Shown piece by piece: positions 1 through 64,000 of a stretch of DNA of 64,000 nt. Origin of the DNA: Norana najaformis (taxonomy: Eukaryota > Annelida > Clitellata > Crassiclitellata > Hormogastridae); the NCBI GenBank assembly GCA_964023275.1, contig OZ029915.1, forward strand, positions 34,964,573-35,028,572, given 5' to 3'. Every line of letters begins with the position of its first letter. Position 1 is the first letter of the stretch. The position numbers and the translations under genes are program-made. Below the pieces are notes generated by a model that was not told the DNA's origin, made no database searches, and saw only the letters and a list, made by a program, of their open reading frames with translations.

Positions 1-151
1 CGCCCTGATAGCAGACGCTGAACGGCCGCACCACGCAACCAATCGCTCCAACTACATACACATTCAGCTACTTTCCCTATGCTACGGGTATTGATTGGTG
101 CCCGACCTTATTACACATAAAATATATACATACGCATATACACAAGTATTT

Positions 152-306
152 AAGTAAAACATAGTCTATATATATATATTACAGTAGTACCTAGGCAAAC
201 GTTTTTGTTATACCCATTATACGTTATATATATACGCACATACATACGTATTTAAGTAATACATAGTCTATATATAATACAATAGTACCTCGACAAACGT
301 TTTTGA
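152..306. repeat. imperfect local duplication, about 100-bp spacing
   Basis: A block of about 55 bp starting TAAGTA-A-ACATAGTCTATATA and ending CAAACGTTTTTG occurs at about 152-208 and again at about 253-305. The copies differ by several substitutions and a few bases in the TA run, so the duplication is not recent. Confidence 0.6.
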
Positions 307-2394
307 CTGAGCCGTAAAAGCTCTCCTAGTCTAAGTATTGCTATATGCAACACAACCTCCTCCCTCCTTTTTCTTTCCTTTCTCCATCCTCCCTCGCTTT
401 GCCTTTATTTTCTCCCTCCTCCCTCCCTCCTTCCTTCCTCTCACTCTGTAACTCCTGCGTGCGGCGGTTATAAATATAATCGGCCGATGATGTCATGACG
501 AATGACTAAAGGCGCAAAACAGAAGCCGAGGCCAAATGAGAAAATGGCTGAAGGGAGAGATAGACAGACAGACAAACAGAAACAGGCAAAGAAACAGACA
601 GAAACAGGCAAAGAGACAGAGATAGAAGGACAAGAAGTTGGAGAGACGGAGAGGAAGGTCTGCCACACAAGCAGTGTGCTCCATATGCATCGTCAGGCAG
701 ATTGAAGACTGGTTAGTATCGCCTGGGGTAAGTGGGGGACAGATTAGATAAACCTAAAGTATATGTGTCTACAAGCTCTTATGCCTATACTCAAATACAC
801 AAGCAGACACGTGGAGGCCTAATTATTCGTAGCTTCGAAGACTTATAGTTCCTTGCAGATAGATACAGCACCGTTCAGTGCGCGATAAAAGTAATGCTGA
901 CGTCGGCACACGCACATGCGCATGTCTTAGATCGGCGCTGCGCATGCGCTAGAACTACTCAGTGGAGGAGGGAAGAGGAGAAGACGGGAGTATGGGGAGA
1001 GACTTGACGAGCTGCGCGCAACTGCCACGCACCGGGTGTCAGCAACGACACTTGCTGTCGGGTAATTCGATGCTTAGATGCAACACTGTCGGGTCAAATG
1101 GCGACCTAAGAGGGCGCTCGCTTCTGGCGCCTGGTATAAAATGGCATTTTTGTCTTAAGAAGTCTAATGGTGGAAGCTTAAAAATTCTATTGATGCACGT
1201 AAGAACTTTAGGTCATCGAGTGTGAGCCAGGAAGATACATGTATCTGAAATGGTTCCTTGTGATCAGTTCCATAATGAGTCATGGTCTGATTTTAAGCCT
1301 CTTTTTAGAGTTCAAAGCCCAACCACACAGGTTCATAGCGTCCGACATTGTCTGGAAGAGTCTTTCCACTGAAGTTTGTTCCCTTCTGCTTAATGCGGAT
1401 CGCTTTAGACTTTCTCGAACACTAATAACAAAACCATCTGAGTGATAACCACATATAAAGTGCCTCACAGATGTTTCAAAGATTTCTTTTCATTGCCTTT
1501 TGTCTTTGTCTTGTCTTTTACATTTAGGCCTAATATTAGGCTAAAATAACATTCCGGGCCTACAGTTAAAATTGCAATTGGGATTACCACTGCGATTAAG
1601 ATCACAAGTACGATTTAAAGAAACACGCAGGATAAGCCAATAGATTAGGTCTGTAACGTGCAGCGAGAAGTAGAGCTTTCTGGTCGGCTTGGCTGAACCG
1701 GTGCTTGGCATAAGTTGAGTTCTGATTGAGGAAGTGCAGGTGTATCTTACGCACTGACTGGAGCGAATCAACAGATCGACTGTTGCAGTGATTGACAGAA
1801 GTCGGTTGGAAGACATGAAGCAAAGTACAGCAGTCAGGGTCGGAAGCCAAACACGTGAAAACCATCTGTTGCCTTCCTTCCGCAATTTTAATGCCTTGAC
1901 GATGGCAGTTATGGCAGACCGATAGACCATACGTAGCGCTAGAGGTCTCCCCTTAAGCTCTGTCTACACGCAGTTGCAGTTATTCTAAGTTACTATATGG
2001 CTGCCAACTGCAAACGCCTAGACAGGTCAGATGTAGCGAATGCGATCGTTTGACGTAATCTAATCTCAGATTGCAATTGTCTATAGCGCCATTAAAATGA
2101 TACACGAAGCATCAGTTGATTCCACAACAAAATCTAGTCTGTTCCACGAGTACTAATGCCGATCACGTGTTCGCTACATATGAATCGAGTGTAATAAGTA
2201 CGTGTAATTTTTATGAATTACTGCGAGTGACAGCGAGTTATTAGTTCACAGTTTTGTTACTGGAAATTCGCAGTGCGTTGCTGTGGAATTACACAGTCAA
2301 TGTTCAAGAATTTCACAGCTGCACATCAGCTGGTCATCTTCCATCATACTTAAAGATTCACTATTCGACTCAGTATCGCCGTTCAGCATAACAT

Positions 2395-2660
2395 TCGTGC
2401 ATATTTAATTATTTACATACATATCCACATACATACCTATGTAACTACCTACCTACACACATGCATACCTACATACATGTATAAATACTTACATGCATAA
2501 ATACGTGCATGCATTCATACGTTCATACATATGTACATAGATAGATATATACATACATACATACATACATACATACACATACATACATACGTGCATACAT
2601 GCATACATACGTACGTACGTATGTACGTACTTAGACTACATATGTATTTATATACATATA
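2395..2660. repeat. ACAT/GTAC microsatellite-rich stretch
   Basis: Long interrupted runs of ACAT and CATA tetranucleotides change into GTAC repeats (ACGTACGTACGTATGTACGTAC near 2610-2635). The latter are self-complementary and could form cruciforms. No coding potential. Confidence 0.75.
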
Positions 2661-4357
2661 CACTGAATTTATGTGTACATGTTTATCAGTATACACAATG
2701 ACTTATGATGGGAAGCTTGAACATGCAATCGCAGTAGATGCATCTATAAAACATCTTCTGTAAACGCAAGTTGTCCAACATGAGTGTTGCGGGGCACTGA
2801 GTCATACGCGAGATGGGTGTCGGATATAATGCTTCAAGTGTTGAACGCCACCTCCGTCATATGTATACATTGGATCTAAATCCCTAATGAACTCGCCTCC
2901 CTTTCGATGGGGCCCGAGCTTTGCAACGTTACACAGAAGGTTAACTATCTTATCGCGCTGCCAAGTCTAGCCAACAAGACGCTATCGAGAAATGATGACA
3001 GATTTACTGCGCTGACCTTTCGTTTGCCGTCTGTGCTGAGCGAATGATACTAATTGTGAAAACAAAACCAGAAGGTCCCCGCGTATCGTGTCGAGCGTAT
3101 TATAGTCGTAAAGCAGAACAATTAGTTACAGAGTGTATGCGTCAGAAAGAAAATCATAAGAAGTAGAAAGGCTGAACATTATTGAATTACGCGCTGCCCA
3201 CGGACTGCATGCGTCGTTGAGCAACCGCTTTCTTTCATGCTAGCCAAGCAACGTAGACCTATTTGGCTTTTTAACAATGCCTATTTAAGCAACCAACGTG
3301 AATTGAAGAATCAGCCATCTATGCGAATATCGAACATTAATTCTACGTTCTAAAACAAACAACGTGGGCCATAATGAAGTAGTATAAGAATTTATGTTCG
3401 AACAGCTGCTGTTGCCACGCGTGAGAGTTCTTTTAAAGCACTTCAGCATGCGGGTCACAAAAAGTAGTTGTAAAAGAGCAAACTTCTATAGTGACATTAT
3501 AACGAAGTATCAATCAAGTCTCCCTTACAATAACATCAAACGTAAGCAGGAGCTTGCTAAAGCCGAGTGTTATCCATCTGTGAACCATTCCCGAGTGCCT
3601 GGCGTGTGCCTGAGTAAGTCTGCGAACCTCACCTGTCTGAAGCTGATTCTCGTCAGCAAAACCCAGACACCAAACGGTCTTTGCCCATTCACCAACATAC
3701 CACAGACTACAGAATAACCGCAGTAGATTCCTTTGTTTATTCGAATATTCATTCGCTCTTTCATTCCGTTATTTATTATTTTATTTGAATCCCCTTTTAT
3801 GCCAAATTTGGGTTCTTTCAATTACTCAGTTAAAACTTTGTTACACACAGAAAATAACAGACTTCGAAATAAAGAGGTTAAATATGACAGTGACAGTAGA
3901 GTAGAGTATGATGACGACGATTGTGAGGGTGATGATGACAACAACGATGACTGACAAGGATGCTGACTGTGGTGAAGAATTAGAGTGCCCCAAGACGCAC
4001 CCGAACAATATCCAGACTGGTTTATGCAGGAATGCAGCAGCATACTTACATAGTCAACAAGTCATGTGTACATATATTATTTTAAATTAGTTTCTGTTGT
4101 TCGGAGTGGAACGCGGTTTCTGCAACAATATTAAGTTTTTCCAGTTCTTGAACTTTCGCATGTGATCATCTGATGAGTTTTTCACAATGTAAATGCAAAG
4201 GTTGACAATAATCATTCCTGTATCGGTTAATTGCTTCATCAACTGTAAATACGGCAGTGTATATTTTAGCATGGTCTAAAATGACACATAATAAATGAAT
4301 TTCAGTGTGTAGACCTGTTGGCCCCAATATGTGCACCGAAAACGCACCGGGTACGCT

Positions 4358-4585
4358 TTGTAATCGTAATCGTAATCGTAATTCCGAGATTTCTACGGCG
4401 CCCAACGAAAGCCGCGCCGCGGGGACCAGCTCATTCACAGGCGTTCAGTCAAAACAAAATCGATAGGCAAAAAGGGTTCGGTTCCAGGTCAAAATCCAAA
4501 AGTCAGGCAGAGAGACAACGTGGTAGCTACGGTGGGTGATGTTTGGGATTGGAGCGGAGAGGGAGATAAGAGGAAGAAGGGCACA
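4358..4585 (-). mobile_element. CR1/L2-like LINE 3'-end fragment
   Basis: Read on the minus strand, this fragment ends in a GCGCCGTAGAAATC-type motif followed by ATTACG repeats, seen on the plus strand as CGTAATCGTAATCGTAAT. The same block recurs at 21.0, 36.2, 41.3, 42.9, 44.0 and 51.2 kb. At 36.2 and 51.2 kb the adjoining sequence translates into a LINE ORF2 C-terminal pattern, which is why I place the family among CR1/L2-like LINEs. This copy is severely 5' truncated. Confidence 0.6.
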
Positions 4586-4914
4586 GATGTATGCCCGATG
4601 TGTTTCGGGCACACATCTGTGTAATATCGGCAATTAACGAGAAAATCTTGTTCAGATAAATATAATTAAATGAGTACTAGCCAGTGTTATTATCTGAGAT
4701 GATTCTTAATATTGGTTGATAGAACTTGGGAACAGATAACAAGCGGACATATTATAAATCACACTACCTGGAGAGGTAAAGACAGGTTTAATGGCTATCT
4801 GTCCTGGTGAAGAAAGCGGTCGGCAGGTCAAGTGGAGAGGTCAGGCTACTGCACATGCTTCCCTCCCAGTCACAAGTCAGCAGATAACAGAGGATTTTAT
4901 GGTTTCTTGTAAAC

Positions 4915-5045
4915 AAATATATATATATATATATATTACATCTTTATATAGGCAATATATACATATACATATTAAGCATCTTCTATATATACAAGATGTA
5001 ATATATATACATGGATGCCTTGTATATTTATGCTATACATGTATA
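4915..5045. repeat. AT-rich low-complexity stretch with short inverted arms
   Basis: A run of ATATAT is followed by TATATTACATCTT (near 4933) and its complement AAGATGTAATATATA (near 4993), giving about 13-bp arms separated by about 45 bp. It lies in the intron just 3' of the K2P exon. The apparent C-terminal tail of the K2P frame reads into this DNA and is intronic. Confidence 0.55.
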
Positions 5046-5128
5046 AGACGTTAATATACATATGCTGCGGCGGCCTTTCCCACGCCTCTCTGCATGAACT
5101 TGTTTGAATGATGGCGATATCTGCTTAC

Positions 5129-5708
5129 CTATGGTCGTGATAACAGTGACTGCGTAGAGCAGAGCGCCGGCAAATGACCACTGCAAGTCCGACTCGTCGG
5201 TGAAATCCTTCAGATCCCATCCTTTTCTCTTCAACATCCGGTATTTCTCCAGAAACAGATCGCGCAGCTGGTCCGTTAAGTTCGTGAAATTGCTGGCCTC
5301 TGAGCCGGTCACATTCGATGACCCTATTTGTATAGCGCCAGTGTAGTTCTCGGCCAGTCGTGCGATCTCGTCGATCGTCTCCTCCTTGAACTCTTGTATG
5401 GCCATCTTCAGATCCTTTTCGTTGGACGCTTCGATCGCCTGGAAGAGAAATCCGCCGAGGATCGAGTAGGCGACGACCATTCCAGCCAGACCGATGTGTG
5501 AGAAGAGGAAAGCGACGACCTTCTTGCAGCAGGCGATCACCTTCTGTCGCCTCCGTCGGCGTCGGTCGCGTCGCAGCTCTTCCTCTAACTCGGCCGCGCC
5601 CCAGTTGACGGCCGCACGGACCCCCGGCTGAGCGGCGCTGAAAACGGCCGCCGCGATGTTCGACGACCAACGTAGCGACGCCAACCCCGCCTGTAGACCG
5701 CTCGGCAT
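5129..5708 (-). CDS. two-pore-domain potassium channel (K2P/KCNK), first coding exon only
   Basis: K2P channels are dimeric plasma-membrane channels that carry background K+ current; each subunit has four membrane helices and two pore loops. This exon encodes a basic N-terminal cytoplasmic segment with a run of Arg (about residues 46-54). TM1 follows at about 64-90 and ends GGFLFQAIE, a typical K2P TM1 end. Next is the extracellular cap, a helical segment with four N-glycosylation sequons (NYT, NVT, NFT, NLT). The exon ends with the first pore helix, WSFAGALLYAVTVITTIG. It stops at a strong donor (AG|GTAAGC, GT at 5128-5127) after the first base of the Gly codon of the selectivity filter, a recurrent intron site in K2P genes. 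The remaining exons lie left of the window. I chose the ATG at 5708; the frame stays open upstream without another ATG, so an upstream 5' exon is possible. It resembles invertebrate TWiK/KCNK18-like channels, but subfamily is uncertain. Confidence 0.85.
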
Positions 5709-5765
5709 CGTGACGAACTTGGCTGATAATGCTGCTGATGCTGTTGCCAAGGGATTTGACGCAAT

Positions 5766-5974
5766 CAGCGAACCATGACGTTGTTCGATTTGTAACGAGT
5801 TCGGCTGTCACCAAGGGATGTATGTGTGTACTTGGCTATTTATATAGCGCCTTTTGATAAAAACTCACATCGTACTCAGCGACCCATGGCTTCAGTCCGA
5901 TTGCAACGAGTTCGGCTGTTGCCAAATGGAAACAACGTACTCAGCGAACCATGACCAGTCGACTTTTAACGAGC
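5766..5974. repeat. threefold diverged repeat upstream of the K2P start
   Basis: A motif reading TCAGCGAACCATG followed by about 40 bp ending AACGAGTTCGGCTGT-CCAA occurs at about 5766-5818, again at about 5877-5930, and in shortened form at 5941-5974. It lies in the 5' region of the K2P exon, so it may be 5' UTR or promoter DNA that was duplicated. Confidence 0.6.
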
Positions 5975-6239
5975 AGGAAGAGGAATAGACGAAGACGCAA
6001 CAGGAAGAGCTGACTTCAAGGTTAAAAAATCCTGAGATTCTGAAACATTATATCATGCTTCATTTATATTCAGCGAACGCCTGCCATAGACAGACAGTCT
6101 ACGTCCGTAACCTATCTAATACAGCAGTTCCATAAAGCGTGATTAGCAACAGGACCTCGTTAGCCATGTGTTATGCTTGCAACTTTGCTGGTGCGTGCAA
6201 GATGGGGACCTGCCAGAGCTTATGTCTTGAACGGCTAAC

Positions 6240-6425
6240 TATAGCTGAGACGCATGTGCCGCAATTTTTCGGGAGATAGTCTCCTTTCTCCCCCCTCTCA
6301 GTGTTCCGCAGGCGCCTGAAGACTGTACTGTTTAACGGTGATTTTACTCCTTCGGGTGGGAAGCTCCTCTGTTGAGTTTATCCTCTAAGAGGCGCTTTAT
6401 AAATCTCAAATTACAATTACAATAG
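6240..6425 (+). mobile_element. CR1/L2-like LINE 3'-end fragment
   Basis: The plus strand carries GTTCCGCAGGCGCCTGAAGA..., which translates as VFRRRLKTVLF. That is the F...LKT.LF pattern at the C terminus of CR1/L2-type ORF2. It is followed by GAGGCGCTTTATAAATCTC and an ATTACAATTACA tail. Only the last part of the element remains. Confidence 0.6.
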
Positions 6426-7042
6426 TCAGTGTGTTGCCTTCTCTGCCCTGCACTTGATCCCGGAAGGGCAAATGGCGCCATTTAGGGCTTCAGTTGTTAT
6501 AAGCGATTGATAAAGTTGTGGTTGTTGCACAGTTGATGCTCCAAGTGATTATTCTGTAGCTCTGACATGTTGTCCAAATTATAAACTTCACTGAACTTAT
6601 ATATGCCTTCCATATGTTTCTCCAAGATAAATTTAGATTTTTAGCTCTGATTGTAATTGTATAGAATATTGTTAGTACAGCTTTACACATCTGTTAAAAC
6701 CAGTTTTCACTCCACTGAAGCGTGCAAACGAGTGTTCAGTGTCTTTGCATAGACCAAAAATTACACAAGAGGTCCATTATCACACGTTTCATTACAACAC
6801 GATTTCTGATATAAAATGGTCAGGACGTAGATCCCATAATTTTTTCAACCATGGAAAATAGTCGAATTGCAGTACGGTCTCGTTATAACAGGGTGCTTGT
6901 CGTGGCTTCCAAAGACAGCGTTACAATGAGTTGTGGTGTATTGTGAGCCGTATTTCGGGTCTTTGACTGTACTGCGAAAAGGAAACCATCAGTTTGCAGA
7001 ATGGAGCGAATATAATCTTTCAAAATGATGCAAGATGCATCG
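6426..7042. other. no gene seen
   Basis: Short open frames only and no domain signal. This DNA separates the LINE fragment from the 86-bp satellite. Confidence 0.5.
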
Positions 7043-8160
7043 CTTTACAAAATTCGTTAATCCGAAATAACTGGTCTCAGGGAAGTCTAGAAGGATTCGT
7101 CTGAACAAATAAGCAACTGCCAGGGATGCTTTATAAAATTCATTAATCCGAAATAACTGGTCTCAGGGAAGTCTAGAAGGATTCGTCTGAACAAATAAGC
7201 AACTGCCAGGGATGCTTTATAAAATTCATTAATCCGAAATAACTGGTCTCAGGGAAGTCTAGAAGGATTCGTCTGAACAAATAAGCAACTGCCAGGGGTG
7301 CTTTATAAAATTCATTAATCCGAAATAACTGGTCTCAGGGAAGTCTAGAAGGATTCGTCTGAACAAATAAGCAACTGCCAGGGATGCTTTATAAAATTCA
7401 TTAATCCGAAATAACTGGTCTCAGGGAAGTCTAGAAGGATTCGTCTGAACAAATAAGCAACTGCCAGGGATGCTTTATAAAATTCATTAATCCGAAATAA
7501 CTGGTCTCAGGGAAGTCTAGAAGGATTCGTCTGAACAAATAAGCAACTGCCAGGGATGCTTTATAAAATTCATTAATCCGAAATAACTGGTCTCAGGGAA
7601 GTCTAGAAGGATTCGTCTGAACAAATAAGCAACTGCCAGGGGTGCTTTATAAAATTCATTAATCCGAAATAACTGGTCTCAGGGAAGTCTAGAAGGATTC
7701 GTCTGAACAAATAAGCAACTGCCAGGGGTGCTTTATAAAATTCATTAATCCGAAATAACTGGTCTCAGGGAAGTCTAGAAGGATTCGTCTGAACAAATAA
7801 GCAACTGCCAGGGATGCTTTATAAAATTCATTAATCCGAAATAACTGGTCTCAGGGAAGTCTAGAAGGATTCGTCTGAACAAATAAGCAACTGCCAGGGA
7901 TGCTTTATAAAATTCATTAATCCGAAATAACTGGTCTCAGGGAAGTCTAGAAGGATTCGTCTGAACAAATAAGCAACTGCCAGGGATGCTTTATAAAATT
8001 CATTAATCCGAAATAACTGGTCTCAGGGAAGTCTAGAAGGATTCGTCTGAACAAATAAGCAACTGCCAGGGGTGCTTTATAAAATTCATTAATCCGAAAT
8101 AACTGGTCTCAGGGAAGTCTAGAAGGATTCGTCTGAACAAATAAGCAACTGCCAGGGATG
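7043..8160. repeat. 86-bp satellite, 13 tandem copies
   Basis: The unit begins CTTTATAAAATTCATTAATC and ends GCAACTGCCAGGGATG; 13 copies fit the interval exactly. Copies look almost identical, except that the first has two differences near its start and the penultimate motif is GGGATG or GGGGTG. In order the variant bases read A A G A A A G G A A A G A, so copies 3-7 and 8-12 share the pattern G A A A G. That suggests a 430-bp (five-unit) block duplication. The array leaves unique DNA at GCGGCATCAG on the right. No coding frame is maintained. Confidence 0.95.
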
Positions 8161-9301
8161 CGGCATCAGTGGGGCAACTTATTAAAACTCACTTCCCCTA
8201 TCAGAGAAATTCATATCTGGATTACGCTCATAGAGAATAGAAACATTGTTCAAACTTTTGAAACGTGAAAAGTTATAACTTCATATATTGTTAACTACCT
8301 TGCTCCGTCTCTATAAACGCGCAGATTGGCGCTCTGTATGCTTCTGAAGAAAATGTAAAAGTGCACCTTTTTTTCTATAGCGACCGTACGGCCTCGATCC
8401 TTCAATGAATTAATCATCAAGAATTATTATCATAGGCTTATTTTTTCAGTTGGTATGTGCTCATTTATGAAATACCTGCAGAGGCTGGCAGGCAGGCAGG
8501 CAGCCACTGGCGCCACAGACAAAACACGATCCGAAAAACTCATTCGTATCATTATTTGAAGATATCGCGATCTTGTGATTAAGTCGTGCTTTTGAGAGAG
8601 AGAGAGAGAGAGACAGACAGAGACAGAGACAGAGACAGAGATAGAGACAGAGAGACAGAGAGACAGAGAGACAGAGAGACAGAGAGACAGAGAGATTTGC
8701 ATTTCAATATGGAACCTAATTAAGTTTTACCTGCATATTAGGCTGTACCCATGAATATTAGAAAATACGACTGCAAGAAAGATGAATCCACTTTGAACAG
8801 GTAGCAAATTCGGTGACATATAGGCATAACCTGTGCGAATTTTAGAGTCGCCAGACGAGAATTATAATTGGCACCACAGGGTTTTAGAATTTTCGAAATC
8901 TGTTCTGTCTGTCCAATGATTAGAATCCTTATGCGCCAGAGCTCTTTGAGTTTCATTAACGAGACATATTAGCACTTGTTCAGATATTTCGCCGATTTTC
9001 AACAAAGTTCGTTAAGCTCTGTTTGCGATGTCCAGTGCATAAAGTTACAGAAAAGATGTCCAGACGTTACCTTCAGCAGCTCTTTCTAAATTCCGTGTCT
9101 ACCGAGAGACGTCTGAAGTCGTCGACGAAGGGGTGCTGCTGATTTCAGTAGACTACTTGAATAAATGTTCGCGAACATGTTTCACTGCACGGGCTGCATA
9201 CGTCAACTGCTGACGGCTGGTAGGCATATAACGTGGTTCCTACCTATTCGCAGTGTTGTTGTAGTTCGGCTTTGCCACGAGGCCTTCTATTCGCACAAGC
9301 A
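8161..9301. other. spacer between two tandem arrays
   Basis: No gene is supported. It holds a fragment near 8372-8410 matching the SINE-like family at 13985-14150, a GA/GACA microsatellite (8596-8697) and otherwise unremarkable DNA. Confidence 0.5.
8596..8697. repeat. GA/GACA microsatellite
   Basis: GAGAGAGAGAGA passes into ACAGACAGAGACAGAGACAG and then regular GAGACAGA units. The open frame on the minus strand (SLSLCLSVSLSL) is a by-product of the repeat. Confidence 0.9.
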
Positions 9302-9810
9302 GTCGGTCGGTCGGTCGGTCGGTCGGTCGGTCGGTCGGTCGGTCGGTCGGTCGGTCGGTCGGTCGGTCGGTCGGTCGGTCGGTCGGTCGGTCGGTCGGTC
9401 GGTCGGTCGGTCGGTCGGTCGGTCGGTCGGTCGGTCGGTCGGTCGGTCGGTCGGTCGGTCGGTCGGTCGGTCGGTCGGTCGGTCGGTCGGTCGGTCGGTC
9501 GGTCGGTCGGTCGGTCGGTCGGTCGGTCGGTCGGTCGGTCGGTCGGTCGGTCGGTCGGTCGGTCGGTCGGTCGGTCGGTCGGTCGGTCGGTCGGTCGGTC
9601 GGTCGGTCGGTCGGTCGGTCGGTCGGTCGGTCGGTCGGTCGGTCGGTCGGTCGGTCGGTCGGTCGGTCGGTCGGTCGGTCGGTCGGTCGGTCGGTCGGTC
9701 GGTCGGTCGGTCGGTCGGTCGGTCGGTCGGTCGGTCGGTCGGTCGGTCGGTCGGTCGGTCGGTCGGTCGGTCGGTCGGTCGGTCGGTCGGTCGGTCGGTC
9801 GGTCGGTCGG
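9302..9810. repeat. perfect GGTC tetranucleotide array, about 127 copies
   Basis: GTCG/GGTC repeats run without any visible interruption for 509 bp. Because the unit length is not a multiple of three, all plus-strand frames read as Val-Gly-Arg-Ser repeats and all minus-strand frames as Pro-Thr-Asp-Arg repeats. No stop codon occurs in any of the six frames. The overlapping long open frames are therefore artefacts, not genes. There is one CpG every 4 bp, and GG doublets every 4 bp could support two-tetrad G-quadruplexes. Confidence 0.97.
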
Positions 9811-9876
9811 GACACGAAGCGGAGATAGTATCTATAACGTGTGAGTTGCATGTATCAAATAGCACCCGCTGAGTTT

Positions 9877-9975
9877 TCGTAATCGTAATCGTAATAGTAA
9901 TCTCCGGATTTCTTCAGCCCCAGAAAGCTAAGTCGCGGGAATCAGCTCATCACAGGCGCTCAGTTAAAACGCTCA
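9877..9975 (-). mobile_element. CR1/L2-like LINE 3'-end fragment
   Basis: CGTAATCGTAATCGTAATAGTAATCTCC-type tail followed by a diverged copy of the block CGATTTCT-CAGC-CCCA..GAAAGCTAAGTCG and CACAGGCGCTCAGT. It begins about 66 bp right of the GGTC array. Confidence 0.55.
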
Positions 9976-12350
9976 GTCCATTCCACCTTTCAAACAGCTC
10001 GATGTCTGCTCGCCTAAGTCCTTTTATGCACGTGTTGTTAAAACTATTAAGACCTGTGTCTACGCGCGATGGACTGACGGCTTCCCTCGAGTCTCTTAGA
10101 CTAACGTCTGCTACTGGGTCGGTTAGACGGTTAGCGGCCACTTGGACTCCGACGATAGGACGGAATGAAGGCTTGCGTTTGGTTATAGGTAGTCCGCAGT
10201 TTGCTTTTACTTATGCCGGTATTTAGACAAGCCATTTACAATACAGATGCACACCTATAGGCCTAGGTTGTAGGCATGTAATACAAGTCTACGAGTAGGC
10301 GTGGCTCTATCAAGGCCAGCTTATAGGCTGTATAACGTGGATACTAACTGAGCCTGTAGTGTCGACTCTGCTATCGTGAATTTCTTACACGTGTTGAGAT
10401 TTCTGAGGAAATGGGAGCTATGCATACAGCAAATCGAAGACGGTTGTTGGTAACACAAGTGAATTGCATATGTTTTTAAGGCAGCGACGCTGACTTGCGA
10501 AGACCTTGAATGCGGCCGAAGTGCTTACGATGTAATGTAAACTAATCTCCGAGCGTGGCACATCAGGAAGTGCTAGGCTAAGGAAGGGCACGAGTAGGAA
10601 CGGCGGTGCCTTGGACGAAACTTAAAATGCAAGAAGAGGAAGAAGCATCGTTTCCAGTCAGTATATACTCGGCCACTCGGATGTTTGGGCGTAACGAACA
10701 GAGCAGAAAAACGTCGGCTTAGCTTTGATGTTTGTAATGTTTTGCAGAAGATTATTGTGGGAGATTGCGCCCAGTTTGCGATTACACAACGATAAGGGCG
10801 ATGACTTAGCACCTCCGCCCACTTTTTCAGGGTGCCTCATGAAATTCGCTTAGCAGGGTAGGTGGGTGCGTCAGTCAGTCCGACAGTCTAGCGGATGGAA
10901 TTGGAAGGATGGATGAATAGATGACTGTATCGATCGATTGATCGATGGACGAACAGACCTGAAGATAGACAACACCTGCAGTTTTGAAAGAATAGGTTTT
11001 TAGCTTTAGGTTTGAAGGGTTTATTTTTCAGATGACGTACGCAGAGTCATGGCGGTGCATAGACTATTCAAAGCATCGCCATGACGATCCAAGAACGGAT
11101 GCTTTAAAATATTTTCGTTACTGCAGGAGATAGTGCTGTTGTGCGATCGGTGCCGTCGATAGGTCTACTGTTTGCTTATCTGTTGAGTTCGGAATGTTTT
11201 TGCTCGGACTTTCATGTGTGGCCCCGCATGTGCTGAGATAAATAACTAGACAAACAAATGCTCTCTTTGTAATAATACAAGCATTCTTGCAGGGTTGCGT
11301 AGCAAGTAATGCAGCGAGAAGGCGTTTGTTTAAGCTTAGACAATGAAGGGCAGGAATGGAATTTTAAAGTTCATTGTCACTGGGAACAGTGGAGTTGAAG
11401 CTATCTCTGATGGAATGGGAAAGTGGCATTTAAAAGCAAATAGTAAAACTGTATTAACCTTAATCAGAATAATTCATATTGTGTCGGATTAAGGCGAACG
11501 AATATCCTTGATCTCACAGTATTAGTAGGATGAATTCAAAATTCAAATGGAGGTTATGGGGCGAACGCCCCAAAAACAGATCATCAGACAGACTGGCGGG
11601 AGGTACAGAGGTAGGCCCTTTGCAAGATTTGACAGAACCCTGAATTAAAATGGAGGTCACCCTCACTGTCCGCCATATGGCTGTCATCCGAGTCACCTCA
11701 GGGTGTAGGCCGATGCGCAATCTTTCTTTCAGTAGTTCGAAAGTCGCATAGAGGATCGCACAAATCACACGTGCATTCACACATACGCTCACACAAAAAT
11801 TAAGCTTAAATGTTTTAGCCTGGAAGAAATCCTTCAGCCAACGATAAATTGCAGAGTTGGGCAAGAAAAGGGAACACCTCATCGACAAATTCGTTCAGGA
11901 GGAGCAAAGAATGTGGTCAAGAGCCCACGTTCTTGGTTTAAGAGGTAGCATAAGCGATTTCAGCTCTGCCATTCATCATTTCGAGCTGATCTAGACGGCA
12001 CTGTGTTGACGAGTGTTGGGTTGAAGCTGAGCCCTTTGTCGCTTTACGGAAATCAAATTAATCATATAGCGCATGCAAGTAAATCTCCACAGCAAACGAT
12101 GGACTCTGCGATGTGCGCGAACGGCCCATATAATTCCAGAGCCGCCGGTTGTCGTATGAGAGGCGGACGATCAGACTCTCCCAACAGCTTTGCTCCTCTT
12201 CCTGGAAGCAGTGTTTTTTAGAAGCCGAATCTATTTACTGTGGTCCTTGGCTTCTAGCCCTGTCTTCATGAAATGGCGCTCAGTTCGCCTAATTGTCCTG
12301 CACATCACTCTGCACCCGATGCGAACAGAGCATAACAGGAGCCTGCGGTT
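9976..12350. other. no gene seen
   Basis: Open frames here are short (none above about 125 codons) and none shows a recognisable domain or a good splice-site context. Around 10860-10960 the DNA is simple (GGATGGATGAATAG, ATCGATCGATTGATCGAT). The rest appears unique or decayed. Confidence 0.45.
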
Positions 12351-13472
12351 GATGACAGAGCCAGGTGTAGATGACAGAGCCAGACGTAGATGACAGAGCC
12401 AGATGTAGATGACAGAGCCAGGTGTAGATGACAGAGCCAGACGTAGATGACTGAGCCAGGTGTAGATGACAGAGCCAGGTGTAGATGAGAGAGCCAGGTG
12501 TAGATGACAGAGCCAGACGTAGATGAGAGAGCCAGGTGTAGATGACAGAGCCACACGTAGATGACAGAGCCAGACGTAGACGACAGAGCCAGGTGTAGAT
12601 GACAGAGCCAGACGTAGATGACAGAGCCAGGTGTAGATGACAGAGCCACACGTAGATGACAGAGCCAGATGTAGATGACAGAGCCAGGTGTAGATGACAG
12701 AGCCAGACGTAGATGACTGAGCCAGGTGTAGATGACAGAGCCAGGTGTAGATGAGAGAGCCAGGTGTAGATGACAGAGCCAGACGTAGATGAGAGAGCCA
12801 GGTGTAGATGACAGAGCCACACGTAGATGACAGAGCCAGACGTAGACGACAGAGCCAGGTGTAGATGACAGAGCCAGACGTAGATGACAGAGCCAGGTGT
12901 AGATGACAGAGCCACACGTAGATGACAGAGCCAGACGTAGACGACAGAGCCAGGTGTAGATGACAGAGCCAGACGTAGATGACAGAGCCAGGTGTAGATG
13001 ACAGAGCCAGACGTAGATGACTGAGCCAGGTGTAGATGACAGAGCCAGACGTAGACGACAGAGCCAGATGTAGATGACAGAGCCAGACGTAGATGACAGA
13101 GCCAGACGTAGACGACAGAGCCAGACGTAGATGACAGAGCCAGACGTAGACGACAGAGCCACACGTAGATGACAGAGCCAGACGTAGACGACAGAGCCAG
13201 ATGTAGATGACAGAGCCAGACGTAGACGACAGAGCCACACGTAGATGACAGAGCCAGACGTAGATGACAGAGCCAGGTGTAGATGACAGAGCCACACGTA
13301 GATGACAGTGCCAGGCGTAGATGACAGAGCCAGATGTAGATGACAAAGCCAGACATAGACGACAGAGCCAGACGTAGATGACAGAGCCAGACGTAGATGA
13401 CAGAACCAGGTGTAGAGGACAGAGCCAGGTGTAGATGACGGAAACAGACGTAGACAACAGAGCCAGGTGTAG
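12351..13472. repeat. 19-bp minisatellite, about 59 copies, with a 266-bp higher-order period
   Basis: Units of the form GATGACAGAGCCAGACGTA vary at a few fixed sites (GACG/GTGT/CACG/GATG, GATG/GACG, CAGAG/CTGAG/GAGAG). A block of 14 units starting near 12401 recurs at 12667 with the same order of variants, giving a 266-bp (14 x 19) higher-order repeat. Both ends are more degenerate than the middle. On the minus strand all three frames stay open, because 3 x 19 bp encodes a 19-residue repeat (SGSVIYVWLCHLHLALSST). The resulting open frames of about 355-427 codons are not convincing genes. Confidence 0.95.
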
Positions 13473-13634
13473 GGCCAAAATATGATTTGTAGTCTTTCCA
13501 ATTCTCCCTCCCATTATAACCTACAAAGCGAACACCGATACTGAAGGGATATCTTCGCGCATGGATTGACTGACATGGGACTGTTTTCGAAATCTACAAA
13601 CTTCACTGAGGCGATTACCACTAAGTCCCTTATG
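13473..13634. other. no gene seen
   Basis: Short unique-looking spacer between the minisatellite and a SINE head. Confidence 0.4.
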
Positions 13635-13639
13635 TTATT

Positions 13640-13745
13640 CGATCAGGGTCCGTGATGGTGCAATGTTTAATTAGCGTTCAGGATTGTCAACCCCAAAGGT
13701 CGGGGGTTAAAATTCCCGCCAGGGCAGAAAAGAACTTCAGAATGT
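13640..13745 (+). mobile_element. tRNA-derived SINE head (probable)
   Basis: GTCCGTGATGGTGCAATG resembles a tRNA 5' arm and A-box region. About 45 bp later GGTCGGGGGTTAAAATTCCCGCC has the form of a T-arm and B box. The sequence to about 13860 may be the SINE body. No second copy of this exact type was found here. Confidence 0.4.
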
Positions 13746-13984
13746 CTGTTTCATTGGCGCCCCTAGCGAACTATAGGTAATAAAATGAATGTACCGGCTG
13801 TACACCATCAAAGGAAAGCTAAGACGGCGAGGGGATAAGTGCGAGGGGATAAATCCTACCCTAATCAGTCTTCAATTTTCTCTCAGCTTAAACACAACCC
13901 ACTATGGGCGAAAGAAACTGTTATGCAAATTTAAGAGGATCTAAACGATAAAGCACTGTATCCTTGTAGTCTAAACACTAAATG

Positions 13985-14150
13985 TAAACGTACACATATT
14001 TCTATAGCGACCGTGTGGCCTCCACCCTGCTCATTTGCAGTGAATTTATCGGGTAAGAACCGTACTGCTGCCCGTTTGAATGGGCGCCGCCTTCGTCTAG
14101 GGACCGTGCTGGCCCGAGATTCAAATATCTGAAATATAGCCACAGTCGGT
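13985..14150 (-). mobile_element. SINE-like dispersed repeat
   Basis: The block TTTCTATAGCGACCGTGTGGCCTC...TGCCCGTTTGAATGGG...GACCGTG-TGGCCCGAGATTCAAAT recurs at 43117-43265, and its left part recurs near 8372. On the minus strand ATTTGAATCTCGGGC resembles a Pol III B box, so a tRNA-derived SINE is plausible. The relationship between copies is seen directly; the class is inferred. Confidence 0.5.
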
Positions 14151-14589
14151 CGCTGGTTTCATGCGGTGGCGGATTTTGCGGAACTTCTATAATTTTAGTA
14201 GGGATATAGGCCTACCGTTATTTCTATATATTGATGCTGTGTCATAAGAAGGATGATTAGCGTCACCCTCCTCCTTTATCCAGGCTTGGGACTGGCACCA
14301 CCCGAGTACGGCAGTGGCGGAGTTGGATACCGATCGCAGCCTAATAAATATATTTATTCGTGCTGACAGGCTCGCCTTCGAAAACACGTGCAGGCAATAG
14401 CTCATAATTTGTGCAGCCTATGCATGACGTTTGCCTGTCGTGGCTCGTTGAAGCGCTCGCGCAGTGGTAGGCCTAGTTCCACTTAGCACTGCAGAACTAG
14501 ACAGTAGCCTTTGCCCTCTTTGAACCGAGTGGCCTTGAAACACGCTCTTCCTTTGCGTTAATTCCATTTATGCTAATTTATCATCACTC

Positions 14590-15240
14590 AAGCATAACCG
14601 TAGCGCTCCGAATTCTTAATTCACTCCACTGGCTGAAATTCTTGAACGCATTCATTTCATAATTCTTTGTCTAACCTATAACTCTCTGCAAAACTTCCAA
14701 CCTACTTTTCTTCGCAAACTCTCTACCATCCAATCACTCCCGCTCTACCCGTTCGTCGTCTTACATCACTCCGGTCCGTCCCCCTGTAAATACTCATCTT
14801 AAGTTCTCTAACCGATCCATATACCACATTCCACATTGAACCGCGACTCCGGAACATCTCCCTCCTGAATTTCGCAAATTTCTCCGTTTCTGTATCTCTT
14901 CTGTCATTCACCCACTATCATCTATCCCAATTTTCCAAACCCCTGTATCTATTACTCCTCAGGCTTTTCATTCAAACCTGAAGTCTCACCTTTTCAAGGA
15001 AATCTTAACCTGACCCATTCAATCCGCCGCCTTTCCATTTCTCTCAACCTAAACACAACCCACCGTAACATCTCCTCTGTCTCTTCCTCTCTCTCTAACC
15101 TTCTGGCAACTGAACTTTGTTCTTCACGTGGTATCTTTGGACAACCCCTCTGACTTGTCGCAGCGCTCGGTGAATAAGCTGATGCCCTGCGCTTGGCTTT
15201 CAGATAGCGCTGTAAAAAATTAGAGATTACGATTACGATC
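14590..15240 (+). mobile_element. decayed CR1/L2-like LINE ORF2 C terminus and 3' end
   Basis: Frame-shifting translation gives the order typical of the C terminus of CR1/L2-type ORF2: a CTCCACTGGCTGAAATTCTTGAACGC block (SLHWL-), then FVLTYNSLQNFQPTFLRKL, which matches the family's LTYKALHG..P.YL..LL. A Ser/Arg-rich stretch and an F...LKS-like segment follow. The copy then ends with TAGCGCTGTAAAAAATTAGAG and an ATTACGATTACGATC tail at about 15205-15240. Several stops and shifts show it is dead. Confidence 0.6.
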
Positions 15241-16063
15241 TGTAAGTTGCAACTGTTGCTCCAACGATCAACAACTGCAACGACGACTTAAGCTGAAATT
15301 GTTAAAGCAAAATGTCTGAAAGGATTTTGTGGTAACAGCATCGCAACAACAAGAGCAACTGAGCAACGTCAACTAAAGCAATTGTAGTTACCCACAGCGG
15401 ACAGTTTAGCCAGGGTTCAATAACTTGTATGAAAGCGCCAGTGTTTCTAAGAGCCTAGATTAGACAAGTCAACACTAACTGTTGCGTGACTTAAGTCTAA
15501 ACTGTGACGGCACAGCGACCCTGCAGCTCAGCCCAGTGGTTGTCCCCTAGGCCCCACACACGTCCAAAATAACTGTTGCTGCTGCTCTTGAATATTTGGC
15601 TCAAGTAACCAGTTTATTCATTGCCCATTCAAGCACAAACACCGAGCATTTGACTGTCATTGAACAGAAGCCTAAACACGCGTTTTCGGACCCGTAGCAT
15701 ATATTCAGCTTTTCTACAGGAAACCACCACGCAACTAACGATCGCAGCAACATATACATAGGCCTATATGCAGTTACATCCAAAGGAGCAATAAAATTAA
15801 TAGCGCAATACAAGCACCGTCTGTGATTTCTCCGCCTTGGCGCCGATGTTGATTCTCCCCACGTATATAAACCTAGAGAGGTTACATGGGCTGTGTAAAC
15901 TGGTCTAGGCGAGCAACAATATGGTGATGTGTATTGATTGAAAGTGTGGCCAAGTGCATGGAATGGGCCTTCGTGTCTTTTTGAATCAACATCCTCTCTG
16001 TTTAATTGAGCCTACTTTAAAAGGGCAATGCGTACATTTTGGGGCCAAGGTAAAAGGTAGCAC
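15241..16063. other. no gene seen
   Basis: Only short open frames. Around 15241-15360 the DNA is rich in CAACTGCAACGAC-like words. It flanks the LINE target site at 16064. Confidence 0.4.
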
Positions 16064-16076
16064 AATGAATTTTAAT
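16064..16076. repeat. target-site duplication, left copy
   Basis: AATGAATTTTAAT here is identical to 20636-20648. The pair brackets the LINE 3' tail on this side (TCTTCTTC begins at 16077) and the LINE 5' end on the other. Confidence 0.8.
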
Positions 16077-16225
16077 TCTTCTTCTTTTATTCTCCTCCGT
16101 CAGGCCAATGGGCCAACGATGAGGCCTCAACTTGTCGTCTCCAGGCACTTCTGTCTCTGGTTTTGTCCACCGCTTCCCTCATATCCATGTTCCACGCCTT
16201 CAGATCATCCCTTATATTGTCCATC
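16077..16225 (-). repeat. duplicated LINE 3' terminus
   Basis: This matches 18484-18642 at nearly every position (for example AACGATGAGGCCTCAACTTG and TCTCTGGTTTTGTCCACCGC in both). The match stops sharply after CTTATATTGTCCATC. It encodes the last about 45 residues of the LINE protein, with a few substitutions. Its tail is AAG-rich and abuts the left target-site copy. Confidence 0.9.
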
Positions 16226-16228
16226 TAT

Positions 16229-16446
16229 ATTTGCAGTGTGTAGTAGATGTACACATTTGCGGTGTGTAGTGGATGTACACATTGCGTAGTGTAGTAGATG
16301 TACACATTGCGGTGTGCAGTCGAGGTACACATCGCGGTGTGTGGTCGAGGTGCACATTGCGGTGTGTAGGCGATATACACATTTGCGGTGTGTAGTAGAT
16401 GTACACATTTGCGGTGTGTAGTAGATGTACACATTTGCGGTGTGTT
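16229..16446 (-). repeat. short inverted arm of the 26-bp minisatellite
   Basis: About eight diverged units of the form TGTACACATTTGCGGTGTGTAGTAG, the reverse complement of the main array to the right. Units vary in length (some lack a T) and in sequence, so this arm is more decayed than the main array. The junction with it is a short non-repeat segment at 16447-16472. Confidence 0.9.
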
Positions 16447-16472
16447 GTCGAGGAACTCAATCCGCAACGTTT

Positions 16473-18480
16473 ACATCTACTACACACCGCAAATGTGTAC
16501 ATCTCCTACACACCGCAAATGTGTACATCTACTACACACCGAAAATGTGTACATGCACTACACACCGCAAATGTGTACATCTACTACACACCGCAAATGT
16601 GTACATCTACTACACACCGCAAATGTGTACATCTACTACACACCGCAAATGTGTACATCTACTACACACCGCAAATGTGTACATCTACTACACACCGCAA
16701 ATGTGTACATCTACTACACACCGCAAATGTGTACATCTACTACACACCGCAAATGTGTACATCTACTACACACCGAAAATGTGTACATCTACTACACACC
16801 GCAAATGTGTACATCTACTACACACCGCAAATGTGTACATCTACTACACACCGCAAATGTGTACATCTACTACACACCGCAAATGTGTACATCTACTACA
16901 CACCGCAAATGTGTACATCTACTACACACCGCAAATGTGTACATCTCCTACACACCGCAAATGTGTACATCTACTACACACCGCAAATGTGTACATCTAC
17001 TACACACCGCAAATGTGTACATCTACTACACACCGCAAATGTGTACATCTCCTACACACCGCAAATGTGTACATCTCCTACACACCGCAAATGTGTACAT
17101 CTACTACACACCGCAAATGTGTACATCCACTACACACCGCAAATGTGTACATCTACTACACACCGCAAATGTGTACATCCACTACACACCGCAAATGTGT
17201 ACATCTCCTACACACCGCAAATGTGTACATCCACTACACACCGCAAATGTGTACATCCACTACACACCGCAAATGTGTACATCTACTACACACCGCAAAT
17301 GTGTACATCTACTACACACGGCAAATGTGTACATCTACTACACACCGCAAATGTGTACATCTACTACACACCGCAAATGTGTACATCTACTACACACCGC
17401 AAATGTGTACATCTACTACACACCGCAAATGTGTACATCTACTACACACCGCAAATGTGTACATCTACTACACACCGCAAATGTGTACATCTACTACACA
17501 CCGCAAATGTGTACATCTCCTACACACCGCAAATGTGTACATCTACTACACACCGAAAATGTGTACATCTACTGCACACCGCAAATGTGTACATCTACTG
17601 CACACCGCAAATGTGTACATCTCCTACACACCGCAAATGTGTACATCTACTACACACCGCAAATGTGTACATCTACTACACACCGCAAATGTGTACATCT
17701 ACTACACACCGCAAATGTGTACATCTACTACACACCGCAAATGTGTACATCTCCTACACACCGCAAATGTGTACATCTACTACACACCGCAAATGTGTAC
17801 ATCCACTACACACCGCAAATGTGTACATCTACTACACACCGCAAATGTGTACATCTACTACACACCGCAAATGTGTACATCTACTACACACCGCAAATGT
17901 GTACATCTACTACACACCGCAAATGTGTACATCTACTACACACCGCAAATGTGTACATCCACTACACACCGCAAATGTGTACATCTACTACACACCGCAA
18001 ATGTGTACATCTACTACACACCGCAAATGTGTACATCCACTACACACCGCAAATGTGTACATCTACTACACACCGCAAATGTGTACATCTACTACACACC
18101 GCAAATGTGTACATCTACTACACACCGCAAATGTGTACATCTACTACACACCGCAAATGTGTACATCTACTACACACCGCAAATGTGTACATCCACTACA
18201 CACCGCAAATGTGTACATCTCCTACACACCGCAAATGTGTACATCTACTACACACCGCAAATGTGTACATCCACTACACACCGCAAATGTGTACATCTCC
18301 TACACACCGCAGATGTGTACATCTACTACACACCGCAAATGTGTACATCTCCTACACACCGCAAATGTGTACATCTAATACACACTGCAAATGTGTACAT
18401 CCACTACACACTTCAAATGTGTATATTTACTACAAACCCCAAATGTGTACATCTATTACACACCGCAAATGTGTACATCT
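16473..18480 (+). repeat. 26-bp minisatellite, about 77 copies
   Basis: Units of ACATCTACTACACACCGCAA + ATGTGT repeat with exact 26-bp spacing (16473 to 18475 is 77 x 26). The usual variants are CTAC/CTCC/CCAC, and CCGAAA in place of CCGCAA. The last four units are visibly decayed. Three units (78 bp) encode the same 26-residue repeat in every plus-strand frame, so the three overlapping open frames of 659-771 codons here are repeat artefacts. Confidence 0.96.
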
Positions 18481-18503
18481 ACTTCTTCTTCTTCTTTCTT
18501 CTT

Positions 18504-20632
18504 TTATTCTCCTCCGCCAGGCCAACAGGCCAACGATGAGGCCTCAACTTGTCGTCTCCAGGCACTTCTGTCTCTGGTTTTGTCCACCGCTTCCCTCATA
18601 TCCATGTTCCACGCCTTCGGATCTTCCCTTATATTGTCCATCCAAGTTTTTGGTTGTCTTCCACGGCTTCTTGTACCTTCTACATAACTATACATCGCCA
18701 TAGCCGGAAGTCTCCTGTCGTCCATTCTTGATACATGCCCGAACCAAGAGAGCCTTTTTTTCCTGATCCTGTCTACTACTGTATCCTTCAGCCCGAGCTC
18801 CCTGCTTATTACTTCGTTTCTGATCCTGTCTCTCCTGCTTTTGCCCAGCATTCTCCTCAGCGAGGCCATTTCTGCCACTAGCAGTCTCCTCTCGTCCTCC
18901 CTGCGCAGGCACCAGCATTCTGCTACGCACAGCAACACCGGGATGACAAATGATTCGTATAGCTTTTTCTCAGTTCTTATTGATATCTCTTTGCTTCTCC
19001 ATATCTTGCTTAATCTGCCGAACATCGCGCACGCCAAGCCAATCCTGCGTCTGATGTCTCTTGTACATTGTCCGTCTTCCGTTATAACGCTCCCCAGATA
19101 TACGAACTCTGTCACTTGTTCCAGGGTCCCACTCTCCAGTTTGACCTCCAGGTTCTCCTGCCTTTTCCCAACGGTCATTGTTTTGGTCTTTTGCGCGTTG
19201 ATTTTGAGGCCCAATCTTTTGCGGCTCTCGTCCACTCTGTCCGTCAGCTCCTGAAGATGGGTCGGTTTCTCCGCAACCAGGTCTATGTCATCCGCGAATC
19301 GTAGGTTGTTTAGGAGCCGCCCATTCACCATGACCCCGGCCTCGGTAGATCTCAGTGCGAGGCTCATAACTGCCTCCAGCAGCAGGTTGAATAGATACGG
19401 CGACAGTCCACAGCCCTGTCTTACTCCCACCTCCGTCTTAAACCATTCTGTTAGTTCCCCATCCACCTTCACTGCACTAAGCGATTTGCTGTACAGATCT
19501 TCCAGCAACTCTACCAGGCCTTCCGGAACCCCGTAGCTTCTCAGCACCTGCCACAGCCCCTGCTGCCACACGCTATCAAAGGCCTGTCTGAAGTCAATGA
19601 AGTTATTATACAAGATTTTGTTCCTTCCGAAATATTTCTCTGATAGTTGTCTAACCACAAATAATTGGTCTACTGTGCTTCGGCCAGCTCTGAAGCCCGC
19701 CTGTTCTTCTGCCACCACCGCCTCCACATGCCTCTTCAGACGCTGCTGCAGTATCTTGGTGTATACCTTCCCTGGGTTACTTAGCAGGCTAATTCCTCTG
19801 TAGTTTCCACATTCAGTTCTATCTCCTTTCTTGTGGATAGGGACAATAACTGCCTTCCCCCAGTCTGCTGGGCATTTTTTCTCTTGGCAAATTTTCCTGC
19901 ATAGCATGTGCAGCATCTCGGTCGAGCAGTCCCCTCCCGCTTGTATCATCTCTGCCGTGATGTTGTCCTCTCCCGGCGCCTTCCTTTTCTTCAGGTTCCA
20001 TATGGCTGCCTCCACCTCATCTCTAAGTATGTCCTCCATATTCTCCTGGTTATTACAGGCTGGCAGTTCTCTTAGTACTGTGCTATCTACTGGGTTTTGT
20101 TCGTTATACAGTGCTTCGTAATATTGCTTCCATCTCTGTTTGATCTCCTCTTTGTTCTCCAGCAGATTTCCGTTCTTGTCTTTTACTGCTGTCATCTTTA
20201 TTTTAACCGTGCCGCAGATTTCCCCTACCACCTGAAACAGCCTCCCAGCATTCTGCCCCTTCGCGTTATCTTCAACCTCAGTGCACTTCTCCTCCAGCCA
20301 CCGTTCTTTGCATCGCTTCACCTTCTTTTTGATCTCATTTGTTATCTTGTTATATTTTTTCCTGTTTTCCTCGCTGTGGGCTTTTGTTGCTCTCATGTTT
20401 CTTCTCTGATCGCTCAGATCCAACACTTCCTTTGAGATCCATGGTTTATGCTTCTGCTGTTTTCTGTATCCTAGTGCCTGCTGTGCCGCTTCCGTATAGG
20501 TGGCTTTGACCTCTTTCCATATCTTCTCTACCGTGTCCAGACCACCCGTGTTGACCTGTTTCCATCTATTGTCTATCAGTGCACTGTATTTGTGCCTGAT
20601 GCCTTCTTCTTTGAGCTCAAAGAAGAAGCTCA
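18504..20632 (-). CDS. LINE ORF2 fragment: reverse transcriptase and C-terminal domain
   Basis: This frame is uninterrupted. The linker (KAPGEDNITAEMI) precedes the RT fingers, with a block NYRGISLLSNPGKVYTKIL. Motif A reads FIDFRQAFDSV and motif B reads VGVRQGCGLSPYLFN. The catalytic FADDIDLV lies about 245 residues after KAPGED, and EFVYLGSVITEDGQ follows. The C-terminal part has WFGHVSRMDDRRLPA and RSRGRQPKTWMDNI, and the frame ends WPGGGE. The layout fits RTE-like non-LTR elements; clade assignment is by memory of motifs, not a search. The endonuclease domain and the true start are absent. Upstream of about 20632 the frame continues into host DNA by chance. RT motifs look intact, so the insertion may be fairly young, but alone it should not be mobile. 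Confidence 0.88.
20603..20628. repeat. perfect 26-bp palindrome at the LINE 5' junction
   Basis: The 13-bp half-site CTTCTTCTTTGAG is followed directly by its exact complement. A further CTCAAAG leads into the right target-site copy. This kind of fold-back and microhomology is expected at some 5' ends made during target-primed reverse transcription. Confidence 0.7.
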
Positions 20633-20635
20633 AAG

Positions 20636-20648
20636 AATGAATTTTAAT
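20636..20648. repeat. target-site duplication, right copy
   Basis: AATGAATTTTAAT, identical to 16064-16076. Confidence 0.8.
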
Positions 20649-21008
20649 AAATAGTGCCTGATCAAAACTATTATGATATCTGTTACACTTGATTTGCATC
20701 CTATCAGAGTTTCCCAATTGGCCACGTTCACTGGGCCTTCAACTGGCCTGCACTTTGCTGCTGGTGGTAAGTGGTGGCCAGATGTGGGCCCAATGTTGAT
20801 CCAACACATGTGGCTTTGTCCATCCATGAAAAGCCATGATTAAATAATTATATGCTATAGGGCTATACTGTACGTCGGCCCTCCATTTCTCTTCTTTGTC
20901 AATAATCTCTTTGGGGTCAAGTGACGGGATAAACAGATTTGAAGACAATTTTCCTATAAATTTTAAAGGTCTTCGTCGCTGCAATACACGCTGGCCTTAA
21001 AACAGGCC
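20649..21008. other. spacer with one possible orphan exon on the minus strand
   Basis: On the minus strand TGTATTGCAG|CGACGAAGACC (acceptor, exon from about 20979) opens a frame of about 45 residues that contains KFIGKLSSNLFIPSLDPKE and EEKWRADVQYSP. GTACAG or GTATAG near 20870 could serve as donors. I do not recognise it and found no partner exon. It could be chance or an unrecorded mobile-element piece. Confidence 0.25.
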
Positions 21009-21340
21009 AAAATCGTAGTCGTAATCGTGATCTCGAGATTTCTACAGCGCCCAACGAAAGCTAAGTCGCTGGAACAGGCTTATTCACAGGCGCTCAGTCA
21101 AAACAAAATCGACAGGCAAAAGGGTTCGTTTCCAGGTCAAGATCCAGAAGTCAGGCAGTCAAACAGTCGGACGGTTACGGTGGATGGTGTTTGAAATTGG
21201 AACGAGAAGAGAGACAAGGGAAAGAGGAAGAATCAGGATAAGATTTTTGGAAAAGAAATGTTTTCAGCTTGAGTGAAAGACGAGCGCAGAAACTGAAAGA
21301 GGTGAAGTGTTGGTGAGTTCGTATGATGGATCAGATGATG
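21009..21340 (-). mobile_element. CR1/L2-like LINE 3'-end fragment
   Basis: One of the longer copies. On the plus strand it shows AATCGTAGTCGTAATCGTGA, then CGAGATTTCTACAGCGCCCA, CACAGGCGCTCAGTC and the interior block ending AAACTGAAAGAGGTGAAGTG. It runs straight into the SINE at 21333, so one may have inserted beside or into the other. Confidence 0.65.
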
Positions 21341-21555
21341 ATGATGATGAATTTTTCTGCCCGAAGGCAGGTCCATTGGCTTTATGCCACCCGGGGATGA
21401 GATGAGTGAGGTGGTTTCCCGTTGCCTTCCTCACAGACAACTGTGGGTGAGCAACTTGCCCAAGGTCGCTACGCAGTGGCGTGAGGTAGAACCCGCGACC
21501 CTCCGGTTACGAGGCATCGAACATACCAATAGGCCTACACCACCACGTCCCACGT
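21333..21555 (-). mobile_element. tRNA-derived SINE, copy 1
   Basis: On the minus strand a tRNA-like head lies at about 21555-21480, with A-box-like GGTGGTGTAGGCC and a degenerate B box near CGGGTTCTACC. A conserved body (CAACGGGAAACCACC, CATCCCCGGGTGGCATAAAG) follows, then an ATC-repeat tail. It is highly similar to 23535-23765, and the two share TGCCCGAAGGCAGG. Confidence 0.8.
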
Positions 21556-21560
21556 GGATC

Positions 21561-23534
21561 AGACAATTGTCGTAATTCTGGCGGGAGGAAGCATAAGAGG
21601 AACCATAACCCGCAAACAGAAGACAGCTGGGATTGGCTGAAAGAATAATTATGTACGAGACGCCGTGGGTAGGCCTAACTGAGATCAGACGGATGTAAGC
21701 CTTAAATCACCAATAATTAAAACAATTTATGCCATAATCACCGCCAGTGGCTTATCACAGCATGAACCGCGGTTGGCTCGTTCTGTTAGTACGAACATCA
21801 TAATAGTTTAACGGGATTAATATCGATTTTAGTGAGTAAGCACTATTTCGAAATGGATGGTCATGTGGGCGTTTTATGAGGTTGGTCGCCGAAAAACCAT
21901 ACGTGCGCAGCGACAAATCAGATGGACTGCGGAACTTGCAGCTGTGAAAGGTCACGAAGCTGGTTCTCCGTTAGCTGGAATTCCGCAGTCACTGGACATC
22001 ATGGAACCAGCGCGCAAGGTCGTAGACTGATATGTCGGTCGATTTCTATTGACGATGGTATTCTGTTTGGACGATATTAGTGTATTTATCGGAAAAGATG
22101 ATTCGTTTTCAGCTGAAAATCACGAACTGAAAGACCGAAATCAGAGGATGCGTTCGTATTATGCGGAGTTACTTAGCAAAGGTTCAGTGTTCTATTGGCA
22201 TTTGTGTGTTGAATCTGTAGAACGTGCAACGACGACATCCTGTGAGCTTTTATTTCGAGTGTCTTATTGGGTTCGGTGCTTCGTGAAGACAATAGAATCT
22301 TTTTTTTATCAGGTATGGTATCGTGTAGAAAATTTAAGTTGCGTATCCATTATGCTGCAAGACCGTGATCACAGACGTTTTGGAGAACAGTGATAGAACT
22401 AAATTGCATTAGGTTACCCGTTAGATATGGGTATTGAAAAGATTCATAGGAACAATTAAATAGGTTAAATCGAATATAAAACATTTGCATTTACAGATTA
22501 CCCTCGTTAACAAAAATTGAGGTGTTACGAATAGATGGACAAAATGCTGCAGAGTTTGTTTTTCAAGGCTTTGATGCCATAATCATGTCATGATCAAATA
22601 GCAGGTCAATTAGTGAGGTGGCCATGGAATCTAAGCAAGCTGATGATTTTGATTTTTTTGGATATTTTCAGCATATATTTGCACTGTATATGTACAGACA
22701 AGATGTAGTGTTGTGTACAATAATCTACAGGTGAGCTGATGCTTACGATAATCTGAGATGTCAGATTTCTTATCAGGAATTGGTGCTGTTGCTTGATGGT
22801 AATATTTCTTGCTGTTGTGTTACCTATCCACTTGTCTAAATACAACATCATCAGAAAGAAATTAATTCCAAATGTTTTGAAGACTTTCGCCTAAAATACC
22901 GATTAGGAGGCAGTAATTTGTTCAGCTGGATATGCTTTCTTCTGATGACTCAGGGGCATTTAACATGGAACTTAAACAGTTTATATCTTGTCAACACAGC
23001 AGTCAAATTTTAGCTTTCTAGTTCATGAAATAATTATTTAGACAGATTATCTAAGAGTTGACCAGATTTTTATGTGCTGGGAACAGTTTTCTTGCATGAT
23101 ATTTAACAGAGGTCTGCTTAAATCCGCAGTGGTTATTTGTGGACTACTGGTCATGCATAGCGGTGGACTAGCTCATAGTATGGTCAAACTAAAGCTAAGA
23201 TTGACCCACTTTTTAAATGCTTGTGCTGACCCTCCTCACAGACATTGCCTCAGAGTTTGAAGGATCTCTCAGCTGAAGTTCACACGTAATTGCAGCAATC
23301 CAGCAGCAGGACTCTTATTTTAACCTCCCAACTGATGTTATTTGTGTCATGGCTGCAAAGGTATGGCAAGATGTGTTGGTGTAGAGCTAGCAGTCGGCAG
23401 TTGCCCACCCAAGTAGTAATTGTGATCAGCATCACCTAACTTCATTGTATATCCCAGTGTTGTATCGACAGTGTGGAGCCACCACACAAACAATGATGTA
23501 ATAAGCCATTGTGATTATTTATTTAATAAAGTAT
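21561..23534. other. no recognisable gene
   Basis: A plus-strand frame of 114 codons at 22049-22393 and a minus-strand frame at 21755-21955 are the longest. Neither has a domain, signal peptide or splice context that I can defend. Base composition becomes visibly more AT-rich from about 22.4 kb onward. Confidence 0.4.
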
Positions 23535-23536
23535 CT

Positions 23537-23567
<31 letters not shown>

Positions 23568-23765
23568 GTTCTCTGCCCGAAGGCAGGCCCATTGGCTTTA
23601 TGCAACCCGGGGATGAGATGAGTGAAATGGTTTCCCGTTGCCTTCCTCATAGACAACTGTGGGTGAACAACTTGTCCAAGGTCACTACACAGTAGCTTGA
23701 GGCAGATTCGAACCCGTGACCTTCTGGTTACAAGGCACAGACCATACCACTACACCAATCCTTAT
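23535..23765 (-). mobile_element. tRNA-derived SINE, copy 2
   Basis: The minus strand starts GGATTGGTGTAGTGGTATGG (A box in TGGTGTAGTGG). About 40 bp later comes CGGGTTCGAATCTG, a near-ideal Pol III B box. The body matches copy 1 at 21333-21555, and the tail is a run of ATC (GATGATGAT on the plus strand, 23538-23566). Confidence 0.88.
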
Positions 23766-25062
23766 AATCCAATATAAATCCACTGATAATTGTATGACTG
23801 TTCTGGTCTAGTTTGAAATACCATACATTGAAATACTATGAGGCTTGTAAATATGCTGTATGTTTCTTGTTTGTACAGTGTCAAAATATTATGCAGTGCG
23901 TTTTGGAGTGTGCTCAGTGATAAGCTGTTGCATGTACAGTGCAGTAGTATTACAGGTATAATATGCTGTTGGCTTGTTCAGTGCCAAGTCTCGTTTTGGC
24001 CAAAGGTCTTTCAAAGTGCAATTGCTTGCACTTGAGTTTCAGAGATTGGCTGCTTTTAGTGGGAGAATTGGTTCAATGTCCAGTGACCTGACCATTGGAG
24101 AGCTGGTGTGAAAATGTATTCATTCTGCCATATATTGAAATTTTTGTTCTAGTTGAAAATTGTATGACATTAAATTAATTTAATGAAGTTGATAAATAAA
24201 TATTCTTCATCAGGTTTTGTCATTGCAAGTGTTTAAAATAATGAAAGTATTTTAAATTTAAGATTCATTTAATGTTAATTAAGTGCTGAAATTTGAGTTT
24301 ATTGTAACAAATGAATCTAGTCCAGACATAACATAACTATTGGAGACATTTAGGTAGTGATATCCTGTGATTGAATGAAATCTAGAGCTCATGCAGCCAC
24401 TGGATGTGCATTTGCATCTTAACTACTGGTACTGGTACTGGTACTCCTGTGTTGCAATGTTTATTGATATGTTGTTTATGTGAATTTTAACTGCAGGTAG
24501 TTTGACTCCATTTGCATATAAAAACAGCTGGGCTTTACTGTAAATTCAGTTTAGCAGGGCTCTGGCATGGTTGAGTTTGTGTAAACATAGATGTCAGTGT
24601 TTATGCTTTTTGTGTGGATTTCTTTCTCAGTGTACGTGTTGTTCAAGTTTCCTTTCTGCTAACATTTGAAAGTTTCTTATTTTGTTTGTATATGTTCACA
24701 GTCTTTTTGGTTGATACCATTATGCAGCTCAGATGATGATCATAAGTACCAGTGTGCAGTGGTCTGTTGATGGTTCAGTAATGCTAGTCTATATAATGGA
24801 ACTTTCTAAAGAGACAATTTTGAGTTTGCAACTTTACTGGTTTTACTTCATTAGGGTGTTTCATTGACCAATGATGTGCTTTTAATACCCTGAAGTAATT
24901 TGAGTTTTATCATAAGTTAACCTATAAACTGTTATTTATGGGGCTTGTTTTGGTTTAAATATATAAAAACATTCAAATTCAAGTGGCCTTTGAAACCAAC
25001 CGCACTCTCATCCACATTCACTTCACACTTGCATAGTACACAGTTTCCCAGCTGGCATTGAG
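23766..25062. other. no gene seen
   Basis: AT-rich DNA with only short open frames. A small run of ACTGGT repeats sits at about 24422-24444. Confidence 0.4.
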
Positions 25063-25273
25063 ATGAGTGAGGAGAGGTCAACATTTGTACAGACGGTCAT
25101 AGGCTGGGTTGTCAGAAGGCAAGCAGTTGGCAATGTTATTGAGGTAAAAATAACCCAGAATCAACTCAGACCTGTTTTGTGTCATGATGGATTGCAAGCC
25201 AGACATCTCCAGGATGTTGTCATTCATTCAGTAGTCTTCATAGAGGGGCATTTTGACAAGTCCCATTCTGAGG
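25063..25273 (+). other. possible unassigned first coding exon
   Basis: An ATG at 25063 opens a frame of 70 codons (MSEERSTFVQTVIGWVVRRQ..., then VIEVKITQNQLRP and HLQDVVIHSVVFIEGHFD). It runs into a textbook donor, GAGG|GTAAGT (GT at 25274-25275), in phase 1. I recognise no domain and found no downstream exon with certainty. It could belong to the PPxY gene's 5' region, to another gene, or be chance. Confidence 0.3.
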
Positions 25274-26232
25274 GTAAGTTCCAAGAATGCTCCCCAGTTA
25301 CTTCGGTCCAGCCCCGTGTGTATGAATGACCAGTGTGAAAATTGTTGCCTATTGACTTGCGCATATGGTCCCAGGATTTTGTTTGCAAGGCACTCGCTGA
25401 CAAAATGATTTGTTTCGGTAACAATGTGATCAAAAAAGTTGAGTGAAAAAATTGTGAAAATGTTTCACCCACAGTCGAATCATTGGTGTGAACAAGTGGA
25501 CTGACTCATTCTGTAACATCTTACATCCAATTTTTGTTACACAGGATGACTCAACATCACAGCCCAGCTTAGCTGATGCATCACTATCTCCTTGAATATC
25601 GTCATCAGATCGCTGGGGAAGTGCACTGGATCGCTAGTATGATGCTAATAATCATACTAAAACTGTCACTGTCTTAATTTGTGGCCATTTCAAAGCCCTT
25701 GAAGTCTTTATCCAAGTCCAATTCTCTGAAAATTGCACAAGTGACGTCACCCGTTGCAGGAGGCTAACTTTTGATGTCGCAGTTCTGCATCTGTGTTGTG
25801 CGCAGCAAGTTTTTTGATGTTACAGTTTTGCACCTGTGGCAGCAAAGGGTTAAGCAGCTTCTTATGTGCCATTTTGATTTCTCAGAATAATTTTGTTTTG
25901 TACCTTGGTGTCACTGTTTTTTACCAAACGGGTTTTCGTAAAGTATTAGTAAACAGGTAAGCCTATGGGGGTAGTGGTATTAATGGGCAGCTGTCTGAGG
26001 TCAAGGTTTGGGCCAGGGCTGAACATTTGGGGATGAGGCCAGATGCCTTAGCAGAGCATAAGACCAAGAATTGTTCAGCTGTTCATATAAATATAATAGA
26101 TTAATTATATCTTAGCTTGTTCAGAGAATATGATAAGCAGTCTTAGAAGCAGTTGCCAGCAATGTAAATGCCAACATTGGCCATCTACAAGAAAACCAGT
26201 TGAAGAAATTCTGAAAAATAAGTTTACAACCT
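25274..26232. other. no gene seen
   Basis: No long open frame. A diverged duplication of TTTTTGATGT-ACAGTTTTGCACCTGTG occurs at about 25768-25798 and 25810-25840. Confidence 0.4.
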
Positions 26233-27286
26233 TGTAGCGATTCCCCCCCCCCTGTAGGCACACATCCCGTCTTATAGAAGTGAGTGACTCACTGAGTGGG
26301 TACAGATATGTGTATAGATAGTGGCATAGATGTACTGAGTGGCCAGCATTGTATATATATATTTGTCTAGCCACGGCCAGCATTGCAATGTGTATATATA
26401 TATGTATGTAAATGTGGGAAAGGGGAACGCTAAACTGGCGCGGGCTGTGTGATGGGGCCGTACTGAGCCAGGGTAGGGCAGGACTGATCTACCCTACAGG
26501 CGGAAGAATTTCTGAGGACGCTACTCTTCGCGCCCGAAAGAGCAGTTCTGCCGAGGACGTGGATCGTGCGAGCGTTCGCGTCGCCGCTCGAGGCAAACTC
26601 CGAGTCTTGGACAAAACCGTGAGGGCTTCTGAAGTTGTTTTGCCTCCGACTCGTTAAAGAAAGGAAATTGCGAAGGAGTCGGCTCGATGAGCAACTCTCT
26701 GAGCGGCCGAGATATAATACAAACGCTGTACTGTTTCATTGATTCTGTCGTGACACGATCTCTTCAGACCAATTGAAGTCACCCGCTTGGTCGGGTGAAA
26801 ATTGAGCTGCAATTGGATCAACCAATGCGAGGAGAGATTACTATCTGGTGGCGCGTGAGTGTCTTCCATGCTGGACTGAGCGATCACTCGAATCAAACAC
26901 CTGCCGGCCATCGTGGGAGGTTCATTTTATCTATTATTATTATTATTATTCTCTGAATTAGTAATGTCAATAACCGTTTTGCAATTGGTAGGACAATGCT
27001 GGCCTAGGTAGGTTAGTTAAGGTGAACTTTGATATCGTTTTAGTACATATATATGTATAGTATTTTCATTTGTTATCATTTGCTTTCTTTTTCTTTTAAC
27101 ACACATTAAAACTGTTAATTAGAGACAAATGAACTCTTGCTTGATGTATAGATATATACGCGTTTGATTTATGCAAGTCCAGCAGTAGATCCCTGCTTGG
27201 CGCCGTGACGTCCTCTCCACTGAACAAATTGAAGTGAGCGAGTAAGAGCACAGAGCTGAGGACACGGTGGGAGGGGAGTCGCTACA
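26233..27286. mobile_element. solo LTR or short LTR-like element with 5-bp target duplication
   Basis: It begins TGTAGCGATTCCCCCC and ends GGGGAGTCGCTACA, so the ends are TG...CA within longer inverted termini (TGTAGCGA/TCGCTACA). AACCT lies directly outside each end (26228-26232 and 27287-27291). Both fit integrase-type insertion of an LTR of 1054 bp. No primer-binding site, gag or pol is seen, so a solo LTR is the likely form. It has higher G+C in 26400-26910 and an ATT run at about 26933-26950. The short open frames inside (for example 26412-26657) need not be genes. A terminal-inverted-repeat element is the alternative. Confidence 0.7.
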
Positions 27287-27389
27287 AACCTTGCAGTTAG
27301 AACAGTAAAATGTGATCTCAGTGTAAATTATGATGAGAGACATGTAATGGAAAAGACCAGTGATGCTGCATATGTGACTGTGCCTGAGA

Positions 27390-27712
27390 AAACTCACACA
27401 GTCAGAAAAGTTAATTTACAAGTGAGAAATGCACTCAGAAGCCAAGTAGGTCTGAAATGGGTCGAAATGAGTTTTTTCCTATATATGTTTCTTTTGTGTT
27501 AGCTCTCAAACTAAGTTCTAACATTGTGGAGTTTTGCTGTCTAAGCATTCTTTTCAATTTTATTATGATGCGCTGCAACAAAAACTTAATGTGCCCCTTG
27601 GGTGCCCTAATTTGAAGTCATATGCATTTATTAATGTGCAACTGACCATCTTGACCAGTTTTTATGGAGAATCCATTGATGCAGCCTCAGAGGCATATGG
27701 AGCAGTCCTTTA
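27390..27712 (+). mobile_element. decayed dispersed repeat with a retroelement-like peptide
   Basis: This matches the reverse complement of about 49745-50095. Shared blocks include CACACAGTC-GAAAAGTT, TTTTTATTATGATGC..TGCAACAAAAACTTAAT and TTGATGCAGCCTCAGAGGCATATG. One frame near 27665 reads ESIDAASEAYGAVL, reminiscent of the DAS..AYGAV motif in BEL/Pao-type polymerases. The pairing is seen directly; the BEL/Pao origin is a weak inference. Confidence 0.5.
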
Positions 27713-27935
27713 AGCTAGCCCGGAGAGGCACTATGGATATGAAGTGTTGCAATTTTATTTTCTTAGCCTCAGTATATGAGGGCAGGTGGCCGGCCCTCTC
27801 CCTCACCTCCTGATCTTCCCACTGACAGTGTTTGGTCAGTGTACCCATTTTTGTGGAGTTGTCTGGGGCACAAGGAGAGCCGAAATCTCGAAACAAATTC
27901 TGTCCTGGCAGGGATGTTCCCAAGGCCAAGGTTAC
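27700..27935 (-). mobile_element. SINE body, copy related to 43745-43995
   Basis: It shares CCTTTAAGCTAGCCC-GAG, TTTTCTTAGCCTC-G-ATATGAG and GGGGCACA-GAGAGCCGAAATCTCG with the copy at 43.8 kb. Here the tRNA-like head is missing or decayed after about 27925. Confidence 0.6.
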
Positions 27936-28393
27936 ATTGAGTTTTGATTTAGTGATTGAATCAGAAATGGACTATTTGGCCTTAAGAACACTGGCATCAG
28001 GATGATGCTTTATAAGCAATCAGTTGATCAGATTATTCTAAACAAGGCACTGATGCAAGATTTAAAGGAAAGAGAAACAAATAAACTAGACCACTATGCT
28101 GGGTAGATAATATAAGCAAAGACCTGACAAGACTTGTACTAAATAAGAAAAGAGGTTTGCGCTTGACAGATGACCATGAGGAACAAAGGTTGTTGATGAT
28201 CTTTGTAGTTGTCAGTGATTAGGCTTTGTAACTGTCAATTTGCCAGATTTGTAGTGCAGCATTAACTTGAGTAAAGACACAGTCTTTGATTTTCGACATT
28301 TGTAACTCAAACTTTCAACTTGGCACACAACAGACTACTGCTACAAAATCTTTCTGCTCTCTATTATAACAGTGCATGGTAGCAGATTGTGGG
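27936..28393. other. no gene seen
   Basis: Unique-looking AT-rich DNA without a defensible open frame. Confidence 0.4.
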
Positions 28394-28590
28394 ACACGGT
28401 AGCCTGTTGGTTAGAGCAATCAACTTATAATGGAGAAAGTACGGGTTCGAGCCTCCTTCCCTGCGATGGTTACTGTATGGGACCTTGAGTAAGTCCTTCA
28501 CTCGCAATTGCTCAGCGCCATCAGTTGTTGCTTCGTCATTAGATTGTGGTGCTTAATAAATGCAGACATAATAATAATTCATGGAATTTT
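28394..28590 (+). mobile_element. tRNA-derived SINE, second family
   Basis: GGGACACGGTAGCCTGTTGGTTAGAGCAA supplies an A box (TAGCCTGTTGG region) and ACGGGTTCGAGCCTCC supplies a B box. The body runs to GTGCTTAATAAATGCAGACA, followed by an AATAATAAT tail. The tRNA-like arms pair plausibly, but there is no intact acceptor stem, so I do not call a tRNA gene. Confidence 0.7.
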
Positions 28591-28829
28591 TCAAAAACCC
28601 ACTGAATCATTACAGTGTATGAGCATTTTTTCCTGTGCAAGCGTTCACCTCATAAAATGCACATCAGCAAGAATCAATGCTGATGCCTGCCCTGTTGATG
28701 CCATCCATTGCCAGCTCAATAGACAGTGAACAAAATAAACACCTCCCTTACATTCCTCTTAGGACATGGAAGCTTCACTTACTTACTTGCCATGTGCTCG
28801 GTGCATACCAGCCAGCATGTGATCTAATC

Positions 28830-28940
28830 TAATGACTTCTATAGCGCTGTTATCAATGACCAAGGTGTCAACTAATCGTCACTTCAGGTGAAATCAAAAT
28901 CAATTCATTGGAGACGCTAGGTTGAATTCCTGTACATTGG
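28830..28940. repeat. dispersed repeat, pair of 53835-53960
   Basis: CTAATGACTTCTATAGCGCTGTTATCA, then GACCAAGG-TCAA and CACTTCA, are shared with 53835-53960 at about 75-80% by eye. The class is unknown. Confidence 0.55.
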
Positions 28941-29650
28941 AGAAACCAGATGCGTGTTCACAAAAAATCAATAACACAATGAATCATGAAAATTTTCTAT
29001 ACAAGCACTAGCTTAAAACTTGCTGACTGAGCTGCACAGTATCACATTAATAGGGATTGTTCATTCACACCCATTCTTAACCAAATGGTTAATGTCAAGA
29101 ACTGGATGATGATGACAATCATAATGATGAGAGGTCAAGATATTTGAGATGTGCAGAAGCAATTTCTTAAGAACTAAACGACTTTTGTCCCAAAATACTA
29201 TGCGGATGAAAAAGGAATGCTCAATGTCATTACAGAGTGAGTATTAATGATAAATAAATGTGTTGTGCATGTTATTTGCCTAATTTGTCCAGAAAGCCTG
29301 ATATCACAATTGAAGTTGAGCTGTTTTTATTTATTTTTTTATTTAAAGCAGTTATAACACACGCAATGTCAGTACACCTGAATCCGCCAGGATGACGTTT
29401 TCAGGGCATCATAAAATTAATCTGCATACCTGACCACATCCCCAGTCACTGTCTTTGTAGCCCAGTGGTGGATGATATTAGATCACCTGTTAATTACAAA
29501 TGTTTCTCTATACTTTAAGGGGGTTTTTTGTCATTTTTAGGCACATATATGTTTAGACGTGTTTTATGATGTTTCAGCGATCGTGGATGTGAATGCGGTT
29601 ATCTGGCTGGCCAGTCTGCACAAAGACGCTGTTGATGTATTATAGATGAG
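28941..29650. other. upstream region of the PPxY gene
   Basis: No coding exon recognised. TCATTTTTAG near 29540 and GATGTTTCAG near 29577 could be acceptors for a 5' UTR exon that leads to the ATG at 29651. An in-frame stop at 29633-29635 closes the frame upstream. Confidence 0.4.
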
Positions 29651-32600
29651 ATGACACTGAGAAGACCATCTGAAGATCTCAGTCTCTGTACGGACATGGC
29701 ATCGGATTATATATACATCTTCTGCATCCCATCATCATCAGGTTCCAGACTGTCGACATCTGAATATTGTGGTGCCGGTCCTAGCATCGAACTGAGCAGT
29801 GATTCGCTACTCTATGTCCCAACCGAGACCAGTGCAATGTCTGAAGAACCACTGAACTGCCCATTATATAACAACACTGACTGCTCAGGCGCTCATGGTC
29901 AGTCTAACAACAGCCACCCAGCTACCCCAGCCACCAGGAACCACCAATCAAGTGAAGACCAGTGCACAGCAGCAGTCGAGGGTGTGTCCGATAACCGTGG
30001 CGATCTTCTTTCGCCACGAAGTGTAGAGGTTCAGAGCCCGGTGAACTGCAGTCTGCGTCATTCAGGAGCCTCAGGTATGTGCACGCTTGAATTATCTCCA
30101 GCCATGCTGACACCTGACTCACAGGACGTGCTAATGCCCACCGGTGATGGTTTTCAGCTGAGGACGGAGTCATGGTTTGCCCTTCCGCCGTACAGTCCTG
30201 CGGTCCCACGAACCTCCATGAGACGGAACATCCGTCGCAGTGCACGCATCAACCTCGACGGCTCACGGTGTGCTCGTCGTTCGAGACGCACTGGTCACCT
30301 GTTCCTTATCTCGACTAGTGAGGAGGGTGATAAACAGTGCTGTAGCCGTTCATGCTGTCTACATTTTCTCATGGCAATCACATCATTCCGCTGGATACTC
30401 TTGTTCTTCGCTTTGATTGGAGTCAGTTGTATCATATCTGGAATAGTGCTTGGGTCACTTCATATGGCTGTTGGCAATAGTTTTCTGACTCTGTCGATCA
30501 TGTTTATTGGTAAGATTTACTTTTTTATTCCTTTAAATTAGAAGGTGTTTAGTTTTTCTTCCCAGGTAATTAGTCAGGTGGTAAAGTTTTTCAAATTTAA
30601 AATATGTGATTTGCAACTCTGTAGTGAAGCATTGTTTAAGCACTATCCCTTACCTTTTTCATTTGGCTTATCCTTCATAGGCTGCTTCTGTTTTATTGAA
30701 CTGACTTTCTGGATATTGACCTGAGTGGCTTGATTATTTGTGCAGCACTGGTTGACGTCTTGTGAATTAGACACAGGCACTATAGAAGTTGCAAATTACA
30801 ATTACTGTTTCTGACATCTCTGTCTTGTTTCAACCAAACTGTTAAATTTTTTCAGAAGGAAAAGTAGAGAATTGCAGTTCAAAGCATTTGGTCAGTCAGT
30901 TGCATTTTAAAGCATTCTCCGTTCTTCCAGATATTTAAAAAATTAATTGCAAGGTAATATGTATTTGAATCACGTTGTTTGCCATTTTAAATGTAAATCT
31001 GGATATCCAGCTCAAGTTGTCTGTATTTTGAGGGCAGACCTAAAATAATGTCATATGGCTTTGAAGAAATATGTAGGGTGTATTTTTATGAGAAACTGTT
31101 ACTGAAACTGAGCAAAAATTCTAAATATTTACAACATGTTACTGACTTGAAACTGTGGGAAATATATGGAGAACTATTTGCATTTTCTGTTATTGTATAT
31201 TTAACTCCTCTTTTTTCACTTGGTGACTTTTGCTATTTGAATTTATGTAATGACTTTGATGGGCACACAAGGCATCAATCAATGATATTCTGTATTAAAA
31301 CTGTTGATTGATGCCAGCAGTAGAAATTATTAGCTTGTAATTATGAAGTCAACATCATCACTGTCCATGGCCCATAGGTAGGTGTTAGGTGGTAGGTGTT
31401 AACTGTTTAATTAATCTTTGATCAATTAAATAGTTGTTGCACTGATTACTTGCATGATATATGAACTCTGATTTTACCAAGTTATAATATATTCCTACAA
31501 ATACTGTGATTGCATAATAATTCTAGGGGAAAAATTAGAATATTAATGTTTATATTAATTGCATAGTTTATTATGCATTTAAATCTTCTTCAGCTTTCAG
31601 TTACTCTCATGTATTAGATTGTATCAAGTTGCTTCATCTATACTTTGCAGTTTAATTTTGTAATTCCTTCCTTATAGCTGTATTAATTTTATGTGTTTTC
31701 TGTATTCATAGGGCTTGGAGTGCTCCTGGTGGTTGTAATTGGGATAGGTTGGCGATGTACTCCATCCGGACATGAGCCGTGCCACCTGCTGTTTAATCTC
31801 GGTGATCATTTGCTGCGTACATCAAGCACCAGAGATAGACATCTAAGACGCCTGCGTCATCACAATGGTGATCACAATCAGTGGTTTGGAGGTTAGTAAA
31901 GCAGTATGGAAAATAAAAAAAAACTTGCTAACAAAGATCATTCATTCGTTTGATTGTAGTTCTTGTTAATGAATGAGCTGATTAGATGATCGTTAACCAT
32001 GCACACCTGTTTTGTTTGCAGATACAAAAGTGAGTAAGCTAGTGGTGGGTGGCCTTCTTTTTTTTTAATAGTATGTGTGTGTTAATTAGTAGAGAATAGG
32101 CAGAGGATTGGATGCATTTAGTTAGCACCAAGTCGTAGTACAGTAGAACTGATCAACGTTACAGTTGTACTTTAATAATATTGTGGAATGGCCGAGTGAA
32201 CTGCTCTTCTGAAGATTTGTACTGAATGGCACGCACTGTCAGCTACAATTTCCAATTAAACTTCAGTATTGCGGATACTTAAGTCAGTTTTGCATCAAGT
32301 ATTCAGTGTTCTTCCTGATACTATTCCCTCACCGTCAACGAAAAATGTTTAAGCTCAACTGGTCTGCTTCTTACAGAAGAATTGCTTAAGGCTGCTACTG
32401 TCACTTTTTCTTCATTATGTACACATGTGCGTTCATGCCTAGGCATACCCTTGTTGCCTGCATGCCTGTCAATTCTTGGTAAAATTATTTGGACAACCCA
32501 TACCAACACACCAGTTGTGACATTCCTATCACCCTTCATGAATAATCAGCTACCACAAGATTGAGTATAATTATATACATATATTAATTCTTATTACCCT

Positions 32601-33735
32601 AATTAATAAATAATTAGTTACTAATTAGGGTAATAAGAATTAATATATGTATATAATTATACTCATATCATCATTAGTCTTTTATCAGTCAGTAAGTAAA
32701 AAGGAGGATACTAAATATTCTCACAGTTTCCGCAGTACAGCAAGAAGCTTTGCTGGTTCTGGGTAGAATTGTACAGACAGTATACTTCAAGAGCCTTTCT
32801 TTGACCATGTTCCATCAGCTGCTAAAAGTAAAAGTTTGATGGTAATAATTTGCAGTTAGATTATTTGCACAATGCTTCATTGTATCAAATTCTGGTTATG
32901 CATTAAGAAAACTAATTTTTCTAATGTCCTGCAGCTGTAGTTCATCTAGTTGAAGGCTGATTTTTATGACTGTGATTGTGCGGGATCCTTGTGTAAATAT
33001 TTTATTTCGCTGGTACCCAAAACTATAGGAACTCATTGTCTCTGTTTAGGAGTGATTTATCCAGAGTTTGAATATCGCACACCTCCACCGTCATACAGTG
33101 ACTCTGTGCAAGATCGTCGCCAAGTGCAACACTGTGCCACAGTTCATTCCGCTGGTGTTGGTCCTGTTCTTCCTGATTCCCCACCGCCTGCTTACCGATC
33201 TGAGACCGGTACCTTGTACACTGGTGCACATGCGGTTTTGCCTCAAAATAGTGAAGTTTCACAACCACCAAGCTATCGCCGACACAGTCACCGACGTATG
33301 CCATTGGCAAGCATCACCACAGAAATGGTCCCCACAGGTTCATCTGGATCCCCGGTGAACTTAGATGCGGTTCGCAGTGACTTGGATGAAACAGGAGACC
33401 AGCTTAATGAAGCAGTTGTGAAAGTTCTTGCTTCTGGCAGACATCATTTGGCTCAACGTTTGAGTGAGAGAATGGCAGACAAAGATGTCCAGACAGTTCA
33501 GTTGTCCTCTGCTCAGCAGTATTTAACACCAGTTTCTGTGTCATCTTCTGACACTGACTTGTCAGCACATCGTCCTTTGTATCAAACAGATGAATCCTGG
33601 CCTAGTGGAGTAGAATTTTCTGTTGCTCGGTCTGTTGCCATAGTTACCGTAGCTACTGACACAAATACCGATTGCAGTGAAGATGATGTTACAAGTGTAA
33701 ATAGTGACCATTTTACGATTGATATTGCTGTTTAG
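29651..33735 (+). CDS. two-pass membrane protein with three PPxY motifs (three exons)
   Basis: Exons are 29651-30509, 31712-31891 and 33050-33735. The junctions TTG|GTAAGA / TTCATAG|GG, GAG|GTTAGT / TGTTTAG|GA keep phase 1, giving 574 residues. Residues 1-235 are a long polar N-terminal part with SP/TP sites and an Arg-rich stretch (about 190-215). A Cys cluster (CCSRSCC) precedes TM1 (about 248-270). TM2 (about 276-300) spans the first junction. The C-terminal region carries PPSY (359-362), PPAY (392-395) and PPSY (419-422) and is otherwise polar. PPxY motifs bind WW domains, typically of NEDD4-family ubiquitin ligases, so the protein may be an adaptor or substrate for membrane-protein ubiquitination. 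Two close helices plus C-terminal PPxY resembles vertebrate TMEM174/TMEM171 layout; homology is not shown. The alternative start is Met16. Exon structure is well supported, function is inferred. Confidence 0.8.
32563..32664. repeat. perfect palindrome, 43-bp arms, 16-bp loop
   Basis: The left arm 32563-32605 begins GAGTATAATTATATACATAT and the right arm 32622-32664 is its exact complement. The loop is ATAAATAATTAGTTAC. It lies in intron 2 of the PPxY gene. It may be a tiny foldback element; no target-site duplication is obvious. Confidence 0.95.
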
Positions 33736-34904
33736 TAGAACACAATGTTGTTCATTGTATTTTACAGAACTAATATCAAAAGCTCTTGATAACATTTTAA
33801 TGCTGGTGCTCTTAAACTAAAAACACGGAACTGTGTTGAGAAACAGAAGCAATTTATGTAGCTGTAGATTGATCATCTTTAAAAATTCTAGCTGGATAAT
33901 AGATGTTATGTGTTTCTATAGTTTGCTTCTATTTTTAACGGTTACAAATATCAGATCAGCAGAAATCTCAATCTAATATGTTAAAATATGAACCAAATTG
34001 ATTTTGGGCATTATGTCATACAATGTAGTAATATTCTTAAATAATTTTGTCACAGTGTTATGTTGTGTGCACAGCATTTTTTTACCTCAATAGTATTGGG
34101 CCATTGTTAAGCATTGTTAAGTGGTTAATGTTATGCATATTATTGCCTACGAAATGATTGGTAAGTTATATAATTGTTTGTTATTTGACTGAGTTACAAC
34201 AAAACTAGTTAATTTGCCATATCTGTGCAATTTTATTTGTTGGTTAGCTGTTGCTGTACTTTGTAGTCTTTGTAGTTTACTTTTTTGTAACATATAGTCC
34301 CAAAAAGTACCATATTGGCCAAGTCTACACTTTGGTGATATTCCATGTTAAACTGAATTCTTTTACCTATTTTGTTTTATAGTTGTTGGTGTTGAACTAG
34401 GATCATCTTGGCTGCATAAAATGAGATTTCTAGTAAATATTGAGTCTCTGCTCATGATTGTCTGTTGTGAGGAAGCATTATTATTACTATTATTATTATT
34501 TTCAGATATTTATATTATGCTAATTTATTAATTCAAGTCAGTAGCTTGGGTAGCTGTTTAAGGATAAGTCTTCAACTGTTTGCAGAATGCAGTAAGAGAA
34601 AAGGAGTAACACAAGTATGTAAGAAATACGAGTATGCATTTCTATAATCTTCCTCGCCATCTGAGATGTCTTGCAATTTATGAGACTTTGGTTTCTCTAG
34701 GAACAACCAGTACTGAAAGCTGCCATAAAATATGTTACAGAAGAACCTCACAATATTCCATGTTTGTCAGTCTGATATGAATTTTCTTACATGCAGAGAT
34801 TTGTGCAATATACCATGTATGTTATTATTCAGAAAAGCAAATTCTAGTCAATGTACATGTGAACCTTAAGAGATCCTTTAATAATGTTTACAGATGTTGA
34901 CCAT
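33736..34904. other. probable 3' UTR and flank of the PPxY gene
   Basis: AT-rich non-coding DNA follows the TAG stop at 33733-33735. No single AATAAA can be chosen with confidence as the polyadenylation signal. An ATT/TTA run sits near 34480-34502. Confidence 0.4.
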
Positions 34905-35140
34905 TGTTATTCCATCTCTACAGTTTTGCTGTAGTCGACCCTACTTCTTGGAATGGTTTCCCTGATGACCTGCAGTATGATCCTCTCTGCCTTCCTCCCC
35001 CTCTCTTCCACAAGAGCTTAAAGACAGTTTTGTTCCCCAGTGGCTCTGGATTGTCCAGCCTGGAGTGCCTCTTATGGGTTTATCTTGAAGTGGCGCTTTA
35101 TAAATTCGTAATCTTGATTACGATTATGATTACGAGTTTG
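34905..35140 (+). mobile_element. CR1/L2-like LINE ORF2 C terminus and 3' end
   Basis: The plus strand reads FAVVDPTSWNGFPDDLQYDP and, further on, FHKSLKTVLFPS. These match the LWN.LP..L and F...LKT.LF patterns of the family. The copy ends with AGTGGCGCTTTATAAATTCG and an ATTACGATTATGATTACG tail. Confidence 0.7.
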
Positions 35141-36240
35141 TTTATCATTAGGAAAACTTCTTTGTTGAATCTCTTGAAAACAGTTGTCAAATGCATGTAT
35201 TTGTAAGTTATTAGTTTCTCTTTTCTGTTAATTTTATTGTTTTCTTGCCTCAGATTGTTGTTCCATTTAGTATTTAAATTCAAATGATAAGTTTGAAATT
35301 CTTGTCATAAGTTTCTAGTTAACACCTTTCTTGAGGTGAATACATATGTTGTGCAGAATTAGTGAAGCTGACATATTTTTGAAATTTTTGACCGTGATGT
35401 GTTTTGCTAATTTTTGAATCTTGTGTGTTTGTTCTGAGGTGCATGGTGTCAGCCCTTTCCACCATAGTGTGTTAGGTCATACTGTGCATTGTTGGAAACA
35501 GATATTTTGTTGTTAAGGCATGTAACCCTGTAAGGAAATGTTGTCCATTTCTTTGATTGCTGTTGTCACATTCCTGGTTTCAGGAAGTTTTTCCAGAATG
35601 GTTTTCGTACTTAATGACTGTGCTAGTGGAAACTTTTTTTGAATGAGCGATACCATAGCTTATCGTACCTCACCTGAGCTGCATAACTAACAGTGTTTTG
35701 TTCATTTAAGCTCTATGTATATATTAAAAATAAATGTTAACTTTTGGCGAAAATGCTTACCACAATACTGTGTATTCAGTGTGATTCAGTTTTTTGGAGA
35801 TTCATGATCTGCATTTGTTATGTTCATTTTTTCCTCGTGTTTCACTACTGCATTTTTCAGGCATTTACTTCATATGCAGGGTTGTGCAGCAATGTGATTC
35901 TTTTACTAGGATTTGATGAAACTTGCACTTACCTAACAGAGACACTCTGTTCATCTTGAGCACCAACTTTCCACTTAGTACTGTGCTTAGTTTGTCGTAG
36001 GATGGATGTGGAGCAGTGAATACAGTGTCTACTGTCACCAATGCCTGTTGTTGCACCAATATTTTTAAGTTGTCACTTGCAGTTGTTAAATGTTTGTATG
36101 TGTTGCTGCTTTGGTCACCCTGTGAATGGTCAAAAAGTGCAGCTGATGAGCAGTCACTGATTGAGAGCTTTTGACATGGAATGACATCTTGAACTCTTAA
36201 ATAAATATGTTCTTCAGCTCTATGGTCGCTTTCAGCCTAG
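35141..36240. other. no gene seen
   Basis: AT-rich; short open frames without domain signal. Confidence 0.4.
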
Positions 36241-36580
36241 TATTGTAATTGTAAGCTCGAGATTTCTGCAGCGCCTAACGAAAGCCACGTCACTGGAACC
36301 CGCATATTCACAGGCGCTCAGTCAAAACAAAATCTATATACAGAAAGAGTTGCAGGATCCAGGAGTCAGGCATAGAGACAGTGTGGCAGCTATGGTGGGT
36401 GATGTTTGGGATTGTAGTGGAAAGGGATATGATCTGTGAAAGAGGAAAGTTTTCAGTTTTGAGTGAAAGGCCAATGCAGAAATGAAAGCGGTGGAGCATA
36501 GGTGAGTTTGTATGATGGGTCAGATAACTGTCACAGATTTGGGGGAGTTTATTCCAGAGTGGTGGGGCCGCTATGTCTCC
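36241..36580 (-). mobile_element. CR1/L2-like LINE ORF2 C terminus and 3' end
   Basis: On the minus strand the right part translates as APPLWNKLPQICDSYLTHHT, followed by a FCIGLSLKTENF segment. This is the family's P.LWN.LP...R and F...LKT.LF order, and links the AGCGCC..GAAATC tail block to a LINE. Confidence 0.7.
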
Positions 36581-37639
36581 ATTGGTTACACAGTGGCAGT
36601 GATGAAGAATCTGTTGTTCTGTGTTCTCCTTATCGGCAGTGTGTGTGCCATTTGATGGCTTTTTCTGGGTTCACTACGGTCATCCAGTCTTTCATATTAC
36701 CCTTGTGCCAGTTTCATTCCCTGGGGCCAAGTTTATGGCTGGATTGCCATTCTGATATTGGTTGCCTCCTAGAACTAAGGCCCTCTTTGAACCATTAGTG
36801 AATTTACTAACCCTATACTGACCACAGTGAATTTCCTTATCAGCCACTGTGACAAATATCTATTTGCTTAGAATAACTTTCATTTAGCGTGTGTGTGTGT
36901 GTGTGTGTCTGCACTGATTGACTTCATATTTTGATAGTATGTGTTGCTCTTTCTTGAGTCTTGGCTGTTGCCCAACTATTATATTTTAAGGCATAAATTA
37001 TGAATTTTTCAGCTACAGTCCCATTTCAAGTGGCAAGATGCAACCAATAAAAATAATTTTTGTGGGCAATGCAAAAATCTGGAGATTATGGTTACATTGT
37101 TCTAACAGTGATAATAATATTCAGTCAGTAGCGATAGTAATATTCAACCTGTAAAGCCTGATGCACATGCAGACCTTTACAAGTCACTTACAGTGTCTCA
37201 TTTGTATATGTGTTGGCTGTCAAAATGAATAACAAAAACTTGATAATAGTGTGTTAACATGTTGTATTTAGACACTGTTGCACAATTTACATACACGCGG
37301 TATGCATAAGAAAAGTGTAACTATACTGGAAAACAGAAACCCATGCATGTTTTATTAATTGTGGTTTGATGTGTATAATGACATTTCTGAAATTTGATTC
37401 CTATTTTATGCAGTGGTCATGATTTTAATTATACTATGGTTACATCACTATGATTCATGATCTTTGAGATTTTCTCATTTTAATAATTAAAACTTTGTAT
37501 TTTCTGTATTTTAGGTATACTTTTATTTGCATTTATTTTTACATTTTGTGTTAATAGGTTTGCAGCATTATAATTTCGAGGAGTAAAACAGATGACAAAT
37601 GTGCTTAAGTATTTTTTGCAGAATTGTTTACATATTACT
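36581..37639. other. no gene seen
   Basis: A GT dinucleotide run lies at about 36890-36908. The rest is AT-rich without defensible open frames. Confidence 0.4.
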
Positions 37640-38120
37640 ATGAAAATTTCTAGGATCAATTTTTATAATATGAAAAAAATTGTAGATGTAACTTGCTGTA
37701 GGCAGTTTCGAGGAAATGCACAAAGCATTCATGAGAATAGTTAAAGGGTCCCTACAATGGCCAACTAGAAAAGACTGGAGGCAGCACATCATAGATGGCT
37801 GAGGAGAATTTTGCACATTTCATGGCATGATAGGATATCAGATAAAACTATAAAAGAAAGGACAAGACAAGAGGAGGATACAGAGAGCTGACTGAAATGA
37901 ATGGGCCATGTAATTCATATGAACAAAGACAGGAGAGCCAAACAAGCAATGAACTGGATTGCTGAAGGGAAACGGAAGACGGAAAACCAAGGAAGAACTG
38001 GCAAGAGACCATCAGAGATGACTTTGGAGATGATGTGGGATGAGGCAGAAAGACTAGCAGTCGACAGAAATGGAAAAGCTGCGTTGCCCAATGCACAGGA
38101 AGGACTAAGTCAGTAACAAT
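37640..38120 (+). mobile_element. decayed non-LTR retrotransposon C terminus
   Basis: The plus strand at about 37887-38115 reads MNKDRRAKQAMNWIAEGKRK, later TLEMMWDEAERLAVDRNGKA. This follows the common end of RTE/L1-like proteins (GHV.RM....P..AL.W.PEGKR..GRPK..W......E......W.EA...A.DR..WR). It has no clear link to the RT at 18.5-20.6 kb and several interruptions upstream. Confidence 0.65.
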
Positions 38121-40082
38121 GGCCACAACTGAAGTAGGACAGCTAAAGTAGGTAACTACAAGTTAAACAGCAACATCAGTATTTTAAGAGTAATATATAC
38201 TTGACATGAGTCATGAATGGTTTAGTTCTAATTCTTCCCCTTGTTCAAGGGGGCCCATATATGATCGGGAATGAGGGGCATCCTGCCGCTTTTCCCTCCT
38301 CCACACTAAAGGTAAATGAGTTTGTTGGATTATGAAAGCTGTTTAATAATTTAAACACTTACTTTTAGAATTGATAGTTTACATCTTCTAAATCTAACGA
38401 TGAAATGAACGACATGTAAAACAAATATAAAACTATTTACTGAAGTTCACAGCCATATCTTGATGACAAATCTTAAATCATTATTCATATAAATCTAAGA
38501 ATGTACAAGTTACAAAAGACAAAAAGACAAAGATTAATTGTCAATTATTCAAATCCAATGACACCCGTTGTTGCACTTTACCAATCACACTGATTATTCC
38601 AACCAAGGTCCTGAAATTCCCCCTCCCAACATTCTAACAAATCAACTCTGCGCCTAATCATTGTGAAATTGGACATACAACACCACTTAAGGAACTCCTC
38701 AGTGGAACTTCTGATCTGAAACAATAAATCCTGTCATACTAAACATTTGACAATTCATATTATTTTAGCACTTGATTATGTACAAGACTTGCATATCAAT
38801 ATCAACTAAATAAACAGAATTTGAACTAACATGTACCATTACGAATGAGTCACTCATCTGATAAAACTACCAGACTACGACTGAAACCTCTCTTACGTTA
38901 AACCCTCTCTTACGTTAAACTGAAGGCAACCTCGTATGCAACTCAGAGGATTGCCACGTCATGTGGCATACAGGATAGTTGGAATAATTACTGCAGAATG
39001 TGTGTAACTGAACGTATTGTGTAAACACTTGAGCATCCAGTACAACGGATTCACGGGTTTTGTAAAGTATACACAACATTTTCTACATAGAAACAGACCA
39101 AGCAGTGGATGTGACATACTGTAATTTCAGCATACGTATCCTAAATGGGTTATTGGAATTTGTCTGGAATTTTGTTTAAGTAATTATTACTGCTTTCTTT
39201 ATGCAAAAAATTCTTCAAATGAATCAACAATGCCCCATATTTTCCTACATGTGAAATGAAACTGCCCAGAACCTCCTTATTACGTGTTTCACTGTAACAG
39301 AAATCCTCTAGCAATGTAATCAGGGAAACGGATTCAAAAGTCAGCTCTTGGAAGAGATCTGTTTTACAACACAACCTCATTACAATGCGAACTTGATTTG
39401 AAACTCGGAAGTATGCATGAGAACAAGGACCTGGTACGTGCACTTGGAAGAAATAATGCGAGTTTGTTCTTTTGAAACAAATAAACTTAATTATTTCATC
39501 AAAGAGTTAGTAAGAGGCAGAAGTAATACGTGCAGTCAAGAGGCATCCAAAATTGCTACTGAAGTCACTTATAAGTATGGCTTCTAATGCATACACATAC
39601 TGCTTTGGTAGGTTCAGCTCAACATAGATTTTCTGCCTTCCTTCATTTCCAGTTGCTTGGATCTGTTCAAAAGCCAACTGTGCAACAGTTTAAGAGTTCC
39701 TTATAAAGTGCCATAAGAGTCTTCATCCAAACGTTCTGTATCCATTTAAAAATCTGTAACTGTACTAAAGCTAATGCTTAAAACAAATACTTCAGGTTAC
39801 CACAACAATCAGGAAAACTGGCTTGTTTTTTTTTCAAACAGTAAATCTCCAAACAGTGTGTACACTTCATGAACTACTCAAGACCCAAAAATTAGTACCA
39901 AATTCAATGCCTTGACAAACTGCTTCAAGGCAGGCCTGGCTGCTACGTGACATTACAAATGTATATAACAGTAAAGGGGAAATTTCTGTGAACAAGCATG
40001 GAATGTTTAATGAAAACTGTCACTGTACATCAGCCAAGAATCAGCTAACAACAAGAACGTTTCAACTCAGGAAGCTCCACGT
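38121..40082. other. possible 3' UTR/flank of the Ly6 gene
   Basis: The DNA lies 3' of the Ly6 stop on the minus strand. A minus-strand frame of 97 codons at 39150-39443 has no recognisable domain. No polyadenylation site could be fixed. Confidence 0.4.
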
Positions 40083-41265
40083 TCATGACCTGCAACCGAA
40101 GAACAGGGAAAGAGTCACTGTCACCATAGCAGTTACTATGGAAATCTTTGCCATGGAACCACTATTGCAATTATCAGTTGAGCACGTGTAGATGCAGGCA
40201 CGATATATACGGTTGTGATCGGCATAGGTAACATACTGACAATGGTGGAACATGTCTCTGGAACTACAGAACCTAGTTGTGCCAACAACACCTAAAACAT
40301 GAAGTGAAAATATAATTTCATTTTCATTAGCTATGAAATATTTGAGAACAAAAAAGACTAAAAAAATTTTTAGTGGTTTAAATATAACATATTCCAAAGA
40401 AATACAATTTCATTTCAGTTGATTAAAATCAACTTTACAATGATTTTCACAAAATCAACTGTTCACTTCATTTTCATACACAGCTCTTCATCTTAACACT
40501 CCTATTTCCCTACAGTATATAGAGATTTATCCTGTACACATGGTTTGTCCCTAAGCTAAGTCTTCATCATAGACTCGTGTCCCCAAATTTTACCTAAGAC
40601 CGCTTCAAATGACCTATTGGGCAATCTCTGGCACCTCTTCATAAATTGGCCAACTTTGAACTTGCTTACCCACTGCAGCCTAACTTCTGGTTTCTCTGCA
40701 CACAGGGTTTGTCCCCTAAGTTGTTATCAGGAATATAGGAAATCAACCTGTATTCTCCAATAGATTATGATTTTAATTTCACTTGAAGCGACCATCAACT
40801 ATGCCTTGCACATTATTATAATGGCACTACAAAAGTCATCAGACTACATTAGGTACATATCTGCAGAATTCGTAATGAATTTATGGGCTTTGTTGGACCC
40901 TTCTCTTTCATGAGCATCTGCAGTCAGATTTTTCCAGCTTCTTGTACTCACGTTTTTGAGGTGAATTAATCAACTAATCTGACATAGATTTCTAATTATT
41001 AATAATAATAAAAAATATAATAATAACTATTATTATTATTATTAATTACTAAATCATAATTAATAATAATGCCAACAAGGCAATGAAACTAAAATGGCAT
41101 GTCACTCACCTCCCCAGACTCCAGTTGTTTTAATGCAGTATCTCGCAGCATCAACAGTACAGTCTGTTGGGCGAATGGTTAACTGATCCAAATGTTCCCA
41201 GTCAAAGTTCTCCTTGCAGTCTGGATCAGTGGAAGAGTCACACTGATAACACTGCAGCCCAAACC
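40083..41265 (-). CDS. Ly6/uPAR (crok/quiver-like) GPI-anchored protein, last two exons
   Basis: Exons on the minus strand are 41110-41265 and 40083-40291. They join GGGGAG|GTGAGT to TGTTTTAG|GT in phase 1. The mature domain begins GLQCYQCDSSTDPDCKENFD and continues through DCTVDAARYCIKTTGVWGG. The last exon has GTTRFCSSRDMFHHCQYVTY and ends the domain at YTCSTDNCN. This gives ten cysteines in the spacing of the three-finger fold. The CYQC start, the KTTG..GG..GT.RFCSSRD block and CSTDNCN are typical of invertebrate crok/quiver-type Ly6 proteins, which act at the cell surface or in the secretory pathway, for example in septate-junction assembly or channel regulation. A hydrophobic C-terminal tail after SGSMAK fits a GPI signal. 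The signal-peptide exon should lie upstream (right of 41265) but I could not find it. Confidence 0.85.
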
Positions 41266-41324
41266 CTTCAAAACAAAACAATAATTACATAACAAATTAT
41301 GATAAGAGGCCCCTTTCGAAGTGT

Positions 41325-41645
41325 TTAAGATAATCATAATCGTAATTGTAATATCAAGATTTCTACAGCACCCAACGAAAGCTAAGTCGTGGGAACCAGC
41401 TTATTCACAGGCATTCAGTCAAAACAAAATCGATAGGCAAAAGGGTTCAGTTCCAGGTCAAGATCCAGGAGTCAGATAGTCAGATGACTATAGTGGATAG
41501 TGTTTGAAATTTAAGGGAAAAAGAGAGATACAGGGAAGAGGAAGGATCAGGATAAGATTTTTGGAAATGAAATGTTTTTAGTCTTGAGTAAAAGACCAGT
41601 GCAGAAACTGAAAGAGGTGAAGTGTTGTGTTTTAGCTCCATTTAA
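41325..41645 (-). mobile_element. CR1/L2-like LINE 3'-end fragment in the Ly6 intron
   Basis: Typical tail (ATCATAATCGTAATTGTAAT on the plus strand), then AAGATTTCTACAGCACCCAA, AATCGATAGGCAAAAGGG and the interior block GCAGAAACTGAAAGAGGTGA. It ends within 10 bp of an inverted copy of Ly6 exon sequence. Confidence 0.7.
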
Positions 41646-41649
41646 GAGG

Positions 41650-41701
41650 TTATCAGTGTGACTCTTCCACTGATCCAGACTGCAAGGAGAACTTTGACTG
41701 G
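41650..41701 (+). repeat. 52-bp perfect inverted copy of Ly6 exon sequence
   Basis: Plus-strand 41650-41701 (TTATCAGTGTGACTCTTCCA...AACTTTGACTGG) is the exact reverse complement of 41198-41249, inside the Ly6 exon that encodes CYQC...NFDW. The two copies lie 400 bp apart in opposite orientation, with a LINE 3' end between them. The copy is in the intron upstream of the exon in transcript order. Confidence 0.95.
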
Positions 41702-42854
41702 TATGTATCTGGGCATTTCTGTAGCTCCTTAAGCTGCTTCATAACTGCTATAGCAGTTGTAAGAGAATGACAAGTTCATCTGTTTCAAATGATGCTAGTG
41801 CAGCTGGAGAAGGCCTCCACTGGCAATCTTGCATAGAAACATAGAGATCAACAAACAAATTCTCATCCAGGAATTAGACAGTTGATGCATCCTCAGTCTG
41901 TAGTCTGGATTGCACCAAAGATTAAGAATGATACCTAGCCAAATGTTATGTATGCAGCACAAGGTATGCTCAACGACCATCATATGCTCACTGACCAATC
42001 ACATGCTCAATGACCAATCATTCCAGGGTTAACTTTTTAGCACAAAGCATCCGGAAGTTCCATTTTCCCAAGTCTGTAAGTCCCAGTTGAGGAGAACCTC
42101 TCCGAAATGGACAGTGAAAGCAGACCAGGGTCTCGCTATAGCAGAACTAAATCCATGATTTATCCAGTCACAACTGGCATGTGACAGGTTTAGCTACAAG
42201 TGTCACATGCATAATACACTGATGTTGATCTATATTAATGAACCCATTGATCGATGTTGCTGATGACTCTGGCAATGTTAGATGTCAGAACATCATCCAA
42301 AAATACACAAAATCTGTGGAAAACTAGAGGACTAACTCTAGAAGTGCAGACTTAGATTGACTAAGCACATGAAGATATTTCAACAAATGCCTCAAGCTAC
42401 TGATTTTGCGCAATATACATACACCCACATGTATGGATGTATCTGTGTATCTGGACATTTACACAGTACAATTACGAACAACTCAAAAAGTACCAGTACC
42501 AGTTTTAATGCTAGGTAATGTTGGCAATCAATTAGTAAACATAATTCTTCTACAGTGCTGTTACCATTATCTAGTTAATGAGATGTGAATCTGTTGTTGC
42601 CTTGAAAGGGATTGCAAGCAATGGCAGAAAAGGGTTCTGGTTAGCTGTGCAATGACTGGCAAAATGCACCTAATGAAAGATGATCTGAGCCAATCAGGAG
42701 AATCTTTGTCCCTTCTCCCTACACATTGTATACCAGATATTGGCTGCAAAGTTACCCTACACTCAACACTCAACCTGTTAATCTGTTCAGATTTGAAAGG
42801 TCACTCTAGCTTCACTCAACATTTGTAAATGTGCATTATGCATATTATTATATC
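41702..42854. other. no gene seen; should include or precede the missing Ly6 signal exon
   Basis: I looked on the minus strand for a short ATG exon with a hydrophobic stretch and a donor in phase 1 and found none I could defend. Confidence 0.35.
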
Positions 42855-42995
42855 CATCGTCTGTAATCGTAACCTTGAGATTTCTACAGCGCCCAACGAA
42901 AGCTAAGTCACGGGAACTAGCTTATTCACAGGCGCTCAGTCAAAACAAAATCGAGAGGCAAAAGGGTTCGAAGTTAGTGTCTTACCACCTCAACC
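42855..42995 (-). mobile_element. CR1/L2-like LINE 3'-end fragment
   Basis: CTGTAATCGTAACCTTGAGATTTCTACAGCGCCCAACG, then GGCGCTCAGTCAAAACAAAA and GGCAAAAGGGTTCG. It stops abruptly at about 42972. Confidence 0.65.
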
Positions 42996-43116
42996 AAATG
43001 CTTACCAGTAAACACATCATATGGTAACACAGCTGTTGGCAAAAGTAATAAAAAATATTGTAAAAAACAATTATGTAATCATAATATTCTTCAGGACCCA
43101 AGATAAATGTAAATGT

Positions 43117-43265
43117 ATACGGTTTTCTAGGGTGACCATATGGCCTCGACCCTTATCGGGTGAGATCCTTCACCACCGCTGCCTGTTTGAATGGGAGCCA
43201 TGTCATTTAAGGTCCCCATGCACGGACCGTGGTAGCCCGAGATTCAAATCTCTGAAATAAGACAG
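43117..43265 (-). mobile_element. SINE-like dispersed repeat
   Basis: It matches 13985-14150 in TTTCTA-GGTGACCATATGGCC, CTGCCTGTTTGAATGGGAGC and GTAGCCCGAGATTCAAATCT. The minus strand carries a B-box-like AGATTTGAATCTC. Confidence 0.55.
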
Positions 43266-43389
43266 ACTACCATCAGAAAAACTAGCTCATTCCTAGGTAT
43301 TTAGCAAGGACGAAAACTTAAAGGCAAGGATTTGGGTCCGTTTTAACGCATAGGCTACACAAAGATCACAAACAATGCTCGCGTTTCAC

Positions 43390-43535
43390 GGACTGTACAG
43401 GTGAACGGAAATCCACTTTGTCTGGTATTACCATACGAAGGAAACGTATTAGCAAAGAAATTACATGACACAATGCAAAGTTATAAACTGAAGAATGTGG
43501 TTAACCTTTTTCAACCAAAACCAGAACTATGCCAA
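43390..43535 (+). pseudogene. protein-like remnant, possibly of a retroelement
   Basis: The plus strand reads GNPLCLVLPYEGNVLAKKLH and then YKLKNVVNLFQPKPELCQLI before a stop. This loosely recalls the segment between RT and endonuclease in Penelope-like elements (LPY..G...K.....K.....V...P...L..L). There is no upstream RT in the window, so the assignment is weak. Confidence 0.3.
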
Positions 43536-43744
43536 CTAATATAACATAATAGGACGCCTCCATTGCTAAAGCGCACCTCTATTTACACCTTTCTTGATTA
43601 CGCTCCATACAGGTATAACAGGAAATTAGGCTAGATATGGGCTGCACAAGGGACCAGTCATTATCCAATAAACACCATGTATTAGGACGGATATAAATAT
43701 AAGTAAGTAAACTAGCATCACTAATCGTAATATAAGAAAAAGAT

Positions 43745-43995
43745 GAGTCCCTTAAACTAGCCCCGAGGCACCCGTGTGTAAGCAGTGTTAGCGACTTAAT
43801 TTTCTTAGCCTCGGCATATGAGAACGTGTGGCCAGGAGTGCAATGACTCGCCGTCTGCTCTTTCAACTGTGCTCATTATAGCTGTGTTATCTATGGGGCA
43901 CAGAGAGCCGAAATCTCGAAAAAATTCTGTACTGGCGGGGATTTGAGCACCGACCTCTACAGATTGAGAGTTCAGCACGCTCATCACTAGACGAT
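43745..43995 (-). mobile_element. tRNA-derived SINE, third family
   Basis: The minus strand starts near 43995 with GGATCGTCTAGTGATGAGCG (A box) and, about 30 bp later, GGTCGGTGCTCAAATCCCCG (B box). A body shared with 27700-27935 follows (TTTCGAGATTTCGGCTCTCT, CATATGCCGAGGCTAAGAAAA). It ends at GGGACTCATC. Confidence 0.7.
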
Positions 43996-44175
43996 CCTTT
44001 GTCTCAGTCAAAACAAAATCGATAGCCAGGAAGGGTTCGATTTCAGGTCAAGATCCAAGAGTCGGGCAGGAAGACAATCACACCGCTATGGTGGATAGTG
44101 TTTGGAATTGAAGCGGAAAGAGGGATAAGGGGAAGGGGACGAATCAAGACAGGATTTGTGGAAGAGGAGTGCTTA
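43996..44175 (-). mobile_element. CR1/L2-like LINE 3'-end fragment, tail missing
   Basis: It starts inside the block at CAGTCAAAACAAAATCGATA and continues GGGTTCGATTTCAGGTCAAG, ATGGTGGATAGTGTTTGGAA and GGATTTGTGGAAGAGGAGTG. The SINE at 43745-43995 abuts it exactly where the 3' tail should be, so the SINE probably replaced or interrupted it. Confidence 0.6.
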
Positions 44176-45005
44176 GTAAGCAGAATAGTTTAGTAAGCAG
44201 AAAGATGATCTTCTGCCCTCTACTGGAAAGCGGTTGACACAATAGTTGGGATGACCGCTTTTACATTTCCCTGCATATTTAATTCTCTTGTTTTTGCTTT
44301 CTTACTTTACTCCTTGGATTTTCCTGACTTATAAAATTTCTCAGCCTTCTGGCATCCCGTTTTTTCTTAGCTTCTACCATGTTTTTTAGTTTCTAAGGTT
44401 TATATGGCTTTTTTCTGTACAAGTTCATTGGACAACCTTCATCCAAACCAAATCAGAAGGCGGCTGGACTGGTCCTCTGGATGGGCCCTTATGATTCACT
44501 ACAACTGTCATAGGCCGATGTAGCATGTAACGCACTTCCAATATAACTACAGCCACAACACAATGTAAAAGCTACACTTCTTCAAAACTATCAAAACTAC
44601 ATGCACTGTCGAAGTGTAAATAGAGGTGTAAGCAAAACAATGCAAAGATGAAAGCAAACGGAATTCAATAGTCACTAAGACATCACGCACAACAACACAA
44701 TTAGGAAGACGAAAAAGACTTACGAAGAACAACAGAAGTGCATTTGATAAAATTTTGTAATTTTATTACATGGAAGGGGAATACAAAAATCAAATGTGCA
44801 TGAAAATAAATGAAAAAGTTAGTATCAAGGGAAACTGCTATCATATTTTAGGCATATATGTCTACCAAAATTCTAAAAACATAAACTGATTAATTTCATC
44901 ATGCTTTGAACAGCTACCAACTTCAGACTAGCTTGAACTGTATAATTTATAAGACATTTACAGGCAGCGTATGTAATGCCAATTCAAAAAGAGTCCTTTC
45001 AGAGG
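44176..45005. other. no gene seen
   Basis: AT-rich, short open frames only. It lies between a LINE fragment and the tentative last exon of the SRPBCC gene. Confidence 0.4.
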
Positions 45006-48000
45006 TTACACATTAGAATGACTGTATCCATTACCAGGATGAATTTGAAAGAGAATGTATAAAGCACACCCCTTCCTGGCTTTATCATCCCTACTGGGAT
45101 GCAGTTCATCGAAGTTATTACCCAGAAGGATCCCACCCATCCTTGCCCCAACCACAAATAGCATTCCATCAATGTCATCCATGTCATCTATCACAATACA
45201 CTGTAACCTAACAGCAGGCCTACCTCTGGGAACCATATCAACTGATGCTTTATAACATGGTTGCTTCCTAAAGATGAATAAAATCTGAAACCCACACCTC
45301 TGACCATACTATATCAGAATTTGTGGAAAATATTTATTATGAGGTTCTGATGTACTGTTTTTATTATAATGCAAATGTAAAAATGTTTGTGTTTCGCTTA
45401 TTCAGGATCAGTCAATGAAGTAAAAGAATCTCCACCAGTTTGCAGTTTCTCAAAATAAAGCAATTTAAATGGATTCCTAGTGAGAGTATTTGTATAAAAT
45501 TCTAAAATAGAAAAACAAAATAAGTTGGAGTAATGGAATACCCTAAAACACATAACACGAAAATCTAACTTACAACATACAAACAAATTCAAACAATTTT
45601 TTTAAATTTAGCATTTATATAGCCATTGTTTCATCAGGTAGACTTTCCAGAAAGTTACTAGCAATTCTGAAAATAAAATATCTTGTACATAAAATTTAGT
45701 TGTTTGATCACACAAGAACAGCTTGTAATGAGTTTGTGAGTCCATCTAGCTTTTGTCACATTTCCAATTGGTGATTTGGAGAACAGACAATGAATATGAA
45801 TAATGTCAAAATACAAAAATAAGGAAATGACGCATACATGTTCATCAAAATTTTTTCTAAGGTTCTATCATGATCTGACTCCAGTTCATTCAGGGAATAG
45901 TTTATATGATAACCCACTGAGCCAAATATAATTACTGTAACAACTCAAGACATCAGGATATCCAAATATGAAACATCACACAAATCAAAAGCCTAAGTTC
46001 AATGCCCTAAAATAAGTTTCAATATCATTTTCACTAGATGTAAATTACCAGTTTCTCATATTTTACACACAGCTAACAACAATTACAGAATTTCAAAAGT
46101 GACTAGAAGGAAACTGACTAGAAATAACAAAACCAAGATAGAATATCAAGTGAAATGGTAAAAATATGATCAAACTCATTGAAAAGCCTAGCATTTCACT
46201 TTTCTTTATGCAACAGAATCAAAGTTCAAAGTTCACAGCCTATACCTAAATCATGACAATCTCTTTAGCAGTAAGATATATTCCTGCAATCAATTTATTT
46301 AGCAGTAAACTCCAACAAATGTCCAAAGGTATGAAATGTTAGCAACTTCGTAATAAACGTCACAGACTGCCGGTGCAGTCCCTCACTGCCTGACTGCTCA
46401 TTAAGTGTAAACTGATGTACTCATTTGTAGCCAATTTTCCAGAAAGTGATAGTGGAACAGAAATTTTCAATTCTGGCATCAAATCAAACCTCTGCTTGAC
46501 AGTCTAACATGCTAATCAACAGACTTCAGCATGTACCACAACGAGGATAAACCTCTTCTTAAAGTTAAAAGCATCATTTATTTAAATAACTATTTCAACG
46601 GCAATACAAATAGATCACATCATTCTGTCTTGGCAAAGATATGAACCCCAAACTCTGGGTTAACATTATGACATGTTAACAACTAGATCATGTACCATTA
46701 AGAAAATGAATCCGGTTATTCCTTAGGAAAACAGAAAAAGAGAAAATTTTGAAAATCAAGATCAAGCTGCACAGTGGCATAATAAAATTAACAACTTCAT
46801 GCATTCTGCTTCAACCAAGTATAAACAATTTCTTTCAGCTTAATCTTACATTAACTATCACACTCTTGAGATCAGCTTCAACTTTCTGTAACGACGATTT
46901 TTCTCAACCAAACCAAACTGTGCATCTCGATATGTTTTAACATGATTGCTAGCTCAGCTGGTTCCAGTCTATTCCGGATAAACTGGTGCCATGACAGGAA
47001 CTACAGCAACAGTCTGGCTATGATGCAGTCTTTGTCAGGGTTCCTGCAGCGCAAAACGTAACGAGAACAATGCTTGCCGTGCTGTACAGCTGCACATGTA
47101 GCTTATCACAGGTGACAACACATACTAAAATACACAACACAATCTTTATTTAGCATACATTTAATCAGTAATGCATTGTAAAAATAGCAAACAAATTCAC
47201 AATCCATTCTAAAATCTAAAAATAGTTTTAGTTATCGTATAACATACAGCATACAAAAACTTTAACAGTATATTAACAAATATTAACATAGAAATTTCTC
47301 ACTTGTTGCATTTGCACCTCACCTAAATCAAATAAAGCCTTGGAGCTCTGTCTTTGATAAAGACACAACAAAAGGAAAGGCCATTTTCATGACTTTCATT
47401 TATCTTAAGCAATTGCAAACATTTCTTCGTTTATCTCTGTAATTACCAGCTGAAATGGCCCTTAATGCACACAGAAGGTATGGTGAGAGATACCTAGGCG
47501 CAATGCATACTACCACTGCAGCACCAGAGTGTCAATTGGTGCAGGTAACGTAAACATATGGTGCAAACAATTCAATCAACCCATGCCTTTCTCCATTCTT
47601 AACTTAAAACAGATAAGGAATTCTGTACAAGGTTTCAACTGGCAAACCTGAATAAGACTCCATTGCTTGGGTCCTATTTGTGTGTGGGAGCCCACCAGCA
47701 CTGACTTTTCCAACCCTTCGAGCACCATTTGCTTACAGATTAACTTTTTGTTTTCATGAACCCTAATATCATTTGAGCTAGTGAAGATCACTTCCAAGAA
47801 CTACTCAGAATGTGCCATAGAAATGTTAAGTTACATACAAGCATACAATATACAACATGAAATATATTTCTTGTTTAACAGTTTTTAACTCATCTCAAAA
47901 CTACAGTGCCTCATATATAAAGTTTAAACAGTAACTACACTTAGAAACATTTCAATTGTTTAATTAAATACATGTATCTATGGCCAGTTGCCTAAAACCA

Positions 48001-50515
48001 GTTGTGTCACTTATAATTATCAGACTCTGATTAACAGATATAAATAAATCGATGGTAATTATTGCAGCTCTCTCTTGGTTAAAAATATTATCAGATAATT
48101 ATTAGCTAAATGAATTATTACACATGTAAAGTCAGTAAATCTTAATCTTAGAAGTCAAAAATACTTAAGTAAAGGCATCAAGTAAACTCACATAAAACAG
48201 ATAAGATCTTCGTCGAGAGTACATTCTCCAAGTAAGGGTTGTCGGAAATTTAGGCATGTTGTCATTTTGTTCTAACTCGATTTCAATTCGTCGCATGAGC
48301 CAAGTGTCACTGAAGAAGCTGATATACTTTGGTGACTCATAACCAAGAATTACGTTGTCAGATTCTATATTACCTGAGAACAGAGAGTATGAAACTACAT
48401 GTATTCCGTTTCTTGCAAATAAAATGCAAGTATTACTGTTCCTAGTGGCTTATAATCGGGAAAATAAACTGATGTTTTAGTATATGGCTAAAACACATAC
48501 AGTAATTGATCATTCCTTGCAATTCTAAAATGTACAATGATTACTGTTTTGTCTTCTTTGCAGTTTATGAGAAGGTGCTGAATCAGGCATTACAAGGGCG
48601 TTTGGAAACATTTATAACCCACAAAGCAAAAGACATAATTATAAACCACATTCATAAATATTGTAAACTCAAGATTTCTAAAGCGCCCAATGAAAGCTAA
48701 GTTTTAGTTTTAAGTGAAAGACCTTGGCAGAGATTGCAAGAGGTGAAGTGTTGGTGAGTTATTACAATTACAACTATATTCACCTGTACAAATAATAGGT
48801 AGTTCAGTTACTTGGGAAAACTATTACTTGCATACAAAAGCATTTTTAAATGATGATTAAATACACACAAACTGTGCATCATTGCAACCATTAAGCCATA
48901 TATGAATTTTGGAAAGTAATATCCAATCAGAATTATTTACTTTCATTAATATTTGTTTACTTGGAAACTTTAAATGGCAAGATGCAATTAATCTAGTTTT
49001 ACCATTTTTTCAAATAGTACCATACACAGAAACAAGCCTACCCACCATACAGAGGAACATGGTAAACTTCAGTGAAATGTTTTCCTATTCCCATAGGTGC
49101 ACTATCAACTGGTTCAAAACTGTCCACACCAGGATACCACTAAACAACAAAAAGTGCGCATAATGTTACTAATAAATAATGATTATTATTAGAAAACAGA
49201 AATGACAGAAGTTAAAGAAACCAGTACAGGCTCTAAGACATTCTTAAAAGGCATTATAGGAAGGCCCGGTAAAAATACAAGAACTGTAGGTGACTGTGTC
49301 CCAGAAGCCTTGCTGAAAGTTTACAACTGTTTGTTTCAATATGCTATGTAAATAAACATGCAGGTAGAACTTGCTAAGACAAACAACTACAGAAAGTGCC
49401 AGCATGGCTAATTTCCTATCCTTGTAATAATCTCCTTGGCACTGGCATCTAATGCATAAATGCATCAACCAAAAGCACCAACAGCAGTGTAATGTAAATA
49501 ATTCAAAATTGAGGCACGTAGCTGGAATAGTCAAGGAATCTATGCATGAGAAAACGCACACTAAGTCGGAAAAATCAAAACTGGGTTTGATAATGCATTG
49601 GATTGCAAGTAGTAAAAAAGTAGTTAAAAAGTTACAATTTGTTAAAGATGTAGGTCTTTTCATGGCTACTCTTGAGAAATCACAAGTTAAACTTTACCAT
49701 AACAATTACCTGACCTAATCTGCTGTGCCTAGGGGTAATAAATATTTATGTGTATGGTAATTTAGAGCGTATTCATATGCCTCTGAGGCTGCATCAAAGA
49801 AAAACTGGTTACATGACTTGGTTTCACATAATAATTGATGGATCATATGAATCTAATCCGGGCACAAAGGGACATGTTTAATTAAGTTTTTGTTGCAAGG
49901 CATCATAAAAAAGTTGAAAACCAAAATATTCAGACAACGAAACTCTACGTAAGGACTTTTAGTTTGATGCTAACAAAACTAGTTTACATATTCCTGCCTA
50001 CTTTGTCTTCTTCTTAGTGTGTTTCTCGCAAATGAACTTTTCCGACTGTGTAAGAGGGAATAGGAACCTCATATCCGAAGACTACACTTCTGAGGAGGCA
50101 TCTAACCAAGCACGTTACCTTTGCCTTTATGGTGTTAAGAGTTTCAATTCCAACATTATTACTTGACCAAAAGCAGGTGGCAAAAGCCTATGATTATTGT
50201 TATTGTTATTAAAGAAAAACTTGACACAAACAGAATAGTGATAGAGTGATATATAACGAATAGATATAGAAACAATAATGGAATCAGAGTGTCTGCATTA
50301 ATCAACCATACTTTTAAAAGTGAAAAACAATAAAGGTACTGCCTCACAATTTTAAGGTTTTTCATGTCTGAAAGAAAGAGAAAAGCCTTTGCACGAGAGA
50401 CTGGTAAAGCAACTTCCTTCTCCACTAAGAGAACATCATTCTCCACTTCGTAGTGCAACAACACGGAAATAAGGACAGTGATCACCAGCAGCAGGACCTT
50501 CCACACTGACATCAT
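45006..50515 (-). CDS. SRPBCC (polyketide-cyclase-like) protein with N-terminal signal or anchor
   Basis: Minus-strand exons are 50348-50515, 49046-49139, 48192-48373 and tentatively 45006-45284. The phases agree: ATT|GTGAGG to TTTAG|TGG, TATG|GTGGGT to TCTCAG|GT, TAT|GTGAGT to TTTCAG|ATT. That gives 240 residues. Residues 1-25 (MMSVWKVLLLVITVLISVLL) are a signal peptide or anchor. The domain runs through VEKEVALPVSRAKAFLFLSD (31-50), WYPGVDSFEPVDSAPMGIGK (57-76), FTEVYHVPLYG, YESPKYISFFSDTWLMRRIE and LTWRMYSRRRSYLF (to about 147). This is the START/SRPBCC helix-grip order (V..PV..A...L.D....WYPGV, P.G.G...E, S...L.W), a fold that binds hydrophobic ligands such as lipids. Ligand and role are unknown. 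The family's usual C-terminal helix is not evident in the last exon, so that exon could be wrong. Confidence 0.65.
48655..48760 (-). mobile_element. short CR1/L2-like LINE 3'-end fragment
   Basis: AAACTCAAGATTTCTAAAGCGCCCAATGAAAGCTAAG joined directly to the interior block TTTAAGTGAAAGACCTTGGCAGAG...GAGGTGAAGTGTTGGTGAG. The roughly 200 bp normally between them are deleted. It lies in an intron of the SRPBCC gene. Confidence 0.6.
49745..50095 (-). mobile_element. decayed dispersed repeat, pair of 27390-27712
   Basis: The reverse complement of the copy at 27.4 kb, with shared CATATGCCTCTGAGGCTGCATCAA, AAGTTTTTGTTGCAAGGCATCAT and AACTTTTCCGACTGTGT. It lies in intron 1 of the SRPBCC gene. Confidence 0.5.
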
Positions 50516-51209
50516 TGTTCTCGAACAAGTCCAATCTATTACAAACCAAACATCACAACCATATTTCGTACCATATTTTGAGGTTTTATTTTATTTAGCC
50601 AGGAAAGGCTTGTCCTTATATTTAGACATCGTAATCGTAAGCTGCGCATTAATTACTGCAGCTGATTTAACTAATAAGTGCCGCTGAATGTCCCGATATC
50701 AAGGCCCCAACAAATTAGTGATCTAGACCCTCCATAACAACAACATTTTACTAAATCGCTTTAGATGCTAAATCGATTTTAAACGAAGCAGTGAAACAAT
50801 ATAAGCAATAAATTATAAAATCAGCCACAGGATCGCCTAAACAAAGAGTAAATGAGTTAGGAAACAAACAAATTACTCCAACAACCAACTTCAATCCACG
50901 TCGTCAGCTGCCTCTGCAACCGGAAGTGCCAGATGCCGTTTCCGAGGTTTCCGTGAAGAATGGTTTCCATTGGTTGGCTTTTAATAGCATCATTTGAGAT
51001 TGTTTACACCAAAGACTACCTAGGCATCCGCGTTCATTAGGCCCATAGCAGACCTCAGTTGTCTCAGTGGTGGCCAGTAGTAGACAGCTGTGGGTCCAGT
51101 TTAGGCCCAACAACCGTGGCTGTTAGGGTAAAGAACAGTCACACGGTCACACACGAGTTAACGGAGTAGTGAGCAGAATGATGTCGTGGAACACGACGTG
51201 CTTTGTATA
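50516..51209. other. upstream flank of the SRPBCC gene
   Basis: 5' UTR and promoter should lie here. No TATA box stands out. A CGTAATCGTAA motif at about 50630 may be a LINE tail remnant. Confidence 0.4.
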
Positions 51210-51720
51210 CAGTCGTAATCGTAATCTCGAGATTTCTACAGCGCCCAACGAAAGCCAAGTCGTGGGAACCAGCTTATTCACAAGCGCCCAGTCAAAGCAA
51301 AATTGATAGGCCGTAGGATCCGATTCGGTTCCAGGTCAAGATGCAAAGGTCGGGTAGACAATCAGACGGCTACACAGAGGATGGTGTTTAGAAATGTAGC
51401 GGCAAGATAAGGGAAGAGGAGAAATCAAGTTTGGATTTGTGGAAGAGGAGTGTTTTCACTTTTGAGTGTGAAACCTGCTCAGAGTTTGCAAAGGGTGGAT
51501 TGTTGTTGAGTTCATGGATGGGTCAGAATCGTCTGACGGAAGTATTCCAGAAGGGTGGAGCAGCTATGCTTAATGGACTGAGAATTGTTAGGGCGGAATA
51601 GGAGCGGGTTGAACGGAATGGTTCGATTGTAAACAACCGATGAAGTTGAGTGTTGGGAGGACTGAAGTGCGTTGTAGGTAAATGATAGGACTTTGTAATC
51701 CACTCAAGTATTTTAAGCTA
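51210..51720 (-). mobile_element. CR1/L2-like LINE ORF2 C terminus and 3' end
   Basis: The most informative copy. The minus strand translates as DYKVLSFTYNALQ (the family's YK.L.LTYKAL.G), a Ser-rich stretch, CSTLLEYFRQT, then SEQVSHSKVKTLLFHKS (F...LKT.LF). It ends with the GGGCGCTGTAGAAATCTCG motif and the ATTACGATTACG tail at 51212-51225. Stops and shifts are present. Confidence 0.7.
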
Positions 51721-53129
51721 GTGAAGTGATCTGAGGAGTGATGTGATGGTGAATAACCCGTAGAGTAAGTTGAATCAGTGGCAGGTTTACGGGGAAGTCC
51801 TGGGGCATACACCCCCAACTAAGCCCTTGCCTCTTCCCATTTTTAGGCAGCATTTAATACGGCCTTGTCTACTTGTGAATATTGCTGAAAATTGTTGTAG
51901 CCCATTTGGAGCTGCTGGCCCCCTTTTCGGAAAATTGGCGCCACCACTGGGCTGAATTAAAGTTATTTATAAGTTTTCCAGCTGAACGAAAGCAATTTAT
52001 ACCCAGATAGCCAGCATAGCTCTGGGACATTGGACCGGGAGCACCTCTGATGAGTTTAATTTTTTATGTGGCGCTATATAAACTCTCAATTACAATTCCA
52101 GCTTATTTTTGTGCAATTTCAGAAAACAGTGTTAAAAAGTAAGTGAAATCAACAGTGTAAACCTGAATAGCTCACATAACTGTGTTCGGTTTCTCTTCAC
52201 TGAATGTATATATCAAGCAAGGAAAATGAACAGAACCAGTTAATTTTGATTTTACACTTTGAAAGTAAATTTCAACACTTTATAAGTGCTTTAACACATG
52301 CTAGTTTAAAAAATAGAAGCCTGTATATTTTATGCACATAGCATATTAAAAAATCAACCACTGAAGCAGTTATGACGAGTTTATGGTGCTGATTGTATAC
52401 AAGTACAGCATTTTAATGAAGTGGGAGTGTGCACATATAAATATTCCGTTGTTCAGTACATCCTGCAAGAATAAAGTGGAAAAGTTCAAACCAATTAACA
52501 AGTTTTAATCCTGGCATTCAAGTTTTATCCTATATTTTATCACCACTGACTCAGCTAAGACTTTGGAGCTAAACTATAAACTAAAAAAGCTTCACAAAAT
52601 ATTATAAAAACTGCGACTGTTTAATTATATTAATATTACTATACTAAACAACTTCATGAAACAATTCTAAAAGCTGTAACTGTTTATTTACATTAATATG
52701 TTAACAGTTAATATAAAAAACATTAGCTTAATTATAAAAGCATTCTTAAATACTGTACCATAAGAAAATCATTTGTACAAAAACAATTTTATGCTCTTCA
52801 TGTTTAAGGATATCTTTCAAAACATCACCACTGTCTTTTGAGGTCAGTGTAAATTTGAAAATTTTCACTGAAAATTTGACATAAGTCTTAATTAAGCATC
52901 ATCACAAAATACAAGATTATCTTTATTTGTTATAATAAATATTACCATAACACAATGTCATATGTATGTATACATGTATCTATGAAAGCACTTAATACAT
53001 AGGACTTCTGAGCACCTCATAGAAGCTCTGCAAGCAGGACTCTCCACAAATGATGTCATATACCATTATAACAATATTTCTCCACACATAATAATTAATG
53101 TGGTCAGGATTCTAATCCATGATGTTGCT
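51721..53129. other. no gene seen, one short LINE tail inside
   Basis: At about 52030-52100 (plus strand) GGAGCACCTCTGATGAGTTT and ATGTGGCGCTATATAAACTC followed by TCAATTACAATT form another LINE tail. The rest is AT-rich and non-coding as far as I can see. Confidence 0.45.
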
Positions 53130-53500
53130 TGAATCAAAGGGGTTACCCACAAACGACCCTCGCAAAAAGACCTACTTTGGACCCTCCCTCCTGTGGTTCC
53201 ATTTGGCGTTACCCTCCCCTCCCCTTTGTGGGCTTCTGCTGGGGCCTAGATTAGGCTACCATGTTGACCTTGCAGGGCTAAATGTGCTAGAGTACTGCAG
53301 TACTTTGCAGACGCTCCTCGTCCAGCAAATGGACTGTAATTAGATCCAATTCAGTAAACTGCAGTCTCACTTAATTGGTGTTTAAGGCAAAGGCTGTACT
53401 GAAATAACCCCGTGTAAAAATTTTATAAGGGGACGTTTTCACTCCCTTTGTAGGCATTTGGGCGACCCATCCCTCCCGTCCTCCCTTCTCTCCCTCCCCC
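53130..53500. repeat. dispersed repeat, pair of 56430-56670
   Basis: Shared blocks are CTACC-TGTTGACC-TGCAG-GCTAAATGTG, CAAAGGCTGTACTG-AATAAC, and a later block containing CTCCCTTTGTAGGCATTTGGG against CTTCTCTGTGGACGTCCTTT. The order and spacing agree, and both copies have the same orientation. Class unknown. Confidence 0.5.
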
Positions 53501-53834
53501 TCAATACACAACTTATCAAGCCATTCTGAATCTGACTCTATGCCCTTTCCCTAACAATGCCATTTTTCGAGTAATACAAAAATAATTAGAAGTCAGAGGT
53601 TCAACAAATACTGGCCACAATTAAATATCAGAAGCACTCACAGCACAGCAACATGCTACACATTGGGCTTGTTGGATGTAGTTAGTCAACATGAATTATT
53701 TCTTACCTGGATCTTACTGCCTTAGTTTTAACATCACAACAAGAATTCCACAATAGCTGAAACCCTATACAGAGGACACAAACTGAACTTGAACGATCAC
53801 TGAACTTGTGGGTAAGCATGTTTATCTAAATTCT
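53501..53834. other. no gene seen
   Basis: Unremarkable AT-rich DNA. Confidence 0.4.
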
Positions 53835-53960
53835 AATGACTTCTATAGCGCCGTTATCATAATGGCCAAGGCATCAATAGCTGTCACTTCAAGTCAACTT
53901 GTAGTCAAAACTGGAATCCACTAGAGAATCCAGGTCAAATTCCTATAGGTCACAGATATT
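53835..53960. repeat. dispersed repeat, pair of 28830-28940
   Basis: CTAATGACTTCTATAGCGCCGTTATCA, GGCCAAGGCATCAATAGCTGTCACTTCAAG and CTAGAGAATCCAGGTCAAATTCCT align with the copy at 28.8 kb. Confidence 0.55.
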
Positions 53961-56429
53961 ATTTGAGATTATTTGAGCAAATAAACAAGACTCTTGAATT
54001 GGTCTACATAATCTGGGTTAAATGACAAGATGACAGTCACTTAGTTCAACATTGGAATTTGGAAATATTTATCACCTTTAAGTGATGACAATATATGAGT
54101 AATGTGTGGTTGTTTAGCCGTGTTATCACACTGCTGAAGCATAGTCCACCATCTCACATACTGAACTCCAGACTAATGGCATGTCACTTAGAGCACATTA
54201 ATAAAACAAAGTCCAAAGGTTTGCATCATAAAACAACTCCGCAGGTCTTAGATATATCATCAAGTTAATATGATGGATACCCACTGGCAGAACAAATAAT
54301 TTTCTTTAAATACAAAGTTGAAAACAATATTTGAGACAACCACACTGTTACCTTCTTACAACCTTTATAGATAACAGTAAAGTTTAGTAGCCTTATCTTC
54401 AGTGAGTGAAAGAAATGCTATTAGAATGAGTAAGCAGCAAAATTGAAAAACAACCTCAAATATTTCAGCTTAATTTCAACACTCGAAATTAGTATGGACT
54501 GACCCAGTAAAAAACAAAGGTTGATACATACAATAACTTTAGACCACTACAGTGTAACTTCGGTATGTTGAACTTCAGTATTTCAAACTTTCGGTTAAAT
54601 CGAATAACAGTCTTTGGCCCAGCTACAACCAATGCAAATACATACAAGCATAATTGTTTTATCAAGCTTGCATATATCAAAGTTTCACTTACTGCAACAG
54701 CATTTTTCAGTCCTTCTAGAACTAATAGGCTAGCCAATATATCAATGTTACAGGGCCACTTTGTGACTCAATACGTTTGCCCTGGCTAGTTTTAGCTGAT
54801 TGATGAATAACATCGTTTGTTTCCAAACTGGCTACGAATGAAACAGAATGATGTAGGTCAGGGTCACTGGTAAAGGGGTCAGTCATTAAGGCTGCATGTA
54901 CTCTGATTTCACTTTTGCACCTTGGATTCATCTACTTATCTAAATCCTAGAGCCCCTGAAAGGTGAGAGTTTCATGCTCCACTTGACAAAGACAGACCTT
55001 GCTACACAAACATCTGCTTAGTCTTCGTTATGACCTTTGATACAAGTGTGTGTGATTTACTAATGGTGTCACAGTACAGAATCCGTCTGTAGATGAATAA
55101 ATAAATGCACTGCTGTGCATAGAAAATGGCAAATCAAAGACTGGTATTGTGAAGCATTTGGGGTACAACTCACCACGTAGTCAACATGGATAAAAAATAA
55201 AGTCAAAATATGAGATACTCTTAGCAACGACTTAAAGTAAATGCTATGCTACTATTATGCAACCAATCTGTTTTAAGAACCTTTTAACAACTTCCGGTTC
55301 AGGTTCATAGTTGCTGGGAATATGACAGAGTTTGCTTTACAGTTACAAGTTAAGTACAAGCATAATGTTTTCAACTATTATCTTATTTTTGAACACAGTC
55401 ATTGATGTCATAAAAAAATGCATTTGCGGGAAACGTATTAATACTTTATGATTACTGTTCAAGTGGAGTCGGACAGAGCTTGACGAGAATATCCTGCTTA
55501 TTTCAAACTTCGGATATATCAAACTGTTCGTGATGGTCCACTGAACTTCAACATAACCAAAGTTTACTGTATTGCTAATGCTCGCTCCAACCAGCGTTTT
55601 GTGAACTGAAACACACTGCTGATTTTGACCAGAAATACCAATAAGCAGGCTAAAGCATTTTACAGAAACTACTTCATTTATCCACTATATGCCTACGCTT
55701 AAGAAACCACAACACCCAAGGCGAATCCAGCTACCTAATGCAAAACTACCCGTACACCCATAAAAACCTCTTCTTTTGCTGCAGTTGTGTGTACTGCAGA
55801 ACTCGGTCGCATTGCTGACTACATTACGGTATAAGTTTACAAGAAATAAACAATTTCTATCTAAGGCAAATCAAAATTATTACATCTGTGATGGAAGAGA
55901 AATTATAAGACCACCATGGGTTTACATAATGAAAACTCTCTTAAGATATTTACTAAACATTAACTTTAACAAAATATTTTACTTTAACCTTTATAAGAAG
56001 AACAGCAAAATAAAATAAAAAACTTTGAAGTTTTTTCTGCTTTTGCATCATTCTACCTTTAAAATATTACCATATGTTGACATTTTAACCAATACGCACA
56101 AACTTAATCAAACCCAAAGATATTGTGCACTAAAAAAGATATCTGCACATAATACATTTATTTCTTCCCAGTTGCAGGAGAGCTAAGCCTTTAAGGGCCA
56201 TGAAACTAATATGCAGTGAAATTGAATACTTCTGCCAAGACCCACTTGGCAGATTTATGCAGGAGTAGATTGCTTGCTAGTAAGTGCACGTCAGTTGGTA
56301 CGATAAGATGTAATGAATAACACATACCAATGCACACGCTAATTTGCAAAAGCCGCAAGGCTTTCAGTCATTAATATCAATTTACAATTGTCAAATGTAA
56401 ACTGTTTTACTAAAATCAGCTTAATCTGA
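53961..56429. other. no gene seen
   Basis: AT-rich. Minus-strand and plus-strand frames of about 70-82 codons near 54489-54789 overlap each other and have no domain signal. A word resembling TTCGG-ATAT-TC-AACT recurs at 54555-54600 and about 55500-55540. Confidence 0.4.
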
Positions 56430-56670
56430 TAAGATACACCATGGGTCTACCCTGTTGACCATGCAGAGCTAAATGTGATAAGGGGTGGGGTACTTTGATA
56501 CTGCCTCTTCCGGCAGAGGGGCTCTAATTAGTCCAAAGTAGTACAGACCATATGCTGTCAGACTGAAGTAGATGTCTAAAGCACAGGCTGTACTGCAATA
56601 ACTGTACATTCCAAGTTTAGATGCCTAAGGGTGGCTCCTACCCCTTCTCTGTGGACGTCCTTTATGGACG
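56430..56670. repeat. dispersed repeat, pair of 53130-53500
   Basis: See the shared blocks given for the 53.2-kb copy; this one has GACCATGCAGAGCTAAATGTGA and AAAGCACAGGCTGTACTGCAATAAC. Confidence 0.5.
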
Positions 56671-57613
56671 ACCCTTAAGCCATATCAACAAAGGCCAAAA
56701 AACAACAATATTGAAACTAGCTACAATTATGTATCAAGAGATTCATCCAAAAAGTCCAGAACATGTAACTCACCATCTTTACTACCAAACTGTATTATTC
56801 ACATGAAAACATCACTTACAGAATCTAGAGAAATAATTAACAAATCTTAAAATAAATTGCTAAACTGTTAAAGCATGATCATTATTTCCAACTGATGTCA
56901 TAAAAGGTAATTAATAAGCTTATAAACTCAATTAACATTTGTGATTACAAAAATCAGTAATGCAGCTTCAATCTACTGGTAAATCAGAGCTAGAAAATCT
57001 AGCTGAAGCAGCCGATCACACAGAACTTTCATCCGAACTTCAATCAGTTCACCACAAGCACACAGAAGTTGAAGCATCTTTCAGTTGGCATGCTTATCAG
57101 AATCCCATTTGAAAATAATTACGATATTTTAACTAAAAACAAGTCTATACAGATGTCAAAAACTGCTGAAACTGTGCTAGCAACTGGGTTCTTACACCTT
57201 TCTATCTCGGTTTGCCTGCGCTTGTGAAACTAGCAGTTTGAGCTAAATGATGGAAGTTAACTGGAAGCAAATAAGACAACAAACTTGTGGAATGTGTAGA
57301 AAAAGTTAGACAACAGAAGGAGATACAAATCACATACAACTTATAAAATTAATAAATTTAAGAACAGAAATATGACAGTTAACTTAATGGCACCAATTGT
57401 TATTAAGAACATATATTTGAAGAGTAAATTTATCACACGAAGACCCTTTTGAATATTTGTTAATACTCTGTTGAACGTTTGCAAGCTACTTCCATGCTAC
57501 TGAGTCGATTACAAATGATCCTGCTTAGTTTTACACTACAATCCATTTAATATAATGGGTAATTTAATTAATTACCTATTCAATACATGCGTAAATAATG
57601 CATTTTCACATTT
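56671..57613. other. no gene seen
   Basis: AT-rich intergenic DNA 3' of the sphingosine kinase gene. Confidence 0.4.
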
Positions 57614-57825
57614 CCCAGTTTTGATGACGTCATTCCTACACTGCCAAATAATCCAGGAGCGCCCACCAATCACAAAAACTGGATACTTAAAAACTGCACA
57701 TCTTACATTTTGCAATTTTCCCAGTTTTGATGACGTCATTCCTACACTGCCAAATAATCCAGGAGCGCCCACCAATCACAAAAACTGGATACTTAAAAAC
57801 TGCACATCTTACATTTTGCAATACT
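57614..57825. repeat. exact 106-bp tandem duplication containing TGACGTCA
   Basis: Copy 1 is 57614-57719 and copy 2 is 57720-57825. I see no differences between them apart from the final junction. Each includes CCCAGTTTTGATGACGTCAT and GGAGCGCCCACCAATCAC. TGACGTCA is the consensus CRE/ATF site and CCAAT appears nearby, so each copy resembles a small promoter or enhancer module. Overlapping short open frames are shadows. Confidence 0.93.
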
Positions 57826-58268
57826 CTGTGACCCCAAACTCCAAATGTTCCACTAACCACCTTTCCACTTTGACTAGCTTTCCAGTTTGACCCAACATTC
57901 ATAACAAACACCAAACACATTTTTTCTGAAATGGATGAATACTTGAGAGTTTTGCATTACACTATCCATAAAGACCAAAGCAGAACAGTAAACCTAACCC
58001 AAAAGCATGGAAATTTACAGACCCTATGAAAACTGAACTGCAAGAGTATTAAGATGCAGATTATAATACTACAAAAAAACCATTTATCAAATTTACATTT
58101 GTAAGCTCTAGAGAAACTTGACACAGATTACTTACCAAAAGAACTACTTGTCAAATAAAGATAAGCACCATTAATCATAAAAGTATTTATCAAAAGCATG
58201 TGCATGTGTGTGTTTGTGTGATTGGTAACACTCATAACATCGTTAACTTCTTCTCAGCAACAGCAACA
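57826..58268. other. probable 3' UTR and flank of sphingosine kinase
   Basis: No open frame of note. Minus-strand transcript would run leftward from 58269 through this DNA. Confidence 0.4.
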
Positions 58269-61200
58269 TTAACATGTAGTTCCACTTCTCTCTTTGCACA
58301 TGATTCGAGCCATAGATGGCAGCACCTGAGCCTGAATAGGACCATAGTCAATCACCTCTCCATCTACTGTCATTAGACCCTTTGGAGTCAGAGGCTCCAG
58401 TCGGAATGCCCACACTCTGATGAGTTCTGTGCTTGGGTCATCGGTCTGCAAACCTGTTTCAAGTGTTGAGAAGACGTGCGCCAGTCTCATACGACTGATG
58501 GAGGCTTTGGTGAACACCAAGTGAATGATGCCATCATTCAGTGTTGCATCCGGAGCCATTAGGTTGTCTTTGGCCAGGTGAGACTGATACACCCCACCAA
58601 CCAGAATGAAATCATCCTCTATTGTTACCCAGTTTGAAGGAACAGGTTCGGTGAGTGGCACCAGCAGAGGTGTTGGAATGCGTAAATTATCACCTGAAGC
58701 TCCAATCACCTCAGCAGCTGCATGGGATAAGCTGCCATCACCATCACCCCTTTCAGCAACAAGATTTAGATCAGCAACCAAATTATCATCTTTGATTTCT
58801 TTGTTTTCAGTATTTTTTGCATATCTTGGAGAAACTGTATCACCATGAGGCACATAGTTATCAACCGGAAGAAACGACAATCGACCACGATATCTTTTCA
58901 TGCCTGAAATACCCAACAATTCTTCATTTATTTACAAAAGATAATTCAGAAAAAGACAACAAGAATACAGTCACATAAACAAATAAATTTGGTCTCCTAC
59001 AAACAGTTTCTACCAAAGATTTTTACCTGAGAAAATCTGCCTTCAGTTTACCTACCACTTCATGCACAAGTGAATATAGTAGCCATATGCAATCAATAAA
59101 TAATCATAATAATTATTCACTTTTTATGTACTGTTACACAAATGGTACACAGTTTCTTCATTTCTGTTTCTGTGAACATTAGTTTAAATATCAGCTTAAA
59201 TAAAACTTAAACTATAAAAAACAGTTTAAACACCATAATAAACTCTGAATACAGTTTACTCAGATTAATTACATTTAAAGTTCATTTACAGTTAACTCAA
59301 GTTAACTGTAAATAATACTTCTAGTTTTAAGAGTGGAAAGCGGCTAAGAAAAAATGGTGCTAAAAAGATTTTTTACGATACAGTTGCATATTCACAGCAT
59401 TTCAGTCACATTTTGGCAGAGCCAAAATCAAATTCACAGTTAGGTTTGGTCTGGTTTAAGTTAGTCTGTCTTCTTTCTTAACATATAATAAAATCAAAAC
59501 ATACAAATAACAATCATAAAAGAAACATATACGTGTTAAAGCATGCAGGTTATATCATGCTGAAACTTAAGGAATCTTCCACAACATTAGAGATTGCAAA
59601 ACAGAAGACCTAATAAATTGTTATCAGCTTTTTTAAAAAAACTAGACGAACATCTACCAACAGAAAAAGAAATTGCATAATGGCACAAATTAATAATTCT
59701 ACAAACATAGTAAAAGCAGCAGAAAAGATCACTTGATTTTAGAAACCAGGGTCACTGACACTCCAGGAAATCAACTACTGACTTCTGTAGCAAAAGAAAT
59801 CGATTGTTAGTATGGTAAATGACAACAACCAAATTTATATCATTATCATTCATAAAAACTGTCAGCATCTTCATCACTGGCTCTCATCAGCATCAGTCTT
59901 TATCACTCCACTGTAACAATAGATTATAATGATGTTCTTACTTGCGATTTTCATCACAGCCATGACAGTGAACCGGGCATTTCCCAAGTGACGATATTTC
60001 TCGCTCTCAATATCGACATCTGCCATCATTCCCCACCCAATTGACAAGAATGAATACAATCGCTTGCCAGTACAGGTATCCACGGCAACCAGATCCATTG
60101 GCACAACATCACTCTTAGCAATGATGAAAGTTGAATGGAGAATGTGTTTCTCAAGGTATGGCTCCCTAAAAGGTTTTTAGACAAAAGTCATCAATGCTAG
60201 TGAATTAAAAGCCTTCGGAAGTAGGTTATTTTAACAACAAATATATAGAGTGCACAAACAACAAAGAGATAAAGATATTTAAAAAGTGATAATATGAATG
60301 ATTATTGGAAGGATGCAAATGCTGAAATAACCACAAACAGGAAGAAACAGAAATTATAAAAGTAATGGCAAAAAGGAACACTGAAAAACAATAGGAACAT
60401 TGGCAATAGCAAATGACAAACCCTGCATGATGACAGATGGCACAAGCAAGAGCATTTCCTGATCCACCTGGAATGGTCCCAAGTGGCTTCTTGATAGCCT
60501 TCTCCCAATCAGGTCTCTCCATCAGACCATTCACGACCTACAGTAAAAGTAACAAGAGATCATACAGACCACAGACTCAAAATGCTTCCCAAGATTTCTA
60601 ATAAGCCTCTACACACCTAAGCAACTTTATTAAGCAGAACCAAGAAAAAGTCACAAAATTTGTACAAAGTATAAATTTTAATCATTTACGTTGTAAGTAC
60701 TTACATTTATAGAATATACATAATTCATCATCACGTCACATTTTGCTTGACTCCAAAACAGAGGACTCCTGACAAGACCCATAATGCAATTACTTCACCA
60801 CTGGATGTAATAATAACAGCTAATTAAACAACCAAGTTAAGTCACGCAAGACAAGCCTAAAAGAGAACAGCTTTATACAGTGCCATTCAAATCAATTGAG
60901 ATGATTACAAACGAATTAGAAGACCATTTGGCACAACAGTCTGGCACTGGGTTTTATGCTGCTCATTTAATGGCACAATGATGAAAACATTCTCCTTTTT
61001 GCACAGCACACTGTTTACACCCTTATTAAAGCAACTTCTGGAGGTAAAATAAGGTGCATGATACATTTAGGACATAGTTTACAGATAGCTTCTTGATTTC
61101 TCACACAATGTGCAAAAACTTTATCACACCTTACACTTAACATTTAGCTAACTTTGAGCTATGTAGTGGCAGATCTAATAAGTGGCATCAAGTGTAGCAA

Positions 61201-63877
61201 CACTGCTATCGCCACAACATTAACACAACACAAACTGAAATGAGCATTTCAGAATATATTGCACTGAATAAGTAATTGAAACACACCTCATATATTAGCC
61301 CATCTCCTGAGACAATAATGATACCAAACCATTCTTCAAGATTCATCTGCTTCACCATATCCCTTGCATGCCCAGCATATTCTGTAAAAGTTTAATTCAG
61401 TACCAATGTAGAAAAGTTACTTATGCATTAAGTAGTATCATACTGCAACTGCTCCAATTTCTTAAATAAAACACCTTACTTTAAACTTACTTCACAAAAA
61501 CAGATCTATAATATATACAATTAAGCATTAACCTGGTACTGAAACCCAGTAACAGATGACAGGTTTTGCAATGCAACCTACTTTGATTGCATCTACTTAA
61601 TTCTGATGAAAATAGTTCATGTCGTGATAATTTCTGCTAAACAACTGATCTCCAGAGTTCAAGTAAAACATTCAAAAATTTATAAAACCTTTTTACAGTT
61701 CCACATGCAGCTAGACAGAAACAAATCCAAAATGACTGTTTACTAAAATCTGATCAGCATGAAGCCACTTTGAATGAATTTGTAAACTAGAAACATAGTA
61801 TGCAACACACCTGTGACAAAGAGATGATACTGCAGCCCAGCTTCCGCGAAAATTGGAATGACCTGTTGTTGGAATATGTGCAACGCTTTTCCTGGTCCAC
61901 TGAAAGGATTGACCAGCACCAGCATCTTCTTCAAAGAAGGAGCTGACACTGCAAATTAAAAACATTAGGCATTTAAGTCACATTGGATTACAGACCACCT
62001 ACCATATTTTCTGGACTTCAAGTTGCACCTTCAACAAGATGCTGTGATACAAAATGGCAAATTTTTTGTGATAACAATACATTAGACACCCTTAATGAAG
62101 TTGCAGTTCTGAAGTGTGATCAGGTCGGAACATCATTAACTATTTGGCAAACTCATCTATTTAATTCTCAGATATAGTCACATGGTAAAATTCAGTTAAA
62201 ATAAAATTTGGTGCACTTTTTAAATTAAAGATTTGCAACACTTGTTTAATGCCTTCTTGTTTGATACTTTGGACATCATCATTATGCTATTATTAATCTC
62301 ACCCAACAAAACCAAAGATCCCAAATTTAGAAAAATCCTATATATAGCACCACAATTAAAACAAGTAAGTTAATATAGCTCAGTTCATATGGGTATGTAT
62401 CAGCAATCTTTTGAAATGTCAACTGATCAGGCTTTGAACAATCGACTCACTCAATTTGTGGCATAGTGCTAACTCAATAAAATATACAAAATCTTTTATT
62501 TTAATATAAAAATTAGGAAAATGAACAGCTCAATCACAACAGCATTTAATAAGTCAACACACAGTGTTTAAACGCATTTTACAATGACATCTGCAACTCA
62601 AAATATAAACTGAGCACATGACAGACAATCACTACAAAATCTTTTTGTACCCTCCTTAACAATGCACATACAACAGTTTTTATAGGCTCTTTCCTGCCAC
62701 GTAAGCAGACCAGTTCAGACTGGTCTTGACCGGTTCTATGACTCATCGCAACGTAAGCACAATGTTTCCTGCACAATCGCTCAAGTGATAAATTGCACAT
62801 CTATCGAAGTCATGGAAAATTCCATGGCACGTTCGCTAGCCAATCACAAACAAGTCAACAAACTGATGACTCTTCAACATGACATAACGGAAACTTCCAA
62901 GAAACATGCGCTTAAAACATGTTGAATCATCATGGGCGAAATCACACTCACAGTATGTAGAACTGAAATACAGAACTTCACACAAAAAAATTGATAATAT
63001 TCATTAAAGATATCCAATATAAATATAGCCATACTATTATATAAAAAATATTAAGGTAGTTGTGTACAGTTGATACAAGTTAACGTCAACCAATAAATAC
63101 TGATTTTGCAGTGGTTACTGACTGCACAGTCAATGCTGCAGTTAGCTTGTAGCCCAGTGACGAATGATGCTGGCGGGCAGGGCTATTCCATGTGTACTAA
63201 CTGGACAGTATCTAAGGAAAGTTGTCATGTTTACTAGCTTGATCACAAGGGCTCAGTCAAAACAAAATCGATAGGCAGATAAGGTAAGGTTCAGTTACAG
63301 GTCAAGATGCAAGGAACATGCAGGTGCACATTACACTGAGCAGACATGAAACTGAACTAAACAAAATAAGAAGCAAACAATTTACCACAGTGCACATGCC
63401 ACAAACTGAAAACTAACTTGTGCATGACATACTTGTGGACGAATTTGTTTGAACTCTGGAGATGAGAGAAGTAAGTATGACATTCCATCTTTGTGCCTCT
63501 TCGTGGTTCTCATCGAACGTACTGAAGTGATCAAACTTGATTGTCAGCGTCTCTCTTCTTCTACAGCTTTTATTTGTCAACTTCTTTTTCCGCGGATAAG
63601 CATAAACCACAAGATAAGCTGATGTGTCATTGGCCTTTTTCCCTTTCATGCAGTCGCAGCCAACTGCGTCGTCGAAACTAATTTCCTCGCTAGAAAAACA
63701 TTCACCTAATGCAACAGAACCCGACTCATTTGGGGTTCCGTGTCTGGACGACGACGGCGTTGCATAGTACACGATGCCTGCTCGGCTGACGGACACGGTG
63801 TAAAGGGGCTTCGATCTGTGGTTAACGGTAAACTGTCCTTTTAGCGGAAAATTCTCCCAATCAAAAATGTTCTCCAT
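58269..63877 (-). CDS. SPHK: sphingosine kinase (six exons, complete)
   Basis: It phosphorylates sphingosine to sphingosine-1-phosphate with ATP. Minus-strand exons are 63433-63877, 61811-61948, 61287-61381, 60422-60537, 59942-60165 and 58269-58903. All junctions are GT..AG and in phase, giving 550 residues from ATG 63877 to TAA. Residues 1-148 are a variable N-terminal region. The diacylglycerol-kinase-type catalytic domain begins VLVNPFSGPGKA (159-170). SGDG (219-222) starts SGDGLIYEVVNGLMERPDW. GGSGNAL (250-256) is the nucleotide-binding loop. WGMMADVDIESEKYRHLG (309-326) is the sphingosine-kinase C4 block. After an acidic insert rich in Asn/Glu (about 362-400), PVPSNWVTIEDDFILV and VDGE (519-522) form the C-terminal lobe. 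ADVDIESEKYR and VPSNW separate it from ceramide kinase. Length lies between human SPHK1 and SPHK2. NPFSGPGKA departs slightly from the usual NPRGGKGKA but is tolerated in related lipid kinases. Confidence 0.93.
63240..63315 (-). mobile_element. short CR1/L2-like LINE fragment in SPHK intron 1
   Basis: AAGGGCTCAGTCAAAACAAAATCGATAGGCAGATAAGGTAAGGTTCAGTTACAGGTCAAGATGCAAG matches the interior block of the other copies. The terminal tail is absent. Confidence 0.55.
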
Positions 63878-64000
63878 TATTGCTCTCGGTTACAATCAGA
63901 CGATAGCTAACAGATTATCTAATGCACACTTCTTGACTTCTGCGCGGATTACATATAGCCTCACCTGGATAGATTCTACACAAAGACTTGATGGCGCTCG
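63878..64000. other. 5' UTR/promoter side of SPHK
   Basis: This is the region directly upstream of the SPHK start on the minus strand. It is too short to identify a promoter; it has no obvious TATA box. Confidence 0.4.

Follow-up and report, generated by a model that had tools for sequence, protein, structure and literature searches.

Short-range template switch mutations leave an exact reverse-complement copy of a nearby sequence, and a single such event can generate a perfect stem (Walker et al. 2021, PMC7954356; Monttinen and Loytynoja 2022, PMC8794818). In the gold-standard set described for great apes, the copied length had a median of 12, rising to 128 at most, and the events were enriched in introns (PMC7954356). 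Templated insertions ascribed to MMBIR likewise carry sequence copied from nearby DNA (PMC8421209). At the RNA level, the editing-complementary sequences described for insect ADAR pair with coding exons from outside them (PMC5705066), and the reverse complementary matches described as promoting back-splicing are found in the two introns flanking an exon (PMC8330042).

Here, a stretch of 64,000 nucleotides from the annelid Norana najaformis (contig OZ029915.1; the whole stretch is referred to as the window) was analysed, in which 53 bases of a Ly6 coding exon recur in inverted orientation upstream of that exon. The inverted copy was probably made by a recent short-range template switch, that is, as a templated insertion, and this kind of mutation is already known.

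The inverted repeat and its Ly6 exon

The two arms of the repeat, the source arm at 41198-41250 (minus strand) and the inverted copy at 41649-41701 (plus strand), are reverse complements at 53 of 53 bases (100%) and stand 398 nt apart. BLAST paired them with an E value of 6.49e-21. The original prediction of an exact reverse-complement pair was borne out, but its length of 52 bp and start at 41650 are to be corrected to 53 nt and 41649. For the search of inverted pairs nine stretches were masked, mostly tandem arrays but also the AT-rich 41000-41060 among the nine. The masked window then contained four exact inverted pairs of at least 14 nt with a spacer of at most 1.5 kb (arms of 53, 44, 15 and 14 nt), the 53-nt pair being the longest. 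Of ten sequences simulated by a first-order Markov model, 4 contained a single pair and the others none, and no arm exceeded 15 nt. The 53-nt pair is far beyond chance, and the repeat is a real feature of the given sequence.

The source arm is located inside exon 2 (41110-41265, minus strand) of a QVR-family Ly6 gene, in agreement with the Ly6 coding position claimed for it. Two cysteine codons are complete within it, and of the cysteine codon before them it includes two bases. The exon was recognised by its frame, by its splice motifs (acceptor TTTTGAAG/GG and donor GAG/GTGAGT) and by Pfam QVR. It joins in frame with the last exon, which was traced up to the stop codon (40083-40291, minus strand), and together they encode 120 residues followed by a stop. 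The joined exons 2 and 3 matched Pfam QVR (PF17064) with an E value of 2.6e-12 and 48.0 bits, exceeding the curated Pfam cut-off of 27.3 for membership of the family, and the match covered 118 of the 120 residues. The frame of exon 2 alone reached 31.1 bits.

The inverted copy is positioned upstream of exon 2 in transcription and therefore probably in intron 1. Its claimed location in the gene's own intron thus stands as to the upstream position, whereas the intron 1 label is only probable, because exon 1 was not found and may be located outside the window. A scan for a signal peptide followed by a donor gave 0 candidates under strict settings and 31 under loose settings, and none of the 15 listed among the latter was convincing. 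A protein-query scan of genome contigs matched a pattern in 21 stretches with 0 confirmed, and a 39-base exact pattern was found in 0 stretches of viral contigs. Neither search yielded a relative, near records of the window's own genome possibly being left out of both. In the window, Rfam gave nothing at gathering scores and ARAGORN no tRNA.

Several other repeats were observed in the window. The second-longest inverted pair (44 nt, 32562-32665, 16-nt spacer) is an AT-rich palindrome and possibly a small palindromic element. Among the tandem repeats, a 106-bp unit at 57611-57822 is perfectly duplicated (100% matches), apparently also a very recent local duplication, and the tetranucleotide GTCG is present in 127 perfect consecutive copies at 9302-9810. 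An 86-bp unit is repeated 13 times at 7042-8161 (99% matches) and a 26-bp unit 77 times at 16472-18483 (96% matches). The latter array is open in three plus-strand frames and is preceded by approximately eight inverted copies of the 26-bp unit at 16229-16445.

The LINE-like element between the arms

The spacer contains a 5′-truncated 3′ fragment of a repeat (41331-41627, minus strand) with an ATTACG-type tail, one of 11 aligned copies in the window. In 9 of the 11, the alignment extends to a common 3′ region whose tail is of the TTAC or ATTACG type; the two at 44 kb and 63 kb end before it, and the 5′ start points varied. This combination of a shared 3′ tail and variable 5′ starts suggests a LINE-like repeat, putatively a LINE. 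The element has minus sense, its 3′ tail pointing toward the exon and its truncated 5′ end toward the inverted copy. The element can be recognised up to 41627, a limit that the copies at 48.7 kb and 21.3 kb share (the latter at 19 of 19 bases), and one diverged copy aligns as far as 41628. Between the element and the inverted copy there are thus approximately 21 bp of non-element sequence (41628-41648). The original prediction had a LINE 3′ end between the arms, within 10 bp of the inverted copy; an element is present between them, but the gap is about 21 bp and it is the 5′-truncated end that faces the copy.

The octamer CTAAAACA at 41628-41635 matches CTTAAACA at 41322-41329, adjoining the element tail, at 7 of 8 bases (both read on the minus strand). 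The two, noticed by eye and with their letters checked, may be the 5′ and 3′ copies of an 8-bp target-site duplication of the element, or may match by chance. The T at 41330 is either situated between CTTAAACA and the tail or is part of the tail. Another candidate for a target-site duplication, AACACTTC, was dropped, as its bases belong to the element and are present in the copies near 21.3 kb and 48.7 kb. Elsewhere in the window, an open frame of 744 residues (18504-20738, minus strand) gave a match to the reverse transcriptase domain RVT_1 of Pfam (E 1.9e-38) and is probably that of a non-LTR element.

Compared with the majority of the other copies, the element differed at 34 of 266 sites (7 of them among the 20 at CpG, 27 among the 246 elsewhere), a figure that subfamily structure may inflate. 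In the comparison with the copy at 21 kb, at least 13/294 changes were private to the element, 12 were private to the 21-kb copy and 17 more were unassigned. The inverted copy differed from its source arm by 0 changes in 53 bp. At the rates of the element, the probability of no change in 53 bp is 0.0007 for all sites, 0.002 outside CpG and 0.09 for private changes only, and this range depends on how the age of the element is estimated. Since the element is diverged and the copy unchanged over 53 bp, a copy younger than the element is favoured, though not proven. The recent origin proposed earlier is the simplest reading of the identity, with conversion between the arms, which would likewise keep them alike, as a possible alternative.

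Origin of the inverted copy

The copied stretch is wholly within the exon and takes no account of its borders, which is what copying blind to gene structure should give. When 25 bases on each side were compared by eye, the flanks of the inverted copy matched neither those of the exon nor each other, and no target duplication or poly-A of the copy's own was seen in them. A single chimeric join is unlikely to have yielded a copy with both flanks unlike those of the exon, and an mRNA retrocopy is unlikely given the same flanks and the lack of a target-site duplication and poly-A.

We infer from the exact copy and its flanks that a short-range template switch took place. The DNA upstream of exon 2 would have been undergoing copying, or a break in it would have been under repair, when the growing strand shifted to the opposite template, onto the exon close by. 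There 53 bases would have been copied in reverse orientation before the strand returned to its original template. The unspliced RNA would, as a by-product, become able to form a perfect stem of 53 bp between the upstream sequence (probably intron 1) and exon 2, and the inverted copy itself is probably neutral. Polymerase-theta repair also yields templated insertions.

What is found at the locus is what such a switch would produce, a reverse-complement copy (53/53) of a sequence 398 nt away. A separation of 398 nt seems long for template switches, for which about 93 nt is more typical. If the element had entered the spacer later, the earlier spacer would have been approximately 93 nt (80 + 21 - 8), but the copy would then be older than the element, at odds with its lack of changes. 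The 53 copied bases are many, yet in range, because the maximum in the described great-ape set is 128 (PMC7954356). Both the direction and the date of the switch we infer from a single sequence.

Perfect identity of the arms and a single assembly as source would also suit an artefact of assembly or library, in which case the inverted copy would be absent from the genome of the animal. This is unlikely, as the flanks on both sides of the copy are unlike those of the exon, so that two false junctions would be needed and not one. Also, for the 40 bases to the right of the copy, matches elsewhere in the window had E values of 0.37 or more (of the 40 bases to the left, 19 belong to the element). 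Unsplit reads give palindromes with long arms and a very short spacer, unlike the pair found here.

The original prediction instead suggested template switching during retrotransposition of the LINE. The cDNA would then have left its RNA template, at the 5′ end of the insertion, for the exon strand close by. The 5′-truncated end, where such a switch is expected, does face the copy at a distance of 21 bp, and the lowest age estimate leaves a probability of 0.09 for an unchanged copy. A direct join to the 5′ end of the element was, however, not found. This origin is disfavoured, and we regard it as very improbable: some 21 bp of non-element DNA, including the possible 8-bp target duplication, intervene, and the element is apparently older than the copy (34/266 and at least 13/294 private changes against 0/53; P from 0.0007 to 0.09).

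Predicted RNA pairing and comparison with known systems

The minus-strand RNA from 41760 to 41100 was folded, with a predicted energy of -220.5 kcal/mol; shuffling the upstream arm in 20 versions gave a mean of -160.6. In the predicted structure the arms had a mean pairing probability of 0.999, and the splice acceptor was located within the loop, where it was partly paired. The proposed pre-mRNA duplex around a loop bearing the acceptor is therefore in line with the very strong pairing predicted. Splicing competes with RNA folding, and the stem might mask the exon, promote editing or give rise to siRNA; an effect on the RNA of the gene is a possibility only.

The proposal of a circular RNA, in its usual form, is not favoured, because the rule described requires pairing of the two flanking introns (PMC8330042), and one arm of the 53-nt pair is inside exon 2 and not in a flanking intron. 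Between the introns flanking exon 2, only one weak pair was listed (27 nt, 70%), and the longest exact complementary words, with the upstream region taken to 43000, were 11 nt.

The duplex might be under selection, in that the upstream arm masks the exon or serves as an editing-complementary sequence, or in that the stem feeds siRNAs that tune the gene. The energy and pairing probability given above would agree with this, and editing-complementary sequences, as described, form dsRNA with edited sites (PMC5705066). In addition, fly quiver is reported to be strongly edited in its QVR domain, where an S to G change reaches 100% in one or both of the two motoneuron populations (PMC12634045). Editing is for this reason worth testing at the Ly6 exon, the two genes being compared by their common Pfam domain name and not by orthology. 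A recent accident, however, also leaves a perfect stem, and selection on the duplex appears highly doubtful. Slimmer still is the chance that one copying slip gave the Ly6 exon a newborn perfect dsRNA switch, which would act by editing, exon masking or siRNA and be caught before its decay. The copy as an antisense exon was rejected as chance: its plus-strand end is donor-like (G/GTATGT; counting this site, 38 of the 3814 GT sites on the plus strand score as high or higher) and the plus-strand frame from 41636 is in Ly6 phase, but the would-be acceptor, whose AG ends at 41635, is mediocre (equalled or exceeded in score by 779 of 3969 AG sites), and among plus-strand Ly6 matches by tblastn (E up to 10) the only strong one was the copy itself, followed by 33200-33247 (E 0.26, 16 residues, 44%), 32106-32246 (E 5.0) and 27853-27918 (E 7.2).

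The recent short-range template switch, if real, would be a clean and young case in which a copying error has covered a coding exon with a perfect RNA stem, and the protein family concerned includes fly quiver, an editing target. One could then test directly whether accidents of this kind change splicing or editing as soon as they arise. The interest of the locus is modest unless RNA data show an effect.

The locus shares with the described short-range template switch mutations an exact reverse-complement copy of a nearby sequence, here probably intronic, and the possibility of a perfect hairpin (PMC7954356; PMC8794818). It differed from them by a copied length of 53 (great-ape median 12, maximum 128), by a spacer that is now 398 nt, by a coding exon as template and by a direction assigned from one sequence. 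Like the MMBIR templated insertions described (PMC8421209), the insert was seemingly copied from nearby DNA, here in inverted orientation. Junction microhomology marks MMBIR, and the comparison made here concerns the inserted sequence. As in the editing-complementary sequences of insects, a coding exon has a pairing partner that lies outside it; the pairing is here predicted, and the repeat is known from one sequence, whereas the several hundred insect sequences described were predicted from sequence conservation (PMC5705066). Finally, the locus resembles the described back-splicing matches in having complementary stretches around a splice site, but those are found in two flanking introns, whereas one arm is here within the exon (PMC8330042).
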